This document shows positions 1-64,000 of a stretch of 64,000 nt of DNA, piece by piece (within the stretch, counting starts at the first letter, position 1; each line of letters begins with the position of its first letter). Source of the stretch: Parvimonas sp. oral taxon 393 str. F0440 (GTDB taxonomy: Bacteria; Bacillota; Clostridia; Tissierellales; Peptoniphilaceae); the NCBI GenBank assembly GCA_000223315.2, contig AFUS01000005.1, positions 372,001 through 436,000 on the forward strand, read 5' to 3'. The position numbers and the translations under genes were made by a program. The notes beneath the pieces are model-generated. The model was given only the letters and a program-made list of their open reading frames with translations. It was not told the DNA's origin and did not search any database.

Positions 1-92
1 TCTTTATTAAACAATAGTTTTCCAAAAATCATACCACCTGAAATATTACCTAAAAGATATGCAATAGCTATGCAAATGATAAATTTAAACAT
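1..92 (-). CDS. plsY: Glycerol-3-phosphate acyltransferase PlsY, N-terminal part (cut by window edge)
   Basis: Only about the first 30 residues are in the window. They form one hydrophobic segment with the pattern AYLLGNISGGMIFGKLLF, which matches the first membrane helix of PlsY, where AYLLGSIPFGYI-type sequences are typical. PlsY acylates glycerol-3-phosphate from acyl-phosphate in the first step of membrane phospholipid synthesis. The ATG at 92-90 lies inside the last codons of der, giving an 8-base overlap and probable translational coupling. The der-plsY order is common in Firmicutes. The call rests on a short fragment and this context. Confidence 0.75.
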   Translation of the reverse strand, partial: MFKFIICIAIAYLLGNISGGMIFGKLLFNK

Positions 93-1410
93 TTTCTTCT
101 CCTCTTGCTCTAAGTTCAAAAACTATAGGAGAAGAAGTAAAAGAAAAATTCTTTCTTATTTGATTTTCTAAATATCTCAAATAAGAAAAATGCATCAACT
201 CCACTTTATTAACAAATATTACAAATTTCGGTGGTCTTACTGAAACTTGACTTGCATAGAAAATTTTAAGTCTTTGTCCTTTATCAGTAGGTGGTGAATT
301 ATGAACAACTGCATCATTTATAATATCATTTAAAATTCCTGTTGAAATTCTAGTACTATAATTTTCATCTGCAATTTTGATTGCCTCAAACAATTTATCA
401 ATTCTTTGTCCTGTTTTAACTGAAATAAAAACAAGTTGAGCATAAGGAACGAAACTTAATTTAGTTCTTATATCATCTTCAAAAGCCTTATATGTCTTAT
501 TATCTTTAACAATCAAATCCCATTTATTAACCGCAATAATTAAAGCCTTATTTTGCTCTTTAGCAAATCCTATAACTTTTGTATCCTGTTCGGTAACTCC
601 TTCTGTTGCATCAATTAAAAGAATTGCAATATCTGATCTTTCAACTGCATTTAAAGTTCTTACAACACTATATCTTTCCAAATTTTCAGTTATATTCTTT
701 TTTCTTCTAAGCCCTGCAGTATCAGTGAAAATATAAGTTTTTCCATCTATTTCAACTCTTGAATCAATAGAATCTCTAGTAGTTCCGGCAATATCAGAAA
801 CAATCATTCTTTCTTCTCCAAGAATTCTATTCATTAAAGAGCTCTTACCTACATTAGGTTTACCAATCAATGCAATTTTTGTTACTTCATCCTCTTCGCC
901 CGTATATTTGTTTTCAGGAAACTCTTTAATTATTTCATCAAGTAAATCCCCAAGTCCAAAACCTTGAGTTGCAGAAATAATATTTAATTTTTCATAACCA
1001 AGCTCATAAAATTCATAAACTTCCATAGGCGTTTTATGAGTGTCTATTTTATTTACGGCTAGTATAATAGGTTTCTTAGTTCTCCTTAGATAGTTTGAAA
1101 TTTCTCTATCTTCATCCATTAAACCATTTCTTCCATCAACTACAAATAAAATTACATCTGCATTTTCCATTGCAACATCAGCTTGAGCTTTAATCTTTTG
1201 TAAAATTATATCATCACTATTAGGCTCTAAACCTCCTGTATCACAAAGTATAAAATGTTTATTTTGCCATTCTGCATCTTGATATAATCTATCTCTTGTA
1301 ACACCCGGAGTATCTTCAGTAATAGCTATTCTTTTATTTATAAGTTTATTAAAAAGTGTTGACTTGCCAACATTTGGTCGTCCAACTACACAAACTAAAG
1401 GTCTTTCCAT
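85..1410 (-). CDS. der: Ribosome-assembly GTPase Der (EngA)
   Basis: This 441-residue protein has two tandem Era-type GTPase domains and a C-terminal KH-like domain, the arrangement specific to Der. The first P-loop is GRPNVGKST near residue 10 and the second is GKPNVGKSS near residue 185. Each is followed by a DTAG/DTGG switch and an NKxD base-recognition motif (NKID near 118, NKWD near 297). Der acts in late maturation of the 50S subunit and is essential in the bacteria studied. Length is normal and the frame is intact. It overlaps plsY at its 3' end and probably forms an operon with it. Confidence 0.97.
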   Translation of the reverse strand: MERPLVCVVGRPNVGKSTLFNKLINKRIAITEDTPGVTRDRLYQDAEWQNKHFILCDTGGLEPNSDDIILQKIKAQADVAMENADVILFVVDGRNGLMDEDREISNYLRRTKKPIILAVNKIDTHKTPMEVYEFYELGYEKLNIISATQGFGLGDLLDEIIKEFPENKYTGEEDEVTKIALIGKPNVGKSSLMNRILGEERMIVSDIAGTTRDSIDSRVEIDGKTYIFTDTAGLRRKKNITENLERYSVVRTLNAVERSDIAILLIDATEGVTEQDTKVIGFAKEQNKALIIAVNKWDLIVKDNKTYKAFEDDIRTKLSFVPYAQLVFISVKTGQRIDKLFEAIKIADENYSTRISTGILNDIINDAVVHNSPPTDKGQRLKIFYASQVSVRPPKFVIFVNKVELMHFSYLRYLENQIRKNFSFTSSPIVFELRARGEENV

Positions 1411-1460
1411 AAATTCACCTCCATCTTCTTAATATATATTTTAACATATTTTGTTATTTA

Positions 1461-1487
1461 AAAAAATAAGCTCCTCTAAGGGAGCTC
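1461..1487 (-). terminator. Rho-independent terminator of the rplU-prp-rpmA operon
   Basis: On the minus strand AGCTCC pairs with GGAGCT across a 6-base loop, followed by TTA and a run of seven T. It starts five bases past the rpmA stop codon and closes the ribosomal operon before der. Confidence 0.85.
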
Positions 1488-1491
1488 ATTA

Positions 1492-1770
1492 TTATACTGG
1501 ATAAATAGAAACTTGTTTTTTATCTCTACCTTTTCTTTCAAATCTTACAACACCAGAAACTTTAGCAAAAAGTGTATCATCTCCACCCTTACCAACATTT
1601 ACTCCTGGGTGTATTTTTGTTCCACGTTGTCTAACTAAAATATTTCCTGCAAGAACGAATTGTCCATCCCCTCTTTTAGTACCTAATCTTTTAGCTCTAC
1701 TATCACGACCGTTCTTAGTACTACCTAAACCTTTTTTACTAGAAAAAAGTTGTAAATTAATTTTTAACAT
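1492..1770 (-). CDS. rpmA: 50S ribosomal protein L27 with cleavable N-terminal extension
   Basis: This 92-residue protein is L27 from residue 10 on: [15 protein letters not shown], then the conserved GGDDTLFA region. The first nine residues, MLKINLQLF, are the Firmicute-specific extension that Prp cuts after the LQLF motif to expose the mature N-terminus, which reaches the peptidyl-transferase centre. The prp gene immediately upstream fits this exactly. Length and frame are normal. The gene is last in the rplU-prp-rpmA operon, before the terminator at 1461-1487. Confidence 0.97.
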
Positions 1771-1773
1771 ACT

Positions 1774-2112
1774 CTACACCTCCTTATAATAAATCTCAAT
1801 ATATTTATTATATACTTCTTTCAATGATATAATGCCAACTTCAAAAGTTTTTATTATCGTTTGAATATCTCTAATTTTAGTTTCATCAAATTTTTCAATA
1901 TCTATCATCATCTTTAAATATCCGTCTCTTACTTCCAAATTCAAATCTTTAGAATCTATGGAACAAATCTTTTCAATAGAATTAGGTGTATTCATAGATA
2001 AAATAGATAATGATGCACAGAGAATATCATTCTCTTTACTAAAATCAGCATGTCCATCCATTTCAAATCCATAATATAAATCTTTTTTCTTAAAAATATA
2101 AATATTAGTCAT
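1774..2112 (-). CDS. prp: Ribosomal-processing cysteine protease Prp
   Basis: This 112-residue protein belongs to the Prp (YsxB) family, which trims the N-terminus of L27. The catalytic His and Cys are in the conserved GHAD (about residue 20) and DILCASLS (about residue 30) motifs. The gene sits between rplU and rpmA, its standard place. Its ATG shares one base with the rplU stop (TAATG on the minus strand), so translation is probably coupled. Function is inferred from family, motifs and the intact LQLF site in the neighbouring L27. Confidence 0.93.
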   Translation of the reverse strand: MTNIYIFKKKDLYYGFEMDGHADFSKENDILCASLSILSMNTPNSIEKICSIDSKDLNLEVRDGYLKMMIDIEKFDETKIRDIQTIIKTFEVGIISLKEVYNKYIEIYYKEV

Positions 2113-2422
2113 TAAAATGCAATACTTTCAATCTTAACTTTTGTAAATGGTTGACGATGTCCTTTTTTCTTTCTATAATTTTTCTTAGCTTTGAACTTGA
2201 AAATTATAACTTTCTTTCCTCTTCCATGTCTTTCAACAGTTCCTTCTACCTTAGCTCCTTCAACTACTGGAGAACCAACTTTAATATCTCCATCTTTAGA
2301 AACTAAAAGAACTTTATCAAAAGATACTTTAGAACCTTCTTCAACATTTAATTTTCAACAAAAATGCTTTGTCCTTCTTCAACTTGGTATTGTTTACCAC
2401 CAGTTTCAATTATTGCGTACAT
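2112..2422 (-). CDS. rplU: 50S ribosomal protein L21 (frame broken by one missing base)
   Basis: The minus strand starts [18 protein letters not shown] at the ATG 2422-2420, but this frame stops after 24 codons. One extra A in the A-run at 2352-2355 restores a 103-residue L21 of normal length, with the conserved GRGKK and [12 protein letters not shown] segments near the C-terminus. L21 binds 23S rRNA and is needed for 50S assembly, so a true knockout is unlikely; I read this as a sequencing error. The start follows a GGAGG site. The stop overlaps the prp start. Confidence 0.9.
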
Positions 2423-2500
2423 AGTGCACCTCCTCATTCTTAAGACTCGCCGAATTAGGTGCTATGCTTCAAAAACCTAATCCGTGCGGTAACACAACAA
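2423..2500 (-). promoter_or_regulatory. L21-type mRNA leader upstream of rplU
   Basis: The untranslated stretch between the rplU promoter and its ATG holds the paired segments ATTAGGT and ACCTAAT around a loop with TTTTGAAGCATAGC, followed by GGCGAGTC. This resembles the L21 leader conserved before Firmicute rplU genes, thought to mediate autoregulation by L21. The assignment is from memory of the family's look. A covariance-model search with the Rfam L21 leader would settle it. Confidence 0.6.
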
Positions 2501-2502
2501 GT

Positions 2503-2531
2503 AGTATAACATAAAATCAATAAAAAATCAA
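2503..2531 (-). promoter_or_regulatory. Sigma-A promoter for rplU-prp-rpmA
   Basis: On the minus strand TTGATT (2531-2526) and TATACT (2508-2503) are separated by 17 bases, a near-consensus housekeeping promoter about 80 bases upstream of rplU. Confidence 0.75.
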
Positions 2532-2600
2532 GATTTTTAAAAATTTTCACAAAAAAAGAGTTATATAACATTTGTAGATTAAAAGATTGAAATTTCAACA

Positions 2601-2823
2601 AAACTAAATATTTATATTATTTAGTTTGTGATATAATTATTGTAGTCTTGTGCTAATAACAAGACTACAATAATTTCATTATAATTAGCTTGATTTAATT
2701 ATCAAAATGAAATTATAATATAATAAATACAGTCTAGCCACAATGCACTAAACTGTATTTATTGCATCAAAATTACCTTAATAGTAATTTTTAATATGAT
2801 GTTTTATTTTACTTTTAAAATAA
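2601..2823. repeat. Series of six consecutive hairpins upstream of the class A PBP gene
   Basis: Six inverted repeats follow one another: 2601-2627 (10-bp stem, 7-base loop), 2636-2674 (16-bp perfect stem, loop GCTAATA), 2670-2716 (11-bp outer and 7-bp inner stem), 2722-2763 (12-bp perfect stem), 2769-2791 (8-bp stem) and 2804-2823 (8-bp stem). The sequences differ, so this is not a copied repeat. No T-run follows the long stems on the plus strand, so they are not plain terminators. They would fold in the untranslated leader of the downstream gene. The 2422-2877 intergenic stretch holds only these hairpins and the two promoter regions. Confidence 0.7.
2629..2637 (+). promoter_or_regulatory. 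Probable extended -10 promoter for the class A PBP gene
   Basis: TG-A-TATAAT is an exact extended -10 element without a convincing -35 box. It lies between the first hairpin, which covers the -35 region, and the 16-bp hairpin, which starts in the -10 box and covers the expected transcription start. Transcription here would give a leader of about 235 bases. Confidence 0.5.
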
Positions 2824-2877
2824 GATAAAAAGTAATTAATATAAAAATAAAATGATTGTTATTTGAGGAGGTTTTTT

Positions 2878-5735
2878 ATGTCAGAGAAAAAATAAAAAAT
2901 ATACAATCTAAACAAACTAAAAATGAGAAAAAAAGTTTTCTAAAAACAATTTTCAAAGTTTTAAATATCACTATATTGACAATTTTAATGATTGGTGCAG
3001 GAATAACAGGTATTTTTGCAACTACATTTGTCGATATTATGAAAGAAACACCGGTTGTAGATGCAACCAATATGAACGAACTTATGATTCAATCATCAAA
3101 AATACTTGACAGAGATGAAAATTTGGTTGAGAAAATAGAAAATTTAGAAAACAGAACAATAGTAAAACTAAAAGATGTTCCTGAACATTTAATAAATGCC
3201 TTTATTTCTATTGAAGACGAAAGATTTTATTCCCATAAAGGTGTTGACCCAATTGGAATAGCAAAAAGTCTTTTAGATACTGCTAGAGGAAGACTTAGAG
3301 GTGGTTCAACTATCGCTCAACAATTAGCGAGAAATATGTATCTTTCAAACGAAAAAAAGATTGAAAGAAAGTTAAAAGAAGCATATCTTGCTATAAAAAT
3401 AACAGATACTATAAAAAGAGAAGGTGTTCTTGAAGCATATTTAAATAGAGTTTTCTTGGGACAACATTCCTATGGGGTTCAATCTGCAAGTCAAGGATAT
3501 TTTTCTAAGGATGTAAAAGACTTAACTATTGCAGAGTCGGCACTTCTTGCGGCAATCGTTCAAAGTCCTACAAACTATTCTCTTTATAAAACTATAAAGC
3601 CGGAAAATGTAAGTGATGAATCTGCTGTAATAAAAGATCTAAACATCGGTGGTCAAGTTTATAAAGCGGTATACAATCCGAAAGTATTGGACAGACAAAA
3701 ATATGTTTTGAAAAAAATGTATGAACTTAAAAAAATAACTAAAGAAGAATATGAAAATGCACTAAACGAAGACGTATTTTCCGCTATAAAACCTAATAAA
3801 GGTTTTGAAAGAGAAGTTTCAACTTATTTTACTGAGTATGTTAAATACCAAGTAGCTGAAAAGTTAATGAAAAAGTACAATTATACAAAAGAAGAAGCCT
3901 GGAATAAAATTTACAATGGCGGACTTACTATTCATTCAACAATGGATCAAACTATTCAGAAAAATTTAGAAAAACTATACAGTGATTTTGCAAATGTTAT
4001 GAAAGCTCCAAAGAGAGGAAATCCTGCTTTCGCTTCTTTTAACAAAGATAAATCAAGTAATATCACTGATTCAAAAGGGAAAATTATACTATATAAAAAA
4101 TCTAACCTTATTGACGGAAATAATAATATAATAATACCAAAAGGTGAGTTTACTGTAAATGAAGATAAATCATTAGAAATAAAAAGCTCAAGGGTTTCAA
4201 TTTATCAAAATGTATTGTCAATAGCAAGTTTTTATACAGTTAACGACCAAAATAACCTAGTTACACATGGAATTGGAAACTTTCAAATTCCGGAAGGAAA
4301 TTTAACTTCAGAAAGCGATAAAAGTTTTAAAATTAATGCAGAATTCTTTGAAACTTATAAAGATTTTTATAGTATAAATGATAATGGAAGTTTATCTTTA
4401 AATTCAAAGTATTTCCAAATAGATGAAAAAGGTACATTGCAACCCCAATCATCTTCCGTTGTAATGAATCATAGAACAGGTGAATTAATCGCTATAATTG
4501 GTGGTAGAGAAACAACCGGACATCCCCTAAACAGAGCTTACAGAGTTCCAAGACAACCTGGTTCAACAATGAAACCATTAGGTGTTTATACTCCCGCATT
4601 GGATAATGGATATACTGCAGCTACCGGAATTGAAGATGCCCCACATTATAATGATAAAAAAGAACTTTGGCCAAAAAACTGGTATAATGGCTATAGAGGA
4701 TTGCAAACTTTAAGACAAAGCCTTGTACAATCTATAAACGTAAATGCTGTAAAAACTTTAGAAGATATTGGAATTGAAAAATCTAAAGAATATTTAAAGA
4801 GATTCGGTTTGATAAACGAAGAAAATGAATTGGATGATACTTATGTTTCAAGATCAGAAAGTGTGGATTATAACGATGAAAACTTGTCAAGTATGGCTTT
4901 AGGAGCTATGACAAGAGGTATAACTAACTTAAAAATGACCGGAGCTTATGCTGCAATAGCAAATGACGGAAAATATCTTGAACCTATTTCATTTACAAAG
5001 GTTGTTGATTCAACAGGAAAAGTTATTTTAGAACCGGAGCAAAAACAAAGAGAAGTTACTTCTAAAGAAAATGCTTTTATTATGAGAGATATTTTAAAAG
5101 GTGTTCCGGATGCAATGGCAAAAGGTGCAAAACATCCAACTATAGAAGTATCAGGAAAAACAGGTACAACAAGTGATATTAGAGACTCTTGGTTTGTAGG
5201 ATTTACTCCATATTATACAATTGGAACTTGGATAGGATTTGATAATCAAAATATTGAACTTAGTAACAATAATTCTATGGCTGCTACACTTTGGGGAAAA
5301 GTTAATAAAATAGTTTTAGAAGGAAAAGAACCTAAAAAGTTTGATCCACCTTCTGAAAATATAATTCAAAAATATGTTTCTATAAGATCCGGTTTACTAA
5401 TACCTGAAGGTTCAGGAGGAGGAATTTACGAATACTTTGTAAAAGGTACTGAGCCTACAAAATATGAAGAATTGTATTATATAATTTATCAAATTGATAA
5501 AAGAAATGGAAAATTGGCAAATACTACAACAAAAGATAAGTATATTGAAAACAAAAAGTACTATATAAAACCGGAAGCTTATAAGGAAGGTAAAACTGAT
5601 TATGCTCAAGGAGATTTTATAAATCCACCTCCAACAGAAGTTTCTGAAATAATAGATTCGGATAATTCACAAAATCCTACTGATGACAATAATTCAAATA
5701 ATAATAATAACAATAACAACAATAACGGAGAATAA
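2878..5735 (+). CDS. Class A penicillin-binding protein (glycosyltransferase-transpeptidase, PBP1A type)
   Basis: This bifunctional murein synthase has a short cytoplasmic N-terminus, one membrane anchor, a GT51 glycosyltransferase domain (EDERFYSHKGVDPIG, GGSTIAQQLARN), then a transpeptidase domain with SxxK (STMK), SxN (SIN) and KTG (SGKTGTTSD). About 150 residues with little family resemblance lie between the domains, and the tail is an Asn-rich run. I place the start at ATG 2878, seven bases after GAGGAGG. From that ATG the frame stops after five codons unless one A is added to the A-run at 2887-2892; the alternative TTG at 2856 lies upstream of the ribosome site and is unlikely. It makes peptidoglycan outside the membrane. 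Confidence 0.93.
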
Positions 5736-5744
5736 AATTACGAT

Positions 5745-5774
5745 AAAAAGAGTTGCAATTAGCAACTCTTTTTT
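5745..5774. terminator. Bidirectional terminator between the PBP gene and mnmA
   Basis: AAAAAGAGTTGC pairs with GCAACTCTTTTT around a 5-base loop (12-bp perfect stem). The T-tract on either strand lets it serve both converging genes. Confidence 0.9.
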
Positions 5775-6849
5775 AGTATACTTCATCTATTATTCCACCA
5801 CCGACTACTATATCATCCAAATAAAATACAGCTGATTGTCCTTTGTTCGGAGCTCTTACCTGTTTTTCAAATTCTACAAATAGCTCATTATTTTTATAAA
5901 ATAATATTGCTTTTGTTTCACTTTGTCCATGTCTTACTTTTACACTTACTTCTAATGGCTTTTCCAAAATATCAAAAGGTATAAAATGTTCATCCCTAAT
6001 TCTTATTTTATCTTTGTAAAGTGAATCTTCATCTGATAATGTAACAGTATTATCTATTGCATTTATTTTTGAAACGAAAACTCTCTTCCCTAACGCGATT
6101 CCAAGTCCTTTCCTTTGTCCTACAGTATAGTAAACTATACCTTTATGTTTTCCAAGTTTATTCCCATTTTCATCAATAAAATATCCTTCCTTTATCAATT
6201 CAGGATTTCTCTGTTTGATAAATAATCCATGATCTCTATTTTGAACAAAACAAATTTCTTCACTGTCTTTTTTTGAATAAGTCAAAATATTCTCATCTCT
6301 AGCGATATTTCTTACTTCATCTTTTATTAAATCTGCAAGTGGAAATAATGTTTTTGATAAAACTTCTTGACTTGTATTATATAAAAAATATGTCTGGTCT
6401 TTTTTTGAATCCTTTGCTCTTTTTAATAGATATCTATTATAATTTTTGTCAAACTCGACTTTTGCATAATGTCCCGTAGAAATAAAATCTGCTTTTAGTG
6501 GCTTTATTTTCTCTACAAAACTATTAAATTTAATATATTTATTACAAGCAACACAAGGATTTGGAGTGTAACCAAGAGAGTACTCTCTTACAAAATTTTC
6601 AATTACTTTTCTATCAAATTCTTCCCTAAAGCTCATTGTATAGTGCTTTACTCCCATAGCTTCAGCAACAATTTTTGCATCCATAACAGAAGATAAAGAA
6701 CAACAGCCCTTTTCTTCATCATAAAGATGCCCTTTAGGTACTAAATTCATAGTAACTCCAATTACTTCATATCCATCTTTCAATAACAAATGGCAGGCAA
6801 CACAACTGTCGACCCCGCCACTCATTCCTAAAATAACTCTTCTATTCAA
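5773..6849 (-). CDS. mnmA: tRNA 2-thiouridine(34) synthase MnmA
   Basis: This 358-residue enzyme puts sulfur on U34 of tRNA-Lys, -Glu and -Gln. The PP-loop SGGVDSCVA is near residue 10. The catalytic Cys of NPCVACN is near residue 100, and the partner Cys is in EEICFV near 200. The C-terminal region is a beta-barrel of usual length. The start is the ATG at 6849, ten bases after the DegV gene. It probably lies in one transcript with glmM and the DegV gene. The frame is intact. Confidence 0.95.
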   Translation of the reverse strand: MNRRVILGMSGGVDSCVACHLLLKDGYEVIGVTMNLVPKGHLYDEEKGCCSLSSVMDAKIVAEAMGVKHYTMSFREEFDRKVIENFVREYSLGYTPNPCVACNKYIKFNSFVEKIKPLKADFISTGHYAKVEFDKNYNRYLLKRAKDSKKDQTYFLYNTSQEVLSKTLFPLADLIKDEVRNIARDENILTYSKKDSEEICFVQNRDHGLFIKQRNPELIKEGYFIDENGNKLGKHKGIVYYTVGQRKGLGIALGKRVFVSKINAIDNTVTLSDEDSLYKDKIRIRDEHFIPFDILEKPLEVSVKVRHGQSETKAILFYKNNELFVEFEKQVRAPNKGQSAVFYLDDIVVGGGIIDEVY

Positions 6850-6859
6850 AATTACCTCA

Positions 6860-7689
6860 CTAATAACTGATAATTATTCCGCCTTCATTTTCATAAGTTG
6901 AAGATAAACCTCTTGCAGGAACAATTAAAACATCTTTAAAATTATATCTTTCAACAATTTTATCCTTTATTTCTTTTGCTCTTTCTAAACAATTACAATG
7001 AGTTATAACCAATATTTTTTCTTCAAAATTAGAACCATTTGCACCTATTGCATCAATAAGCTCACTATATGCCTTTTTTAGACCTCTAACTTTCTTATAA
7101 ATATCTATTTCTCCATCAACCCCCTGCATAACAGGTTTTATTGAAAATGCAGATGCAATCATAGCTTTTATTTTAGAAATTCTACCATTTTTTATTAAAT
7201 TATCAAGACTTTCTAAAACAAAAATATATTCATTTCTGAAATATATTTTGTAACATCATCAACTATTTCTTGAAATGACATTTTTTTATCTATACATTCT
7301 TGTAATTTCAATGCAACTAATGTTTCACTAGCTGCAGCAGATTTTGTATCAAAAACATGAATTAATCTTTTGCCTTTTTCAAGTACCATAGTTTTTGCCA
7401 AACAAGCATTAGAATATGTTGCACTTAACTTTCCAGATAAAGTAAGACAAAAAACTTCTTTTGCATCTTCAAATTTATCCATAAAAAGTTTAGGAGAAGG
7501 TGCTGCTGTTTTTATAGAACTAGCATTTCTCATTGCTTGAATATATTTATCGACATCTAAATTCTCATCATCTAAATAATCAACATCATCCAGTTGTAAT
7601 GTCAAAGGAACTAATTCGATATCTAGTTTACTTTTCATCTCCTCAGTTAAATCACAACAACTGTCAGCAACTATCAATCTTTCTTTCAT
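6860..7689 (-). CDS. DegV family fatty-acid-binding protein (frame broken by one missing base)
   Basis: The two halves read IVADSCCDLTEEM..., TLSGKLSATYSNA at the N-terminus and KNGRISKIKAMIASAFSIKP, GGIIISY at the C-terminus, the conserved blocks of DegV proteins. The first half runs into a stop; one extra T (mRNA sense) in the run at 7220-7224 joins them into about 276 residues, the usual length. DegV proteins bind long-chain fatty acids and in some Firmicutes (FakB) present them to the FakA kinase. Which role applies here cannot be told. The gene starts just after glmM and precedes mnmA. Confidence 0.88.
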
Positions 7690-7690
7690 A

Positions 7691-9024
7691 CTATCCTAAC
7701 CTCTCTTCAATAAATTTAGCAAGTTTTTTAGCTTCAACTTCTAATTCTTTTTGATTTTCTCCTTCAATCATCACTCTAACTAAAGGTTCTGTTCCAGAAG
7801 GTCTTATTAAAACTCTTCCATTTCCTGAAAATTTTTCTTCTATTTTCTTTATTTCAGCAACTATTTCTTTATCTTGTGAATAAGCATTTCTGTTTTCTAA
7901 TTTAACTTTTGCATTTACTAAAACTTGTGGATATGAAATCATAAGTTCATTAAAATACGATAATTTATTTATACTACTTGCAACTAATTCACAAATTTTT
8001 AGAGCTGTAAAAGTTCCATCTCCTGTCGTACTGTCATTTAAGAAAATCATATGTCCTGATTGTTCAGCTCCAAGAATATAGTCATGTTCAAGCATTTGTT
8101 CAAGAACAAATCTATCCCCAACTTTTGCTGCAACAAAATCAACATCTATTGAATCCAAATATTTCTTTAATCCGATATTACTCATAACTGTTCCAACAAC
8201 AGCATTATTTGTAAGTTCATCTTTTTCTTTATAAGACTTTGCCATAGCTGCCAAAATATGATCTCCGTCCATAATATTCCCTTTTTCATCAACAGCTAAA
8301 CATCTATCAGCATCACCATCAAAGGCAAATCCCATATCAACATCATTTTCTAAAACAGCTTTTCTTACAACTTCCATATTTGTACTACCACAATTTAGAT
8401 TAATGTTCTTGCCATCAGGTGCAGTATTTAAAGATATAACTTCCATTCCAAGTTCTTCAAATAATTTTCTGGCAATTTTATAACTTGCACCATTTCCAAA
8501 ATCTACAGCTATTTTTAAGTTTGAAAAATCCGCATCTACTCTTGATTTTAAATAATCTGTATAAATTGAAACTGCCTCTTTTTCTTCCGTAAAAATTCCT
8601 TCGTGAATTTCTCCAAAATCAAAATTTTCATCATCTAAAATATTTTCTACTCTAAATTCAATATCGTCTGAAAGCTTAAATCCATCTTCATTAAAAATCT
8701 TTATTCCATTATATTTAAAAGGATTATGAGATGCAGAAATAACAGCACCTCCAACCGCTTTAAAATATTTAATTAAATAAGCAACAGTTGGTGTAGGTGC
8801 AATTCCAATGCTAACTACATTAAATCCCATTTCCAACAACCCTTTTGCTAAACTATCTTCAAGATTTTTTCCGCTTTCTCTAGTATCTCTACCTATTATA
8901 AATAATTTTTCTTCTTTATCTTTTAAATATATCCAACAGATTTTCCAATTTTATAAGCCAGTTCGTTAGTTAAATTTTCGCCATAAACCCCACGAACTCC
9001 ATCTGTTCCAAAATAATTACCCAT
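7691..9024 (-). CDS. glmM: Phosphoglucosamine mutase (frame broken by one missing base)
   Basis: GlmM converts glucosamine-6-phosphate to glucosamine-1-phosphate for UDP-GlcNAc and peptidoglycan synthesis. The N-terminus [16 protein letters not shown] starts at 9024 after a GGAG site. After 33 codons a stop appears; one extra T in the short run at 8925-8927 restores the frame and gives about 444 residues, normal for the family. Visible motifs are the phosphoserine loop ISASHNP, the metal site DGDADRC, the sugar loop EQSGH and the phosphate loop RPSGTEP. The gene is essential in other bacteria, so the break is probably an error. Confidence 0.92.
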
Positions 9025-9123
9025 TTTTTCTCCTATTTAAGTTATAAATTTATTCACGATTATATACATAATCAAAGTAATTATATCATAAAATCTTAAA
9101 AAAATCATTATTTGTAATAAAAA

Positions 9124-9184
9124 ATAATGTATCAATGCACTACAACCATTTGTTTTTTAGTCATTATCAGTACAGATACATTAT
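9124..9184. repeat. Inverted repeat between glmM and the MFS gene
   Basis: ATAATGTATC (9124-9133) and GATACATTAT (9175-9184) pair perfectly over 10 bp around a 41-base loop. It lies just past the MFS stop and may serve as its terminator, though the loop is long for that. Nothing else is clear between the two genes. Confidence 0.4.
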
Positions 9185-9190
9185 CTTTAT

Positions 9191-10462
9191 TTAAATCTTT
9201 TCTTTTATTTTAAATTGTGCCATTAATATACTTACCAATGTTATTCCAATTACAATAAGATAAATTGATTTGTTTTGCTCAAAGCCTAAAATCCCTTGTG
9301 GAATTAATTTTGAAATCCAAAGATAAACTCTGTCTCCAAAATATACTCCCATCGCAAAAAACAATTGAAATATTCCCATACTTACATTTCTATCTTCCTT
9401 TTCAAAATATTGCATTGCCATTGAAATCAGACAAGTATATGCAATTCCATATCCAAAACCGTTAAATACATATCCTAAAAATGCTGGAAGATAAGAATTC
9501 GTTAATAAAATTATTATATAAAAAACTAAATTTGAAGCCAGTCCTAAAACCAAAGTTTTTTCAATTCCGATTTTCTTTGCAAAATACGTTCCTGCAAGTA
9601 CACTTGCAATAAGTTGAGGAAATGCGAATAAAACATCAATATACGCCAAAAATATTGGGGGCATATTCAAATTAACTTTTGCATAGGCAATCATATTTGC
9701 ACCGGATGTTGAAAACTTTATAAATGAAACTAAAATTGCTATCAAACAGATATAGAAATATCCTTTAAATTCAAAAACTTTCTTTACTTTCTCAAAGCTA
9801 AATCTCTTTGCAGAATAAGAAACGTCTTTAACAAAAAAAGTTAAAATTAAAGCTACAATTGAAATTGTTGCAGAAAGAGTCCAAAGCAATTTAAAATTTT
9901 TATATGTTCCATAAGTTGATAAATATTGAATGGGTGCTGCTATAAATTCTGCTAAAAGTGGTGCTATTGATAATATAGATGCAGAAATTGCTGCTTTTTC
10001 TTTAGAAAAAGTCTCTGAAAACAACACATTGAAAACCGCAAGCATTGAAGCACATATTCCCATAGCTATTGATGAAAAATAAAGGCTACTATAACTTGGC
10101 TTTAAAACCACCATCAATGATGCCAATGTCAAAACAAAAAGTGCAATTTGAATAAATATTTTTTTCCTATTAAAAATATCACTTAATATAAAAATAGGTA
10201 GTCTTATAAAACAGCTTATAAGTCCATATGCAGAAGTTATCTGTGCTGCTAAAACAATTGAAAAGCCTAGCCCTCCCTCTTCCATAGGACTTATGGCATA
10301 AAGCTTTCTATATGCTCTAACTACAGTTATTCCACTCCAAAAAAGTACAAATAACCAGAATATAAGTTTTTGATTTCTGTCTAAATCATATTTTTTTGAA
10401 ATAAAAAATATAATTATAAAAGTTAAAATTATCATAAAAATTGATGAATAAAGTTTATACAT
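9191..10462 (-). CDS. Major facilitator superfamily transporter
   Basis: This 423-residue protein has about 12 hydrophobic segments and the MFS loop 2-3 pattern near SDIFNRKKIF. It shows no substrate-specific motif I recognise. The ATG follows AGGAG by six bases and lies only ten bases after the stop of the arsenite methyltransferase, so the two genes are almost surely co-transcribed. That suggests export of a methylated arsenical or related compound, but this is inference from position only. Other MFS roles (drug or sugar export) are equally open. The frame is intact. Confidence 0.8.
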   Translation of the reverse strand: MYKLYSSIFMIILTFIIIFFISKKYDLDRNQKLIFWLFVLFWSGITVVRAYRKLYAISPMEEGGLGFSIVLAAQITSAYGLISCFIRLPIFILSDIFNRKKIFIQIALFVLTLASLMVVLKPSYSSLYFSSIAMGICASMLAVFNVLFSETFSKEKAAISASILSIAPLLAEFIAAPIQYLSTYGTYKNFKLLWTLSATISIVALILTFFVKDVSYSAKRFSFEKVKKVFEFKGYFYICLIAILVSFIKFSTSGANMIAYAKVNLNMPPIFLAYIDVLFAFPQLIASVLAGTYFAKKIGIEKTLVLGLASNLVFYIIILLTNSYLPAFLGYVFNGFGYGIAYTCLISMAMQYFEKEDRNVSMGIFQLFFAMGVYFGDRVYLWISKLIPQGILGFEQNKSIYLIVIGITLVSILMAQFKIKEKI

Positions 10463-10471
10463 TTTTCACTC

Positions 10472-11236
10472 CTAATTCTTTGGCTTAACTGCCAAAATTT
10501 TACCACGTCTTATATATTTCTTTAAATCTAATTTATGTCCCCATTTTGCAAGGTATTCTTCAGTTAATTCCTCTTCAATTATTGTATAGAGTTCAAAACC
10601 GACATTTTTTAAAATACTCTTTAACTTCTCCGAAGTTATAGATCCTGCGACTCAAGTAGCATAAAAAATCGGTTCATCTTTAACCCACGATGGCAATTCA
10701 TTAAACTGAACAATATCCGAAATTGAAATTCTTCCTCCAGCTTTTAAAACTCTAAAAATTTCAGAATACACCTTTTCCTTATCTTCACATAAGTTTATAA
10801 CACAATTTGAAATTACACAATCAACAAAATCGCTCTCAACTTTAAGATTATCTATATCTGAAACTCTAAAATCTGTATTTAAAAATCCTTTTTTCTCTCT
10901 TATGTAATTTGCTTTTTCAATCATTTCAGAAAGTCTGTCAATTCCAATAACTAAGCCTTTTTCTCCAACTATTTTACAAGCCTTAAATACATCCATACCT
11001 TTGCCACAACCCAAATCTAAAACAATTTCACCACTTTTTAGATTAGCATTTTGAATTGGATTTCCACAGCCCAAGCCAAGATTTGCTCCGTTTTCTATAT
11101 CTTCTAAAGTATAACCTAAACTTAAAGCAATTTTCTTTTCTATTTCTTTACTATTATCGCTATCTCTTAATCCATCATTTACAGCTATATTTTTATATAA
11201 ATCATCTATAGCTTTTTTACTATCACAACATTTCAC
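10472..11236 (-). CDS. arsM: Arsenite methyltransferase ArsM with in-frame TGA, probable selenoprotein
   Basis: The protein reads as a SAM-dependent ArsM: N-terminal CC, LGLGCGNP, SAM motif LDLGCGKGMD and the arsenic-site motif SNCVINL. Codon 195 is TGA (10654-10652). The frame continues with VAGSI and a family-like C-terminus to a TAG at 10474-10472, 254 residues in all. Canonical ArsM has a cysteine (GCVAGA or GCISGA type) exactly at the TGA, the third arsenic-binding Cys. A hairpin meeting bacterial SECIS rules lies 20 bases downstream. I therefore call Sec195. The alternative is a nonsense change of TGC or TGT to TGA. Reading stopped at the TGA would lose the last 60 residues. The enzyme would methylate trivalent arsenic. 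Confidence 0.8.
10618..10642 (-). promoter_or_regulatory. Candidate bacterial SECIS element
   Basis: After the TGA come nine bases, then the stem TCT-A-TAACTTC, loop GGA, and GAAGTTA-A-AGA: a 7-bp upper stem, one A-A mismatch and a 3-bp lower stem. The loop begins with G and is 20 bases from the TGA. This fits the published bacterial SECIS criteria (loop of 3-14 bases with an early G, 16-37 bases from UGA). SelB would read it to insert selenocysteine. Confidence 0.75.
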
Positions 11237-11359
11237 AATAAGCCTCCATACAACTTAATTATTTTATCACAAAATACAATATTAGTCTAATTTAGTATTT
11301 AATATTTACCACAATATAATTTCAACTTAACAATTCTAATTTTTACCGTCATATATATC

Positions 11360-11388
11360 TTGATTTTTTTCTAAATTCCCTGTATTAT
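11360..11388 (+). promoter_or_regulatory. Sigma-A promoter for the DUF1858 gene
   Basis: TTGATT (11360-11365) and TATTAT (11383-11388) are 17 bases apart, 30 bases upstream of the ATG. Confidence 0.7.
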
Positions 11389-11418
11389 ATGGGTATAAGA
11401 TAACTAGGAGGTGCAGTT

Positions 11419-11619
11419 ATGAAAATAACAAAAGATATGTTAATAGGAGACATTATCCAAATTCATCCGGATGCTGTTGAAATTCTATTTAATTTTGGAC
11501 TTTCTTGTGTAGGTTGTCCTGCAAGTCAAATGGAAACTCTTGAAGAAGCTACAATGGTTCATGGACTAAATTTAGATTTACTTCTTGATGTCTTAAATGA
11601 AAATAACACTTCAGTTTAG
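11419..11619 (+). CDS. DUF1858 domain redox protein
   Basis: This 66-residue protein is a single DUF1858 domain, called the hybrid-cluster-protein-associated redox disulfide domain. The conserved core is IHPDAVEILFNFGLSCVGCP, with the CxxC pair near residues 33-36. A strong AGGAGG site sits before the ATG. It stands alone on the plus strand with its own promoter and terminator between arsM and pepD. The domain is found in anaerobes near redox enzymes; the partner is not known. A disulfide or metal-binding role is inferred from the CxxC. Confidence 0.85.
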   Translation: MKITKDMLIGDIIQIHPDAVEILFNFGLSCVGCPASQMETLEEATMVHGLNLDLLLDVLNENNTSV

Positions 11620-11664
11620 AACAAATTCCTCACCTTTCACAAAAGTGTTCGGTGAGCAGTACAT

Positions 11665-11698
11665 AAAAAAATCGCGAGTAAAGTTATCGCGATTTTTT
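11665..11698. terminator. Bidirectional terminator between the DUF1858 gene and pepD
   Basis: AAAAAATCGCGA pairs with TCGCGATTTTTT around a 9-base loop, with T-tracts usable from both sides. Confidence 0.9.
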
Positions 11699-11718
11699 AT
11701 ATATTATATACTTATTTT

Positions 11719-13134
11719 TTATAATTTTTCTAATAATTCTTTTACAAATTCAAAAGTTCTTTGAGTTGAAGGAATATTCAATCTTTCAACAGGACTGTGA
11801 ACATCTTTCATTGTAGGTCCTATTGATATCATTTCCATATCAGGGAATGTATCAACAAAAACTGCCGGTTCTAATGCAGCGTGAACAACTTCTACTTTCA
11901 TTTCTTTTCCTGTTAAATTCTTATAAACTTCTAATGCAGTATCTCTTAATTTTGAAACTTTTGCAAATTCCCAAGGTTTATAATAATCTTCTAAAGTATA
12001 TTCAACACCATTTTCTTCATAAACTTTCTTTACAATATTAGTATATTCTTCAAAAGTCTTAGGATTTGAACTTCTTAATGAAAGTGTAAATCTAACAAAA
12101 TTTCCATCAAATTTAATCATAGCAAAGTTATCTGAACATTCAACGATTGAAGGATATTCTTCCATCATTGAATACACTCCATGAGGAATATTTCTAATTA
12201 CATTTTCAATTTTTTCTTGACATCCTTTACATAAAACTTCTTTTTCATTTTCAACTTTTTCTATGGAAACTCTCATATCTTTATCAAGTGGATATTCACT
12301 AATTAATTTAGAAAAATCAAGATTAAAATTGTCGGAATCACTCGTAAAAATAACTTTTGCATCTCTAGGAATAGCATTATGTTTAGTTCCACCTTCAATA
12401 CTAACTAATCTGTAATCCGCTATTTCTTTAACCATATCCATAGCTCTAAGAGCAAATTTTAATGAATTTCCTCTTTGTTGATGAATTTCCATTCCGGAGT
12501 GACCACCAAGCATATTATTTACAGATAAAACAAAAGTATTTTTCTTATCATTTTCTTCAAATTTAACCTTCAAAGTTCCCATAACATTATGTCCACCTGA
12601 ACAACCTGATAAAAGCACTCCTTCTTCCTCTGCGTCAATATTTAAAAGTTTTCTGCCTTTTAATAATTCTCTCTTTACAGCTCTAGCTCCTGCCATTGTT
12701 CTCTCTTCATCAGTAGTTACAAGCAATTCAAGTGCAGGATGTTTAGCTTCTTTATCTTCCAAAATAGCAAGTCCCATTGCAACTGCAATTCCGTCATCAG
12801 CTCCTAGAGTTGTACCTTCGGTCTTAACCCAATCTCCATCCACAATTACAGGAATAGGATCAACTAGAAAATCATGTTCAACTCCGTCAGATTTTTCAGC
12901 AACCATATCCATATGTCCTTGAATAACAACGGGTTCATGGTTTTCATACCCTTTATATGCAGGTTTTCTTATAACAATATTGTTGCTTTCGTCTTGAATA
13001 GTTTCTAGTCCTAAAGACTTTCCAACGCTGTATAAATAATCGCTGACTGCCTTTTCATTTCCTGATTCTCTTGGAATCTTTGTAAGCTCTTCAAAATAAT
13101 AAAAAACTCTTTCAGGTTTTAAATTTTCTAACAT
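11719..13134 (-). CDS. pepD: Aminoacyl-histidine dipeptidase (M20 family, PepD)
   Basis: This 471-residue M20 metallopeptidase matches PepD. Metal ligands are visible in GHMDMVAE (about residue 77), LGADDGIAVAMG (about 115) and TTDEERTMAG (about 146), and the C-terminal His is in VHAALEPAVF. PepD-type enzymes cut dipeptides such as carnosine and Xaa-His in the cytosol. It follows the glutaredoxin-like gene by nine bases and is probably in the glyS transcript. The frame is intact and length is normal for PepD (about 480). Confidence 0.93.
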   Translation of the reverse strand: MLENLKPERVFYYFEELTKIPRESGNEKAVSDYLYSVGKSLGLETIQDESNNIVIRKPAYKGYENHEPVVIQGHMDMVAEKSDGVEHDFLVDPIPVIVDGDWVKTEGTTLGADDGIAVAMGLAILEDKEAKHPALELLVTTDEERTMAGARAVKRELLKGRKLLNIDAEEEGVLLSGCSGGHNVMGTLKVKFEENDKKNTFVLSVNNMLGGHSGMEIHQQRGNSLKFALRAMDMVKEIADYRLVSIEGGTKHNAIPRDAKVIFTSDSDNFNLDFSKLISEYPLDKDMRVSIEKVENEKEVLCKGCQEKIENVIRNIPHGVYSMMEEYPSIVECSDNFAMIKFDGNFVRFTLSLRSSNPKTFEEYTNIVKKVYEENGVEYTLEDYYKPWEFAKVSKLRDTALEVYKNLTGKEMKVEVVHAALEPAVFVDTFPDMEMISIGPTMKDVHSPVERLNIPSTQRTFEFVKELLEKL

Positions 13135-13143
13135 AATTGCCTC

Positions 13144-13410
13144 CTATTTATTATATTCATCAAATTCTTCTATGCTGAAAAGTATTTTTTCCCCATCATT
13201 TATTACCATTGCAGGAATTCCTATTGAGCCTTTTTCTTTTGCAAAATCAAATGCAGAATTTTCTCTAAATTTTAAAAATTTTTTAAGATTTGCTAAATTT
13301 TCAGTAATGTCTAAATACAAATACTTAACTCCTCTTTCATCAAGTGCCTCTTTCATAACTATACAATCAGGGCACATACTTGAACCAAAAACAACTTTTT
13401 TCTTAACCAT
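13144..13410 (-). CDS. Glutaredoxin-like thiol-redox protein
   Basis: This 88-residue protein has a thioredoxin fold with the active site SSMCPDC near residues 11-17 and the cis-Pro segment IGIPAMVIN near 64-72. It resembles the small glutaredoxin-like proteins of anaerobic Firmicutes. It probably reduces a protein disulfide in the cytosol; the partner is unknown. It lies between glyS and pepD with gaps of eight and nine bases. Confidence 0.85.
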   Translation of the reverse strand: MVKKKVVFGSSMCPDCIVMKEALDERGVKYLYLDITENLANLKKFLKFRENSAFDFAKEKGSIGIPAMVINDGEKILFSIEEFDEYNK

Positions 13411-13418
13411 AATACCTC

Positions 13419-14809
13419 CTAAAATTCTAAAGACTTTTCAATAAAATCTTTTAGTTCTGAGATTTTTATTCTCTCTTGTTCCATAGTATCTCTAAATCTA
13501 ACTGTTACACAATTATCTTCCAAAGTATCAAAATCGACAGTTATACAGAATGGAGTTCCAATTTCATCTTGTCTTCTATATCTCTTTCCGATACTTCCTG
13601 AAACATCTGTATCTATCATGAAATATTTTGAAAGTTCATTATAAATTTCATCAGATTTTTCTGACAATTTTTTAGTAAGTGGTAAAATTGCAGCCTTAAA
13701 TGGAGCTAAAGCAGGATGAAGTCTTAAAACAGTTCTAACATCTCCTTCTCCTATTTCTTCATCATCATAAGCATTACATAGGAAAGCTAGAGCAACTCTA
13801 TCAGCTCCAAGTGAAGGTTCAATACAATATGGAATATATTTTTCATTTGTAACCGGGTCAATATATCTTAAATCTTCTCCGGAAACTTCAATATGTCTTG
13901 ATAAGTCATAATCCGTTCTATCTGCAATTCCCCAAAGTTCTCCCCAACCGAATGGGAATAAAAATTCTATATCACAAGTAGCTTTACTATAAAAACTCAA
14001 TTCTTCTTTTTCATGATCTCTAAGTCTTAAAGCTTCTTCATTCATTCCCAAAGATAATAACCAATTAAAAGAATAGTTTTTCCAATATTCATACCATTCT
14101 AAATCTTCTCCAGGTTTGCAAAAAAACTCTAATTCCATTTGTTCAAATTCACGAGTTCTAAAAGTAAAATTACCGGGAGTAATTTCGTTTCTAAAAGATT
14201 TACCAACTTGTGCAATTCCAAAAGGAACTTTTTTTCTTGAAGTTCTTGCAATATTTTTGAAATTAACAAAAATACCTTGTGCAGTTTCCGGCCTTAAGTA
14301 AATTTCAGATTTACTGTCTTCAGTAACACCTTGAAAAGTTTTAAACATAAGATTGAATCTTCTAATTCCGGTAAAATTTTGTTTTTTACAATTTGGACAA
14401 CAAATATTTTTTCTTTCATTAGTTCTTCAACTTTTTCATTTTCCCAACCGTCAACATTTATATCCCCAAGATTATTTTCAAAATAAAAATCTTCAATGAG
14501 TTTATCAGCTCTAAAACGAGATTTACATTCTTTACAGTCAATTAAAGGATCACTAAAACTTCCAACATGACCTGAAGCAACCCAAACTTCCGGATTCATC
14601 AAAATTGCACTGTCAAGACCAACATTATATTTAGATTGTTGAACAAATTTTTGCCACCAAGCCTTTTTTACATTATTTTTAAATTCAACACCTAAAGGAC
14701 CATAATCCCAAGTGTTAGCAAGTCCTCCGTAAATTTCTGACCCTGGATATATTATTCCCCTACTTTTACATAAAGAAACAATTTTTTCCATACTCTTTTC
14801 TGATTTCAT
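13419..14809 (-). CDS. glyS: Glycyl-tRNA synthetase, alpha2 (single-chain) type (frame broken by one missing base)
   Basis: The two halves together form the dimeric class II glycyl-tRNA synthetase: N-terminal [20 protein letters not shown], motif 2 region [15 protein letters not shown] and KSFRNEITP, and motif 3 near [12 protein letters not shown]. One extra A in the A-run at 14407-14412 joins the frames; the joint then reads through a CxxC zinc-type segment. Total length is about 463 residues, normal. The ATG at 14809 follows AGGAGG. A glycine-type T-box leader precedes it. It is essential, so the break is very probably an error. Confidence 0.94.
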
Positions 14810-14834
14810 AATATTCCTCCTAAAAATAAATAAA

Positions 14835-15011
14835 CAAAAAGGCCATATCGTAAGGGACGATATGACCGTGGTTCCACCCTAATTATGTTAAAAACATCAC
14901 TCTAAAAAAATTACTCCCGATTTCCCCATAATACAAAAATGTAATTTTTCACCAAACAATCACTCTCTAAAAATTTTGTACTATTTTTTATCGTTCAACG
15001 TAAATATTAAC
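14835..15011 (-). promoter_or_regulatory. T-box riboswitch upstream of glyS
   Basis: The minus strand holds the T-box core TTAGGGTGGAACCACGG, then the terminator hairpin GGTCATATCGT/ACGATATGGCC followed by five T. The AGAGAGTGA motif of stem I lies further 5'. Uncharged tRNA-Gly pairs with the core and prevents termination. I could not fix the specifier codon by eye. Confidence 0.92.
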
Positions 15012-15017
15012 AATTTA

Positions 15018-15046
15018 ATTCTAACATATTTAGATTTTAAAATCAA
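15018..15046 (-). promoter_or_regulatory. Sigma-A promoter for glyS
   Basis: TTGATT (15046-15041) and TAGAAT (15023-15018) are 17 bases apart, directly before the T-box leader. Confidence 0.75.
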
Positions 15047-15048
15047 TA

Positions 15049-17608
15049 CTAATAAACTATAACTCTCATTCCAACATAAGAATTACTGTAAATATATCCC
15101 ATTTTACTAGGATGAACATTTACGCAACCATGTGATCCTCCCCATCTATAGTAATTACTATTAGAGAAAGCAGAATATGGTTGCCAATTTGCATCATGAA
15201 TTCCATAGCTTCCATGGAATGGCATCCAATATTGAACCCATGAAGCATATCCCGGACCTCTTAATATCCTTGAATATTCTTTTGAAAGAACTCTGAAATT
15301 TCCTCTTACAGTAGGACTTACAGGCTTACCGCTTACTATACCGATTCTGGAAATTATACGTCCGTTTCTAACAAGCCATAGTTTTTGATCGCTTAAACTT
15401 ATAACTATAAAGTCACCATTTACATAACAACTTCTACCTGTATCTCTAGATATCCAAACACCATCTGAAACATACCAATCAGAATCAGCTAAACCTACTT
15501 CTTCTCCATCTAAATAAGATTTTCCGTCGTAAAATCCATTAGCATATTTTCCATTCACAAAATATCTTTGTCCATTCCCATCTGTTGCATATCCTGTATG
15601 TTTTTCTCCGTTTTTAAAGAAATACCAATCATATCCGTCATCATGCCAACCATTTGCAGGATATTTACTTCCATCATAATAGATTCCGTTTATATAAGTA
15701 TTTCCTGATGATTCTAAACCATCTTTATATAATTTTTCATTATATCTTCCGTTGGCATATTTTCCTTTTACAAAATATCTCTTTCCGTTGCTGTCTACTG
15801 CAAATCCCGTATGTTTTTTACCATCCACAAAGAAGTACCATGCATTTCCGTCGTCATACCAACCATTTGCAATCTTACCTTCTCCATAGAAAATTCCTTG
15901 GATATAGGTATTAGCATACTTTCCTTCTATAAAATACATCTCTCCGTTGCCATCTACAGCTTTTCCCGTATACTTTTTACCATTTTTGAAGAAATACCAT
16001 GCAAAGCCGTCGTCATACCAACCATTTGCAGGACTTATATTTTCATCGTAAAATATTCCATTTACATAAGTTCTTCCTTTTGACTCCAAACCGTTTTTAT
16101 ATAATTTGCCATCATATATTCCGTTGGCATATTTTCCTTTTACAAAATATCTTCTTCCATTTGCATCTGTTCCAAATCCATTATGTTTTTTACCACTTTG
16201 AAAGAAATACCATGCTTTCCCGTCATCACACCACCAATTTGCAAGTTTTCCATCTTTATAAAAAAGTCCGTCTATATAAGTATTTGCATATTTTCCTTTC
16301 ACAAAATACATTTCACCGTTCCCATCTACGGCTTTTCCTGTATATTTTTTACCATCTTTAAAGAAATACCATGCAGTTCCATCATCATACCAACCATTTG
16401 CAGGTTTTATATTTTCATCGTAAAATATTCCATTTACATAAGTTTGTCCTTTTGATTCTACACCTTCTTTATATAATTTACCATTATATATCCCATTGGC
16501 ATATTTTCCATCTACAAAATATCTCTTTCCATTAGCATCTATTCCATAACCATTATGCTTTATACCTTTTTGGAAAAAATACCAATCAGTTCCGTCATCA
16601 CACCACCAGTTTGCAATTTTTCCTTCAGTATAAAATATATCATCTATATAAGCATTGGCATATTTTCCGTTTAAAAAATATCTCTTTCCATTAGCATCTA
16701 TTCCATAGCCCTTATGTTTTTACCTTTTTGGAAAAATACCAATCAGTTCCGTCATCACACCACCAATTAGCGGGCTTCCCATCCTTATAAAAAATTCCAT
16801 CTACATAAGTATTCGCATATTTTCCTTTTATAAAGAGCATTTCACCATTTCCATCTACGGCTTCTCCTGTGTATTTTTTACCATCCATGAAGAAAAACCA
16901 TTCATTTCCGTCATCATACCAACCACTTGCAGGCTTTGCATCATATCCGTAAAAAATCCCATTTACATAAGTATTTCCTTTTGACTCCAAACCATTTTTA
17001 TATAATTTCCCATTATATATTCCGTTGGCATACTTTCCGTTTGAAAAATATCTTTTTCCGTTTCCGTCTACACCATAACCATTATGTTTTTTACCGTTTT
17101 GGAAGAAATACCATGCATTTCCGTCATCGCACCACCAATTAGCAAGTTTTCCATCCTTATAAAAAAATCCATCCACATAAGTATTCGCATATTTCCCATT
17201 AATAAAATACATCTCACCGTTTCCATCTACGGCTTTTCCTGTATATTTTTTACCATCTTTAAAGAAATACCATGCTTTACCATCATCATGCCAACCATTT
17301 GCAGGTTTTCCATCAGAACCATAAAAAATTCCATCTAAATAAACATTTGTTGAAACATCTCCATTTTTATATAAGATGCCATTATATACTCCATTAGCAT
17401 ATTTTCCATCTACAAAATATTTATTTTGATATTCACCTGTAAATTTTTTACCATTTTGGAAAAAATACTTTTCATTACCATCTTCTTTCCATCCATTAAA
17501 GCCTTCTGCAACGACAACAGCTTTATCTGTATACTTATTTAAAACTAATACATTTAACATAAGCAAAGACAAAACTAAAAAAATTCTTGATAAAAATTTC
17601 TTTTTCAT
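15049..17608 (-). CDS. Cell-wall-binding repeat protein with C-terminal L,D-transpeptidase domain (two missing bases)
   Basis: The gene starts MKKKFLSRIFLVLSLLM, a signal peptide, and continues with a long run of repeats built on WYFFKDGKKYTGKAVDGNG and GKYANTYVDGIFYKDG, related to choline- or glucan-binding repeats. The last 130 residues are a YkuD domain: LSDQKLWLVRNG, the His in GIHD, and the catalytic Cys in GGSHGCVNVH. It would be exported, hold to the wall through the repeats and cross-link or anchor murein. Frames break at 16717-16721 and 16732-16736, each lacking one base; the near-identical repeat copy around 16560-16580 has the full A6 run. Rejoined length is about 853 residues. The repeats could be miscounted in an assembly. 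Confidence 0.88.
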
Positions 17609-17696
17609 AACCCCTCCTATGTAAAAATTTAAAACATATAAAAACTTAAAATTTAACTAGATTTTGTTTTAAATATTTATTTAAAATACTGAATAT

Positions 17697-17725
17697 AGTA
17701 TATACAAAATATCTAAAAAAGTCAA
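17697..17725 (-). promoter_or_regulatory. Sigma-A promoter for the L,D-transpeptidase gene
   Basis: TTGACT (17725-17720) and TATACT (17702-17697) are 17 bases apart, about 90 bases before the ATG. Confidence 0.75.
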
Positions 17726-17763
17726 TTGAATTTTAACAATTATTCCTGTTACTTTCACACAAA

Positions 17764-17798
17764 AAAACTGTTATGAATCAAATATTCATAACAGTTTT
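17764..17798 (-). terminator. Terminator downstream of the YitT gene
   Basis: AAAACTGTTATGAAT pairs perfectly with ATTCATAACAGTTTT (15 bp, 5-base loop), with a T-run on the minus strand, 21 bases past the YitT stop. Confidence 0.9.
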
Positions 17799-17818
17799 AA
17801 ATTTTTATTCTTATAGTA

Positions 17819-18703
17819 TTATTTCTTACCTTTTGATACCTTTTTATTATCTTCTGTAAGGTAACTAAATCCTTCTCCTGAAACTTCGCTAACTGTTAAA
17901 ACATTTACAAATGCTTTACTGTCGAAGTCTTTTATATAATTCATAACTTTAATATATTCAGGTCTTGTAAGAATTGTTTCAATCATAACTCTTTCACTCT
18001 TGTAGTATCCTCCCTTTACTTCATAAAGTGTACTACCTCTATTAATTACATGAAGTATATAATCATTAATTTCTTCCCATTTTTGAGAATGGATATATAA
18101 TTTAATTCTAGTTTTATAACCTGTAAGAACTTTATCAATAACAATTGCATTAAATAATATACCAACTATTGCATACAATGCAGCATTAAGTCCATAGGCC
18201 GCATAACCCATTACTACAACTGAAAAATCTGCAATAAAAAGTCCTACACTTATATCTATATGAAAATACTCATTCAAAATTTTTCCAACAATATCAGTTC
18301 CACCTGTAGATGCGTTTTGATTTAATGTCAAAGCTATACCAACAGCAGTAACAACAACCCCTATAACCATACTCATAAATGCAGTATCAACTAAAGGTTG
18401 AATATTAGGAAACAATTGTTCAAAACCTATAAGTGAAAATGACAATACAATTGTAGCATATATACTAAGTCCCCCAAATTCTGTTCCTACTAACAAAAAA
18501 GCTAAAATAAACAAAATGACATTTATTGCAAGTTGGAACGTACCAACAGATACACTAGGAAAAAACTTTGCAAGCGCTATTGAAAGTCCGGATGTTCCCC
18601 CAATTGTCAAATTATATGGAACCATAAAAAAGTAAACTCCTGCTGAAACTAAAATAGCTCCTAATGTCGTAATTAAAATTTTATTAATCTTACTTGAATT
18701 CAT
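17819..18703 (-). CDS. YitT family membrane protein
   Basis: This 294-residue protein has five to six membrane segments with the GGTSGLSIAL and TGGTDIVGKIL motifs of the YitT family, and a C-terminal soluble DUF2179 domain (RGSTLYEVKGGYYKSERVMI, then VNVLTVSEVSGEGF). The family is widespread in Firmicutes. Its transport function is not settled. It is a single-gene unit with its own terminator. The frame is intact. Confidence 0.9.
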   Translation of the reverse strand: MNSSKINKILITTLGAILVSAGVYFFMVPYNLTIGGTSGLSIALAKFFPSVSVGTFQLAINVILFILAFLLVGTEFGGLSIYATIVLSFSLIGFEQLFPNIQPLVDTAFMSMVIGVVVTAVGIALTLNQNASTGGTDIVGKILNEYFHIDISVGLFIADFSVVVMGYAAYGLNAALYAIVGILFNAIVIDKVLTGYKTRIKLYIHSQKWEEINDYILHVINRGSTLYEVKGGYYKSERVMIETILTRPEYIKVMNYIKDFDSKAFVNVLTVSEVSGEGFSYLTEDNKKVSKGKK

Positions 18704-18909
18704 ATTTAATCCCTCCTACTAACTTACTGTACAAGTATAACAGAACTTTTCAAATTTTACAACAACCAAACTGTATAACTATTGATTTTTTTATAAAAAA
18801 AGTTTACAATTATTTTATAGTATATTTTACATTGGGTAAAATATAAAAATTTAAAATTTTAATTTACAAATTTATTGTAAATTAAAGTACATAATTATCG
18901 GAGGCTTAT

Positions 18910-19443
18910 ATGATTAAACAAATTGAATTAAACTTAGAAACTATCGAATCCATGTTATACTTATGGACTGCATTAGCTGAAAAAGAAAAAGTTGCTGAAA
19001 GCTTTTTTGTTGATGTTGCTAAACAATACCCACTACAAGCTATTAAAACTAACGATTTCAATGAAGAATCAGTTAGAAGAGTTTTATCTGCTATTCAAAA
19101 CAGAGAATTACTTTCTACAGCTACTAAAGAAGAAAAAAGATTTTGGAATAACAATATGTGGATGATGGAAGACCTTGAGCTTCCACAACTTATGGCAAAA
19201 CCTATAAAAGTTCTTAATGTAAATCATCTTATTGATGAATTAAACAAAGAATTTCCAAATAATGATAAAGAGATTTTAAAAGTATATATTGCTCCATTAC
19301 ATTTGGATGATTACTATATAGTTGACGGAAATTTAATTATCAACTTCTTTAGAATTATGTTACCGGATGGAGAAAATGCATTTATTGATGGAAAACCAAT
19401 TGATGAATATATTCTTGAAAAACTAAGAGAAGTTTTAAAATAA
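18910..19443 (+). CDS. Uncharacterised 177-residue protein
   Basis: I do not recognise this protein. It is acidic and soluble-looking, with no signal peptide, membrane segment or cysteine motif. The N-terminal half is predicted mostly helical and the C-terminal half has short hydrophobic strands (EILKVYIAPLHLDDYYIVDGNLIINFFRI). Codon use matches the surroundings. A GGAGG site sits seven bases before the ATG and a strong terminator follows, so it is a genuine single-gene unit. Confidence 0.75.
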   Translation: MIKQIELNLETIESMLYLWTALAEKEKVAESFFVDVAKQYPLQAIKTNDFNEESVRRVLSAIQNRELLSTATKEEKRFWNNNMWMMEDLELPQLMAKPIKVLNVNHLIDELNKEFPNNDKEILKVYIAPLHLDDYYIVDGNLIINFFRIMLPDGENAFIDGKPIDEYILEKLREVLK

Positions 19444-19495
19444 TTCTTAAATGATTAATATTAGATTTTCATAATACAAATAAATTAATTACTTT

Positions 19496-19535
19496 AAGGA
19501 ATGTGACCTGTAATTATCAGGAAACATTCCTTTTT
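19496..19535 (+). terminator. Terminator of the uncharacterised gene
   Basis: AAGGAATGT pairs with ACATTCCTT, and inside it CCTG pairs with CAGG around TAATTAT, separated by an opposed GA and AA. Five T follow. The rest of 19444-19802 is AT-rich and shows nothing I can call. Confidence 0.85.
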
Positions 19536-19802
19536 AATTATCTGCAATTATTCTAATGTTATAGCGATTAATATGATCTATTACCATTTTATCAATATTT
19601 AAAGAATTTTTTTAGTCCAATATTTCCTATTTCTATATTTTAAAAACTATTAAAAATTTATAATATTTATAATAAAAAACTATTGTTATAATATCATTTT
19701 TTAGGTTACTTATTATTTTATCTTAATATATAATATATTTAAAAACTTATAATTTTTATCATTTTTGATAATAATTATCTTTTATTTATTATAATTTTAT
19801 GT

Positions 19803-19830
19803 TACAATGTAATTGTGAGGTTTCTCACAA
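19803..19830 (+). promoter_or_regulatory. Possible -10 box with adjacent operator-like inverted repeat before pepC
   Basis: TACAAT (19803-19808) is a plausible -10 box with a weak -35. Five bases later TTGTGAG-GTTT-CTCACAA forms a perfect 7-bp inverted repeat at the expected transcription start, 11 bases before the ribosome site. It could be an operator or a leader hairpin. Confidence 0.45.
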
Positions 19831-19857
19831 AAAAATTTTTTAAGGAGAGTGATACAA

Positions 19858-21195
19858 ATGGCATTAACAAATGAAGTTCTTAAGTCATTTAAAGAAAGAT
19901 TTAATTCTTGTAAAACAAATAAGGTTGTAGCTGCAAGTGTTTCAAAAGTCGGTATAAATGAAGCATCTACAAATCATGAAGTCTATAAGAGACACGATTT
20001 TCAATTTTCCGATATTACAAAAAAAGGTGAAATAACAAACCAAAAATCAAGTGGTAGATGTTGGATGTTCTCTGCATTAAATGTTGCCAGAGTTTCTACT
20101 ATGGAAAAATTAAACTTAAAGACTATGGAATATTCTCAAACATATACTCTATTTTGGGATAAACTTGAAAAAGCAAACTTCTTTTTAGAAAGTATAATTG
20201 AAACGTTAGACGAAAAAACAGATTCAAGAGTTGTTTCTCATCTTTTAACTGCTCCTGTGCAAGATGGCGGTCAATGGGATATGTTTAAAGGTCTTTTAGA
20301 AAAATATGGTGTTGTTCCTAAAGGAATCATGCCTGAAACATTCCACTCTTCAAACACAAGAGATATGGAAGCAATACTAACTAAATATCTTAGAAAAGCT
20401 GCTTGTGATATGAGAAGACTTCATAAAGCAGGCAAATCTTTAAAAGAAATTGAAGATTTAAAAAATGAAACTCTTTACGCAGTTTACAATATTTTAACTA
20501 AATGTTTAGGAGAAGTTCCTGAAACTTTTACCTATGAATACAGAGATAAAGACGAAAAATTCCACAGAATATCAAATATTACTCCTAAAGAATTTTTCGA
20601 CAAGTATGTTGGTTGGAATTTAAAAGATAAAGTAAGCTTAATCAATGCTCCAACCGATGACAAACCTTACGGAAAAGTTTACACTGTAAAATTCTTAGGA
20701 ACAATTAAAGAAGCAGACAAAATAAAATACGTAAATGTTCCTATAGAAGTATTGAAAGAAAGTGCTATAAAATCAATTAAAGCCGGAGAACCTGTATGGT
20801 TTGGCTGTGATGTAATTAAGTTTTTAGAAAAACAAAAAGGAATTATGGACTTAGATATGTTCATATATGATGACATATTCCCTACTTTAGAAAACTTTAC
20901 AAAAGCTGAAAGACTTGATTATCATGAAAGTGTATTAACTCATGCAATGGTATTTACAGGAGTAAATCTTGATGAAAATGGAAAACCATTAGAATGGCAA
21001 GTTGAAAACTCTTGGGGAGATACAGTTGGAGATAAAGGTATTTTTTCAATGTCTGATGAATGGTTCGACGAATACAACTATGAAGTAATGGTTGACAAAA
21101 AATACGTTGATGAAAAATGGTTAAAAGCTCTTGACGAAGAAATTGTAGAACTTGAACCATGGGATCCATTTGGTGCATTGGCAAGATTAAAATAA
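19858..21195 (+). CDS. pepC: Aminopeptidase C (C1 family, bleomycin hydrolase type)
   Basis: This 445-residue cytosolic cysteine aminopeptidase has all three catalytic residues: Cys in SSGRCWMFSALN (about residue 69), His in LTHAMVFTGVN (about 365) and Asn in VENSWGDT (about 386). I use the ATG at 19858, ten bases after AAGGAG; the in-frame GTG at 19849 touches the ribosome site and is implausible. It trims N-terminal residues from peptides. The frame is intact and length is typical. Confidence 0.95.
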   Translation: MALTNEVLKSFKERFNSCKTNKVVAASVSKVGINEASTNHEVYKRHDFQFSDITKKGEITNQKSSGRCWMFSALNVARVSTMEKLNLKTMEYSQTYTLFWDKLEKANFFLESIIETLDEKTDSRVVSHLLTAPVQDGGQWDMFKGLLEKYGVVPKGIMPETFHSSNTRDMEAILTKYLRKAACDMRRLHKAGKSLKEIEDLKNETLYAVYNILTKCLGEVPETFTYEYRDKDEKFHRISNITPKEFFDKYVGWNLKDKVSLINAPTDDKPYGKVYTVKFLGTIKEADKIKYVNVPIEVLKESAIKSIKAGEPVWFGCDVIKFLEKQKGIMDLDMFIYDDIFPTLENFTKAERLDYHESVLTHAMVFTGVNLDENGKPLEWQVENSWGDTVGDKGIFSMSDEWFDEYNYEVMVDKKYVDEKWLKALDEEIVELEPWDPFGALARLK

Positions 21196-21230
21196 TTTAA
21201 AAATTGTACAAAAAATATATATAGTACAAA

Positions 21231-21260
21231 AAAAGGAAGTGTTCAAAAACACTTCCTTTT
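21231..21260. terminator. Bidirectional terminator between pepC and the SpoU methyltransferase gene
   Basis: A perfect 13-bp stem AAAAGGAAGTGTT/AACACTTCCTTTT with loop CAAA and T-tracts on both strands. The last codons of the methyltransferase gene lie inside the stem. Confidence 0.92.
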
Positions 21261-22015
21261 ATTTTTATATATTTTATACATTATTATTGCAGCTGCTATT
21301 GATACATTTAAAGACTCCATTGAATTATCCATATCTATTTTTAAATGTTCATTTGAAATTTTAAGCATTTCATCTGAAACACCATTTGCTTCATTTCCCA
21401 TAACAACAATATTTTTTCATCAAAATTAAATTCTTCCAAAAATTTTGAATTTTCACTTAAAGTTGTAGAAATTATTCTATAACCATCTTTTTGAAGTTCT
21501 TTTACTCTATCAATATCACAATTTATAATATTCGTTCTAAATAATGCACCCATAGTTGCCCTTAAAACTTTAGAATTATATTTGTCTACACAATTTATAG
21601 TCAATATATCCTTAATTCCAAAAGCATTTGCAGTTCTAACTATTGTTCCAAAATTTCCCGGATCACTTACATTTTCTAAACAAATTATATTTTTAGAAGA
21701 AATATTTTTATCCTCAATATAATTTACAACAGTAATAACTCCTTCTGAATTTGTAAGTTCAGTTAAATTCTTAAATAATTTTTCAGATAAGATTATAACT
21801 TTATCTAAATATTTTTCATTAAAATCAAAGTTTTCAATAAATTTTTCAGTACAAATTATATTTTCAATATTTAGATTTTCGTTTATTGCTTCTAATAAAA
21901 GTTTTTTGCCCTCTAATAAAAATAATTTGTATTTATCTCTATTCTTTTTCAAATACAGACTTTTAAATAATTTGTACTTTTTATTTTCTTTACTATCTAT
22001 TATTTTAAATTCCAT
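21243..22015 (-). CDS. SpoU-family RNA 2'-O-methyltransferase (frame broken by one missing base)
   Basis: The protein begins MEFKIIDSKENKKYKLFKSL, an N-terminal substrate-binding domain, and continues with the SPOUT fold: LENVSDPGNFGTIVRTANAFG, then VVMGNEANGVSDEML and SMESLNVSIAAAIIMY. The last two appear only after adding one A to the run at 21412-21417. The rejoined protein is about 257 residues and ends at a TGA within the terminator stem. It resembles TrmH/RlmB enzymes that methylate ribose in rRNA or tRNA; the exact site cannot be told. The ATG lies two bases past the ktrA stop, with a poor ribosome site, so translation is probably coupled. Confidence 0.88.
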
Positions 22016-22016
22016 C

Positions 22017-22658
22017 CTATACCAACTTACCAATTCGGTCATTTCTTCCTGCAACAAGAAGAATATCACTATCCTTTATAACATAGTCCGCTCCGACATT
22101 TATCTCCAAACCATCCTTATTTTTTATTGCGACAATATTTACATGATGTTTGTTTCTAATTTCAGATTCCTTTATTGATCTTCCAATCCAATCAGCAATC
22201 GGTGAAATTTCAACAAGAGAATACTCATCAGACAAATTAATGGAATCTAAAATATTTGAATTACTAATAGTATTTGCTACTCTTATTCCCATATCTCTTT
22301 CAGGAATAATAACTCTATCAGCTCCTATTTTCTTAAGAACCATAGCCTGAACGCTATCAGTAGCCTTGGCAATAATTTTTGGAATACCAAGTTCTCTAGC
22401 TTCAACAGTTGCAATAATTGAAGTTTTGTAATCAGAACCTATTGCAACAACACAAATATCAAAATTTGTAAGCCCTAATTCCTTTAAACTTCCATCAACA
22501 CTAACATCGCAAACTATGGCATGAGTAACCTTATTCGCAATGGAATTTATAATCTCCTCATCTTTATCTACTACCATTACTTCATTTCCAAGTCTTTCTA
22601 AGGTGATGGCTAAACTCATTCCGAATCTTCCACAACCTAAAACAACAATTTGTTTCAT
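22017..22658 (-). CDS. ktrA: Potassium uptake regulatory subunit KtrA (TrkA type)
   Basis: This 213-residue protein has an RCK_N Rossmann domain (VVLGCGRFGMSLA, then the acidic VVDKDEE strand end) and an RCK_C domain from about residue 135. It forms a cytosolic ring under the KtrB channel and gates it by nucleotide; in Firmicutes the RCK_C domain often binds c-di-AMP, of interest since two DarA genes lie in this window. It follows ktrB by eight bases. The frame is intact. Confidence 0.93.
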   Translation of the reverse strand: MKQIVVLGCGRFGMSLAITLERLGNEVMVVDKDEEIINSIANKVTHAIVCDVSVDGSLKELGLTNFDICVVAIGSDYKTSIIATVEARELGIPKIIAKATDSVQAMVLKKIGADRVIIPERDMGIRVANTISNSNILDSINLSDEYSLVEISPIADWIGRSIKESEIRNKHHVNIVAIKNKDGLEINVGADYVIKDSDILLVAGRNDRIGKLV

Positions 22659-22666
22659 AATATCTC

Positions 22667-24015
22667 CTATCCAACAATAACATTTCCATTTGAATACTTA
22701 AATTTCTTCTTATTGACTTTTTTATAAAAAGAAAAATAATTGTAAGAGGTCCTACCCTTCCAATAAACATCAATATAATTATAATCATTTTTGTAATATC
22801 TTTCAAATGCGGAGTTAAATCCTTACTAAGACCAACGGTTGCAAAAGCTGAAACCGTTTCAAAAAGCAAGTCTATAAAACGATAATCTTCTATTAAAGTT
22901 AAAACAAAAACTACAGCATTGACCAATAATATAGATATAACAAAAATACCTATTGCCCTTTTAACTAAAGAAAAAGAAATTCTCCTTTTAAAAACCTCTA
23001 TCTCATTATTATTTTGAATAAAAGAAATAGTAGTTACAATTAATAAAAATATTGTGGTAGTCTTTATCCCACCTGCTGTACTTGCGGGTGAACCCCCTAT
23101 AAACATCAAAAATATACTTAAAATCGTTGAAGATTCAGTAAACCCTGTTTGATTTATAGAAGCAAATCCCGCCGTTCTGGTAGTTACAGACTGAAAAAAC
23201 GAATTTATTATTTTATCAAAAAGGTTAAAGCTTTTCAAAGTCTTTACATTGGAATATTCTAAAATAAAAAATGCAATTGTCCCAAATATAAGTAAACCTA
23301 AAGTCATTACCAAAACAATCTTAGTATGCAAAGAATATTTTCTATAGTTTAATTTATAATTATTTATATCAATATATACATTAAATCCAAGTCCCCCTAA
23401 AATTATCAAAAAAGAAATAACTAGAAGTAAATATGGATTTGTATTAAAACTTTCCAAACTATTTTCACCCAAAATATCAAAACCGGCATTACAAAAAGCT
23501 GATATGGAATGAAAAATAGAATAGAAAATTCCCTTTAAACCTAGCTTTGGAACAAATGTAAAACAGAGCAAAAATGCTCCCAATCCTTCTATTATAAAAG
23601 TTGAAAAAATCACATATCTTATAAGCCTTACCATTCCTGTAAGTCTTGTTGTCCCCATCTGTTCCTGAATTACAAGCCTATCTTTCAAAGTTATCTTTTC
23701 ACCTAAAATCATTGCTACCATGGTAGCCATTGTCATAAAACCCAAGCCTCCGGCTTGAATTAAGAGCATTATAATAAATTTCCCAATATAATTAAATTCG
23801 TTGGTGATATTTATGGTCGATAACCCTGTTACACAAACAGATGAAGTTGATATAAATACACAATCTAAAAAATTTGTAAAATTTAGGTTTTTAGATGAAA
23901 AAGGTAAAAACAAAAGAATTGATCCAACGGTTATAATTAGAAAAAACCCTAAAGTTAAAACCGCAGGTGGATTTGTTTCAAGCTTATCTTTTAGCTGTTT
24001 TATAAAATCTTTCAA
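22667..24015 (-). CDS. ktrB: Potassium uptake membrane subunit KtrB (frame broken by one missing base, TTG start)
   Basis: This membrane protein has the four repeated M1-P-M2 units of the Trk/Ktr family, seen in SVCVTGLSTI, SAFCNAGFD, TRTAGFASI and SAFATVGLS. The start is TTG at 24015, five bases after GGAGG; upstream codons run into repeat DNA and are not used. The frame fails at the T-run 22718-22723; one more base gives the normal ending NGNVIVG and a stop at 22667. Rejoined length is about 449 residues. With KtrA it takes up potassium, driven by sodium in known examples. Confidence 0.93.
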
Positions 24016-24033
24016 TATAACCTCCAATAAGAA

Positions 24034-24163
24034 CCCCACCCTTCCACGATGCTTTGCATCGGGTGAGTACCCGGGAACCTTGTTGCTTCGCAATAACAAC
24101 CCCACCCTTCCACGATGCTTTGCATCGGGTGGGTACCCGGGAACCTTGTTGCTTCACAATAAA
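24034..24163. repeat. Two tandem GC-rich 66-base repeats
   Basis: Copies at 24034-24099 and 24100-24163 are nearly identical, differing at about two positions. Each contains three short palindromes: CGATGC-TTT-GCATCG, GGTACCCGGGAACC (imperfect in copy 1) and TTGC-TTC-GCAA. GC content is far above the surroundings. They lie between the ktrB ribosome site and the rplT terminator. No coding function is visible. Confidence 0.85.
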
Positions 24164-24186
24164 AAATCCCTTCAATTATGAAGGGA
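24161..24186 (-). terminator. Terminator of infC-rpmI-rplT
   Basis: TCCCTTCA pairs with TGAAGGGA around ATTA, followed by TTTTTT on the minus strand, eight bases past the rplT stop. Confidence 0.9.
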
Positions 24187-24193
24187 CATCTCT

Positions 24194-24538
24194 CTATCTT
24201 ACTAATTCAACTAATTTTTTGAATCCTTCAGGATCATTTATAGCCATTTCAGAAAGCATTTTTCTATTCATATTAATATTATTTTTCTTAAGTCCATACA
24301 TAAATTTGCTATAACTTAAACCATATTGTCTTGTTCCGGCATTAATTCTTGCAATCCATAAGCTTCTGAAATCTCTTTTCTTTCTCTTTCTTCCGATGAA
24401 TGCATAAGTCATTGATTTCATAATTGCTTGGTTAGCAACTTTGAATAATTTAGACTTCGCACCATAATAACCTTTAGCTTGTTTTAATACTTTTCTATGT
24501 TTTTTTCTTGCATTTAAACTACGTTTTATTCTTGCCAT
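24194..24538 (-). CDS. rplT: 50S ribosomal protein L20
   Basis: This 114-residue basic protein starts [20 protein letters not shown] and has the conserved [14 protein letters not shown] core. L20 binds 23S rRNA early in 50S assembly and in Firmicutes and E. coli represses its own operon. It is last in infC-rpmI-rplT. Length and frame are normal. Confidence 0.97.
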
Positions 24539-24556
24539 TACTCTTTACCTCCATAA

Positions 24557-24748
24557 TTAAGGAATCATATTATTGATTCTTTTTTGATCTCCACTGCTGA
24601 TAACTGCTGATTTTCTTAAATTTCTAATTCTCTTTGGTGATTTTTTACTTGTTAAATGGCTCTTATATGCCTTAAATCTCTTAATTTTTCCAGTACCAGT
24701 TCTCTTGAATCTCTTAGCTGACGCTCTATGTGTTTTCATTTTAGCCAT
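24557..24748 (-). CDS. rpmI: 50S ribosomal protein L35
   Basis: This 63-residue protein has the L35 signature: [20 protein letters not shown], then [20 protein letters not shown]. It is the middle gene of infC-rpmI-rplT, with an AGGAGG site. The frame is intact. Confidence 0.97.
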
Positions 24749-24763
24749 ACCTAAAACCTCCTA

Positions 24764-25275
24764 TTAATCTTGTTTTGGTGATAAAAACATTGTCATATTT
24801 CTACCTTCCATTACGGAATCTTTTTCTACATTTCCAAATTCTTCAGTAAGTTCCTTAAATTGATTTAAAACGACCTTACCAATATCAGTATGTCCCAATT
24901 CTCTACCTCTGAATCTTACAGAAACTTTTACCTTATCTCCGGCTTTTAAGAAGTTATTTGCATGTTTTGCCTTAACTTCTATATCATGCTTGTCAATACT
25001 CGGAGTAAGTCTAATTTCTTTAACATTCATAACTTTTTGTTTTTTCTTGACTCTTTTTCTTTCTTTAATGAATCATATCTATATTTTCCATAATCTAAAA
25101 TTTTGCAAACAGGTGGATTAGCATTAGGAGAAATATTTACAAGATCCAATTTCTTTTCATTTGCCATTTCCAATGCTCTTGAAATTGGAACAACTCCAAT
25201 TTGATTACCTTCTGCATCAATTAATCTAACATCTTTTGCTCTAATCTCTTCATTAATTAAAAGCTCTTTTATAAT
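24764..25275 (-). CDS. infC: Translation initiation factor IF-3 (frame broken by one missing base, non-AUG start)
   Basis: The N-terminal part reads LLINEEIRAKDVRLIDAEG and DYGKYRYDSLKKEKESRK; the C-terminal part reads VKEIRLTPSIDKHD and FRGRELGH, the two domains of IF3. One extra A in the run at 25040-25045 joins them into about 170 residues. No ATG, GTG or TTG fits the start. ATT at 25275 or ATA at 25272 follow GGAGG by four and seven bases. A rare AUU start is the classic infC autoregulatory feature, since IF3 rejects such codons. It is essential, so the frame break is probably an error. Confidence 0.92.
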
Positions 25276-25286
25276 AACACCTCCAC

Positions 25287-25405
25287 AAAAAAAACGGCGA
25301 GTAAACACCCGCCATAATAATTACAAAACTTAAATTATTAACATAAACCTGAAACAAAATAGTAACAAGGTGAGAGCGAGTACTCTACTTCATTCATCAT
25401 ATTAC
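25287..25405 (-). promoter_or_regulatory. Leader attenuator of the infC-rpmI-rplT operon (L20-leader-like)
   Basis: The minus-strand leader ends in a terminator, GGCGGGT-GTTT-ACTCGCC followed by G and eight T (25313-25287), just before the infC ribosome site. Further upstream, ACTCGC (25381-25376) can pair with GCGGGT, the 5' arm of that terminator, and would then act as antiterminator. This is the layout of Firmicute L20 leaders; I have not confirmed family membership. Confidence 0.65.
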
Positions 25406-25411
25406 TTGGAT

Positions 25412-25440
25412 ATTTTACCATATATAAATAAAATAGTCAA
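25412..25440 (-). promoter_or_regulatory. Sigma-A promoter for infC-rpmI-rplT
   Basis: TTGACT (25440-25435) and TAAAAT (25417-25412) are 17 bases apart, with TG one base before the -10 box. Confidence 0.8.
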
Positions 25441-25458
25441 GTAATTTTTAATAATTTT

Positions 25459-26375
25459 TTAGTTTTCTTTTTCAAATAAAAATTTCATATATCCTATAAA
25501 AACATATAGTACAATCAAAGTCGCTAATATTTCTTGGAAATTAACTAATAATTTTAAAGCTGAATTAGCTCCGTATAATTTTGTAACATATCCATTAAAT
25601 AATTTTGTAGCAATTGCACTTATTACAAGTGGGAATGTAAATCCTGAAAACCCAGGAGAAAATTTCAATTTCAGTAATTTTGGTAAATTTACTAAAACTA
25701 CTAAATAGAAAAATAGTGAAAATCCAAACAAAACAGCAGCGAAAGTAAAATTCTTTTCAGGAAAAGCATTCAAATATCCTGCAAGTGCAAGTGAACCAGG
25801 TGCTGATAAAATTGCAAAAGTTGGCTTGGCAGGTTCAGGAATTTCTTTAACTTTAAATACTCTATAACAAACAACAGGTATTAAAATTAAATATGCTACT
25901 AAAGCAAACCAAAAACAAATTTGTCCTAACTTTAATTGTCCTGCAGCTCCTGCAGTAACACTTGCTGTTGCAATACCAACATAAACTATATACCAAGATG
26001 GAAATACTTTTTTATTGAAAAATTAGGTAAAAATTTCAAGCTAAACCAAATCATTAGCAAAGTATGTAATATAACACCAACAAGCCAAACTACTACAGCT
26101 AAAACTGATGAATATGGCTTTGCATAGCTACTAAGCAAAATAGTAGCCATTGTAATTGTTAAAAGAACACTAGCAGCAACCGGATTATCCAAAACGGTTT
26201 TTAATTTAGAATTTAGCACAACAATTTTTAAAACAAAAATAATATATAAGATAAGTGCTACTCCACCTATACATAATCTTACAACATTACTATAAGATTG
26301 TAACAGATTTCCAAGCGCAAACATTGATAAAATCAAACCTGCAATTGGAATAGGTAATTTTTTCAAAAGATTCAT
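25459..26375 (-). CDS. TDT family (SLAC1/TehA-like) membrane transporter (frame broken by one missing base)
   Basis: The gene begins MNLLKKLPIPIAGLILSMFALGNLL, matching the P-x-G first helix of the tellurite-resistance/dicarboxylate transporter (TDT) family, and has about ten hydrophobic segments. One extra base in the run at 26008-26013 restores the frame (joint reads KKVFPSWYIVYVGIA), giving about 305 residues. TDT members carry anions, dicarboxylates or sulfite; no substrate can be assigned. It lies alone between the DUF169 gene terminator and the infC promoter. Confidence 0.85.
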
Positions 26376-26405
26376 ATAATTCTCCTTTACTAAATTTTTT
26401 AGAAA

Positions 26406-26446
26406 TTATAGTTAGGAATTTCTTTTTAAGAAATTCCTAACTATAA
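26406..26446 (-). terminator. Long perfect hairpin, terminator of the DUF169 gene
   Basis: A 19-bp perfect stem, TTATAGTTAGGAATTTCTT with its complement, around three bases. It starts six bases past the DUF169 stop and is followed by TTTC on the minus strand. The T-run is short, so it may also protect RNA ends. Confidence 0.7.
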
Positions 26447-26451
26447 TAAAT

Positions 26452-27252
26452 TTATTTGTTTATTGGTCCACCTAAATATGTTCCTGTATCATAATTTTTA
26501 TTTAATTCGATTACAGAATCATCCATATGATTCTTTTTCATCTTCTTAATTATTTTTCTCTTGTTCCCATTACGTTCAAATGGATTTGTTGTTTCCATAA
26601 TTCCTTGAACAACATTGTACCAATGTTTCCAAGCCATTCCAATTCCTAATTCATCCGGATGCCAATTTGCCATTAATCTAGTTCCAGGACATAGGAATGT
26701 AATATTAATTGTTCCATGTTCATAAGGAAGAGTTGTAAGATCATGACAAACAGCTTGTAACCCAACAGTTTTCATTTCTGGAGAATATCCATTAAAATAA
26801 GAATATCCATGAACAACTCTCATTATGTTATATGCTTTTTCAATCATAACAACAACATCTGGTTCAACTTTAAAATTTTCTAAAGGCATTATTGCTATAC
26901 CATAAACCTTGTCTTTTAAAAATATCATATCATCAGAAACACTCTTTGATGTCTTAACATCATTATAAATATTTTTACTAAATCTTGCTTCTCCAGATGC
27001 CATCTTTGGTGGTGCTTGATTAAAGCCAAAAGCAACCGCACCGTTTGGGCACCCTTGATGTACCTTTCTTACCTTTATGTTTGAACCTTTAGATGCTAAA
27101 TTAACAGCATTACAATATGTAACTTTACTTTCTCTTTCAGGTACTTCAAAATTTTCATAACTTTCTTCATCGTGAAAAAACTTCACACCTACAACTTTAC
27201 GATTTAAATCTAAATACGAATCGATAAGTTTTACACTTTCTTGAATATCCAT
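26452..27252 (-). CDS. DUF169 family protein
   Basis: This 266-residue soluble protein matches DUF169, a family common in anaerobes and methanogens with no settled function. Visible marks are VVGVKFFHDE at the start, YCNAV and HQGCPNGAVAFGF (a possible cysteine-based site) and CPGTRLMANWHPDELGIG near the end. A strong GGAGG site precedes the ATG. It is a single-gene unit with its own terminator. The frame is intact. Confidence 0.85.
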   Translation of the reverse strand: MDIQESVKLIDSYLDLNRKVVGVKFFHDEESYENFEVPERESKVTYCNAVNLASKGSNIKVRKVHQGCPNGAVAFGFNQAPPKMASGEARFSKNIYNDVKTSKSVSDDMIFLKDKVYGIAIMPLENFKVEPDVVVMIEKAYNIMRVVHGYSYFNGYSPEMKTVGLQAVCHDLTTLPYEHGTINITFLCPGTRLMANWHPDELGIGMAWKHWYNVVQGIMETTNPFERNGNKRKIIKKMKKNHMDDSVIELNKNYDTGTYLGGPINK

Positions 27253-27543
27253 TCAAAACCTCCTATTTAATTTTTATATTTATATTTATATTTGATAAAA
27301 TACTTTGCGAATTAGCAAACAAATATAATCAATATTATATTATCATAGGATTAAGAATAAGTCTAATACTTTTTTTCTATGGATAAACATTATTAATAAT
27401 TTATTTTTATCATAAAAATATTTGCTTGACTTTTAAACATTTAATAACTTTCTGAAAGTATAAAAAAACTTATGATAACAAATTTACCATTTTTATAAAT
27501 ATTTTACATAACATCGATATTTATAGTCCTATTATTTTTATGC
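27253..27543. other. Intergenic stretch upstream of the DUF169 gene
   Basis: This AT-rich stretch holds no gene. The inverted repeat TTTGC-GAATTA-GCAAA at 27304-27319, about 50 bases before the DUF169 ATG, could be an operator; I see no clear promoter. The rest shows nothing I can call. Confidence 0.4.
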
Positions 27544-27574
27544 AAAAAAAGAAATGCTAATAATCGCATTTCTT
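27544..27574 (-). terminator. Terminator of tex
   Basis: AAGAAATGC pairs with GCATTTCTT around eight bases and is followed by five T on the minus strand. It starts in the tex stop codon. Confidence 0.88.
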
Positions 27575-29666
27575 ACTTCATTGTCAATTTGACTTTTTGT
27601 TTTTCAAGGTCAATTTCTAAAATCTTAACCTTAACTATATCGCCTACTTTTAAAACTTCTGACGGATGCTTTATAAATTTATTTGAAATTTGTGAAATAT
27701 GAACAAGTCCGTCATTTTTAATTCCAATATCTATAAAAGCCCCAAAATCAACAACATTTCTTACAGTTCCCTTTAATTCCATTCCAACTTCCAAATCTTC
27801 AATGGAAAGAACATCGGATCTTAAAATTGGTTTCGGCATATCCTCTCTTATATCACGACCGGGTCTTTTAAGTTCTTCAATTATATCCTTTAAAGTCAAT
27901 TCTCCAACTTCCAATTCTTTTGAAAGTTTTGAAATATTAATCTTATCCAAATCTTTTCCGTAAAGTTTTCCTGCAATCTCATAACTTTCAGGGTGAACAG
28001 CAGTATTGTCAAGTGGATTTTCTCCATTTCTAATTCTCAAAAATCCTGCTGATTGAGTATATGCTTTAGGACCTATTCCCTTAACTTTTTTTATTTCATC
28101 TCTATTTTTAAAAGCTCCATTTTCATCACGATATGAAACTAAATTTTTAGCCATAGTTTTTGTCATTCCTGAAATATAGGATAATAAAGAAAAAGAAGCA
28201 GTATTAACATCAACTCCAACCTTATTTACACAGTCCTCAATAACATCAGATAGAGTTTCTGTCAATTGTTTTTGATTTACATCATGCTGATATTGTCCTA
28301 TACCAATATGTTTTGGTTCAATCTTTACAAGCTCAGCCATTGGGTCTTGAATACGTCTTGCTATTGATATTGCACCTCTAACAGTTACATCTAAATCCGG
28401 AAATTCTTCTTGCCCAAGTTTTGATGCAGAATAAATTGAAGCTCCTGCTTCATTTACAATTGAATAGAATAAGTCTTCTTTTTTCAATTCATTTATCAAT
28501 TCAACAACAACTTTTTCAGTTTCACGACTTGCAGTTCCATTTCCAATAGCAATTAAACTTACATCATATTTTTTAATAAGTTTTGCCAAAATTTCCTTGC
28601 TTTCCTTTATCTTTTCTTGCGGTTTTGTTGGATAGATATTTACATGATCTAAAACTGATCCCGTTTTTGAAATAACTGCCACCTTACAACCCGTTCTATA
28701 ACCGGGGTCAATTCCTAAAACAACTCTGTCAAGAATTGGAGATTGCATAATATAAGGTTTTAAATTTTTACCAAAAACTTCAATAGATTGTGTATCTGCC
28801 TTTTCCTTTAAATTTGCTCTTATTTCAGTTTCTATTTGTGGGAATAAAAGTCTATTATATCCATCAACAACTGCTTCTTTTAAAAATTTATGACAGAAGT
28901 TTTCATCATCCATACATAGTGCAAATAAAATCTCCCCGATATTTTTTTCATCACTTAACTTTATAGAAACTTTTAGAGCTTTTTCCTTTTCTCCTCTATT
29001 TATAGCAAGTATTCTATGTGCTGGAAGTTTAGAAATCTTTTCAGAAAATTCATAATACATATCATAAACATTGTTTTCTTCTTTTCCTTTTTCAGAAACC
29101 AAAACTCCATTCCTGTCAGCATCATTTCTTAAAATATCTCTAAAATCTTTATCTTCTGAAATCATTTCCGCAATGATATCTAAAGCTCCCGCCATAGCTT
29201 CTTCAATAGTTAAAACTTCTTTTTCTTCGCTAATAAATTCAGAAACTTTTTGTTCAAAATTATTTTCATTAAGTTTTCTATCTAAAAGCAAATCAGCAAG
29301 TGGTTTTAGACCTTTTTCCTTTGCAATAGTTGCTCTAGTTCTCTTTTTAGGTCTAAATGGAAGATATATATCCTCAACTTTTGAAAGAGTTTCAGCATTT
29401 ATAATCTCATTTTTCAATTCATCTGTCAACTCTCCAAGCTCGTCAATTAATCTTATAACATCTTCTTTTCTCTGTTCTAAATTTCTTAAATATTGTAATT
29501 TTTGTTCTAAATTTCTAAGTATTTCATCATCTAAATTTCCTGTAACTTCTTTTCTATATCTTGCAATAAAAGGAATTGTATTTCCTTCATCTATAAGTTT
29601 TACAGTATTTTCAACTTGACCTATTTTTATATTTAATTCTTTTGCAATTTGTTCAAAAATATTCAT
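27573..29666 (-). CDS. tex: RNA-binding transcription accessory protein Tex
   Basis: This 697-residue protein has the Tex order of domains: an N-terminal helical region (FIARYRKEVTGNLDDEILR), a YqgF/RNase H-like domain near residues 315-440 (VLGIDPGYRTGCKVAV), helix-hairpin-helix motifs near 480-560 (VKGIGPKAYTQSAGFLRI) and a C-terminal S1 domain (GTVRNVVDFGAFIDIG). Tex proteins bind nucleic acids and act in transcription or translation stress; the mechanism is not fully known. The frame is intact. Confidence 0.95.
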   Translation of the reverse strand: MNIFEQIAKELNIKIGQVENTVKLIDEGNTIPFIARYRKEVTGNLDDEILRNLEQKLQYLRNLEQRKEDVIRLIDELGELTDELKNEIINAETLSKVEDIYLPFRPKKRTRATIAKEKGLKPLADLLLDRKLNENNFEQKVSEFISEEKEVLTIEEAMAGALDIIAEMISEDKDFRDILRNDADRNGVLVSEKGKEENNVYDMYYEFSEKISKLPAHRILAINRGEKEKALKVSIKLSDEKNIGEILFALCMDDENFCHKFLKEAVVDGYNRLLFPQIETEIRANLKEKADTQSIEVFGKNLKPYIMQSPILDRVVLGIDPGYRTGCKVAVISKTGSVLDHVNIYPTKPQEKIKESKEILAKLIKKYDVSLIAIGNGTASRETEKVVVELINELKKEDLFYSIVNEAGASIYSASKLGQEEFPDLDVTVRGAISIARRIQDPMAELVKIEPKHIGIGQYQHDVNQKQLTETLSDVIEDCVNKVGVDVNTASFSLLSYISGMTKTMAKNLVSYRDENGAFKNRDEIKKVKGIGPKAYTQSAGFLRIRNGENPLDNTAVHPESYEIAGKLYGKDLDKINISKLSKELEVGELTLKDIIEELKRPGRDIREDMPKPILRSDVLSIEDLEVGMELKGTVRNVVDFGAFIDIGIKNDGLVHISQISNKFIKHPSEVLKVGDIVKVKILEIDLEKQKVKLTMK

Positions 29667-29682
29667 TCTTACCTCTCTACAT

Positions 29683-29705
29683 AAAAAAGGGAGCTTACGC
29701 TCCCT
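29683..29705 (-). terminator. Terminator of lpdA
   Basis: AGGGAGC pairs with GCTCCCT around a 4-base loop, followed by six T on the minus strand. Confidence 0.9.
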
Positions 29706-29723
29706 AAAATTCTAACAAAATAA

Positions 29724-31124
29724 TTATTTTGCAGGTGCACTATGGATTGATTTTCCTTCTAATTGATGAATCGCTTCCATAAATGCTTCTGATAGAGTTG
29801 GGTGAGCGTGAATCATCTTTCCTATTGATTCAACTCCCATATTATTTGCCATAGCAACAGTTCCTTCATGAATCAAGTCGTTTGCATGAGGTCCGATAAT
29901 ATGGATACCTAAAATTCTCTTTAAGTCTTCAGTTGCAAGAACTTTTACAAAACCATCAGCCTCTCCTAATGAAACAGCTTTACCATTTCCACTGAACATA
30001 AATTTACTCTTAACATAAGGAATATTTTGAGCAATAACTTCTTCTTCAGTTAAACCAACTTGAGCAACTTCCGGTAAAGTAAATGTACAAGCAGGAACGA
30101 TATCTAAATTAATTTCAGGATGTTCTCCCATTAATTTTTCAACAACATGAATTGCTTGAGCACTTGCAACGTGAGCAAGTTGAACATTTCCATAAACAAC
30201 GTCACCAATAGCATAAATATGGTCAACATTTGTTTTAAATTCTTTATCAGTAACTACAGCTCCTCTTTCAGTAACAACTCCGGCTTTTTCGATTTCTAAT
30301 CCATCAATATTAGCTTTTCTTCCTGTTGCTAAAAGAACCATTGTACCTTCAGCCTCTTCAACTTTATCTTTATCAACTCTGTTAGCTGTAACTTTTAATT
30401 TTCCGTTTTCTTCTTTAATTTCACTTGCACGAACTTTATTTACAATCTTAATTCCTGCTCTCTTGAAAATACTTGGAATTCTCTTTTGAATTTCTCCGTC
30501 AGTTGCAGGTAAAACACCATTAGTCATAACAGTTACCTTTGAACCGAATTGAGCATAAATACTTGCAAATTCCATTCCGATAACTCCACCACCAACAACT
30601 ATAAGTTCTTCAGGAATTTCTTTTAAATCTAAGAACTCATCACTTGTGATTACATTAGGTAAATCAGCTCCTGCAATTGGTGGAATACTTGGTTTAGAAC
30701 CTGTTGCAATAATTATGTAATCAGCTGTTACATCTTTTTCTGAACCATCATTCAATTTAACATGAATTGTATGTGGATCAACAAAAGAACCAAAACCTTT
30801 TAAGTATTCAATATTAGGATAAGAACCAATTAAAAATTCTACCCCACCTACGATTTTTTCAACAACTTCGCATTTTCTTTCATTAAGTCTTATTGGATCA
30901 ATTTTACATTCGTCCATAAGTAAACCGAATTCTGCTTTTCTATGAATATTTTCCATAATTTCAGCATTTTTCCAAAGTGTTTTTGTAGGGATACATCCTC
31001 TATTTAAACAAGTACCACCCGGTCTATCAGCTTCAATAAGTACAACTTCTGCTCCCATTTGTGCAGCTCTAATAGCAGCCTCATATCCTCCTGGGCCTGC
31101 TCCAATAACAGCTATTTTAGTCAT
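29724..31124 (-). CDS. lpdA: Dihydrolipoyl dehydrogenase
   Basis: This flavoprotein has the FAD-binding GAGPGGYEAAIRAAQMG, the redox disulfide GGTCLNRGCIPTK, an NAD domain (VVGGGVIGMEFASIYAQFG) and the C-terminal interface with HAHPTLSEA, whose His-Glu acts as base. I start at ATG 31124, eight bases after GGAG; the in-frame GTG nine bases upstream overlaps the ribosome site. Length is 466 residues. No 2-oxoacid dehydrogenase or glycine cleavage genes lie beside it here, so its partner complex is unknown. It has its own terminator. Confidence 0.94.
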   Translation of the reverse strand: MTKIAVIGAGPGGYEAAIRAAQMGAEVVLIEADRPGGTCLNRGCIPTKTLWKNAEIMENIHRKAEFGLLMDECKIDPIRLNERKCEVVEKIVGGVEFLIGSYPNIEYLKGFGSFVDPHTIHVKLNDGSEKDVTADYIIIATGSKPSIPPIAGADLPNVITSDEFLDLKEIPEELIVVGGGVIGMEFASIYAQFGSKVTVMTNGVLPATDGEIQKRIPSIFKRAGIKIVNKVRASEIKEENGKLKVTANRVDKDKVEEAEGTMVLLATGRKANIDGLEIEKAGVVTERGAVVTDKEFKTNVDHIYAIGDVVYGNVQLAHVASAQAIHVVEKLMGEHPEINLDIVPACTFTLPEVAQVGLTEEEVIAQNIPYVKSKFMFSGNGKAVSLGEADGFVKVLATEDLKRILGIHIIGPHANDLIHEGTVAMANNMGVESIGKMIHAHPTLSEAFMEAIHQLEGKSIHSAPAK

Positions 31125-31288
31125 AAAACACACTCCTTAATTATTTTATTTTAAGTTTTCACTCACTTAAAATTATATATCAAAAATACTTTTTTTCAAG
31201 TTTTTAAATAAATTTTACTATATTTGCAATAAACTATTTCAAATCACTTACATTTGAACAAAGTAATTTATAATCAATATAAATAATT

Positions 31289-31996
31289 TTATAAAACACT
31301 TGTCTTTACGATAAATGAAAGTATTACAATACCTGTACTAAATACGATATGTCCAATTATTGCACTTTCTATTCTTTTTGTCTTTAAAAAAACATATCCA
31401 AAAGTCAAGGATATAATTACAGCTTCTACTACTAAAGGAAGTGCATGTTTTATATTTATAAGTGCAAACAATATTCCCGCTAAACAAGCCGGTGTGAATA
31501 ATCTGACAAATTTGTATCCACCTTCATATAAATCATATAAATAGCCAAATACTACATTTCTATAAACTATTTCAGTTACAAAAGGAATAATAAATACTAA
31601 ATTTATCAATGCGATTTTATTATTAGAAACTACATTTTTAATTCTAATAAATTCCCCTGTCATATCATAAGGATAACCTAAAAATCCTAAAATTTTAAAT
31701 AAAATTTGAATTACAACTAGTAAAACTATCCCTGAACATGCCCCAATCAAAATAGATTTTAATAAAGATTCCTTTTTGCTATCTTTGGATATTGAATTTG
31801 TAGGGAATTTTTTACAAAACAAATATACAATAATCGCAAAAATCAAAGTTAAAGCAATATTTATATTTGTTAAGTTTTTAATCACAAATTCTGATTTTAT
31901 ATACTTATTTACCAATGTAGGAAATCTTGAAATTCCTAAAAAATACACCAATGATATCAAGAATGATACAATAAAATTTTTTGTCTTAACACTCAT
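31289..31996 (-). CDS. CPBP-family membrane protein, paralogue 1 (divergent active-site motifs)
   Basis: This 235-residue protein has about seven to eight membrane segments. It belongs to the CPBP (CAAX protease and bacteriocin-processing) family by the block VYRNVVFGYLYDLYEGGYKFVR, shared with its four upstream neighbours. The first motif reads TEIVYR instead of EExxxR, and the second lacks the IHDGVF of the others, so catalysis is doubtful. AGGAGG precedes the ATG. Roles of such tandem CPBP genes include bacteriocin immunity and peptide processing; none can be assigned. Confidence 0.8.
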   Translation of the reverse strand: MSVKTKNFIVSFLISLVYFLGISRFPTLVNKYIKSEFVIKNLTNINIALTLIFAIIVYLFCKKFPTNSISKDSKKESLLKSILIGACSGIVLLVVIQILFKILGFLGYPYDMTGEFIRIKNVVSNNKIALINLVFIIPFVTEIVYRNVVFGYLYDLYEGGYKFVRLFTPACLAGILFALINIKHALPLVVEAVIISLTFGYVFLKTKRIESAIIGHIVFSTGIVILSFIVKTSVL

Positions 31997-32044
31997 AACT
32001 TCCTCCTAAAATTTTTATTTTATAATAAGTTTTTTATGTCTAAA

Positions 32045-32760
32045 TTAGAAAAATCTAATAATTGTTAAAAATATATTAACCAAAACATGAACTGTTATAG
32101 CTGAACTGATTCTCTTAATATACAAATATATAGCTGAAAAAGATATTCCATAAATTATATACTGAATCATAGCTAAATGAAATACACCATCATGTATTGA
32201 ACCGAAGATTATTGATGATACTACTATAGATGTTATTATCCTAATATATTTATTACAACCCGAATGTAAATCATATAAATATCCAAATAATATTCGCCTA
32301 TACACCATTTCTTCATATATACTCACCAAAGACATCGAAAATAAACTTACAAACAAATTAAGTCTTTCAGCACCCCTAATATTTTTTGCATTCAAACTAT
32401 AAACCTTAAGTTTGAGAATACTTTCAATGTACAAAGCAAAATATATAATCAACATAGTAAAAACAAAAGCCAATATCGAAATTATTATAGATTTTTTTAA
32501 GTCCATTTTTTCTGAACTATCTATAGAATTTAATTTTCCATCAAATACATACTTTATAATAAAAAATATTATACAATTCCCAAATAGGCAACAAATCCCA
32601 CCAACAAAGAAATTATTTACAATTGGATTTTCAAAAATTTAAAAACAAATATTTTTCCAAAAAATAAAGAATTTAAAATTTTCTGCCTAAAGATGAATTC
32701 AAAAAATAGAAACATTAAAACAGGAAAAATCCACTTTTTAATATTTTTTACATTTACCAT
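32045..32760 (-). CDS. CPBP-family intramembrane metalloprotease, paralogue 2 (one missing base)
   Basis: The C-terminal 153 residues are open; the N-terminal part (MVNVKNIKKWIFPVLMFLFF) joins after adding one T to the run at 32633-32637. The joint then reads KFFENPIVNNFF, matching VNFFENSFLNKTF of paralogue 3. Rejoined length is about 238 residues. Motifs EEMVYR, FGSIHDGVF and ITVHVLVN supply the Glu, His and Asn residues of the family. Multi-pass membrane protein. It starts with the same MVNVKN as paralogue 3, a sign of recent duplication. Confidence 0.82.
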
Positions 32761-32823
32761 AATTTCCCTCCTAGACAAATAATATTTATAAAAGATATAA
32801 ACTATATTTCCATAATAATTGAG

Positions 32824-33546
32824 CTAAATAATAGTAAGAATAAATCGTAAACTTATATTATATAAGAAATGTATAGCTATGGCTGATGAAATTCTCTTAG
32901 TATAAAAATAAACAATAGTAAAACTTATACCCGCCATAACATAAAAAATCATTCCAGAACTAAAGACTCCATCATGGACTGCTCCAAAAACAATTACCGA
33001 TCCCAACAAAGATGTAATAAATCTTACATATTTATTGCATCCTGAATGTAAATCATATAAATATCCAAATAATAATTTTCTATATACAACTTCTTCAAAA
33101 GTAACAGTAAAAAATGTAAAAATAACATAAATAAATTTATTTCGCATATACATGTCTCTAATATAGATAGCAGCTGCACTATTGACTGACGAACCTAAAA
33201 CATCATATATAATATAAGTTAATAAATAAAATATGATTATTGTTAAAACAACAGCCAAGACTACTATTATAGCAGATTTTTTTATACTAATTTTATCAGA
33301 ACTATCTATTGAAGTTAATTTTTCTTTGAATATAAATTTAGAAATCAATAAAATAATTACTGCAACAGCAAAATTTAACAATCCAAAAGAAAAAGTCTTA
33401 TTCAAAAAAGAGTTTTCAAAGAAATTAACAACTAAATAATCCCTATCTAATAAATATTTTACTAAATGCTGTCTATAAATAAAATCACAAAAAACAAACA
33501 TTAAAACTGGTGCTACCCATTTTGTTAAGTTTTTTACATTTACCAT
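32824..33546 (-). CDS. CPBP-family intramembrane metalloprotease, paralogue 3
   Basis: This intact 240-residue paralogue reads MVNVKNLTKWVAPVLMF, then SSDKISIKKSAI before the membrane core, EEVVYRKLLFGYLYDLHSGCNKYVRF, FGAVHDGVF and IAIHFLYN. All family catalytic residues are present. It serves as the reference for repairing its neighbours. The GGAGG-type site before the ATG and 60-80 base gaps suggest one transcript for the array. Confidence 0.87.
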   Translation of the reverse strand: MVNVKNLTKWVAPVLMFVFCDFIYRQHLVKYLLDRDYLVVNFFENSFLNKTFSFGLLNFAVAVIILLISKFIFKEKLTSIDSSDKISIKKSAIIVVLAVVLTIIIFYLLTYIIYDVLGSSVNSAAAIYIRDMYMRNKFIYVIFTFFTVTFEEVVYRKLLFGYLYDLHSGCNKYVRFITSLLGSVIVFGAVHDGVFSSGMIFYVMAGISFTIVYFYTKRISSAIAIHFLYNISLRFILTII

Positions 33547-33607
33547 AATTTCCTCCTTTGCAATTTTTTTAAAATATGAATTATATTTTTCTAAAAAAAT
33601 ATTATAA

Positions 33608-34330
33608 TTAAGTTACAAAAATATTCATAATAGCTAAAAACAAGTTATTTAGAACATGCACCGTCATAGATGCAGAAATTCTTTTTGTATAAAAATATAC
33701 ACTGGAAAAAATTATTCCATATATTACATAATAAATCATAGCAGGATGAAAAACTCCATCATGTGTTGCTCCAAAAATTACTGAAGACACCAGAACTGAT
33801 GTTACAAATCTTACATATTTATTACATCCCGAAAGTAAATCATATAAATATCCAAATAAAATTTTTCTATATACTATTTCCTCGAACATCGGTCCTGTAA
33901 AAACTGAAATAAAAACTGTAAATTTAGTATATTTTAAGGAATGTAAAGTCATTTCAGAATTCTTACTTTTTATAGCTACACCCAAAATATATGTTAAAAA
34001 TTTACTGAATACAAAAAGAATATTATGGTTAAAATCAATATTACAATAGAAAATAAAAAGCTCTCTTTTAATCCTTTTTTTGAAGAAGCATCTATTGAAT
34101 TAAATTTTCTATTATATATATACTTAGAAATTAACAACACAGATATAATTATAAAAATATATCCTAATCCTTGAAATAAAATTACATCAAAAATATAATC
34201 TCCAGTAAATTTGAATTTAATAATAAAAGGTAAAATTTTCTTTTAAAAATGAATTCGCAAAAAATAAACATCAAAATTGGCAATATCCACTTTTTAAAGT
34301 TTTTACATTTAATAAATCAGTTTTTCCCAT
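33608..34330 (-). CDS. CPBP-family intramembrane metalloprotease, paralogue 4 (three missing bases)
   Basis: Only the last 125 residues are open from a good motif region (EEIVYRK, FGATHDGVF, MTVHVLNN). The rest appears from ATG 34330 (MGKTDLLNVKNFKKWILPILMF) if one base is added at each of 34300-34304, 34236-34239 and 33996-34000. The repaired protein is about 241 residues and aligns with paralogue 3 throughout. Three breaks in one gene could mean a true pseudogene, but each is of the same missing-base type seen across the window. Confidence 0.72.
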
Positions 34331-34423
34331 AAAAAACTCCTTAATCATAAACAAGCAAATTATTATGCTAAATTTCTAAATTTCTTAAAATTAATTCTAT
34401 TTAATAAAATTTTCTAAATCTTT

Positions 34424-35092
34424 TTACAATAATGTAACTATTACAAATACAGAATTATGTAACCCATGAGCTATAATACTTGGAATTATGCTCTTTGTAT
34501 ATAAATAAAGCGATGAATAAATAAGACTTCCGAACAAATGACTTATTGCACTCGGGGCAAAAACTCCGTCGTGAATACTACAAAAGAAGATTCCTGAAAT
34601 TAAAAATGAAGTCATAAACCTTACATACTTATTACAACCTTGATGCAAATCATATAAATCGCCAAAAATAGCCTTTCTAAAAACAAATTCTTCAACTATT
34701 GGTATAAGAACAATAGTCTCAAAAACAAAATAATAATTACTTTTTACTAAATTTTCCATAAATATACTGTTCTTACTTTCAAAATGAAAGAAATACTTTA
34801 TAAAATTTCCTATGACAAAGATTCTTATAATTTCCATAAAAACAAAAGCTAATATTGTAATAATAGCAATTTTTAAAACGCCGATATTGTTTTTATGTTT
34901 TTTCACTAAAAATAATGAAAATAGTATGAATATAACTGATAAAATAAAATTTTTAATAAAATTGTACATAAGTATTTTATCAGTATCATATATATTTTTT
35001 ATCATGTTCTTTAATATTTCGTCCGAAATAATATATAATAATATCACTACTATTCCCAAAACAAACTCTTTTGTTTTATTCTTCAAAGCCAT
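34424..35092 (-). CDS. CPBP-family intramembrane metalloprotease, paralogue 5
   Basis: This intact paralogue of 222 residues has eight or so membrane segments and the motifs VEEFVFRKAIFGDLYDLHQGC, CSIHDGVF and IIAHGLHN. I start at ATG 35092, eight bases after GGGGG; the in-frame TTG at 35107 overlaps that site. It is the most upstream gene of the array and the most diverged from paralogues 2-4 in its N-terminal half. Confidence 0.85.
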   Translation of the reverse strand: MALKNKTKEFVLGIVVILLYIISDEILKNMIKNIYDTDKILMYNFIKNFILSVIFILFSLFLVKKHKNNIGVLKIAIITILAFVFMEIIRIFVIGNFIKYFFHFESKNSIFMENLVKSNYYFVFETIVLIPIVEEFVFRKAIFGDLYDLHQGCNKYVRFMTSFLISGIFFCSIHDGVFAPSAISHLFGSLIYSSLYLYTKSIIPSIIAHGLHNSVFVIVTLL

Positions 35093-35413
35093 AAGTTTAA
35101 CCCCCAATTTTGATTTACAATTAATTTTTAAAAATAAAATTCATCATATTTTACCTTAAAAAGCATAAATGCAGTACAATAATTGCTATGCAAAGTAATG
35201 ATACCATAAAGAAAACGTATTTGTCAAATGAATTTCACAAAATTTTTAAAAAACAAGAAAATATTGATAATTATTTTTTATTTTATTGAAAACACTATAT
35301 TTGTCAATAAAAATATTATAATTATTTATTATTTTTTCTTATTATTATATTACTATTCTTAATTTTTAAAATTTTAGGTAAACATTTTTATAAAAATTAT
35401 TTTTAAAACCCAT
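35093..35413. other. AT-rich intergenic stretch upstream of the CPBP array
   Basis: No gene or clear promoter is seen. The stretch is very AT-rich with short A and T runs. It presumably holds the promoter of paralogue 5. Confidence 0.4.
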
Positions 35414-35448
35414 AAAAAAACTCCAAAAGTTTTTACACTTTTGAAGTT
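35414..35448 (-). terminator. Terminator-like hairpin downstream of yaaA
   Basis: On the minus strand AACTTCAAAAGT pairs with ACTTTTGGAGTT (one G-T pair, 6-base loop) and is followed by TTTTTT. It lies about 220 bases past the repaired yaaA stop, with the GC-rich element between. Confidence 0.75.
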
Positions 35449-35505
35449 CTAATTATAAAATAAAAACATTCACTTAATATTACTCTGTAAATCAAATCCC
35501 TAATA

Positions 35506-35555
35506 TGTCATCTCGACCGAAGTTGAGCGATGCGAAACGAAGCGGAGAGATCTCA
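35506..35555. repeat. GC-rich intergenic element
   Basis: About 50 bases, far richer in GC than the flanks, with CTCGACCGAAGTTGAG and AGCGGAGAGATCTC, outer TCTC/GAGA complementarity and GCGA/CGAA repeats. It looks like a dispersed intergenic repeat family member. Only one copy is in the window. Confidence 0.5.
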
Positions 35556-35671
35556 TAAAGCTCCATTAAGAATTGTATTTGATAAGTGGATTAAATTTCG
35601 AATCAAAGATTTGAATAATCCTTACGTCAAACTTACTGTCATTTGGAACAAAATCATCTCCAATAATATTT

Positions 35672-36320
35672 CTAGATATTTTTCACAAATACGAATTTAT
35701 TTTTTGAAGACATTTCTTCAATAAACGCATATCCATCTTTGTCAAATTTCTTTATATCTTCAATATTTTCAATTTTATTTTTAGTCATAAAATTAAGCAT
35801 CATTCCTCTAGCTTTTTTGAAATCGTAGAATGTTTTTTAGTTTTCCATCAACTTTTTCATAAAATCCAAAATCCAAAATTTGATTCTCTGAAATGTACTT
35901 TCTAACTGTTTTTGAAAATTCCTCACTTGCAAGATTAACAATAAAATCTGTGTCTTTTAAAATGTTCTTGGCAATATCATCTTTCCAAAAATTATATAAA
36001 TTTCCCATTTTTGTTTTCATAAGAAAATCAAGTCTATATGGATTAATTAAATCAAAAGGTTTAAGCACCCCATAAAGTGCAGAAATAATAATTAAATGCT
36101 CCTTTATATACTCTAAATCGCACTCATCAAACTCTTCTCTTTTTATATTTTTATAACACATTCCGTCATACATATAAAAGGCCTTGCAATAATCTTTTGA
36201 AACCAAAACTTCAGGAATATTCTTTAAAATTTCATTTGTTTTATCAGAAAATTCAACTCCTGAAGAAAATCTCTCACAAGTTTTAGAAATCGTCTTTGCA
36301 GGTGATAAAATTATTTTCAT
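35672..36320 (-). CDS. yaaA: YaaA family protein (peroxide-stress protein), two missing bases
   Basis: The N-terminus MKIILSPAKT and the blocks SALYGVLKPFDLINPYRLDF and NLASEEFSK identify YaaA, which lowers free iron under peroxide stress in E. coli. The frame ends at LRFQKS; adding two A to the run at 35813-35818 restores KKARGMMLNFMTKNKI and the family ending DGYAF, SSKNKFVF, with a stop at 35672. Rejoined length is about 216 residues, a little short. This is the only site where two bases seem missing from one run. Confidence 0.82.
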
Positions 36321-36416
36321 ATTTCTCTCCTTAAATATTAATTAAATAGTATAACTAAATCTAAAAAATAAATTATTATCTTGATTATATAAAAAAATTA
36401 CATAGACGTCAACTTA

Positions 36417-36444
36417 TCAAAAAATAGCACCGAAGTGCTATTTT
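36417..36444 (-). terminator. Terminator of the nrdD-nrdG-CDF operon
   Basis: AAAATAGCAC pairs with GTGCTATTTT around TTCG (a stable C-UUCG-G loop) on the minus strand, followed by TT. Confidence 0.9.
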
Positions 36445-37614
36445 AAAAGTATTCATATAAAATTGTTATTGAAGTTTTTAATTCTTCATCATAATTTTTT
36501 ATCAGTTCTTCAAGTTCTGCTTTTAAACTGTTTTCGTCAAAATTTTTATCTAATTTGTTTCCATCTAATGCTAATTGCAAACCTACAAAGTATTTATTTC
36601 CTTGTTTGTAGATTGCAAAGTCATGCATTGATTTTATATAACTAAACTGATTTTTCCAATTTTCAGTAATTTCTTTTAATTCAATTTCTCTTTCCGTAAA
36701 GTTTCCACCAACAGGCTCAACATGGATTACCAATACAATTTCATATTTTCATAAATTTCTTTTTCAATAAGGCTCATAAGATTGTGTGCTTTGATTAAAC
36801 TCATTTCAGAATCAACTTCAACATCAACAGTTGCAATTGTTTTAAGATGTCCATATCTATGAAAAGTGTAATTGTGTATTCCTAAAATTTCTTTGTGCTT
36901 TTCTATATCTGACAAAACTGACTTTATCAATTCTACACTTGGTGCTTCTCCAATAAGTTGACTAATTGTTTCCTTTGCCAAAGAGAAACCTGAGAATAGA
37001 ATAAATGCAGAAACTATTAGACCTACAACTCCATCAACCGGAAAAGTAGTATAGTTAGCAAAAATCATTGCAATTAAAACAACTGAAGTTGTAAAAACAT
37101 CACTCAAACAGTCAATTGAAGTAGCCTTTAAAATGCTTGAATCTATTGCTTTGGAAAGTTTTCTATTGAATAAACTCATCCAAAGTTTTATAAAAATAGA
37201 AATCACTAAAAAAGCAATTCCTATTTTCCCCATAATAATTTTTTCAGGATTTATAATTCTTTCGATAGATGTCTTTGCAAATTGAACTCCTACAATCATA
37301 ACCATCATTGAGATTATTAAGGTAGTTATATATTCAACTCTTCCATGTCCATAAGGATGATCCTTATCCGGAGGTGCAGAAGAAAATTTAAAACCTAAAA
37401 CTGTTGCAAAGGAATAAATTGCATCCGAGAAATTATTTACTGCATCAGCAGTTATTGAAACTGAATTTGCTAAAATTCCAATTACAAATTTTGATACTCC
37501 CAAAGTAACATTTAAAAATGTTCCTATCATTCCTGAAAGATATCCGACTTTTTTTCTATCATATTTATCTGTATTTTCTATTTTTGAAATATTCAATATT
37601 TTTTTCTCTAACAT
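36443..37614 (-). CDS. Cation diffusion facilitator (CDF) transporter (one missing base)
   Basis: The first 290 residues contain six membrane segments and the CDF metal motifs SITADAVNNFSDAIYS and DKDHPYGHGR, then DCLSDVFTT. The cytoplasmic C-terminal domain (VEVDSEMSLIKAHNLM) breaks at 36739-36741; one extra A gives NMKIVLVIHVEPVGG and continues to the stop at 36443. Rejoined length is about 390 residues, longer than usual because of a C-terminal extension. CDF proteins export Zn, Mn or Fe. It starts two bases after nrdG. Confidence 0.88.
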
Positions 37615-37616
37615 AT

Positions 37617-38111
37617 TTACTCCATAAACAGTACAATATTTCCGGTTTTAATTGTCTTTTTTATGTCTATAATTCTTTGGTTTGAAGAACCTCGAAATTT
37701 CAAAGTTAAGTCTTTTAATCTATAATCAAATCTTCCATCAACTAAAACATCACATTCTTTTAAAAGCTCGAATCTATCATCATCTTCAAGAATTTCTTCA
37801 AAAGTATATCCTGAATAAATCCAAATATTTTTATTTACACTTTTCTTAATATCTCTTACAATTTCAAGGAGTTCTTTTGCGTTTTGCATTGGTTCTCCAC
37901 CAAGCAAGGTAAGACCCGCTACATTTTTATCACGCAAATAGTCTATGACTAAATTGGTAGTTTCTTTTGTCCAAAGCTCCCCAAAATTGAAATCCATATA
38001 TTTTCTATTAAAACAATCTTTACAATTATGTGTACAGCCAGTTACGAAAATACTAGTTCTGATACCAACACCATTTGCAACATCATAAGCTCTTATCTGA
38101 CCATATCTCAT
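37617..38111 (-). CDS. nrdG: Anaerobic ribonucleotide reductase activase NrdG
   Basis: This 164-residue radical-SAM enzyme has the cluster motif CTHNCKDC near residue 26 (CxxxCxxC type) and the SAM-binding TLLGGEPM. It generates the glycyl radical on NrdD. It follows nrdD by 12 bases. The frame is intact. Confidence 0.95.
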   Translation of the reverse strand: MRYGQIRAYDVANGVGIRTSIFVTGCTHNCKDCFNRKYMDFNFGELWTKETTNLVIDYLRDKNVAGLTLLGGEPMQNAKELLEIVRDIKKSVNKNIWIYSGYTFEEILEDDDRFELLKECDVLVDGRFDYRLKDLTLKFRGSSNQRIIDIKKTIKTGNIVLFME

Positions 38112-38123
38112 ATTAATCCCTCA

Positions 38124-40246
38124 CTATATATGAAGCACCCTTGCCTTTATTTCTTTAGTTCTACCTTCATTCCAGAAATTTTCTCCAAGATAACCGCAAG
38201 TTCTTCTAGTTACATTCATTTTTTGTTTATCTTTATTATGACATTGAGGACATTCCCATTCATTATGATCATTTATGATTATTTCCCCGTCAAATCCACA
38301 AACATGGCAATAATCTGATTTTGTATTAAATTCAGCATATTGAATATTATCATAGATAAATCTAATCATTTGTTCAACTGCTTCAACATTATGGTTCATA
38401 TTTGGAATTTCTGCATAGGAAATACAACCACCAGTTGATAATTTTTGGAAATCTTCTTCAAATCTGAATTTATCAAAAACCGAAATATTTTCTCTAACAT
38501 CAACATGATAACTATTTGTATAATATCCCTTATCTGTTACATCCTTTATTTCTCCATATTTTTCTTATCTATTGTACAGAATCTATGAGTTAAACTTTCA
38601 GCAGGAGTTCCGTATAATGAGAATGACATTCCTGTTTCTTCACTCCAACTATCAGCAGCTTCTTTAATCTTTCTCATAACTTTAAGAGCAAATTCTTTTC
38701 CTTCTTCTGTTGTATGACTAACACCTTTTACACACATTGTAGCTTCATACAATCCGATATAGCCTACAGAAAGAGTTGAGTATCCATTTTCCAAATATTT
38801 CTTAATGCTTTCGCCCTTTTTAAGTCTTGCAATAGCTCCATATTGCCAATGAATAGGAGAATTATCGCTCTTTACATTTTGAAGAAGTGAGTTTCTGAAT
38901 AAAAGTGCTTTTTTTACAATTTCAAGTCTTTTTTCCAACATTTCAAAGAATCCTTCTTCATTTTCCATATTTAAAATTCCTATTTGAGGTAAATTCAAAC
39001 TTACAACACCTTGATTAAATCTACCTTCAAATTTATAGTTTCCATTTTCGTCTTTATATGGTGCTAAGAATGATCTACAACCCATAGGTCCAAATACATT
39101 TCCTTCATAATGTTCTCTAAGTTTTTTTGCAGAGATATAATCAGGATACATTCTCTTTGCAGTACATTTTGCAGCAAGTTTTGTTAAATAATAATATTTA
39201 CTGTCTTCTCTTACATTATTTTCATCCAAAACATAAATCAATTTAGGAAAAGCCGGTGTAATATAAACACCTTTTTCATTTTTTATTCCTTCTAATCTTT
39301 GTTTTATTATTTCTTCAACAATTTGTGCAACTTCATCTTCATATTCAAAACCGTCTTCAACATACATAAATAGAGTAACAAAAGGACTTTGTCCATTTGT
39401 AGTCATCAAAGTATTAATTTGATATTGAATAGTTTGAATACCAGCTTCTAATTCTTTCTTCGTCATTGCTCTTGCAATATTTTCGATATCTTTTTCATCA
39501 GTTAAAATTTCTTTTGCAAGTTTTAAATGTTTTTCATAGCTCTTTCTTAGATATTTTCCTAAATGTGCAATATTTAAGCTTTGACCTCCAAATTGTCCTG
39601 ATGCAACCTGTGCAATTATTTGAGTCATAACTGTACAAGCAACTTGGAATGATTTTGGAGTTTCAACCATTTTACCATTAATTACTGTTCCATTATCAAG
39701 CATATCTCCAATATTAACTAAACAGCAATTGAACATAGGTTGAATTAAATAGTCCATATCGTGAAGATGGATAGCTCCTTCATCATGTGCTTGAACAATA
39801 TCTACAGGAATTAACATTCTTCTTGCGATATCCTTTGAAACTTCCCCGGCAATCAAATCTCTTTGAGTTGATGCAAGAATTGCATTTTTATTTGAATTTT
39901 CATTTATAACATCTAAATTTGTCTTATCAAGAAGCCCTAAAATACTTTCGTCGGTAGTATTTTTAAGTCTTTTAAAAGTTTGAACAGCCTTATAATTTTC
40001 ATAAGCTCTTGCAGTTGCAGGATTTCCATATTTAATCAAACTGTAATAAACATGGTCTTCTATATCATATATACTCATTTTCTTTCCGATTGTTGTTGCA
40101 AAAGTTTCTATCTCTGATGCAATCTTTTCTGCCAATCCTTCTTCATATATTCCAGTACTGCTATGCATTGCTTTTTTTATTGCGATAGCAATTTTATTTG
40201 CGTCAAAATCAACTTCTTGACCATTTCTTTTTATTACCTTAATCAT
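38124..40246 (-). CDS. nrdD: Anaerobic (class III) ribonucleoside-triphosphate reductase (one missing base)
   Basis: The protein opens with an ATP-cone (MIKVIKRNGQEVDFDANKIA) and carries the catalytic core with NCCLVNIGDML and FGGQSLNIAHLG. One extra A in the run at 38559-38563 joins the C-terminal part, which has the zinc site CHVC/CPQC and the glycyl-radical loop RRTCGYLGENF. Rejoined length is about 707 residues. I start at ATG 40246, five bases after GGAGG. It reduces ribonucleotides without oxygen and marks an anaerobe. NrdR boxes overlap its promoter. Confidence 0.95.
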
Positions 40247-40285
40247 AACTACCTCCATAAACACTTAAAAATTCTCGGTAGTAAG

Positions 40286-40314
40286 ATTATACCATCAACA
40301 ATATATATTGTCAA
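40286..40314 (-). promoter_or_regulatory. Consensus sigma-A promoter for nrdD
   Basis: TTGACA (40314-40309) and TATAAT (40291-40286) are 17 bases apart with TG one base before the -10 box: perfect consensus at both boxes. Confidence 0.9.
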
Positions 40315-40341
40315 CAAAAACACTTACTACTATATATAGTA
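40298..40341 (-). promoter_or_regulatory. Pair of NrdR-box-like operators
   Basis: Palindromes ACAATATATATTGT (40298-40311) and TACTATATATAGTA (40328-40341) have centres 30 bases apart, about three helical turns. They resemble the ACAcwATATATwGTGT NrdR consensus. The first overlaps the -35 box, as expected for repression of nrdDG by NrdR-dATP. Confidence 0.75.
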
Positions 40342-40468
40342 TATTTACCCATTTTATAGCTTGAAATCCATTGTAAAATATTTTATATCAACAAGTAGAA
40401 CAAATATTTAAAAAAATTTTTTAATTTTCTTAAAAATATTTTATGCAAGAAAAAACTGATACAAATTT

Positions 40469-40890
40469 TTAAAAATTCATATCAGTTTGAATACTTTTTA
40501 TTTCATTTTTATTGTCTTTTATAGTTTTTATTCCAAACAAAAAATATATAATATGGAAAAACCAAACTATTACTAAAATAATTCTTCCAATCTTTGTATT
40601 TTTCATAAAATAAAAACCTGTACCCATTGTCAAGGTAAAAAGAATATAATCTTTAATTTTTGTTTTAATAAAAGACCTTTTCTGTTTGCAATTTTTTCTA
40701 TATTATTTTTATATAATTTAGTTCCAACAAACCAATCATGTAATCTTTTAGAACTTCTTGCAAAACAATACAATGTTATCATATAGAATGGAAATGAAGG
40801 TAGTATCGGTAAAAAAGCTCCCATCGTACCTATTACAAAAAATATTAGTCCTATTACAATCCAAGTGTATTTTACAAATTTAATTTTCAT
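40469..40890 (-). CDS. DUF454 (YbaN family) small membrane protein (one missing base)
   Basis: The N-terminal 86 residues read VIGLIFFVIGTMGAFLPILPSFPFYMITLYCFARSS..., the DUF454 pattern of two helices and a short amphipathic stretch. One extra A in the run at 40678-40681 continues the frame (TKIKDYILFTLTMGTGFYFM) through two more membrane segments to a stop at 40469, giving 140 residues, normal for the family. Function is unknown. Confidence 0.82.
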
Positions 40891-40949
40891 ATATTACCCC
40901 CATATCTATAATACGATAATGATAACATATTTCATCTTAATCTTCAAGG

Positions 40950-42605
40950 CTATATTTTAAAGCATTTACCATTTTCTACTCTATATACAACATCTGAAAA
41001 TGATACTGTACTCATTCTGTGAGAGATCAAAAATACCATTCCCTTACAATTTTCTTTAATCAAATTCAAAATTATTGATTCATTTAAAGTATCTAAATTA
41101 CTTGTAGGTTCATCAAAAATATAAACATCCGATCTTTTTAACAATGCCCTCATAAGTTCAAGTCTTTGCATTTCTCCACTTGAAAAAATAACTTTTTCAG
41201 AATTTATTTTAGTATCGAGTCCATTTTCAGTTGATAAAATCTTATCTTTTAATCTACATTTTTCTGCAATTTCTAAAATTTCTTCATCGCTAATCTTTTC
41301 ATTTCCTAAAACTAAATTTTCTCTGATTGTTTGAGAAAAAATTTGTGGAAATTGTGGAATATAAGCAATTTTTTCTTGTAGTTTTCTACTGTCTATATCT
41401 AAAATATCCTCATCATTTAAAAATATTTTTCCGGATTTAGCCATATACCATTTCATTACCATTTTCATCAATGTACTTTTTCCGGATCCACTTTCTCCAA
41501 CAAGTCCGACAATTTTTTTATCTTCAAAATGTAAATTCAAATTTTCAAAAATATTCTTATCTCTATTAGGATAAGAGAAATCAACATTTTCAAATTTTAT
41601 TTCATTTAATTTCTCAATTTCTTTATTTCCATCATTTCCAATAGGCTCATTTTCATCTAATAAACTAAAAGTTTGTTTTGCAGCTTGTAATGCACGACCC
41701 AATCCTAAAGGAAGTCTGCTTAACTCTAAAAAAGGAGCAAATGATGAACTGAAAACAACCAATGTAATTACTGCATCTTTAATACTTATTATATTTTTAT
41801 TTACAAGTATAAATTCCGCAAAAGCAAAAGTAAAAACTCCAAAACCTATTGTTAAAAAACTAAATGAAAATTGTAAGAAATTTAATTTTGCAACATTTCT
41901 TTCCTTTTTATTTACAATTCTGCTTTCTTTTGTCAAATTTTCAAATCTTTCCTTTTCAACTCCAAGTTGAAGTAAATCTTTCATCCCTCTTAAACTTTCC
42001 AAGAAATATGAAGTATATGATTTTCTATATTTTTGTTGAATTTCAAGATGTGGTTTTAATTTGCTTGAAAATACATTTGGAATAATAACTGCAAGTATAA
42101 AATATACAATTATTGCAATTAAGCTTAAATGAAAATTATATTGTAAAAAATATACAATTAAAACTATTGAAACAATAGTCCCTGTTGTAATTGGAGCTAG
42201 AGTATGTGCAAAGAATACTTCCAACGCTTCAACATCTTCTCCTATCAGTTTAAGTAAAGCCCCGCTGTCTTGAGAGTCAAGTTTTGACGGAGCAAGTCTT
42301 CTAAGTTTTGAAAAAATTTCTCTTCTAAAATCAGCCAAAACATTAAAAGCAACAAAATGTCCGAAATAATGCTCTCCATATCTGAAAAGTCCTCTTGAAA
42401 TCGCAAGAATGACTAAAACTATCAAAGATATTATTTTTATTTTTTCTCCATTAAGTGCATCAAATCCCAATGAAATAATTCTTGCAGGAATATATACTGT
42501 AATCAAAAAGCCGAAAACAGCAAAAAATACAGCCAACAAAATTACTGGGAGTAATTTTTTCATAAAATTTATAAGTCTGATAATCAATTTTATACTATCT
42601 TTCAT
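40950..42605 (-). CDS. ABC exporter half-transporter, CydC-like
   Basis: This 551-residue protein has six membrane segments (about residues 15-290) and an ATPase domain with Walker A GESGSGKST, signature FSSGEMQRLELMRALL and Walker B DVYIFDEPTSNLD. The membrane part, with LDSQDSGALLKLIGEDVEALE, resembles CydC of thiol exporters. It overlaps the preceding ABC gene by 11 bases and surely pairs with it. Since no cytochrome bd genes are seen and the cell is an anaerobe, a thiol-export role is only a guess. Confidence 0.88.
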   Translation of the reverse strand: MKDSIKLIIRLINFMKKLLPVILLAVFFAVFGFLITVYIPARIISLGFDALNGEKIKIISLIVLVILAISRGLFRYGEHYFGHFVAFNVLADFRREIFSKLRRLAPSKLDSQDSGALLKLIGEDVEALEVFFAHTLAPITTGTIVSIVLIVYFLQYNFHLSLIAIIVYFILAVIIPNVFSSKLKPHLEIQQKYRKSYTSYFLESLRGMKDLLQLGVEKERFENLTKESRIVNKKERNVAKLNFLQFSFSFLTIGFGVFTFAFAEFILVNKNIISIKDAVITLVVFSSSFAPFLELSRLPLGLGRALQAAKQTFSLLDENEPIGNDGNKEIEKLNEIKFENVDFSYPNRDKNIFENLNLHFEDKKIVGLVGESGSGKSTLMKMVMKWYMAKSGKIFLNDEDILDIDSRKLQEKIAYIPQFPQIFSQTIRENLVLGNEKISDEEILEIAEKCRLKDKILSTENGLDTKINSEKVIFSSGEMQRLELMRALLKRSDVYIFDEPTSNLDTLNESIILNLIKENCKGMVFLISHRMSTVSFSDVVYRVENGKCFKI

Positions 42606-44385
42606 TTAAAATTGCCTCCATTTCATTTTGTTTATCCAGTAACATCTTGTATTCATAATTTGAATTATATAAATCTTCAGGTTTTCCAAAATCCCAACTT
42701 TTTTCTTTTCCCATAAATAAAACGAAGTCAGCTTTATTAACCTGTTTCATCTTATGAGAAATAAACATAACAATGGAATTTTTAGAAATCATTTTGATTA
42801 AATCCAAAATCGCTATTTCATTTTCGGTATCAACACTTGAAGTCATTTCATCAAAAATGTAAATTTTTCTATTTGCAAGTAAACTTCTAACACAAATTAT
42901 CTGTTGTCTTTGACCAGGAGAAATCAATCTTCCGTTTTCTCCGATAATTGTATTAAAACCATCAGGCAAAGTCTTTACAAATTTTAGAATATGTTTCTCC
43001 TCAATCCATTCTAAAATTTCGTGTTCAGATAATTTTGTAGCTTTTTTCAAATTATCCATAATGCTTTCATTAAAGACATAGGAATCAGGAGATACATAAA
43101 AACCTAGAGAATTTATATCAGACTTTGAAAAATCTCTTAAAGATTTTCCATCTATCAAAATCTCACCGGAATAATTCTCAAGATTTTTAAACAAAACTTT
43201 AGCAAATGTACTCTTTCCAAGTCCACTCTCTCCTGCTATTGCGAATAAACTACCTTTAGTGATACTTAAATTAATATTATTTAAAACATTTCTATCATCA
43301 TACGAAAAAGATAAATTTTTAAATTCAATATTATCTATACTTTCCAATTCTATATTTGAGATGTCTTTTTTCTTTTCTAACTTAACACTATCTAAAAAAG
43401 TAAAAATTCTATCTGCCATCTTAGTATTCATCATAAGTAAATGCATACAGTATCCCAGTTCTCTGATTGGAGTAAAAAACTCAGTTGCAATCAAAACAAA
43501 GAAAATAAAATTAAAAATTGATATATTCCCTTTTGAAACTGAAAGAACTGCTAAAAATCCTGAAATTGCAATTCCAAGATACATAACTCCGTCCATATAT
43601 CCAACTGATTGAAGTTGAAATTTTAAAAGTTCCATAGTTGAAAGTCTGAATTTTTCGGCGGATTCATTAAATTTTTTCTCATAAATGGCATCAGCACTAT
43701 AAGAATAAAGAGTATTTAATCCCTTTAAATCATCCATAAATAAATTGCCTACATCCATATAAGTCGACCAATAATGTTGCATAATTTTTGCTGAACGCTT
43801 TTGTATTAACACTATTGAAACGGGAATAAATGGAATACTGATTAAAAATACCAAACCACCTAAAGGATAAATAAAGGCTACAACCAATAAAATTGTCGCA
43901 CAGTTAAAAAATGTCCTTAAAGTTGTAGATAAATAATTGCTGTAAAATGTATCCAAACTGTCAATTCCTTGAGATGCAACAGTAAGCACATCAGCTGTTG
44001 AATAACCTTTAAAAACTTCTTCTTCACTTTTGGAAAAGGCATCAAAAAATTTAACTTTTAAATTATCTCTCGCAAATTGAGATGCTACTCCTTGGTATCT
44101 TTTAGCAAAAATTGAAATCCCAAAACCTAAAATATTTAATCCTATAACAATTATTGCATAAGTAAAAAGGCTAAACTCCATTTTATTATATAAATTAGAA
44201 AAGCCTTTTGCTATAAATCCAAAAGAAATTATTCTCATCAAAAACTGAATCCAAGATAAAAAAGATGCTATATAGACAAATCTCATCCTATCTCCCAATT
44301 CTTTTTTTAATCTATTTTTTAATTCTTTTCGCCTTTCACGACTTATTTTTTGCTTTTGAATTTTTGTACTGAAATCACTATCCAT
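42595..44385 (-). CDS. ABC exporter half-transporter, CydD-like
   Basis: This 596-residue protein has a charged N-terminus, six membrane segments and an ATPase domain with Walker A GESGLGKST. The signature reads ISPGQRQQI instead of LSGGQ, and Walker B is IYIFDEMTSSVD. The degenerate signature suggests an asymmetric heterodimer with one stronger ATP site. I start at ATG 44385, six bases after AAGGAG, rather than an upstream TTG. It is translated just before its CydC-like partner. Confidence 0.87.
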   Translation of the reverse strand: MDSDFSTKIQKQKISRERRKELKNRLKKELGDRMRFVYIASFLSWIQFLMRIISFGFIAKGFSNLYNKMEFSLFTYAIIVIGLNILGFGISIFAKRYQGVASQFARDNLKVKFFDAFSKSEEEVFKGYSTADVLTVASQGIDSLDTFYSNYLSTTLRTFFNCATILLVVAFIYPLGGLVFLISIPFIPVSIVLIQKRSAKIMQHYWSTYMDVGNLFMDDLKGLNTLYSYSADAIYEKKFNESAEKFRLSTMELLKFQLQSVGYMDGVMYLGIAISGFLAVLSVSKGNISIFNFIFFVLIATEFFTPIRELGYCMHLLMMNTKMADRIFTFLDSVKLEKKKDISNIELESIDNIEFKNLSFSYDDRNVLNNINLSITKGSLFAIAGESGLGKSTFAKVLFKNLENYSGEILIDGKSLRDFSKSDINSLGFYVSPDSYVFNESIMDNLKKATKLSEHEILEWIEEKHILKFVKTLPDGFNTIIGENGRLISPGQRQQIICVRSLLANRKIYIFDEMTSSVDTENEIAILDLIKMISKNSIVMFISHKMKQVNKADFVLFMGKEKSWDFGKPEDLYNSNYEYKMLLDKQNEMEAILNER

Positions 44386-44477
44386 AAAAAACTCCTTATA
44401 CAAATTAATATTAACTATTTATATGATACCCAATTAAGAAGATAATTAAAAATATAATCAATCTCAATATATCCCTG

Positions 44478-44503
44478 AAAAAATACCACGTTATGTGGTA
44501 TTT
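44478..44503 (-). terminator. Terminator of proS
   Basis: AAATACCAC pairs with GTGGTATTT around five bases, followed by a T-run on the minus strand. Confidence 0.9.
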
Positions 44504-44507
44504 AAAA

Positions 44508-46211
44508 TTATTTTATCTTTCCAACTTCTTCTACAACTCTATTTATTGCATCTTCAGAAGACATTTCAACATTTTCCATTTCTCTTCTTGTTGAAAATTC
44601 AATTATATTTTCATTAGCTTTTTTACCAACAGTAATTCTTAAAGGAATACCAATTAAATCTCTGTCATTAAATTTAACGCCTATTCTTTCTTTTCTATCA
44701 TCAAGCATAACTTCAACACCTTGAGTTTCCAATTCATCATGAATTTTTTCACCAAGTTTCATTTGATCTTCATCATTAATATTTACAACTGTAACTATTG
44801 CGTGATATGGTGCGACTTGAATTGGCCAAATAATTCCTTTTTCGTCATTATTTTGTTCAATAATCGCAGTAATACTTCTTGTAATACCAATACCATGACT
44901 TCCCATCCAGAAATATTGACTAACACCATTTTCGTCCAAGAAAGTTACATTTAAAGATTTAGAATATTTTGTTCCAAGTTGGAAGATATTTCCAACTTCT
45001 ATACCTCTTGCAAATTTCAAAGGCTTACCACTTATAGGACAAACATCTCCCTCTTGAACCATAAGTAAATCGTCTGCAATTTCTCCGTCAAAATCTCTTC
45101 CAAAATTACAATTAATGTAGTGATGGTCTGCCTTATTTCCGCCAACAACTGTATTTTTCATAAGAGTAACCCTCTTATCTAAAATCTTTCTTACTTTTAA
45201 GTTTACAGGTCCTGTATATCCTGCAGATGAACCTATTTTTATAATAGTTTCTTCATCCATCATTTCAACTTCATGTTCAGGAACTCCAAGATAAGCGCAA
45301 AGTTTTGTCATATTAAGCTCTCTATCTCCCGGAATAAATGCTATAACAGGTTCTCCTGCAACAATCAAATCTATCGCCTTAATACATTTTGATGCATCTT
45401 GTTTTAAAAAGTTTCCAACATCTTCTATTGTTTTACAATTTGGAGTATAAACTAATTCAAGTTCCCTTTCATCTCCACTTTCGTCAACTTTGTAAATAAC
45501 TTCTGCTTTTTCATCAGTTGCTGCATATCCACTCTCATCACAATAGCAGATTACTCCCTCTCCAACATCAGAAAGAGCGATAAATTCATGTGAACTATTA
45601 CCTCCCATTGCTCCTGCATCTCCGGCAACAATTTTATAATTAAGTCCTAATCTATTAAAAACTTTTTCGTATGCTTTCCACATTTCTTTATAAGATTCCA
45701 TCATCATTTCAGGACTTTCATCAAAAGTATAAGCATCTTTCATTGAAAATTCTCTAGCTCTATTTATACCAAAACGTGGTCTTTTTTCATCACGATATTT
45801 AGTTTGAATTTGATAAATATTTAAAGGTAATTGTTTATAACTCTTAATTTCTCCACTTATCAAAGTAGTAAAATATTCTTCAGCAGTAGGTCCAAGACAA
45901 AATTCTCTTTCATTTCTATCTTTAACTTTGAACATTTCAGGTCCAAAAGTTTGCCATCTTCCTGATTCTTCCCATATTTCCTTTGGTTGAAGTGCAGACA
46001 TTAAAATTTCATATCCACCCATTCTATCCATTTCTTCTCTTACAATATTTTCTACTTTTCTAATTGCTCTATATCCAAGTGGAAGATAAGAATAAACTCC
46101 TGCAGCAGTTTTTCTTATCATTCCTGCTCTTAAAAGCAATTTATGACTTATAATTTCTGCCTCTTGAGGATCTTCCCTAAGTGTTGGCATATAATATCTT
46201 TTCATTTTCAT
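44508..46211 (-). CDS. proS: Prolyl-tRNA synthetase (bacterial type with editing domain)
   Basis: This 567-residue class II synthetase has motif 1 around MDRMGGYEILMSALQPKEIW, motif 2 (FCLGPTAEEYFT, YRDEKRPRFGINRAREF), a YbaK-like editing insertion near residues 230-380 and motif 3 (WMGSHGIGITRSI). I use ATG 46211, nine bases after GGAGG; a longer open frame upstream runs into the T-box and is not coding. A T-box controls it. The frame is intact. Confidence 0.96.
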   Translation of the reverse strand: MKMKRYYMPTLREDPQEAEIISHKLLLRAGMIRKTAAGVYSYLPLGYRAIRKVENIVREEMDRMGGYEILMSALQPKEIWEESGRWQTFGPEMFKVKDRNEREFCLGPTAEEYFTTLISGEIKSYKQLPLNIYQIQTKYRDEKRPRFGINRAREFSMKDAYTFDESPEMMMESYKEMWKAYEKVFNRLGLNYKIVAGDAGAMGGNSSHEFIALSDVGEGVICYCDESGYAATDEKAEVIYKVDESGDERELELVYTPNCKTIEDVGNFLKQDASKCIKAIDLIVAGEPVIAFIPGDRELNMTKLCAYLGVPEHEVEMMDEETIIKIGSSAGYTGPVNLKVRKILDKRVTLMKNTVVGGNKADHHYINCNFGRDFDGEIADDLLMVQEGDVCPISGKPLKFARGIEVGNIFQLGTKYSKSLNVTFLDENGVSQYFWMGSHGIGITRSITAIIEQNNDEKGIIWPIQVAPYHAIVTVVNINDEDQMKLGEKIHDELETQGVEVMLDDRKERIGVKFNDRDLIGIPLRITVGKKANENIIEFSTRREMENVEMSSEDAINRVVEEVGKIK

Positions 46212-46280
46212 AATAAATTTCCTCCATAATAATAAATTAATTTTTGTGATGATTTTTATAAAATGACTTCTATAATTAAT

Positions 46281-46483
46281 AAAAAAAACGGCAATCATCT
46301 CCAAGAGACGAAAGCCGTGGTACCACTCTAATTTATACTCAAAAGCTATAAGGCACAACCCTGTATTTTTAATACAAGTTCAAAGATAGGTTCAATTACC
46401 TGCATAAAAGTTTTTCACCAAGCAACTTCTCTCTACATATACATAAATAATCTACTATTTCTTATCATCACTAAATATCTAAC
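46281..46483 (-). promoter_or_regulatory. T-box riboswitch upstream of proS
   Basis: The minus strand contains the core TTAGAGTGGTACCACGG and a terminator, ACGGC...GCCGT with an inner GTCTC/GAGAT stem, followed by eight T. A candidate proline specifier CCT sits in GAACCTATC on the 3' side of stem I. Uncharged tRNA-Pro would relieve termination. Confidence 0.92.
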
Positions 46484-46489
46484 AAATAA

Positions 46490-46518
46490 ATTATATTAAA
46501 TTTAGCATAAAAAGTCAA
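46490..46518 (-). promoter_or_regulatory. Sigma-A promoter for proS
   Basis: TTGACT (46518-46513) and TATAAT (46495-46490) are 17 bases apart, immediately before the T-box. Confidence 0.85.
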
Positions 46519-46547
46519 TATTAAATTATTAAAACTAAAAATTGGAA

Positions 46548-46575
46548 CAAAAAAGGCTGAGTATAAACTCAACCT
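46548..46575 (-). terminator. Terminator of dps
   Basis: AGGTTGAG pairs with CTCAGCCT (one G-T pair) on the minus strand, then a run of six T. Confidence 0.85.
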
Positions 46576-46588
46576 AAATTTTTTATTC

Positions 46589-47035
46589 TTATTTATGACA
46601 ACAAGGTTTTGAAGCTCTTAAGAACCAAACATTCTTTTCTAGTTCTCCAATTTGATCTTCTAACATTGAAACAATTATGAAATCTCCATCATTATCAGCT
46701 TCTTCTCTAATTTTTGTAGCTTCTTCTTTAAGAGCAGCTAAATCATTCATAACTATTTCGTTAACTTCATCAACTGTTACTTTCTTAGATTCTAATTCTT
46801 TAACAGTAGCATTAGCAACATATTCTTTTAATGATGCAAATGGGAATCCACCTCTCATTTTAATTGCTTCAGCAACTTCATCATACCATTCGAAGAATTT
46901 GTCATATAATCCTTCTGTAAAAATATGTGTTTGATAGAAATTTCTTCCTTCTACATTCCAGTGTAAGTTATGTAATTTAGTAGTCATAACTGCAATGTTT
47001 GATAAATAAACATTTAAACTTTTAAAATCTTTCAT
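46589..47035 (-). CDS. dps: Dps/ferritin-like iron storage and DNA-protection protein
   Basis: This 148-residue protein has the Dps ferroxidase residues in LHNLHWNVEG (about residue 23) and FFEWYDEVAEAIKMRGG (about 50). It would oxidise and store iron with peroxide as oxidant. It has an unusual Cys-Cys pair at the C-terminus (ASKPCCHK). An oxidative-stress role fits the oxygen-sensitive lifestyle. The frame is intact. Confidence 0.93.
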   Translation of the reverse strand: MKDFKSLNVYLSNIAVMTTKLHNLHWNVEGRNFYQTHIFTEGLYDKFFEWYDEVAEAIKMRGGFPFASLKEYVANATVKELESKKVTVDEVNEIVMNDLAALKEEATKIREEADNDGDFIIVSMLEDQIGELEKNVWFLRASKPCCHK

Positions 47036-47068
47036 TTTTATCCTCCTAATATATTATCATTTACAAAC

Positions 47069-47096
47069 ATTATATACCCAATTAACAAAAAGTAAA
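47069..47096 (-). promoter_or_regulatory. Promoter for dps
   Basis: TTTACT (47096-47091) and TATAAT (47074-47069) are 16 bases apart. I saw no clear PerR or Fur box. The 47097-47287 stretch holds nothing else I can call. Confidence 0.6.
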
Positions 47097-47287
47097 ATTT
47101 TTTTATAAAAATTTTTTAAAAATTTTTTTGCTTGTTTGTGGAGATAGTTTATTTAAAATTGTATTTAAAAACTTGTATATGGTTGTACTAATAAATATTT
47201 TTCACAAATTCATTTCCCAAATGGAAATTGATAGATTTTTTTAATTTCAAACATTAGAAAAAGCCCTAAATTGTAACGTTTTTGTAA

Positions 47288-47315
47288 TTGATTTTATTTT
47301 ATTTTCTGTTATAAT
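47288..47315 (+). promoter_or_regulatory. Promoter for oatA
   Basis: TTGATT (47288-47293) and TATAAT (47310-47315) are 16 bases apart, with TG one base before the -10 box. Confidence 0.75.
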
Positions 47316-47346
47316 CTCTAATGAACAAAATTATGAAGGATAAAAA

Positions 47347-49253
47347 ATGAAAGACTTAAAAAATATAATTAACAATATAAATTTAGATAGATTAAAACAA
47401 ATAAAAATAAGAAATTTTTTTAAAAAAGACAAAAAAATAATTAATGATACAAATCATATTAAAAGTTTTGACGGACTTCGTGCGATAGCGGTTATTTTGG
47501 TAATGCTATATCATACAATTCCTCATATTGTTTCCGGAGGATACTTGGGAGTTGTAATCTTTTTAGTGTTAAGCGGATATTTAGTAACCGATAATTTCTT
47601 AAGAGAAATGGATGAACATAAATATTTGGATATTATAAAGTTTTGGAAAAAAAGATTTATAAAATTGTATACTCCACTTCTTCCAATGCTAAGTATTGTC
47701 AGCCTATTCGTATTATTATTTTTTAATGATATGTTAAGAGGATATGTGGGAAATTTATTTAGTTCCCTTTTTGGGATAAACAATATATATCAAATAATAC
47801 ATGGACTCTCATATTTTGACTCACACGGAAATCCAAACCCTTTTACTCATTTGTGGTCTTTAGGATTAGAAGTTCAATTCTATTTAATATGGCCAATTTT
47901 AATCTCTTTACTATATAGGACATTTAGGTTAAAAAGAAAAAGCATTGCGGTAGTAATAATTATTTTGTCACTTTTTTCAGCAACTACAATGTATATCTTA
48001 TATAATCCTAATACTGATGTGTCTAGAATTTACTATGGTATAGATACTAGAGCTTTTAGTTTTTTAATTGGTGCATTTTTTGCATGTATATATCCAAGAA
48101 ATAAAGTTCAAGAAGTAAACTTTTCAAAAAGTGAAAATATATGTATTGATATTTTATCAATTTTGCTTTTTGCTCTAATAATCTATACATCTGTAATATT
48201 AGATGCAAAAATGGAGATAGTTTATAAATTTGGAATGTATTTTTACTCATTTTTAATAGGATTATTAATTATTACAATACTTTTAAAAGATAATATAGTT
48301 AATAAATTTCTGTGTCTTACTCCTCTAACTGAAATTGGAAAGAGAAGTTATAGCCTTTATTTATGGCAATATCCAATAACAATATTTATCGGAGATTATC
48401 TAAAATGGAGTAAAATCTCAATTGTCTATTTAATTTTAATAGAACTGTTATTTTCAATAATTTTTGCAGAAATAAGTTATAGAATTTTTGAAAGAAAAAT
48501 TAATTATTTAGGTTATATAAATGAAAAATGTAATGAAGATATAAAAAATAGAAATCTATTTTCAGCAATTGGTATTTTGGCAATATTTATAATATTTTCA
48601 ACATCCATTCTATCAATTACTCAAAAATCTGATGACATTGAAGAATTGAAAAATAGACTTGAAAATATACAAAAAGAGAACAAAGAAAATTCACAGTTAA
48701 ATAATTTTGAAATTTCAAAAGAAAATTTTGATATAAAAAACCAAAAGAACATATTGAAAATATTGATTTTTCTACAATTGACATTACCTTTATTGGAGAC
48801 AGCATAATGCTTTCCGCTTCGGACAAAATGAAAGATGAATTTAAAAATGCTATAATAGATGCAAAAGTTAGCCGTCAAGCATGGGATTTACCAAAAGTTT
48901 TGGAGAATTTGAAAGAAAAAAATAATATAAAAGATATTGTGATAATTCACTTGGGAAGCAATTACAAAATAAATAAACAGAAATTCAAAGCAAATTTACT
49001 TTCTTTAGAAAGTAAAAAAATATTTCTAATAAATTGTGTCATTCCGGATCCTTGGGAAGAACAGGTAAACACAACTATAAAAGAAATTGCTGAAGAAATG
49101 GAAAATGTAGAAATGATAGATTGGTATGCTGTTGCTAAAAACAAAAAAGATCTTTTCTACAAAGATGCTACTCATCCAAATGAAGAAGGTGTAAAAGAAT
49201 ATATAAATCTATTAAAAACTGAATTAACTAAACATTTAAAAAAGGGGCATTAA
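47347..49253 (+). CDS. oatA: Peptidoglycan O-acetyltransferase, OatA type (one missing base)
   Basis: The first 430 residues form an acyltransferase-3 membrane domain (FDGLRAIAVILVMLYHTIPH, about ten helices). A coiled linker and an extracellular SGNH esterase-like domain follow. The SGNH part, FIGDSIMLSASDKM (catalytic Ser) and DATHPNEEGVKEY (Asp-His), is read only after adding one A to the run at 48735-48740. Rejoined length is about 635 residues. OatA acetylates MurNAc and gives lysozyme resistance. It sits beside the D-aspartate cross-bridge genes. Confidence 0.9.
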
Positions 49254-49264
49254 GCCCCTTTTAG
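49238..49264. terminator. Bidirectional terminator between oatA and racD
   Basis: AAAAGGGGC pairs with GCCCCTTTT around ATTAA; it includes the oatA stop codon and has T-tracts both ways. Confidence 0.92.
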
Positions 49265-49269
49265 TATTT

Positions 49270-49956
49270 TTATATTTTTTTAATTTTCGCTCCGCTGTAT
49301 TCAATACTCTTATTTACAAGTACATCCAAAGCGTCAATGGTATTTATATTTTTAGAAATATCCAAAAGACTAAGTTCTGTACAAGCTATTATTCCAATAG
49401 TTTCATCATCACAATATTTATTTAGAATTTCAATAAAGTCTTTATTCTCTAAATTATTTGTCTCCTTAATCTTGTAAATAATATCCATAACGGAATTTTT
49501 ATCGTCTAAAGTAATTTCCTTTACCTTTATTCCATTTTTTTCTGCATATTTATTGTAAACTTTTGAATTAAGAGTTCCAAGAGTTCCAAAAACTGCTATA
49601 TTTTTTATACCTTTTCTTTTGATTTCTAATATAGTTTCTTCAATCATATTAATAATTTTTAAGTTTGCAAAGTTTTTAAATTCATCATAAAAATAATGAC
49701 TTGTATTACAAGGAATAGCAACTACATCTACACCAATTTTATCCAAAATTTCTAAATCCTTTTTTATTTCATTTAAAAAATCAGTATCTTTTTTTTCTAT
49801 GATACATTTTGTTCTGTCCGGCATTGTTGAATGATTTAAAACTATTAAATCAATATGTTCATTATCATTGTGTGCCTCAGTATTTAAAACAACTTTATCA
49901 TAGAACTTAACAGTTGCTAAAGGTCCCATGCCTCCGATAACTCCTAATTTATACAC
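49270..49956 (-). CDS. racD: Aspartate racemase
   Basis: This 228-residue protein belongs to the aspartate/glutamate racemase family. It has GVIGGMGPLATVKFY at the start and the two catalytic cysteines in AIPCNTSHYF (about residue 83) and IACTELSLL (about 195). It would turn L-Asp into D-Asp. It shares one base with the end of the D-aspartate ligase gene, so they are translationally coupled, which strongly suggests it feeds the cross-bridge. The frame is intact. Confidence 0.9.
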   Translation of the reverse strand: MYKLGVIGGMGPLATVKFYDKVVLNTEAHNDNEHIDLIVLNHSTMPDRTKCIIEKKDTDFLNEIKKDLEILDKIGVDVVAIPCNTSHYFYDEFKNFANLKIINMIEETILEIKRKGIKNIAVFGTLGTLNSKVYNKYAEKNGIKVKEITLDDKNSVMDIIYKIKETNNLENKDFIEILNKYCDDETIGIIACTELSLLDISKNINTIDALDVLVNKSIEYSGAKIKKI

Positions 49957-51146
49957 TATTTCCTCCTAAATATTTTTCTAAAAACTTTTCCCAATAGAAT
50001 TTTATTAAAGAAAAACCAAGGTTTTAAATCATCAGTAGCAAAAATTGCAGGAGCCCATTTGCTTGAAAATGAAATCTTTAAAGATTTCAAAATTCCAACT
50101 TGTTTTGTTTTCTTATAACGCCAAATTGCAACCATATCTTCAAAACCATAAATAAAAGCGTAATTTGTATCGTAATCAATATACTTACAATCACTTTCTT
50201 TTAAATTTCCGGTTAAATCAAGATAAGCAATATAAGGCATATTAATTCCAACTTTATAAATCAAATTGTTAAAATTAGTAGTCCTAGCATTTATTTCTAT
50301 TAGATAGATTTCTCCTGTTTTTTCATGTCTTTTATATTCTATTTCACCAAAACCTCGATATCCTATATTTTCTAAGAAAGGCTTTGACATATCAATTAAT
50401 TTTTGATTGTATTTTTGAATTGTAAAACAAGATGCCCCAAAATTTATTGGCCATTGTCTTTGCTTTTGAGCAGTCATATAATGAGTAGTCTTTCCACTTC
50501 TATCAATGTAATAATCATAAGTCAACATACAATCGTCAAAACCTGGAATAATTTCTTGAACAAATATTTCAATATCATTGTCTTTTGCTTTTTTTATTCC
50601 ATTTTCCATCTCTTCAACATTATTACAGATAAAAACTTTATTTCTAAAAATCTTAGTAAATTTTACAGTATCAACAGGCTTGATTATACAAGGAAATCCA
50701 ACTTCATTTTTTACTTTTTCAACCAAATTTTCGTCATTTGCATTAATTGTTGCCGGAATTTTAACTCCATTTTCTTTTGCAATATCATATAAAGTCCATT
50801 TATCCAATAATTTTGAATTAAGTCCTTTAGCTTGACTGATTAAATAATATTTTTCCAATTCATCATAATATTCATCTATAAATTCAACATATTTATCATG
50901 TGTTGGGAGTAAAACAGGTTTTTCTTCTTGTTTTTTTCCATATTCTATCAATCCTACAAAAGCCTCTTCTCCAAATTTATTCAAATTATCAATTTTTAAA
51001 AATTCAGATATATATTTTGACTTTGCTCCATAGGAATTATCAAAGTCATAATCACAAGCTACAACATGAATTCCTTCACGTCCTAAACATCTTATTATGC
51101 TAAGTCCTATATAGTAATTACAACCTAAAACAACAGCTTTGTTCAT
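49956..51146 (-). CDS. ATP-grasp ligase, probable D-aspartate ligase for the peptidoglycan cross-bridge
   Basis: This 396-residue protein has an N-terminal pre-ATP-grasp domain (VVLGCNYYIGLSIIRCLGREG) and an ATP-grasp core (GFPCIIKPVD, IFVQEIIPGFDD, GFGEIEYKR, YLIEINARTTNFNNL). It resembles Aslfm of Enterococcus faecium, which adds D-Asp to the lysine side chain of the murein precursor. The adjacent racD and asnB, and murE just upstream, fit this closely. Without a search, another carboxylate-amine ligase remains possible. Confidence 0.8.
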   Translation of the reverse strand: MNKAVVLGCNYYIGLSIIRCLGREGIHVVACDYDFDNSYGAKSKYISEFLKIDNLNKFGEEAFVGLIEYGKKQEEKPVLLPTHDKYVEFIDEYYDELEKYYLISQAKGLNSKLLDKWTLYDIAKENGVKIPATINANDENLVEKVKNEVGFPCIIKPVDTVKFTKIFRNKVFICNNVEEMENGIKKAKDNDIEIFVQEIIPGFDDCMLTYDYYIDRSGKTTHYMTAQKQRQWPINFGASCFTIQKYNQKLIDMSKPFLENIGYRGFGEIEYKRHEKTGEIYLIEINARTTNFNNLIYKVGINMPYIAYLDLTGNLKESDCKYIDYDTNYAFIYGFEDMVAIWRYKKTKQVGILKSLKISFSSKWAPAIFATDDLKPWFFFNKILLGKVFRKIFRRK

Positions 51147-51157
51147 TCTTTTACCTC

Positions 51158-52981
51158 TTAATTAAAATATTGTTCATACCATTTTAAAAATGTATAAATA
51201 GTATAAATTTTACGACCATTATTGTTTTTATTATTAAAGTGATCGTCAAGAAGTGAATTGATTTTTTCCACATCAAAAAATTCACTTACAAAATCCTTAT
51301 TGAAAGTTTCTTTAACAATATTATAATATTTTTCTTCCTTAATCCATAAAACAAAAGGAACAACAAAACCTAACTTTCTTCTCTTAGCCCAATCATCAGG
51401 TAATTTGTTCAAAGCAGCTTTTCTAAAAGCATATTTTGTTATTTCATTATGAACTTTATGTCTTACAGGAATTGTTCTTGCAAGTTCCCACATCTTTTTA
51501 TCTAAAAGTGGAACTCTAAGCTCAATAGAATTTGCCATAGTCATCTTATCTGCTTTAAGCAAAATATCGTCAACTATCCACATTTTCATATCAAGATATA
51601 ATCTCTTAGATACATCATCCATATCTTTAACTTCATCATAATATTTTTTAGTTAAATCTCTTGAAGTTTCAGAATTTTGATATTTTTCTTTTAAAAGTAA
51701 ATTAGCTTGTTCATCAGACATTATTTCTGCAGGTCCTATATATCTATCTTCAACCTTTTGACCATATTTCATTATAATTGTCTTTCCGCTAAAATGCTTT
51801 TTATCCTTATATTTATTATATAACTTATTTCTTAAACTAAATGGTAATTTTTTGTAAATTCTTTGTGGAAGAGCCTCTGCATATTCATTATATCCGGCAA
51901 ATAATTCATCTGCTCCTTCCCCTGATAAAACTACCTTAACTTGTTCAGATGCAAGTTTTGACAAGAAATATAGAGCAACAGAAGAAAGATTTGCATGTGG
52001 CTCATCTGAATAGTATTGTACTTTATTTATTCCGTCAAAAAATTCATCAGGAGTTATTATTTTAGAAAAGTTTTCAATCCCTAATCTATCTGAAAGCTCT
52101 TTTGCATAAACTGTTTCATCAAAGCCTTTATTATCAAAACCTACAGAAAAAGTTTTGTTAGGCATTGCTGTTGCAACAACATAACTTGAGTCAACACCAC
52201 CTGACAAGAAAGAACCAATTTCAACATCACTTATCTTGTGATACTTAACTGATTCTTCAACTTCTTTTTCTATCTTGCTTACAGCTTCATCAAAAGTCAT
52301 TTCCTTATAATCAAGAGTTAAATTGTAATAGCTCTTTATTTCAAGTTTCCCATTTTCAAAAATATAATAATGTCCCGGTCTAAGTTTCTTTACACCTTTG
52401 AAAAATGTTTCTTCTAAAGGATTGTATTGAAAAACTAAATAATGCTTCAATGCTTTTTCATTAATTTCTTTTTTAAACTTTGGATATTTTAAGAACGACT
52501 TAACTTCTGAACCGAAAACAAAATCTCCATCAATCATTGTATAGTAATATGGTTTTATTCCAAAATGATCTCTTGCACCAAAAAGTTTTTCTTTCTTACT
52601 ATCCCAAATAGTAAAAGCAAACATTCCTCTTAATTTAGCTAAAATGCCTTCTTCACCATATTCTTCATAACCATGTAAAATAACTTCCGTATCGGTATTA
52701 GTTTTAAATTTATATCCCTTTTCTAACAAATCATCTTTTATTTCTTGGTAATTATAGATTTCTCCATTAAAAATTATAGCCACATCATTATTTTCATTTA
52801 AAATCGGTTGTGAACCTTCATTCAAATCAATTATACTTAATCTTCTAAAGCCAAAATTAATTCCATTGTCAAAATAATATCCGTCACTATCCGGACCACG
52901 ATGAATTATTTGATTATTCATCTCTCTTATTACATTTTCATCTTTTACATCTTTACTGTAAAATCCTACAAATCCACACAT
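51158..52981 (-). CDS. asnB: Glutamine-hydrolysing asparagine synthase family, probable D-Asp amidase of the cross-bridge (AsnH-like)
   Basis: This 607-residue protein has an N-terminal glutaminase domain with nucleophile Cys2 (MCGFVGFYS), then RLSIIDL and GEIYNY, and a synthase domain with the PP-loop FLSGGVDSSYV near residue 260. AsnB makes asparagine from aspartate; in Lactococcus the relative AsnH amidates the D-Asp cross-bridge. Position directly upstream of the D-aspartate ligase and 95 bases after murE favours the cell-wall role. The frame is intact. Confidence 0.88.
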   Translation of the reverse strand: MCGFVGFYSKDVKDENVIREMNNQIIHRGPDSDGYYFDNGINFGFRRLSIIDLNEGSQPILNENNDVAIIFNGEIYNYQEIKDDLLEKGYKFKTNTDTEVILHGYEEYGEEGILAKLRGMFAFTIWDSKKEKLFGARDHFGIKPYYYTMIDGDFVFGSEVKSFLKYPKFKKEINEKALKHYLVFQYNPLEETFFKGVKKLRPGHYYIFENGKLEIKSYYNLTLDYKEMTFDEAVSKIEKEVEESVKYHKISDVEIGSFLSGGVDSSYVVATAMPNKTFSVGFDNKGFDETVYAKELSDRLGIENFSKIITPDEFFDGINKVQYYSDEPHANLSSVALYFLSKLASEQVKVVLSGEGADELFAGYNEYAEALPQRIYKKLPFSLRNKLYNKYKDKKHFSGKTIIMKYGQKVEDRYIGPAEIMSDEQANLLLKEKYQNSETSRDLTKKYYDEVKDMDDVSKRLYLDMKMWIVDDILLKADKMTMANSIELRVPLLDKKMWELARTIPVRHKVHNEITKYAFRKAALNKLPDDWAKRRKLGFVVPFVLWIKEEKYYNIVKETFNKDFVSEFFDVEKINSLLDDHFNNKNNNGRKIYTIYTFLKWYEQYFN

Positions 52982-53076
52982 AATTTCTCCTTAAAATTCT
53001 TCAAAAGAATTAACAACTGAATCATTTAATTATCAAATCATTTCTAATATACAAACTAATTTAATTATATCATATA

Positions 53077-54563
53077 CTAAAATTTATTTCTATTCTTTAT
53101 AATTTCTTTAACAGTTTCTATCTCGCTATATGGAAAATATTCATCTCCTATAACTTGATAAGGCTCTGCACCCTTTCCCGCAAGTAATACAATATCATTT
53201 TCTCTTCCAATTTCAAAAGCATATTCTATTGCCTTTTTTCTATCTTCAACAACTGTATAATTGTTTTTATCACAATTAGAAACTAACTCACTTACTATTT
53301 TGCTAATAGACTCATGTCTTGGATTATCTGATGTAAAAATAACTTCATCAGAATTTTCCAAAGCAATTTTTCCTAAATCAGGTCTCATGCTGGAATCTCT
53401 ATTTCCACCGCTATGACCTATCAAAGTAATAATTCTATTGTGAGGAACTTTATTCAAAGTTTCAAGCACATTTGTAAGTCCGTCAGGTGTATGAGCAAAA
53501 TCAATTATTATTTTAAAATTTTCATTTGATTGAACGATTTCCATTCTACCACTCACACCTGAAAAACTCTTTAGTGCTTCAATAATATCTTGAATAGAAA
53601 TTCCCTTTACATATCCTGCACAAATTCCTGCTAAAACATTATAGACATTAAAAACTCCAACTAAATTAGTTTCAACTTTATATACTTCGTCTAAAAAATG
53701 TAAATCAAATCTCATTTTCCAATCATCAAATGAAATATTATCAGCAAAAAAATCAGCATTCTTATCATTTATTCCATAAGTAATAATTTCTGATGGAATA
53801 TGTTCAGCATATTTTTTTGAATATTCGTCATCACTATTTAAAATAGCTGTTTTTAACTTTCCATTCTTTAAATTATGTCCTAATTGTGTAAATAAAAGCT
53901 CCTTTGTATTCGCATAATTTTCCATTGTCTTATGCAATTCCAAATGTTCATGAGACAAATTTGTAAAAATTGCACAGTCAAAATCACAACCTAAAACTCT
54001 ATCCAAAGCTAATGCATGAGATGAAACTTCCATTACACAACATTTACAATTTTCAACTACCATTTCATTTAAAAATCCTTGCAAATCTACAGAAATAGGA
54101 GTTGTATTTTTTGTAGGAATTATTCTATTTCCTATTTTGTGATGTATTGTTCCTATTAGACCTGTTTTCATATCACAAGTTTCAAAAATATGATTAATTA
54201 AATAACTTGTAGTTGTCTTTCCGTTAGTTCCTGTTATCCCAACCATAAATAATTTTTCACTTGGATATTTATACAACACATTAGCTAGAAGTCCCATAAC
54301 TTTTAATGTATCTTTAACATAAACAACGGGAATATCTCCTGACTTGTCAGATACATCTTTTGACGCTATTAATAATTTAGCACCATTTTTTACAGCACTT
54401 TCAACAAACGAATGTCCATCTACAGTATTACCTTCTATGCAAATAAAAGCAGTATTTTCTTTTATATTTCTATTATCTTGTGAAATATAGTCTATATTTA
54501 TATTTTCAATATTTCCATAAATTTTTTTACCTTTATAAAAGATAACAATTCATTAGCTAACAT
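53077..54563 (-). CDS. murE: UDP-MurNAc-tripeptide ligase MurE (one missing base)
   Basis: The main part has the Mur ligase ATP loop GITGTNGKTTTSYLI, SSHALALDRV, a carbamylated-Lys region and the C-terminal motif DNPRHES. The N-terminal domain (MLANELLSFIKGKKIYG, then FICIEGNTVDGHSFV) starts at ATG 54563, six bases after AGGAG, and joins after adding one A near 54532-54534. Rejoined length is about 495 residues. MurE adds the third residue of the stem peptide. DNPR is usually linked to diaminopimelate, which conflicts with a Lys-D-Asp bridge. Confidence 0.92.
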
Positions 54564-54649
54564 ATCTAACTCCTATCTATAAAATATAGTATTCAAAAAA
54601 CATATAAAATTTTTAAAATACTCACACTTTCTAATAATTTTATATAAAC

Positions 54650-54673
54650 AAAAAAGGTCTCATAAGAGACCTT
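54650..54673 (-). terminator. Terminator of the tRNA cluster
   Basis: AAGGTCTC pairs with GAGACCTT around TTAT, followed by six T on the minus strand, directly after tRNA-Cys. Confidence 0.9.
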
Positions 54674-54746
54674 GGAGGCGACATCCAGATTTGAACTGGA
54701 GATGAAGGTGTTGCAGACCTCTGCCTTACCACTTGGCTATGTCGCC
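54673..54746 (-). tRNA. tRNA-Cys (GCA)
   Basis: 74 bases with acceptor GGCGACA/TGTCGCC, anticodon loop CTGCAAC (GCA), TTCAAAT T-loop and an encoded CCA. It is the last of the cluster. Confidence 0.96.
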
Positions 54747-54755
54747 AAATTGAAA

Positions 54756-54830
54756 TGGAGCGGAAGACGAGATTCGAACTCGCGACCCTCGCCTTGGCAA
54801 GGCGATGCTCTACCACTGAGCCACTCCCGC
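54756..54830 (-). tRNA. tRNA-Gly (GCC)
   Basis: 75 bases with acceptor GCGGGAG/CTTCCGC (with G-T pairing), anticodon loop TTGCCAA (GCC), TTCGAAT T-loop and an encoded CCA. Confidence 0.96.
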
Positions 54831-54833
54831 AAA

Positions 54834-55251
<418 letters not shown>

Positions 55252-55274
55252 TATAATATAACCTAAAAATTAAT

Positions 55275-55350
55275 TGGTGCACCTTCAGGGGCTCGAACCC
55301 TGGACACCCTGATTAAGAGTCAGGTGCTCTACCAGCTGAGCTAAAGGTGC
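55275..55350 (-). tRNA. tRNA-Lys (CTT)
   Basis: 76 bases with acceptor GCACCTT/AAGGTGC, anticodon loop CTCTTAA (CTT), TTCGAGC T-loop and an encoded CCA. Confidence 0.96.
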
Positions 55351-55367
55351 ATATTCAGTACCTAAAT

Positions 55368-55396
55368 AGTATAAAGCATTTGTTTTAATTTGTCAA
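55368..55396 (-). promoter_or_regulatory. Promoter for tRNA-Lys
   Basis: TTGACA (55396-55391) and TATACT (55373-55368) with a 17-base spacer, 18 bases before the tRNA. Confidence 0.85.
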
Positions 55397-55460
55397 GTCT
55401 TTTATTGTACTTTTTTAAAATGAACTTGAAAAATTTTATAAAATCTATTTTATATAAAAA

Positions 55461-55485
55461 AATTGAGATGTCAGACATCTCAATT
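55461..55485 (-). terminator. Terminator of moeA-mobB
   Basis: AATTGAGATGT pairs perfectly with ACATCTCAATT around three bases, followed by a run of T on the minus strand. Confidence 0.9.
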
Positions 55486-55975
55486 AAATATTAAAATATT
55501 TTTTTATTCTTTCTGCAATTTTTTCGTAATCATTAGGTTTAAATTGCTCTATATCAAAATTATGTTCTATATCCGAAACAATTGCAATTAATTTTTCTTT
55601 TTCAGAAATTATTTTTGTTGAATATCCCGTTCTATAAATTTCAATTCTATCTAAGTTTTCCCATTTATATCCTTCAACTAAAATAAAATCATATTCAGTC
55701 ATTGTTTTTAGAACATCATCTAATGATTTTTCATAATTTAAGTTTTCAACTGTTATTACTCTATTAGGACTTACCATTTTTACACAACTAGCTCCAGACT
55801 GTGAGAATATATAACTATCTTTACCCTCTCTGTCAAAATCAAATTCTTTGTGATGATGTTTTACAACTCCTACTTTTAATCCTTCTTTAGAAAATATTTT
55901 CAACAAGTTTTTTATCAAAGTTGTCTTTCCAACATTAGAACATTCTCCAACTATGGAAATTGCCCTATTTTTCAT
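55484..55975 (-). CDS. mobB: Molybdopterin-guanine dinucleotide biosynthesis adaptor MobB
   Basis: This 163-residue P-loop protein starts MKNRAISIVGECSNVGKTTL and has VGVVKHHHKEFDFDREGKDSY and LVEGYKWE, typical of MobB. It assists guanylation of the molybdenum cofactor. I use ATG 55975, which overlaps the end of moeA by 11 bases; longer upstream frames belong to moeA. The first glycines differ slightly from the usual GxxxxGKT spacing but fit. The frame is intact. Confidence 0.9.
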   Translation of the reverse strand: MKNRAISIVGECSNVGKTTLIKNLLKIFSKEGLKVGVVKHHHKEFDFDREGKDSYIFSQSGASCVKMVSPNRVITVENLNYEKSLDDVLKTMTEYDFILVEGYKWENLDRIEIYRTGYSTKIISEKEKLIAIVSDIEHNFDIEQFKPNDYEKIAERIKKYFNI

Positions 55976-57194
55976 ATAAAAACTCCGTTTCAATAATTTC
56001 TCCCTTAGATATTTCAGTTTGACTTGGAACAATAACTATGGAATTTTTTGAAACCATTGTAGATAAAACGCCGGATTCCTGTCTTTCTTCAATTTCTGTA
56101 AAGAATTTTCCGCCTTTGTAGAAAGTATTTGCTCTTAAAATTCTATTTACTTTCGCCTTATTATTAAATCCGTTAATTAATTCACTTTTAACTTTAAGCA
56201 TATCAACATTTCTATTTTGTAATTTTAAAATTACAGGTCTAACATAAAGATAGAAATTCATAAAAGATGCTGCAGGATTTCCGGATAATGCAAATATGAA
56301 TTTTCCTTCATATTCTCCAAAGAAAACATGTCCGCCCGGTTTTGCCATAACTCTTGTAAAAATGGTTTTAACCCCTATTTTATCCAATGCAGTTAAAACA
56401 AAATCACTATCTCCAACAGAAATTCCACCTGTAGAAATAACTATATCACTATTTCTTATAGCTTTTTTATACATATCAACCAAAGTATCCAAATCGTCAT
56501 TAACTTTCCCATATTGAATAACTTCTGCATTATAGACTTTTGCAAGTTGCTCTATCGTATAACTGTTACTATTTCTTATCTTTCCGTCTTCCATTTCGTC
56601 AGTAACATCAAGCAATTCACTTCCTGTAGCAAACACACTTACTGTAGGAGCTTTATAAACTTTAATAAAGGGAATTCCAAGACTGGCTAAAACACCGATT
56701 TCTGCAGGAGTTAGAAATGTACCTTTTTTAATTATTACATCACCTTTTCTTACGTCTTCACCAAGTCCGATTATATTTTTATTTTTACCAATTGGAGAAA
56801 AAATTTTAACTTCTTTTTCGTTAAATTCAGTATCTTCATACCTCACTATGCAATTTGCTCCGCTTGGAACTTTTGCACCTGTCATCAATCTAACAGCTTG
56901 TCCTTTAGAAACTGACTTTTCAGAAACATCCCCTGCCATTATAACATCAATAACTTCCAATGTAATAGGATTATCTTTACTTGCATTTACAACATCCTCT
57001 TCTCTAAAAGCATATCCATCCAATGGTGATTTGGCAAAATTAGGTATATTAACTTTTGAAATTATATCCTCAGCAATAACTTTTCCTAAAGCATCATTAA
57101 AATATAAATTTTCAAATTTTTCTTCTACATTAATTTCTTCAGCCAGTTTTCTAGCTTCTTTTAATTCAATTGGTGAAAAATTATTAATTATCAT
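55965..57194 (-). CDS. moeA: Molybdopterin molybdenumtransferase MoeA
   Basis: This 409-residue protein has the MoeA domains: NIPNFAKSPLDGYAFREED near the start, GAKVPSGANCIVRYED, and the catalytic core STGGISVGDSDFV and AKPGGHVFFGEYEGKFIFALSGNPAASF. It inserts molybdate into molybdopterin. I use the second ATG (57194), six bases after AGGAG. It overlaps its upstream neighbour by 11 bases. No molybdoenzyme is in the window. Confidence 0.93.
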   Translation of the reverse strand: MIINNFSPIELKEARKLAEEINVEEKFENLYFNDALGKVIAEDIISKVNIPNFAKSPLDGYAFREEDVVNASKDNPITLEVIDVIMAGDVSEKSVSKGQAVRLMTGAKVPSGANCIVRYEDTEFNEKEVKIFSPIGKNKNIIGLGEDVRKGDVIIKKGTFLTPAEIGVLASLGIPFIKVYKAPTVSVFATGSELLDVTDEMEDGKIRNSNSYTIEQLAKVYNAEVIQYGKVNDDLDTLVDMYKKAIRNSDIVISTGGISVGDSDFVLTALDKIGVKTIFTRVMAKPGGHVFFGEYEGKFIFALSGNPAASFMNFYLYVRPVILKLQNRNVDMLKVKSELINGFNNKAKVNRILRANTFYKGGKFFTEIEERQESGVLSTMVSKNSIVIVPSQTEISKGEIIETEFLYEK

Positions 57195-57762
57195 GTTCAT
57201 CTCCTATATTTTCATAATCATATTTTTTTCTAAGTTCTCTTTCTCTAAGTCTTTTTTCTTTTCTTTCTCTTATTTTTCTTTTTTGGTCAAAAGAATAAAT
57301 ATCGTTAAGATTTATTAAAGTATTTAGAATAAATATGATAATAGTAATTACAGAAAGCCACTTATTTCCACCTATAATTTTGAAAATAAGTGCTAAAAAT
57401 ATTATAATTCCAATTCTAAAATTAACTTTTCTTCCTAATAATATTGGCTCTAAAACCAATCTTACACTCAATATTGTAAGATATAATATTGCTAAATTAG
57501 ATGAAATTACTTCTTCATGTTTAACCAGATTAATTAAAATCTGATAAGATAGATAAAGTCCATTTCCTATTATTGGAACAGCTTCTAAAACCCCCATAAT
57601 TAATCCGGCTTTAAATTTTCCCGGATAATTCATAAGGTAAACAGCAACTAATGAAGTAAGTAATGCCAATAAAATCAGTATCCCTTGAACTTGTAAATAA
57701 TCTTTAAAAGTTTTTTTGCCTTTTCTTAACATAGCTTTTATATAGTTTAGATACATCTTCAT
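57184..57762 (-). CDS. Half-size AI-2E-family-like membrane protein
   Basis: This 192-residue protein has four to five membrane segments and a charged C-terminal tail (KRKIRERKEKRLRERELRKK). LEAVPIIGNGLYLSYQILINL and RLVLEPILLGRKVNFRIG resemble the C-terminal half of AI-2E (YtvI/PerM) family transporters, which are normally about 350 residues. The N-terminal half is absent and I see no frameshift to explain it. Function unknown. It overlaps moeA and follows pgi. Confidence 0.65.
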   Translation of the reverse strand: MKMYLNYIKAMLRKGKKTFKDYLQVQGILILLALLTSLVAVYLMNYPGKFKAGLIMGVLEAVPIIGNGLYLSYQILINLVKHEEVISSNLAILYLTILSVRLVLEPILLGRKVNFRIGIIIFLALIFKIIGGNKWLSVITIIIFILNTLINLNDIYSFDQKRKIRERKEKRLRERELRKKYDYENIGDEHDN

Positions 57763-57769
57763 TCCTCCT

Positions 57770-59035
57770 TTACATTTTTTCTAATAATTGATACATATTT
57801 TTTTTATAATTATCAACTCCCGGCTGATCAAAAGGATTGACCTCCAACATATAAGCGGAAATTGCACAAGACATTTCAAAAAAGTAAATCAACTTTCCAA
57901 TATTATAAGCATCAAGTTTTGGAACTTTAATTCTAATCGTTGGAACATCTCCATCCGTATGTGCCTTTCTTGTCGCCGTAACAGCAACTTTATTTATATC
58001 ATTTAGTGATTTTTTTGCCAAATAATTTAATTTGTCAAAATCCTCTTCTGAAAAAGGAATAATAATATCATTTTTTAAGTTTTCAACCTCAATTATAGTT
58101 TCAAAGGTTATTTTATTTCCGTCTTGAATCATTTGCCCGAAAGAATGTAAATCTCTTGTGAAAATAGCACTTTCTACATAAAGTCCTTTTCCATTTTTCC
58201 CCTCACTCTCCGCAAATAATTGTTTCCACCATTCTTGAAGATAGGAAAGTTTAAATTCATGAGCGACTAAATATTCTATTTCCTTTTTTTCATATCTAAA
58301 CATTACATTTCTGATAATTGCATATTTTAAAGAAATATTATCCAAGCTTTTTTTAGTATATTCTTCTAAACCGTCATTTGCTCCAAGTAAAATTGCATCA
58401 GTATCAATACCTGCACACATAATCGGAAATAGTCCAACTGCTGTTAAAACCGAAAATCTTCCACCTATATCATTAGGAACGCAAAAAGTTTCATAACCAA
58501 CTTTATCACTAAATTCTTTTAACAATCCACACTCTGCATCAGTTGTAACAATAATTCTATCTTTTGCATCTTTTCCATATTTTTCTTCACATAATTCTTT
58601 TAAAACCCTAAAAGCAATAGCTGTTTCAAATGTACTTCCTGATTTTGAAATCACATTTATATAAAAATCTTTATCTTTTATATATTCTACTAATTCATTC
58701 AAGTAATCTCCACTTAGATTATTTCCGGCAAATATGATATCTAATCCTTCTTGCTTGAAATAAGGCTTTAATGCCTTTATAATAGCTTTGGAACCGAGAA
58801 AACTACCTCCTACTCCAATAACGATAAGAACTTCTGATTTTTTAACTTTTTCAGAAAGTTTTTTCATTCTTGAGTATTCTTCTCTATCATAAACTTCCGG
58901 ATGAGTTACCCAACCTAAAAATTTATTACCTAATCCATTTTTATTTAAAATATAATCTAATGCCTTAAAAGCCTCTTTTTCATAATTATTAAAGCTTAAA
59001 TCCTCTGAAAAATCCAGCTCAAAATTATCTGTCAT
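57770..59035 (-). CDS. pgi: Glucose-6-phosphate isomerase
   Basis: This 421-residue isomerase has GVGGSFLGSKA (about residue 75), the phosphate loop SKSGSTFETAIAFR (about 130), the catalytic Glu in QLFAESEGKNGKG (about 275) and the C-terminal FDQPGVDNYKK with the active Lys. It interconverts glucose-6-P and fructose-6-P in glycolysis. It starts in the last base of the phosphatase gene. Length is slightly short but the frame is intact. Confidence 0.95.
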   Translation of the reverse strand: MTDNFELDFSEDLSFNNYEKEAFKALDYILNKNGLGNKFLGWVTHPEVYDREEYSRMKKLSEKVKKSEVLIVIGVGGSFLGSKAIIKALKPYFKQEGLDIIFAGNNLSGDYLNELVEYIKDKDFYINVISKSGSTFETAIAFRVLKELCEEKYGKDAKDRIIVTTDAECGLLKEFSDKVGYETFCVPNDIGGRFSVLTAVGLFPIMCAGIDTDAILLGANDGLEEYTKKSLDNISLKYAIIRNVMFRYEKKEIEYLVAHEFKLSYLQEWWKQLFAESEGKNGKGLYVESAIFTRDLHSFGQMIQDGNKITFETIIEVENLKNDIIIPFSEEDFDKLNYLAKKSLNDINKVAVTATRKAHTDGDVPTIRIKVPKLDAYNIGKLIYFFEMSCAISAYMLEVNPFDQPGVDNYKKNMYQLLEKM

Positions 59036-60150
59036 TATAAAACCCTCATACTTAATAATGCAATATCATCTTCTTGAATTCCACATCTAAATTCAGAAAC
59101 ATCTTTAACCAGTTTATCTAAGAGCTCTTCATCAGATAATGAATTTTTATATTTATTTACTACATTAAAAAATCTTTCTTCTCCATATTCTTCTCTATTT
59201 TTATTTTTTGTTTCAGTAAGTCCATCTGTATAAAATAAAACACAATCTCCATGACAGAGTTTTGCTTTCCCTACGGAGTATCTACTATCTTGAAATAACC
59301 AAGAGATAGGCAAACCGCTTAATTCTAATCTGACATTTTTATCCTTATTAAATAAAATCGGTATAGAATTGTGCCCTGCATTTGAATATTCAAACTCACA
59401 AGTTGCTTTATTGTAAATACCTAAAAAAATTGTAAAGTACATTTCTAAATTAAGTTTTGAAAATTCTTTTGATAAAGCTCTTATTATTTCTCTCGGATGT
59501 TCAATTTTTCTTCCATGAATTAACATTCTAACAGAAAATTTTATAAACATTGTTACCATACTTGCAGAAATACCATGTCCCATAACATCAGCAATATAAA
59601 CACATGTTTTATTATTTGGTAATTCAATAACATCAAAAAAATCTCCTGATAATTGATCTGATGATATATATTTATATTCCAAATTTAATCCTTCACTATG
59701 ACTTAATTTAGACAATAAGGTCTTTTGTATATCTGAAGCTGTCAACATATCATTTTTTATCATCTGTTGATATTTTATTAAATCTTTTTGAAGTCTATTT
59801 CCCTCTGTAATATCTCGAAAGACTTCAATACAACCCCAATATTCATTTTTGTCATCAAAAATCGGACTACTCTTTACCAAAAAATCTCTTTCTCCAACTG
59901 ACAACAATTCAGTTTCAACATCTTCTTTATGTCCAATCGGAGCAACACATTTTAAAGAAGAAAAATTTTTGTCATTTTTATGTATATCCTCATCAGAAAA
60001 CACACAAAACTTTCCCTCTTCATTTTCTAAAAATTTCTTCATACTGGAGTTGGTATAGACAATAAGTCCGGTTTTATCAAAAACTCTGACTAAATCTTCC
60101 ATAAAATCTACCAGTTCAAAATTACAATGTGTAAATTTATCCATATACAT
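59035..60150 (-). CDS. PAS domain PP2C-type (SpoIIE/RsbU-like) phosphatase
   Basis: This 371-residue protein has an N-terminal PAS domain (about residues 12-115, ending IEVFRDITEGNRLQKDL), a short coiled segment and a SpoIIE-type phosphatase domain (SGDFFDVIELP, YIADVMGHGISASMVTM, EYSNAGHNSIP, FYTDGLTE, EDDIALLSMRVL). The metal-binding Asp residues are present. Such proteins usually dephosphorylate an anti-sigma antagonist in response to a signal; no partner kinase or antagonist is nearby. Cytosolic. Confidence 0.9.
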   Translation of the reverse strand: MYMDKFTHCNFELVDFMEDLVRVFDKTGLIVYTNSSMKKFLENEEGKFCVFSDEDIHKNDKNFSSLKCVAPIGHKEDVETELLSVGERDFLVKSSPIFDDKNEYWGCIEVFRDITEGNRLQKDLIKYQQMIKNDMLTASDIQKTLLSKLSHSEGLNLEYKYISSDQLSGDFFDVIELPNNKTCVYIADVMGHGISASMVTMFIKFSVRMLIHGRKIEHPREIIRALSKEFSKLNLEMYFTIFLGIYNKATCEFEYSNAGHNSIPILFNKDKNVRLELSGLPISWLFQDSRYSVGKAKLCHGDCVLFYTDGLTETKNKNREEYGEERFFNVVNKYKNSLSDEELLDKLVKDVSEFRCGIQEDDIALLSMRVL

Positions 60151-60164
60151 ACTGTTTTCTCCTG

Positions 60165-61298
60165 TTATTTTGGTTTAGGACCGTAAAATTGATAGAAATC
60201 AACTTTAATTCTTCCATTAAATAACTTTCTCTTTCTATCAGCTTTCCTTCCATATAGTCTTTCAAAATTTTCCATACTTGTTATCAAATATACAGACCAA
60301 GTATCTAATTCTTTAAACTTTTTCCCAAAATCTCTATAAAGCCTTTCAACTTCTTCAATATCCCCCATACGTTCACCATAAGGCGGATTTGTAACTACAA
60401 CACCATATTCATTATATAAATCAACATCTCTCATATCTTTTATAAAGAATGAAATCTCATCCTCTACACCTAAAATATCGGCATTATCTCTAGCTCTTAA
60501 AATCGAACGTCTATCTATATCTGACCCTAAAATTTTTAATTCTCTATCATAATCAATTAATGCTCTTGCTCTATTCTTTTCATTTTTTAAAGCATCTTTA
60601 TCCAACAAATTCCAATTTTCAAAAGCAAAATTTCTCATAATTCCGGGAGCAATATTTCTGCCTATCATATATGCTTCAATGCAAAGAGTTCCGCTCCCAC
60701 AAAAAGGATCATAAAAAACTCTGCTCGGATCCCAAAAAGATAGACTAATCATAGCACTCGCCAAAGTTTCCTTAAGCGGAGCATCTCCTGCTCTTTTTCT
60801 ATATCCTCTTTTATGTAAAGCCTCTCCTGAAGTATCAACAGTAACTGTTGCAATATCCTTTAAAATGGACACTTCTATGTAATACAAAGCATCTGAAGTT
60901 TCATCAAACCACTCAACTCCATAAACATTTTTAAGTCTGTCAACAATTGATCTCTTTGTAATCTTTTGGATATCGGACAAACTGAAAAGTTTGGACTTTA
61001 CACTATTTGCATTTACAGGAAATTTGTCATTTACTGAAATTAATTCTTCCCATTTTATCTTCTTAATTCCTTGATATAAATCTTCAAAACTTAAAACTTT
61101 AAATTCATCCATTTTAAGTAAAATTCTCTCTGCACATCTAACCCATAAATTAACTTTTGCTATATCATTTACATCTGCTAAAAACTCTACTTTCCCATCA
61201 GAAACCTTTATATCATCAAAACCAAGTTTTATTATCTCTCTTTTAACAATAGCTTCCAAGCCAAAAGCACAAGTAGCAATTAAAGTTATTTTTTTCAT
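60165..61298 (-). CDS. THUMP-domain class I RNA methyltransferase (RlmL N-domain/YpsC type)
   Basis: This 377-residue protein has an N-terminal ferredoxin-like and THUMP region (about residues 1-160) and a methyltransferase domain with DPFCGSGTLCIEAYMIGR and the catalytic VVTNPPYGERMGD motif, as in N2-guanosine methylases. It most resembles YpsC/RlmL-type enzymes that modify 23S rRNA; the exact base is not certain. The frame is intact. Confidence 0.9.
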   Translation of the reverse strand: MKKITLIATCAFGLEAIVKREIIKLGFDDIKVSDGKVEFLADVNDIAKVNLWVRCAERILLKMDEFKVLSFEDLYQGIKKIKWEELISVNDKFPVNANSVKSKLFSLSDIQKITKRSIVDRLKNVYGVEWFDETSDALYYIEVSILKDIATVTVDTSGEALHKRGYRKRAGDAPLKETLASAMISLSFWDPSRVFYDPFCGSGTLCIEAYMIGRNIAPGIMRNFAFENWNLLDKDALKNEKNRARALIDYDRELKILGSDIDRRSILRARDNADILGVEDEISFFIKDMRDVDLYNEYGVVVTNPPYGERMGDIEEVERLYRDFGKKFKELDTWSVYLITSMENFERLYGRKADRKRKLFNGRIKVDFYQFYGPKPK

Positions 61299-61420
61299 TA
61301 TATCTCCATTTATATAAAAATCTACTATGATAAAAACTCATCCATCATTGATATAATTATACCAAATTTGCATAAAAAAACAAAATAAATTGAAACTTAT
61401 GGAATTTTTCTGAAATTTTT

Positions 61421-61428
61421 GTTATAAT
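61421..61428 (+). promoter_or_regulatory. Extended -10 promoter for the ECF S-component gene
   Basis: TTATAAT preceded by TG (61420-61421) forms an extended -10 without a clear -35. The leader is about 30 bases, too short for a riboswitch. Confidence 0.55.
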
Positions 61429-61465
61429 ATACACGACTTTATTATGAAAAACCAAGGAGGAATTT

Positions 61466-62020
61466 ATGAAAAATATTTCAACAAAATCTATAACAAAAAT
61501 TGGAATATTAAGTGCTATAGTAATTATTTTATCACTTTCTCCTATTGGATTTATTCCGTTGGGACCTGTTAGAATAACTACTGTTCATATACCGATAATT
61601 TTAATAGCCTTAATCGAAAAACCTACAGTATCTTTTTTTGTCGGACTAATTTTTGGATTATTTTCTTTTATTCAACATTTATCCGGAATAAGTCCACTAT
61701 CTTTTATGTTTATAAATCCTATGGTATCAGTGCTTCCAAGAGCATTAATAGGAGTAGGAACATATTATACATTTAACTTTATAAAAAAATATATCAAAAA
61801 TATATTTAATGTTGTATTTGCAAGTATGATAGGAACAATGATTAATACATTCGGTGTTCTTTCTATGGCTTATATATTTTGTGCAAATCAAATATATGAA
61901 GTTTTAAAAATTAATCCTGCAAAATTTTTAGTCGGAGTAGCTGTTTCAAACGGAATCCCGGAAATAATAGTATGTTCTGCGTTAGTTCCTATGATTTATA
62001 AAAGTTTACAAAAATTTTAA
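61466..62020 (+). CDS. ECF transporter substrate-binding (S) component
   Basis: This 184-residue protein has six membrane segments and the S-component pattern GILSAIVIILSLSPIGFIPLGPVRITTVHIP, with FVGLIFGLFSF after it. The family captures vitamins or metals for a shared ECF ATPase module. The ligand is not evident; a pantothenate-type subfamily is possible. No ATPase genes are beside it, as usual for group II S components. AGGAGG precedes the ATG. Confidence 0.87.
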   Translation: MKNISTKSITKIGILSAIVIILSLSPIGFIPLGPVRITTVHIPIILIALIEKPTVSFFVGLIFGLFSFIQHLSGISPLSFMFINPMVSVLPRALIGVGTYYTFNFIKKYIKNIFNVVFASMIGTMINTFGVLSMAYIFCANQIYEVLKINPAKFLVGVAVSNGIPEIIVCSALVPMIYKSLQKF

Positions 62021-62114
62021 AATTTTAAATTTTTAAAAAATGAGTGGTTTCATAATCACTCATTTTTATATACAAAAAAGAACCTTGAAAAATCAAAGTT
62101 CTAAAAATTCTTTA

Positions 62115-62354
62115 TTAGCTTGCCTTTAAACTTACTTGTGATGTCAAAACATCAAAATAGGAATAAGAACAAGTTCTGGTTTTATGTTCTTCAGTTTCAA
62201 TCTCAACAGTAAAAAATGATGTAAATACATCTCCAATTACTCCCTTAATCTCAACATATTCTTCTTTACTTCTTCTAATAGTAATCAATACTTTTCTTCC
62301 AATGTTGTTGCTCAAAACTCTTTTAATCATAACTAATTTTTCTTTTGTATTCAT
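62115..62354 (-). CDS. veg: Veg family protein
   Basis: This 79-residue protein matches Veg: MIKRVLSNNIGRKVLITIRR, then RTCSYSYFDVLTSQVSL. Veg is small, conserved in Firmicutes and linked to biofilm and germination in Bacillus; its biochemistry is unclear. The promoter at 62375-62403 supports the ATG at 62354 over an upstream TTG-type start. Confidence 0.9.
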   Translation of the reverse strand: MNTKEKLVMIKRVLSNNIGRKVLITIRRSKEEYVEIKGVIGDVFTSFFTVEIETEEHKTRTCSYSYFDVLTSQVSLKAS

Positions 62355-62374
62355 AACAGCACCGCCTTTTGTAT

Positions 62375-62403
62375 ATTTTAACATAAAAAAGAAATAAAGT
62401 CAA
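62375..62403 (-). promoter_or_regulatory. Sigma-A promoter for veg
   Basis: TTGACT (62403-62398) and TAAAAT (62380-62375) are 17 bases apart, with TG one base before the -10 box. Confidence 0.85.
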
Positions 62404-62423
62404 ATTACTAAATTTTGACAAAA

Positions 62424-62463
62424 AACAAAAAACTGCATATATCTTATAAAAAATATATGCAGT
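62424..62463 (-). terminator. Terminator downstream of holB and the small membrane gene
   Basis: ACTGCATATAT pairs with ATATATGCAGT around ten bases, followed by six T on the minus strand. Confidence 0.88.
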
Positions 62464-62482
62464 CAAACATATCAATTTAAAT

Positions 62483-62610
62483 TTATTTGTTTTTTTCTTA
62501 AGATATATTATAACCATAATCGCTATTAAACTTAAAAGTCCCACGATTAAAAATAAATTTTTACTGCTATCAACATTCATCAATGGAATAAAATTATTAA
62601 ATTTTCCCAT
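62483..62610 (-). CDS. Possible small single-pass membrane protein
   Basis: An ATG at 62610, five bases after GGAGG, reads MGKFNNFIPLMNVDSSKNLF and one strong membrane segment (LIVGLLSLIAIMVIIYLKKK). As read, the frame runs on through the terminator hairpin to 62323, which is unlikely. If one A is missing from the run after AAG (62491-62497), it stops at 62483 as a 42-residue protein just before the terminator. I do not recognise it. It starts 13 bases after holB. Confidence 0.5.
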
Positions 62611-62622
62611 AAGAACCTCCAT

Positions 62623-63429
62623 CTATCTTAAAATTGCTATAAATATTTTTTCAACTGACAATTGAAAATTCACATTATTATACAAATTTTCTCTAACAAT
62701 CTCTATAGTTTCTAAAATTTTTACCACTTTATTTTTATCAAAATTAACATTATTCTTAAATATTTTCAAAATATTTTTATCTGAAATGTCTTTTCCGGTC
62801 TCTAAAAAAATGTAAAATTCTTTAAAGAAATTATACAATAGTGGTATGAAATCTCTATCTTCTTTCAAGCTAAGTAAATATTCCTTATTTTTAGAATCAT
62901 AAATAGCTAAAAATTCACCTTTAAGTGAGAGAGATAAAATTTCTAATAATTTACCATAATCTGAATAATCGAAATTTTCAGAAGAATTCGCCTCCGAAAT
63001 GAATATACATCTACTCCTTATAGTTGATAATAATTTATATCTTGAATCAACTAAAATACAGATTATAACATAGTCAAAAGACTCTTCAAGAGTTTTCAAT
63101 AGAGCATTGGATGATTCAGCTCTTAAAAACTGACCGCCTTTTATGATGACCAATTTATATTTTGACTCTAAAGGCCTTTTTTGAACGTATTTAATCATAT
63201 TTCTAATTGAATCGATAGAAATGAAATTTCTTTCACTTTCAACTATCATCAAATCAGGATGTGTTTGTTCTTCAATTTCTCTGGAAATTTTAAAATCTTC
63301 TTCCGGATTTAAAACCTTTAAAGTTAATTCTTTAGAAACCTTATCTAAAAAAGTCTCACTTCCCTCAACAATATAGTTTTGAGAAAAATCATAAATATCA
63401 ATCTTTTCCTTGAAAAGAGTATAATTCAT
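62623..63429 (-). CDS. holB: DNA polymerase III delta' subunit (HolB)
   Basis: This 268-residue clamp-loader protein has YIVEGSE in place of a full P-loop, then QKRPLESKYKLVIIKGGQFL, the signature SSNALLKTLEES and the sensor IRSRC. It is shorter and more diverged than B. subtilis HolB (329). It helps load the sliding clamp. Location directly after darA genes matches the darA-holB order in Firmicutes. Confidence 0.87.
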   Translation of the reverse strand: MNYTLFKEKIDIYDFSQNYIVEGSETFLDKVSKELTLKVLNPEEDFKISREIEEQTHPDLMIVESERNFISIDSIRNMIKYVQKRPLESKYKLVIIKGGQFLRAESSNALLKTLEESFDYVIICILVDSRYKLLSTIRSRCIFISEANSSENFDYSDYGKLLEILSLSLKGEFLAIYDSKNKEYLLSLKEDRDFIPLLYNFFKEFYIFLETGKDISDKNILKIFKNNVNFDKNKVVKILETIEIVRENLYNNVNFQLSVEKIFIAILR

Positions 63430-63432
63430 AGA

Positions 63433-63705
63433 TTACATCCTTATTAATTGATTCATATTTAGAACAAACATTACAGTATTGGCAGTTTTATCATCAATTG
63501 TTTCTTTGTTTTTTGAAATATTTAAAATCATTTCTTTTACTCTATCTACTTTTTCATCTTCAATACCTATTAATATAGTAGTATTTCCTTTTCTGAAAAA
63601 TCCACCTGTTGAAGATAATTTTGTAGCTCTAACTTTATTTTCTGAAAGTTCAGTTAAAACATCTTGAACTATGTGGTCTTGTATAATTGCTATAATAAGT
63701 TTCAT
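63433..63705 (-). CDS. Diverged, shortened DarA (c-di-AMP receptor) paralogue
   Basis: This 90-residue PII-like protein keeps the N-terminal DarA features (MKLIIAIIQDHIVQDVLTEL, RATKLSSTGGFFRKGNTTIL, IGIEDEKVD) but lacks the segment of about 18 residues around YIPFPMEVLVGGA present in its neighbour, so the strand pair that closes the usual fold is cut. It lies between full DarA and holB with small gaps. It may bind a ligand differently or act as a partner for DarA. No frameshift is visible. Confidence 0.75.
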   Translation of the reverse strand: MKLIIAIIQDHIVQDVLTELSENKVRATKLSSTGGFFRKGNTTILIGIEDEKVDRVKEMILNISKNKETIDDKTANTVMFVLNMNQLIRM

Positions 63706-63713
63706 AAAATCAC

Positions 63714-64000
63714 CTACATTCTTACAAAATCTACAACATCTAGAACAAAAATAGTAGCTCCGCCTACTAAAACTTCCATTGGGAAAGGAATATAAGCATC
63801 ACCCGGCATTGTAACACTTAAAACAGATGTTGTAATTTCTCTTGATTTACAATTTTCTTCAATTACTTTCAAACATTCTTCTAACTTTTCTTCTTCAACC
63901 CCAATTAAAAGAGTTGAGTTTCCGGCTCTTAAAAATCCACCTGTTGAAGCAAGATTTGTCATTCTGAAACCTTTTTCAGTTAAATCTTCTTGTAGTGGGT
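63714..64000 (-). CDS. darA: c-di-AMP receptor DarA (PstA), N-terminus cut by window edge
   Basis: The visible 95 residues read LQEDLTEKGFRMTNLASTGG, FLRAGNSTLLIGVEEEKLE, then DAYIPFPMEVLVGGATIFVLDV, the full DarA pattern for binding cyclic di-AMP as a trimer. The frame continues past the window end, so the start lies beyond 64000 (about 13-15 residues missing). The internal ATG at 63962 is not the start. DarA senses c-di-AMP, which also controls KtrAB-type potassium uptake. Confidence 0.88.
   Translation of the reverse strand, partial: PLQEDLTEKGFRMTNLASTGGFLRAGNSTLLIGVEEEKLEECLKVIEENCKSREITTSVLSVTMPGDAYIPFPMEVLVGGATIFVLDVVDFVRM

Follow-up and report, generated by a model that had tools for sequence, protein, structure and literature searches.

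Arsenite methyltransferases that carry selenocysteine (Sec) are already known as a kind: two reviews list the enzyme and a 2016 survey counts 41 examples. One review includes arsenite methyltransferase in a listing of experimentally verified prokaryotic selenoproteins (PMC9312934). Table 1 of the other places it under 'Experimentally verified', with the family entry NF008823, the motif UxxG, the representative WP_011987699.1, and a citation of Fomenko et al. 2007 (PMC13188914). The 41 selenoprotein arsenite methyltransferases of the survey come from 39 organisms (PMC5029168), and a passage in a further paper names arsM among the selenoprotein families of prokaryotes and eukaryotes alike (PMC2398784). 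Among open-licence PMC papers, we found no report of a member from Parvimonas.

Parvimonas is a human-associated genus. We analyzed a stretch of 64,000 nucleotides (hereafter the window) from Parvimonas sp. oral taxon 393 str. F0440, and it contains a gene whose product, judged by its predicted sequence, is a Sec-containing ArsM homolog. Our preferred reading is that the product of this gene is a short As(III) SAM methyltransferase of the ArsM type, with UGA codon 195 decoded as Sec under the direction of a hairpin, and we assign this reading a probability of roughly 0.78 when the arsenite step is included. The decoding of codon 195 as Sec, considered by itself, is a nearly certain prediction, and what the sequences themselves show in its favor is an open reading frame, a conserved TGA, Sec/Cys exchange among relatives, a conserved hairpin, and a complete sel gene set. 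With this locus, a small selenoprotein class in which Sec likely serves as a metalloid ligand and not as an ordinary redox thiol gains a well-supported member from Parvimonas.

Reading frame and arsenic-ligand residues

The arsM-like gene occupies positions 10472..11236 on the minus strand of the window, with a GTG start at 11236 and a stop codon at 10474-10472. As read from the sequence, a GGAGG that resembles a ribosome-binding site lies 6 nt upstream of the GTG (11243..11247, minus strand). The frame includes a single in-frame TGA at codon 195 (10652..10654, minus strand), which is the predicted selenocysteine U195, and readthrough would give a protein of 254 residues. The frame had been proposed to stay open beyond the TGA for 59 codons, and indeed 59 more codons separate the TGA (10654-10652) from the stop. 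Taken alone, this extension is weak evidence for readthrough, and an open run of at least 59 codons after a stop is present in 4 of the 52 stop-to-stop frames of at least 150 codons in the window (the arsM-like frame included). It is the conservation among relatives, described below, that places readthrough far beyond chance. A table-11 ORF listing ends the frame at codon 194 and thereby omits the third arsenic ligand. Thus, arsenic methylation in anaerobes of this sort may be under-annotated.

When C is substituted for U, the protein matches NF008823, the NCBIfam model for arsenite methyltransferase, with an E value of 8.5e-70 and a score of 235.3 bits. This match spans residues 7-253, and therefore homology is evident on both sides of the TGA. 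The U-V-A-G at the site also conforms to the UxxG motif that Table 1 of PMC13188914 gives for selenoprotein ArsM, a point of likeness within the ArsM family. The Parvimonas protein differs from the catalogued selenoprotein ArsM, however, in falling under the curated NF008823 cut-off of 263 bits. Given this score, the case for arsenite as the substrate is built on homology and on the pattern of cysteines.

Three other family models, NF041536 (ArsM/DUF2284), NF041537 (ArsM/AhpD), and NF047649 (MTase/UXPK-star), also match the Parvimonas protein (E 9e-38 to 2e-36), with scores of 125.8-129.7 bits that lie under their cut-offs of 460-575 bits. According to the table in PMC13188914, these families have a methyltransferase domain with UxxG and a total of 2 or 3 Sec residues. 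Their names imply an extra domain, whereas the Parvimonas protein has one Sec and no such domain was found in it.

An alignment with the solved ArsM chain 4fr0 (whose residue positions were counted by hand from the alignment) pairs U195 with Cys224, Cys57 of the GCGNP motif (codon 11066..11068, minus strand) with Cys72, and Cys145 of the SNCV motif (codon 10802..10804, minus strand) with Cys174. There are small length differences between C57 and C145 and none between C145 and U195. We take Cys72, Cys174, and Cys224 of 4fr0 to be the As(III)-binding cysteines of ArsM. By this alignment, all three ligand positions are kept in the Parvimonas protein, the third as Sec. The sequence-only reading had placed the TGA at the third arsenic-binding cysteine of ArsM and had noted that the other expected cysteines, in GCGNP and SNCV, are present, and the alignment with 4fr0 bears out both assignments.

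The four solved Cys-type chains considered (4fr0, 4kw7, 5eg5, and 5evj) are similar to the Parvimonas protein in the SAM fold region and at the GCG, SNCV, and third-cysteine positions, except that 5eg5, as aligned, carries Ala at the first cysteine position. The third position is Cys in all four chains and Sec in the Parvimonas protein. The solved chains are also longer, at 377-387 residues with matches that end at their residue 245 or 246, versus 254 residues for the Parvimonas protein.

Sec and Cys at one site among relatives

Homologs at E<=1e-40 were found in 27 of 130 genomes of the same family (the genome of origin included), with identities that range from 38 to 100%. In every one of these 27 genomes the short ArsM is the Sec form, with one TGA inside the gene and always in the same alignment column. 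Apart from these TGA codons, the matched stretches contain just one stop, a TAA that forms the last codon of the match in genome G084, and the sequence that follows the TGA is conserved at the protein level.

These data bear directly on two readings in which codon 195 is not decoded as Sec. If the TGA were a real stop, arising from a nonsense mutation or belonging to a pseudogene, then a truncated protein of 194 residues would be made. This reading draws some support from the fact that long open runs after a stop are not rare in the window, as noted above. Nevertheless, a TGA shared in one column by all 27 homologs down to 38% identity, followed by conserved protein sequence that is free of further stops apart from the TAA at the very end of one match, renders it very improbable. 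A sequencing error, with TGC or TGT as the true codon, is less probable still: nothing was found in its favor, and the same TGA recurs in separate assemblies, including those of Parvimonas micra SYY and P. parva S3374, whose homologs are each 85% identical to the Parvimonas protein studied here.

Sec decoding is further suggested by exchange at the site. An alignment of 33 loci, which include five second copies (L039-L043, from another collection) of the genes at L015, L016, L025, L027, and L030, has TGA in the same column in 32 cases and TGT in one, from a Bacteroidetes MAG. A search across the order matched 59 of 249 genomes at E<=1e-40, with Sec and Cys forms both represented at the same site and with TGA, TGT, or TGC as the codon in the other homologs of the order. 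The loci read across the order yielded 35 distinct 60-base sequences of the Sec form and 21 of the Cys form, after identical stretches were merged and L083 (a fragment in which no site was found) was dropped. The Sec/Cys exchange that had been suggested as a check on the assignment is therefore present among relatives.

Six Sec forms from the same family (genomes G076, G077, G083, G084, G085, and G086) score over the NF008823 cut-off, and these are 49-53% identical to the Parvimonas protein. There are also 14 family matches that lack TGA. All eight that were read at the site (in G055, G003, G032, G020, G053, G083, G054, and G046, leaving out G002, G004, G005, G008, G021, and G070) have Cys there. 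Five of these genomes (G055, G053, G083, G054, and G046) carry a Sec form together with an ArsM-like Cys paralog that has the sequence GECLxGAMY (loci L075, L079, L080, L081, and L082). The frames of the paralogs extend for 355-367 codons in four of the five genomes, and the one in G046 is shorter and covers profile positions 87-239 only. The presence of Sec and Cys forms within one genome offers a natural comparison.

Two variations were observed among Sec-ArsM loci. At the order level, some have an extra Cys beside the Sec (CGUV in L051-L054 and SCUV in L059), which is possibly a Cys-Sec pair. In addition, Sec-ArsM sequences reside inside open frames of 452, 425, and 370 codons at L030/L068, L034, and L035, respectively, which may reflect gene fusions or simply open sequence that flanks the gene.

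Downstream hairpin and selenocysteine machinery

Bacterial SECIS elements are hairpins located directly downstream of the UGA, and their loop, which lies some 16-37 nt beyond this codon, contains a G. The Parvimonas gene has a SECIS-like hairpin of this type at 10618..10642 (minus strand), predicted by folding and supported by covariation and by a comparison of Sec and Cys forms. Its upper stem of 7 bp (10638-10632/10628-10622) carries the loop GGA (10631-10629) 20 bases after the TGA, just as the sequence-only reading had described for a hairpin beginning 10 bases past that codon. By itself this hairpin is weak evidence and is not unusually stable, with an MFE z-score of -0.45 and 54 of 200 shuffled sequences folding at least as well. 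An Rfam scan of positions 10400-11300 at E<=10 returned two chance matches and no match to a SECIS family. Because single-sequence folding failed to separate the hairpin from shuffles, we relied on relatives.

The covariation set comprised 26 distinct 60-base sequences from 32 loci, with the Cys locus L044 left out and identical stretches merged. For the seven-pair stem, 22 cells are changed on both sides versus 9.1 in shuffles, and 67.6% of cells are paired versus 59.1 in shuffles. The covariation score is 0.334, versus 0.203 in shuffles and 0.106-0.237 in slid registers, a comparison in which the proposed register is favored because the structure was taken from one of the sequences. None of 500 shuffles matched the double-sided cell changes, the covariation score, or the paired-cell share, although the relatedness of the sequences inflates this test. 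Two other measures gave no excess: 245 of 500 shuffles reached the observed number of pairs with a change on both sides, and 407 of 500 reached that of further pair types. Pairing is incomplete because some genera have the stem shifted by three bases in one direction or the other.

A custom scan for G-loop hairpins, distinct from bSECISearch, was applied to the order-wide sequences. Hairpins at -2.5 kcal/mol or below are present in 31 of 35 distinct Sec sequences versus 4 of 21 distinct Cys sequences (Fisher 2.4e-7, relatedness ignored), and the mean hairpin energy is -4.2 for Sec sequences versus -0.84 for their codon-shuffled counterparts. In 34 of 35 Sec sequences, the best hairpin has a loop that begins 16-23 nt beyond the codon, whereas none of the 21 Cys sequences has its best loop in this interval. 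The exceptional Sec sequence, L027, has its loop at 33, and the nearest Cys sequence, L076, has its loop at 24. Thus, the hairpin in relatives goes with the TGA, consistent with the role that had been proposed for it.

The genome also encodes the machinery that Sec insertion would demand. The genes selD, selA, and selB are arranged in a row in L010, scoring 358.7, 604.3, and 361.3 bits, respectively, each over its equivalog cut-off. ARAGORN and Rfam both detected tRNA-Sec, the latter with 70.7 bits against a cut-off of 47. Hence selA, selB, selC, and selD, whose absence would have counted against the assignment, are all present. The selD gene is read through a TGA of its own (SGUAAK), and the grdA gene of this genome has one in-frame TGA. 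The selD Sec gene lies outside the window (L010:5631-6686, plus strand, TGA 5688-5690), and because it is a Sec gene, a table-11 list of ORFs misplaces its start downstream, at TTG 5736.

SelA scores over its cut-off in 49 of the 130 family genomes. These 49 include every one of the 27 that have the Sec form, an overlap with a chance of 8e-15 if the genomes were independent, which they are not. Across the order, SelA is found in 163 of 249 genomes and in all 59 that have an ArsM-like gene of either form. Its co-occurrence therefore fails to discriminate Sec from Cys forms at that level.

Proposed mechanism, substrate, and neighboring genes

In the mechanism we propose, SelB and tRNA-Sec would decode UGA 195 as selenocysteine, with insertion directed by the downstream hairpin, whose first base is the 10th after the TGA. 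Trivalent arsenic would then probably be held by the U195 selenolate together with the Cys57 and Cys145 thiolates and be methylated from SAM while bound. The Sec residue may accelerate either the exchange of ligands or the reduction that comes between methylations. It is more speculative that the methylated arsenic leaves the cell via the MFS protein encoded downstream. The gene for this transporter (9191..10462) is on the same minus strand and starts 9 nt downstream of the arsM-like stop codon, and its protein is possibly a co-transcribed exporter of the arsM-like product. A similar MFS gene adjoins arsM in L086, the one other Parvimonas region whose neighbors were read, and a reading by eye of the ORFs listed for G052 and G046 showed none beside arsM there.

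Sec might also be incorporated as proposed into an enzyme whose natural substrate is something other than arsenite, such as Se, Te, Sb, or methylarsenite. The shortfall against the NF008823 cut-off is compatible with this view, as is the fact that the two ars families searched for, the exporters Acr3 and ArsP_1, have no match in the genome (completeness 89.68%). Similarly, no ars genes were recognized beside arsM, and the tested neighbors (the MFS transporter, a DUF1858 protein, and a glutaredoxin-like protein) belong to no named ars family. The second, Cys-type ArsM-like gene in five relatives may mean that roles are divided. However, all three positions that we take to bind arsenic are kept, as two Cys residues and one Sec, and the six same-family Sec forms at 49-53% identity do exceed the cut-off. 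On balance, we regard a different substrate as unlikely, though it carries far more weight than either reading that denies Sec decoding. We are similarly doubtful, without dismissing the idea, that the Sec form has a distinct job in anaerobes such as Parvimonas, perhaps a further methylation step or action on another metalloid. Methylation of arsenite remains our preferred function for the protein.

Two small proteins are encoded near arsM. Next to arsM and divergent from it is a gene for a small DUF1858 protein (window 11419-11619, plus strand), a hybrid-cluster-associated redox disulfide domain (TIGR03980). A small glutaredoxin-like protein with the sequence CPDC is encoded at 13144-13410 (minus strand), and it gives weak, sub-cut-off matches to Uxx-star families, of which it would be a Cys form.
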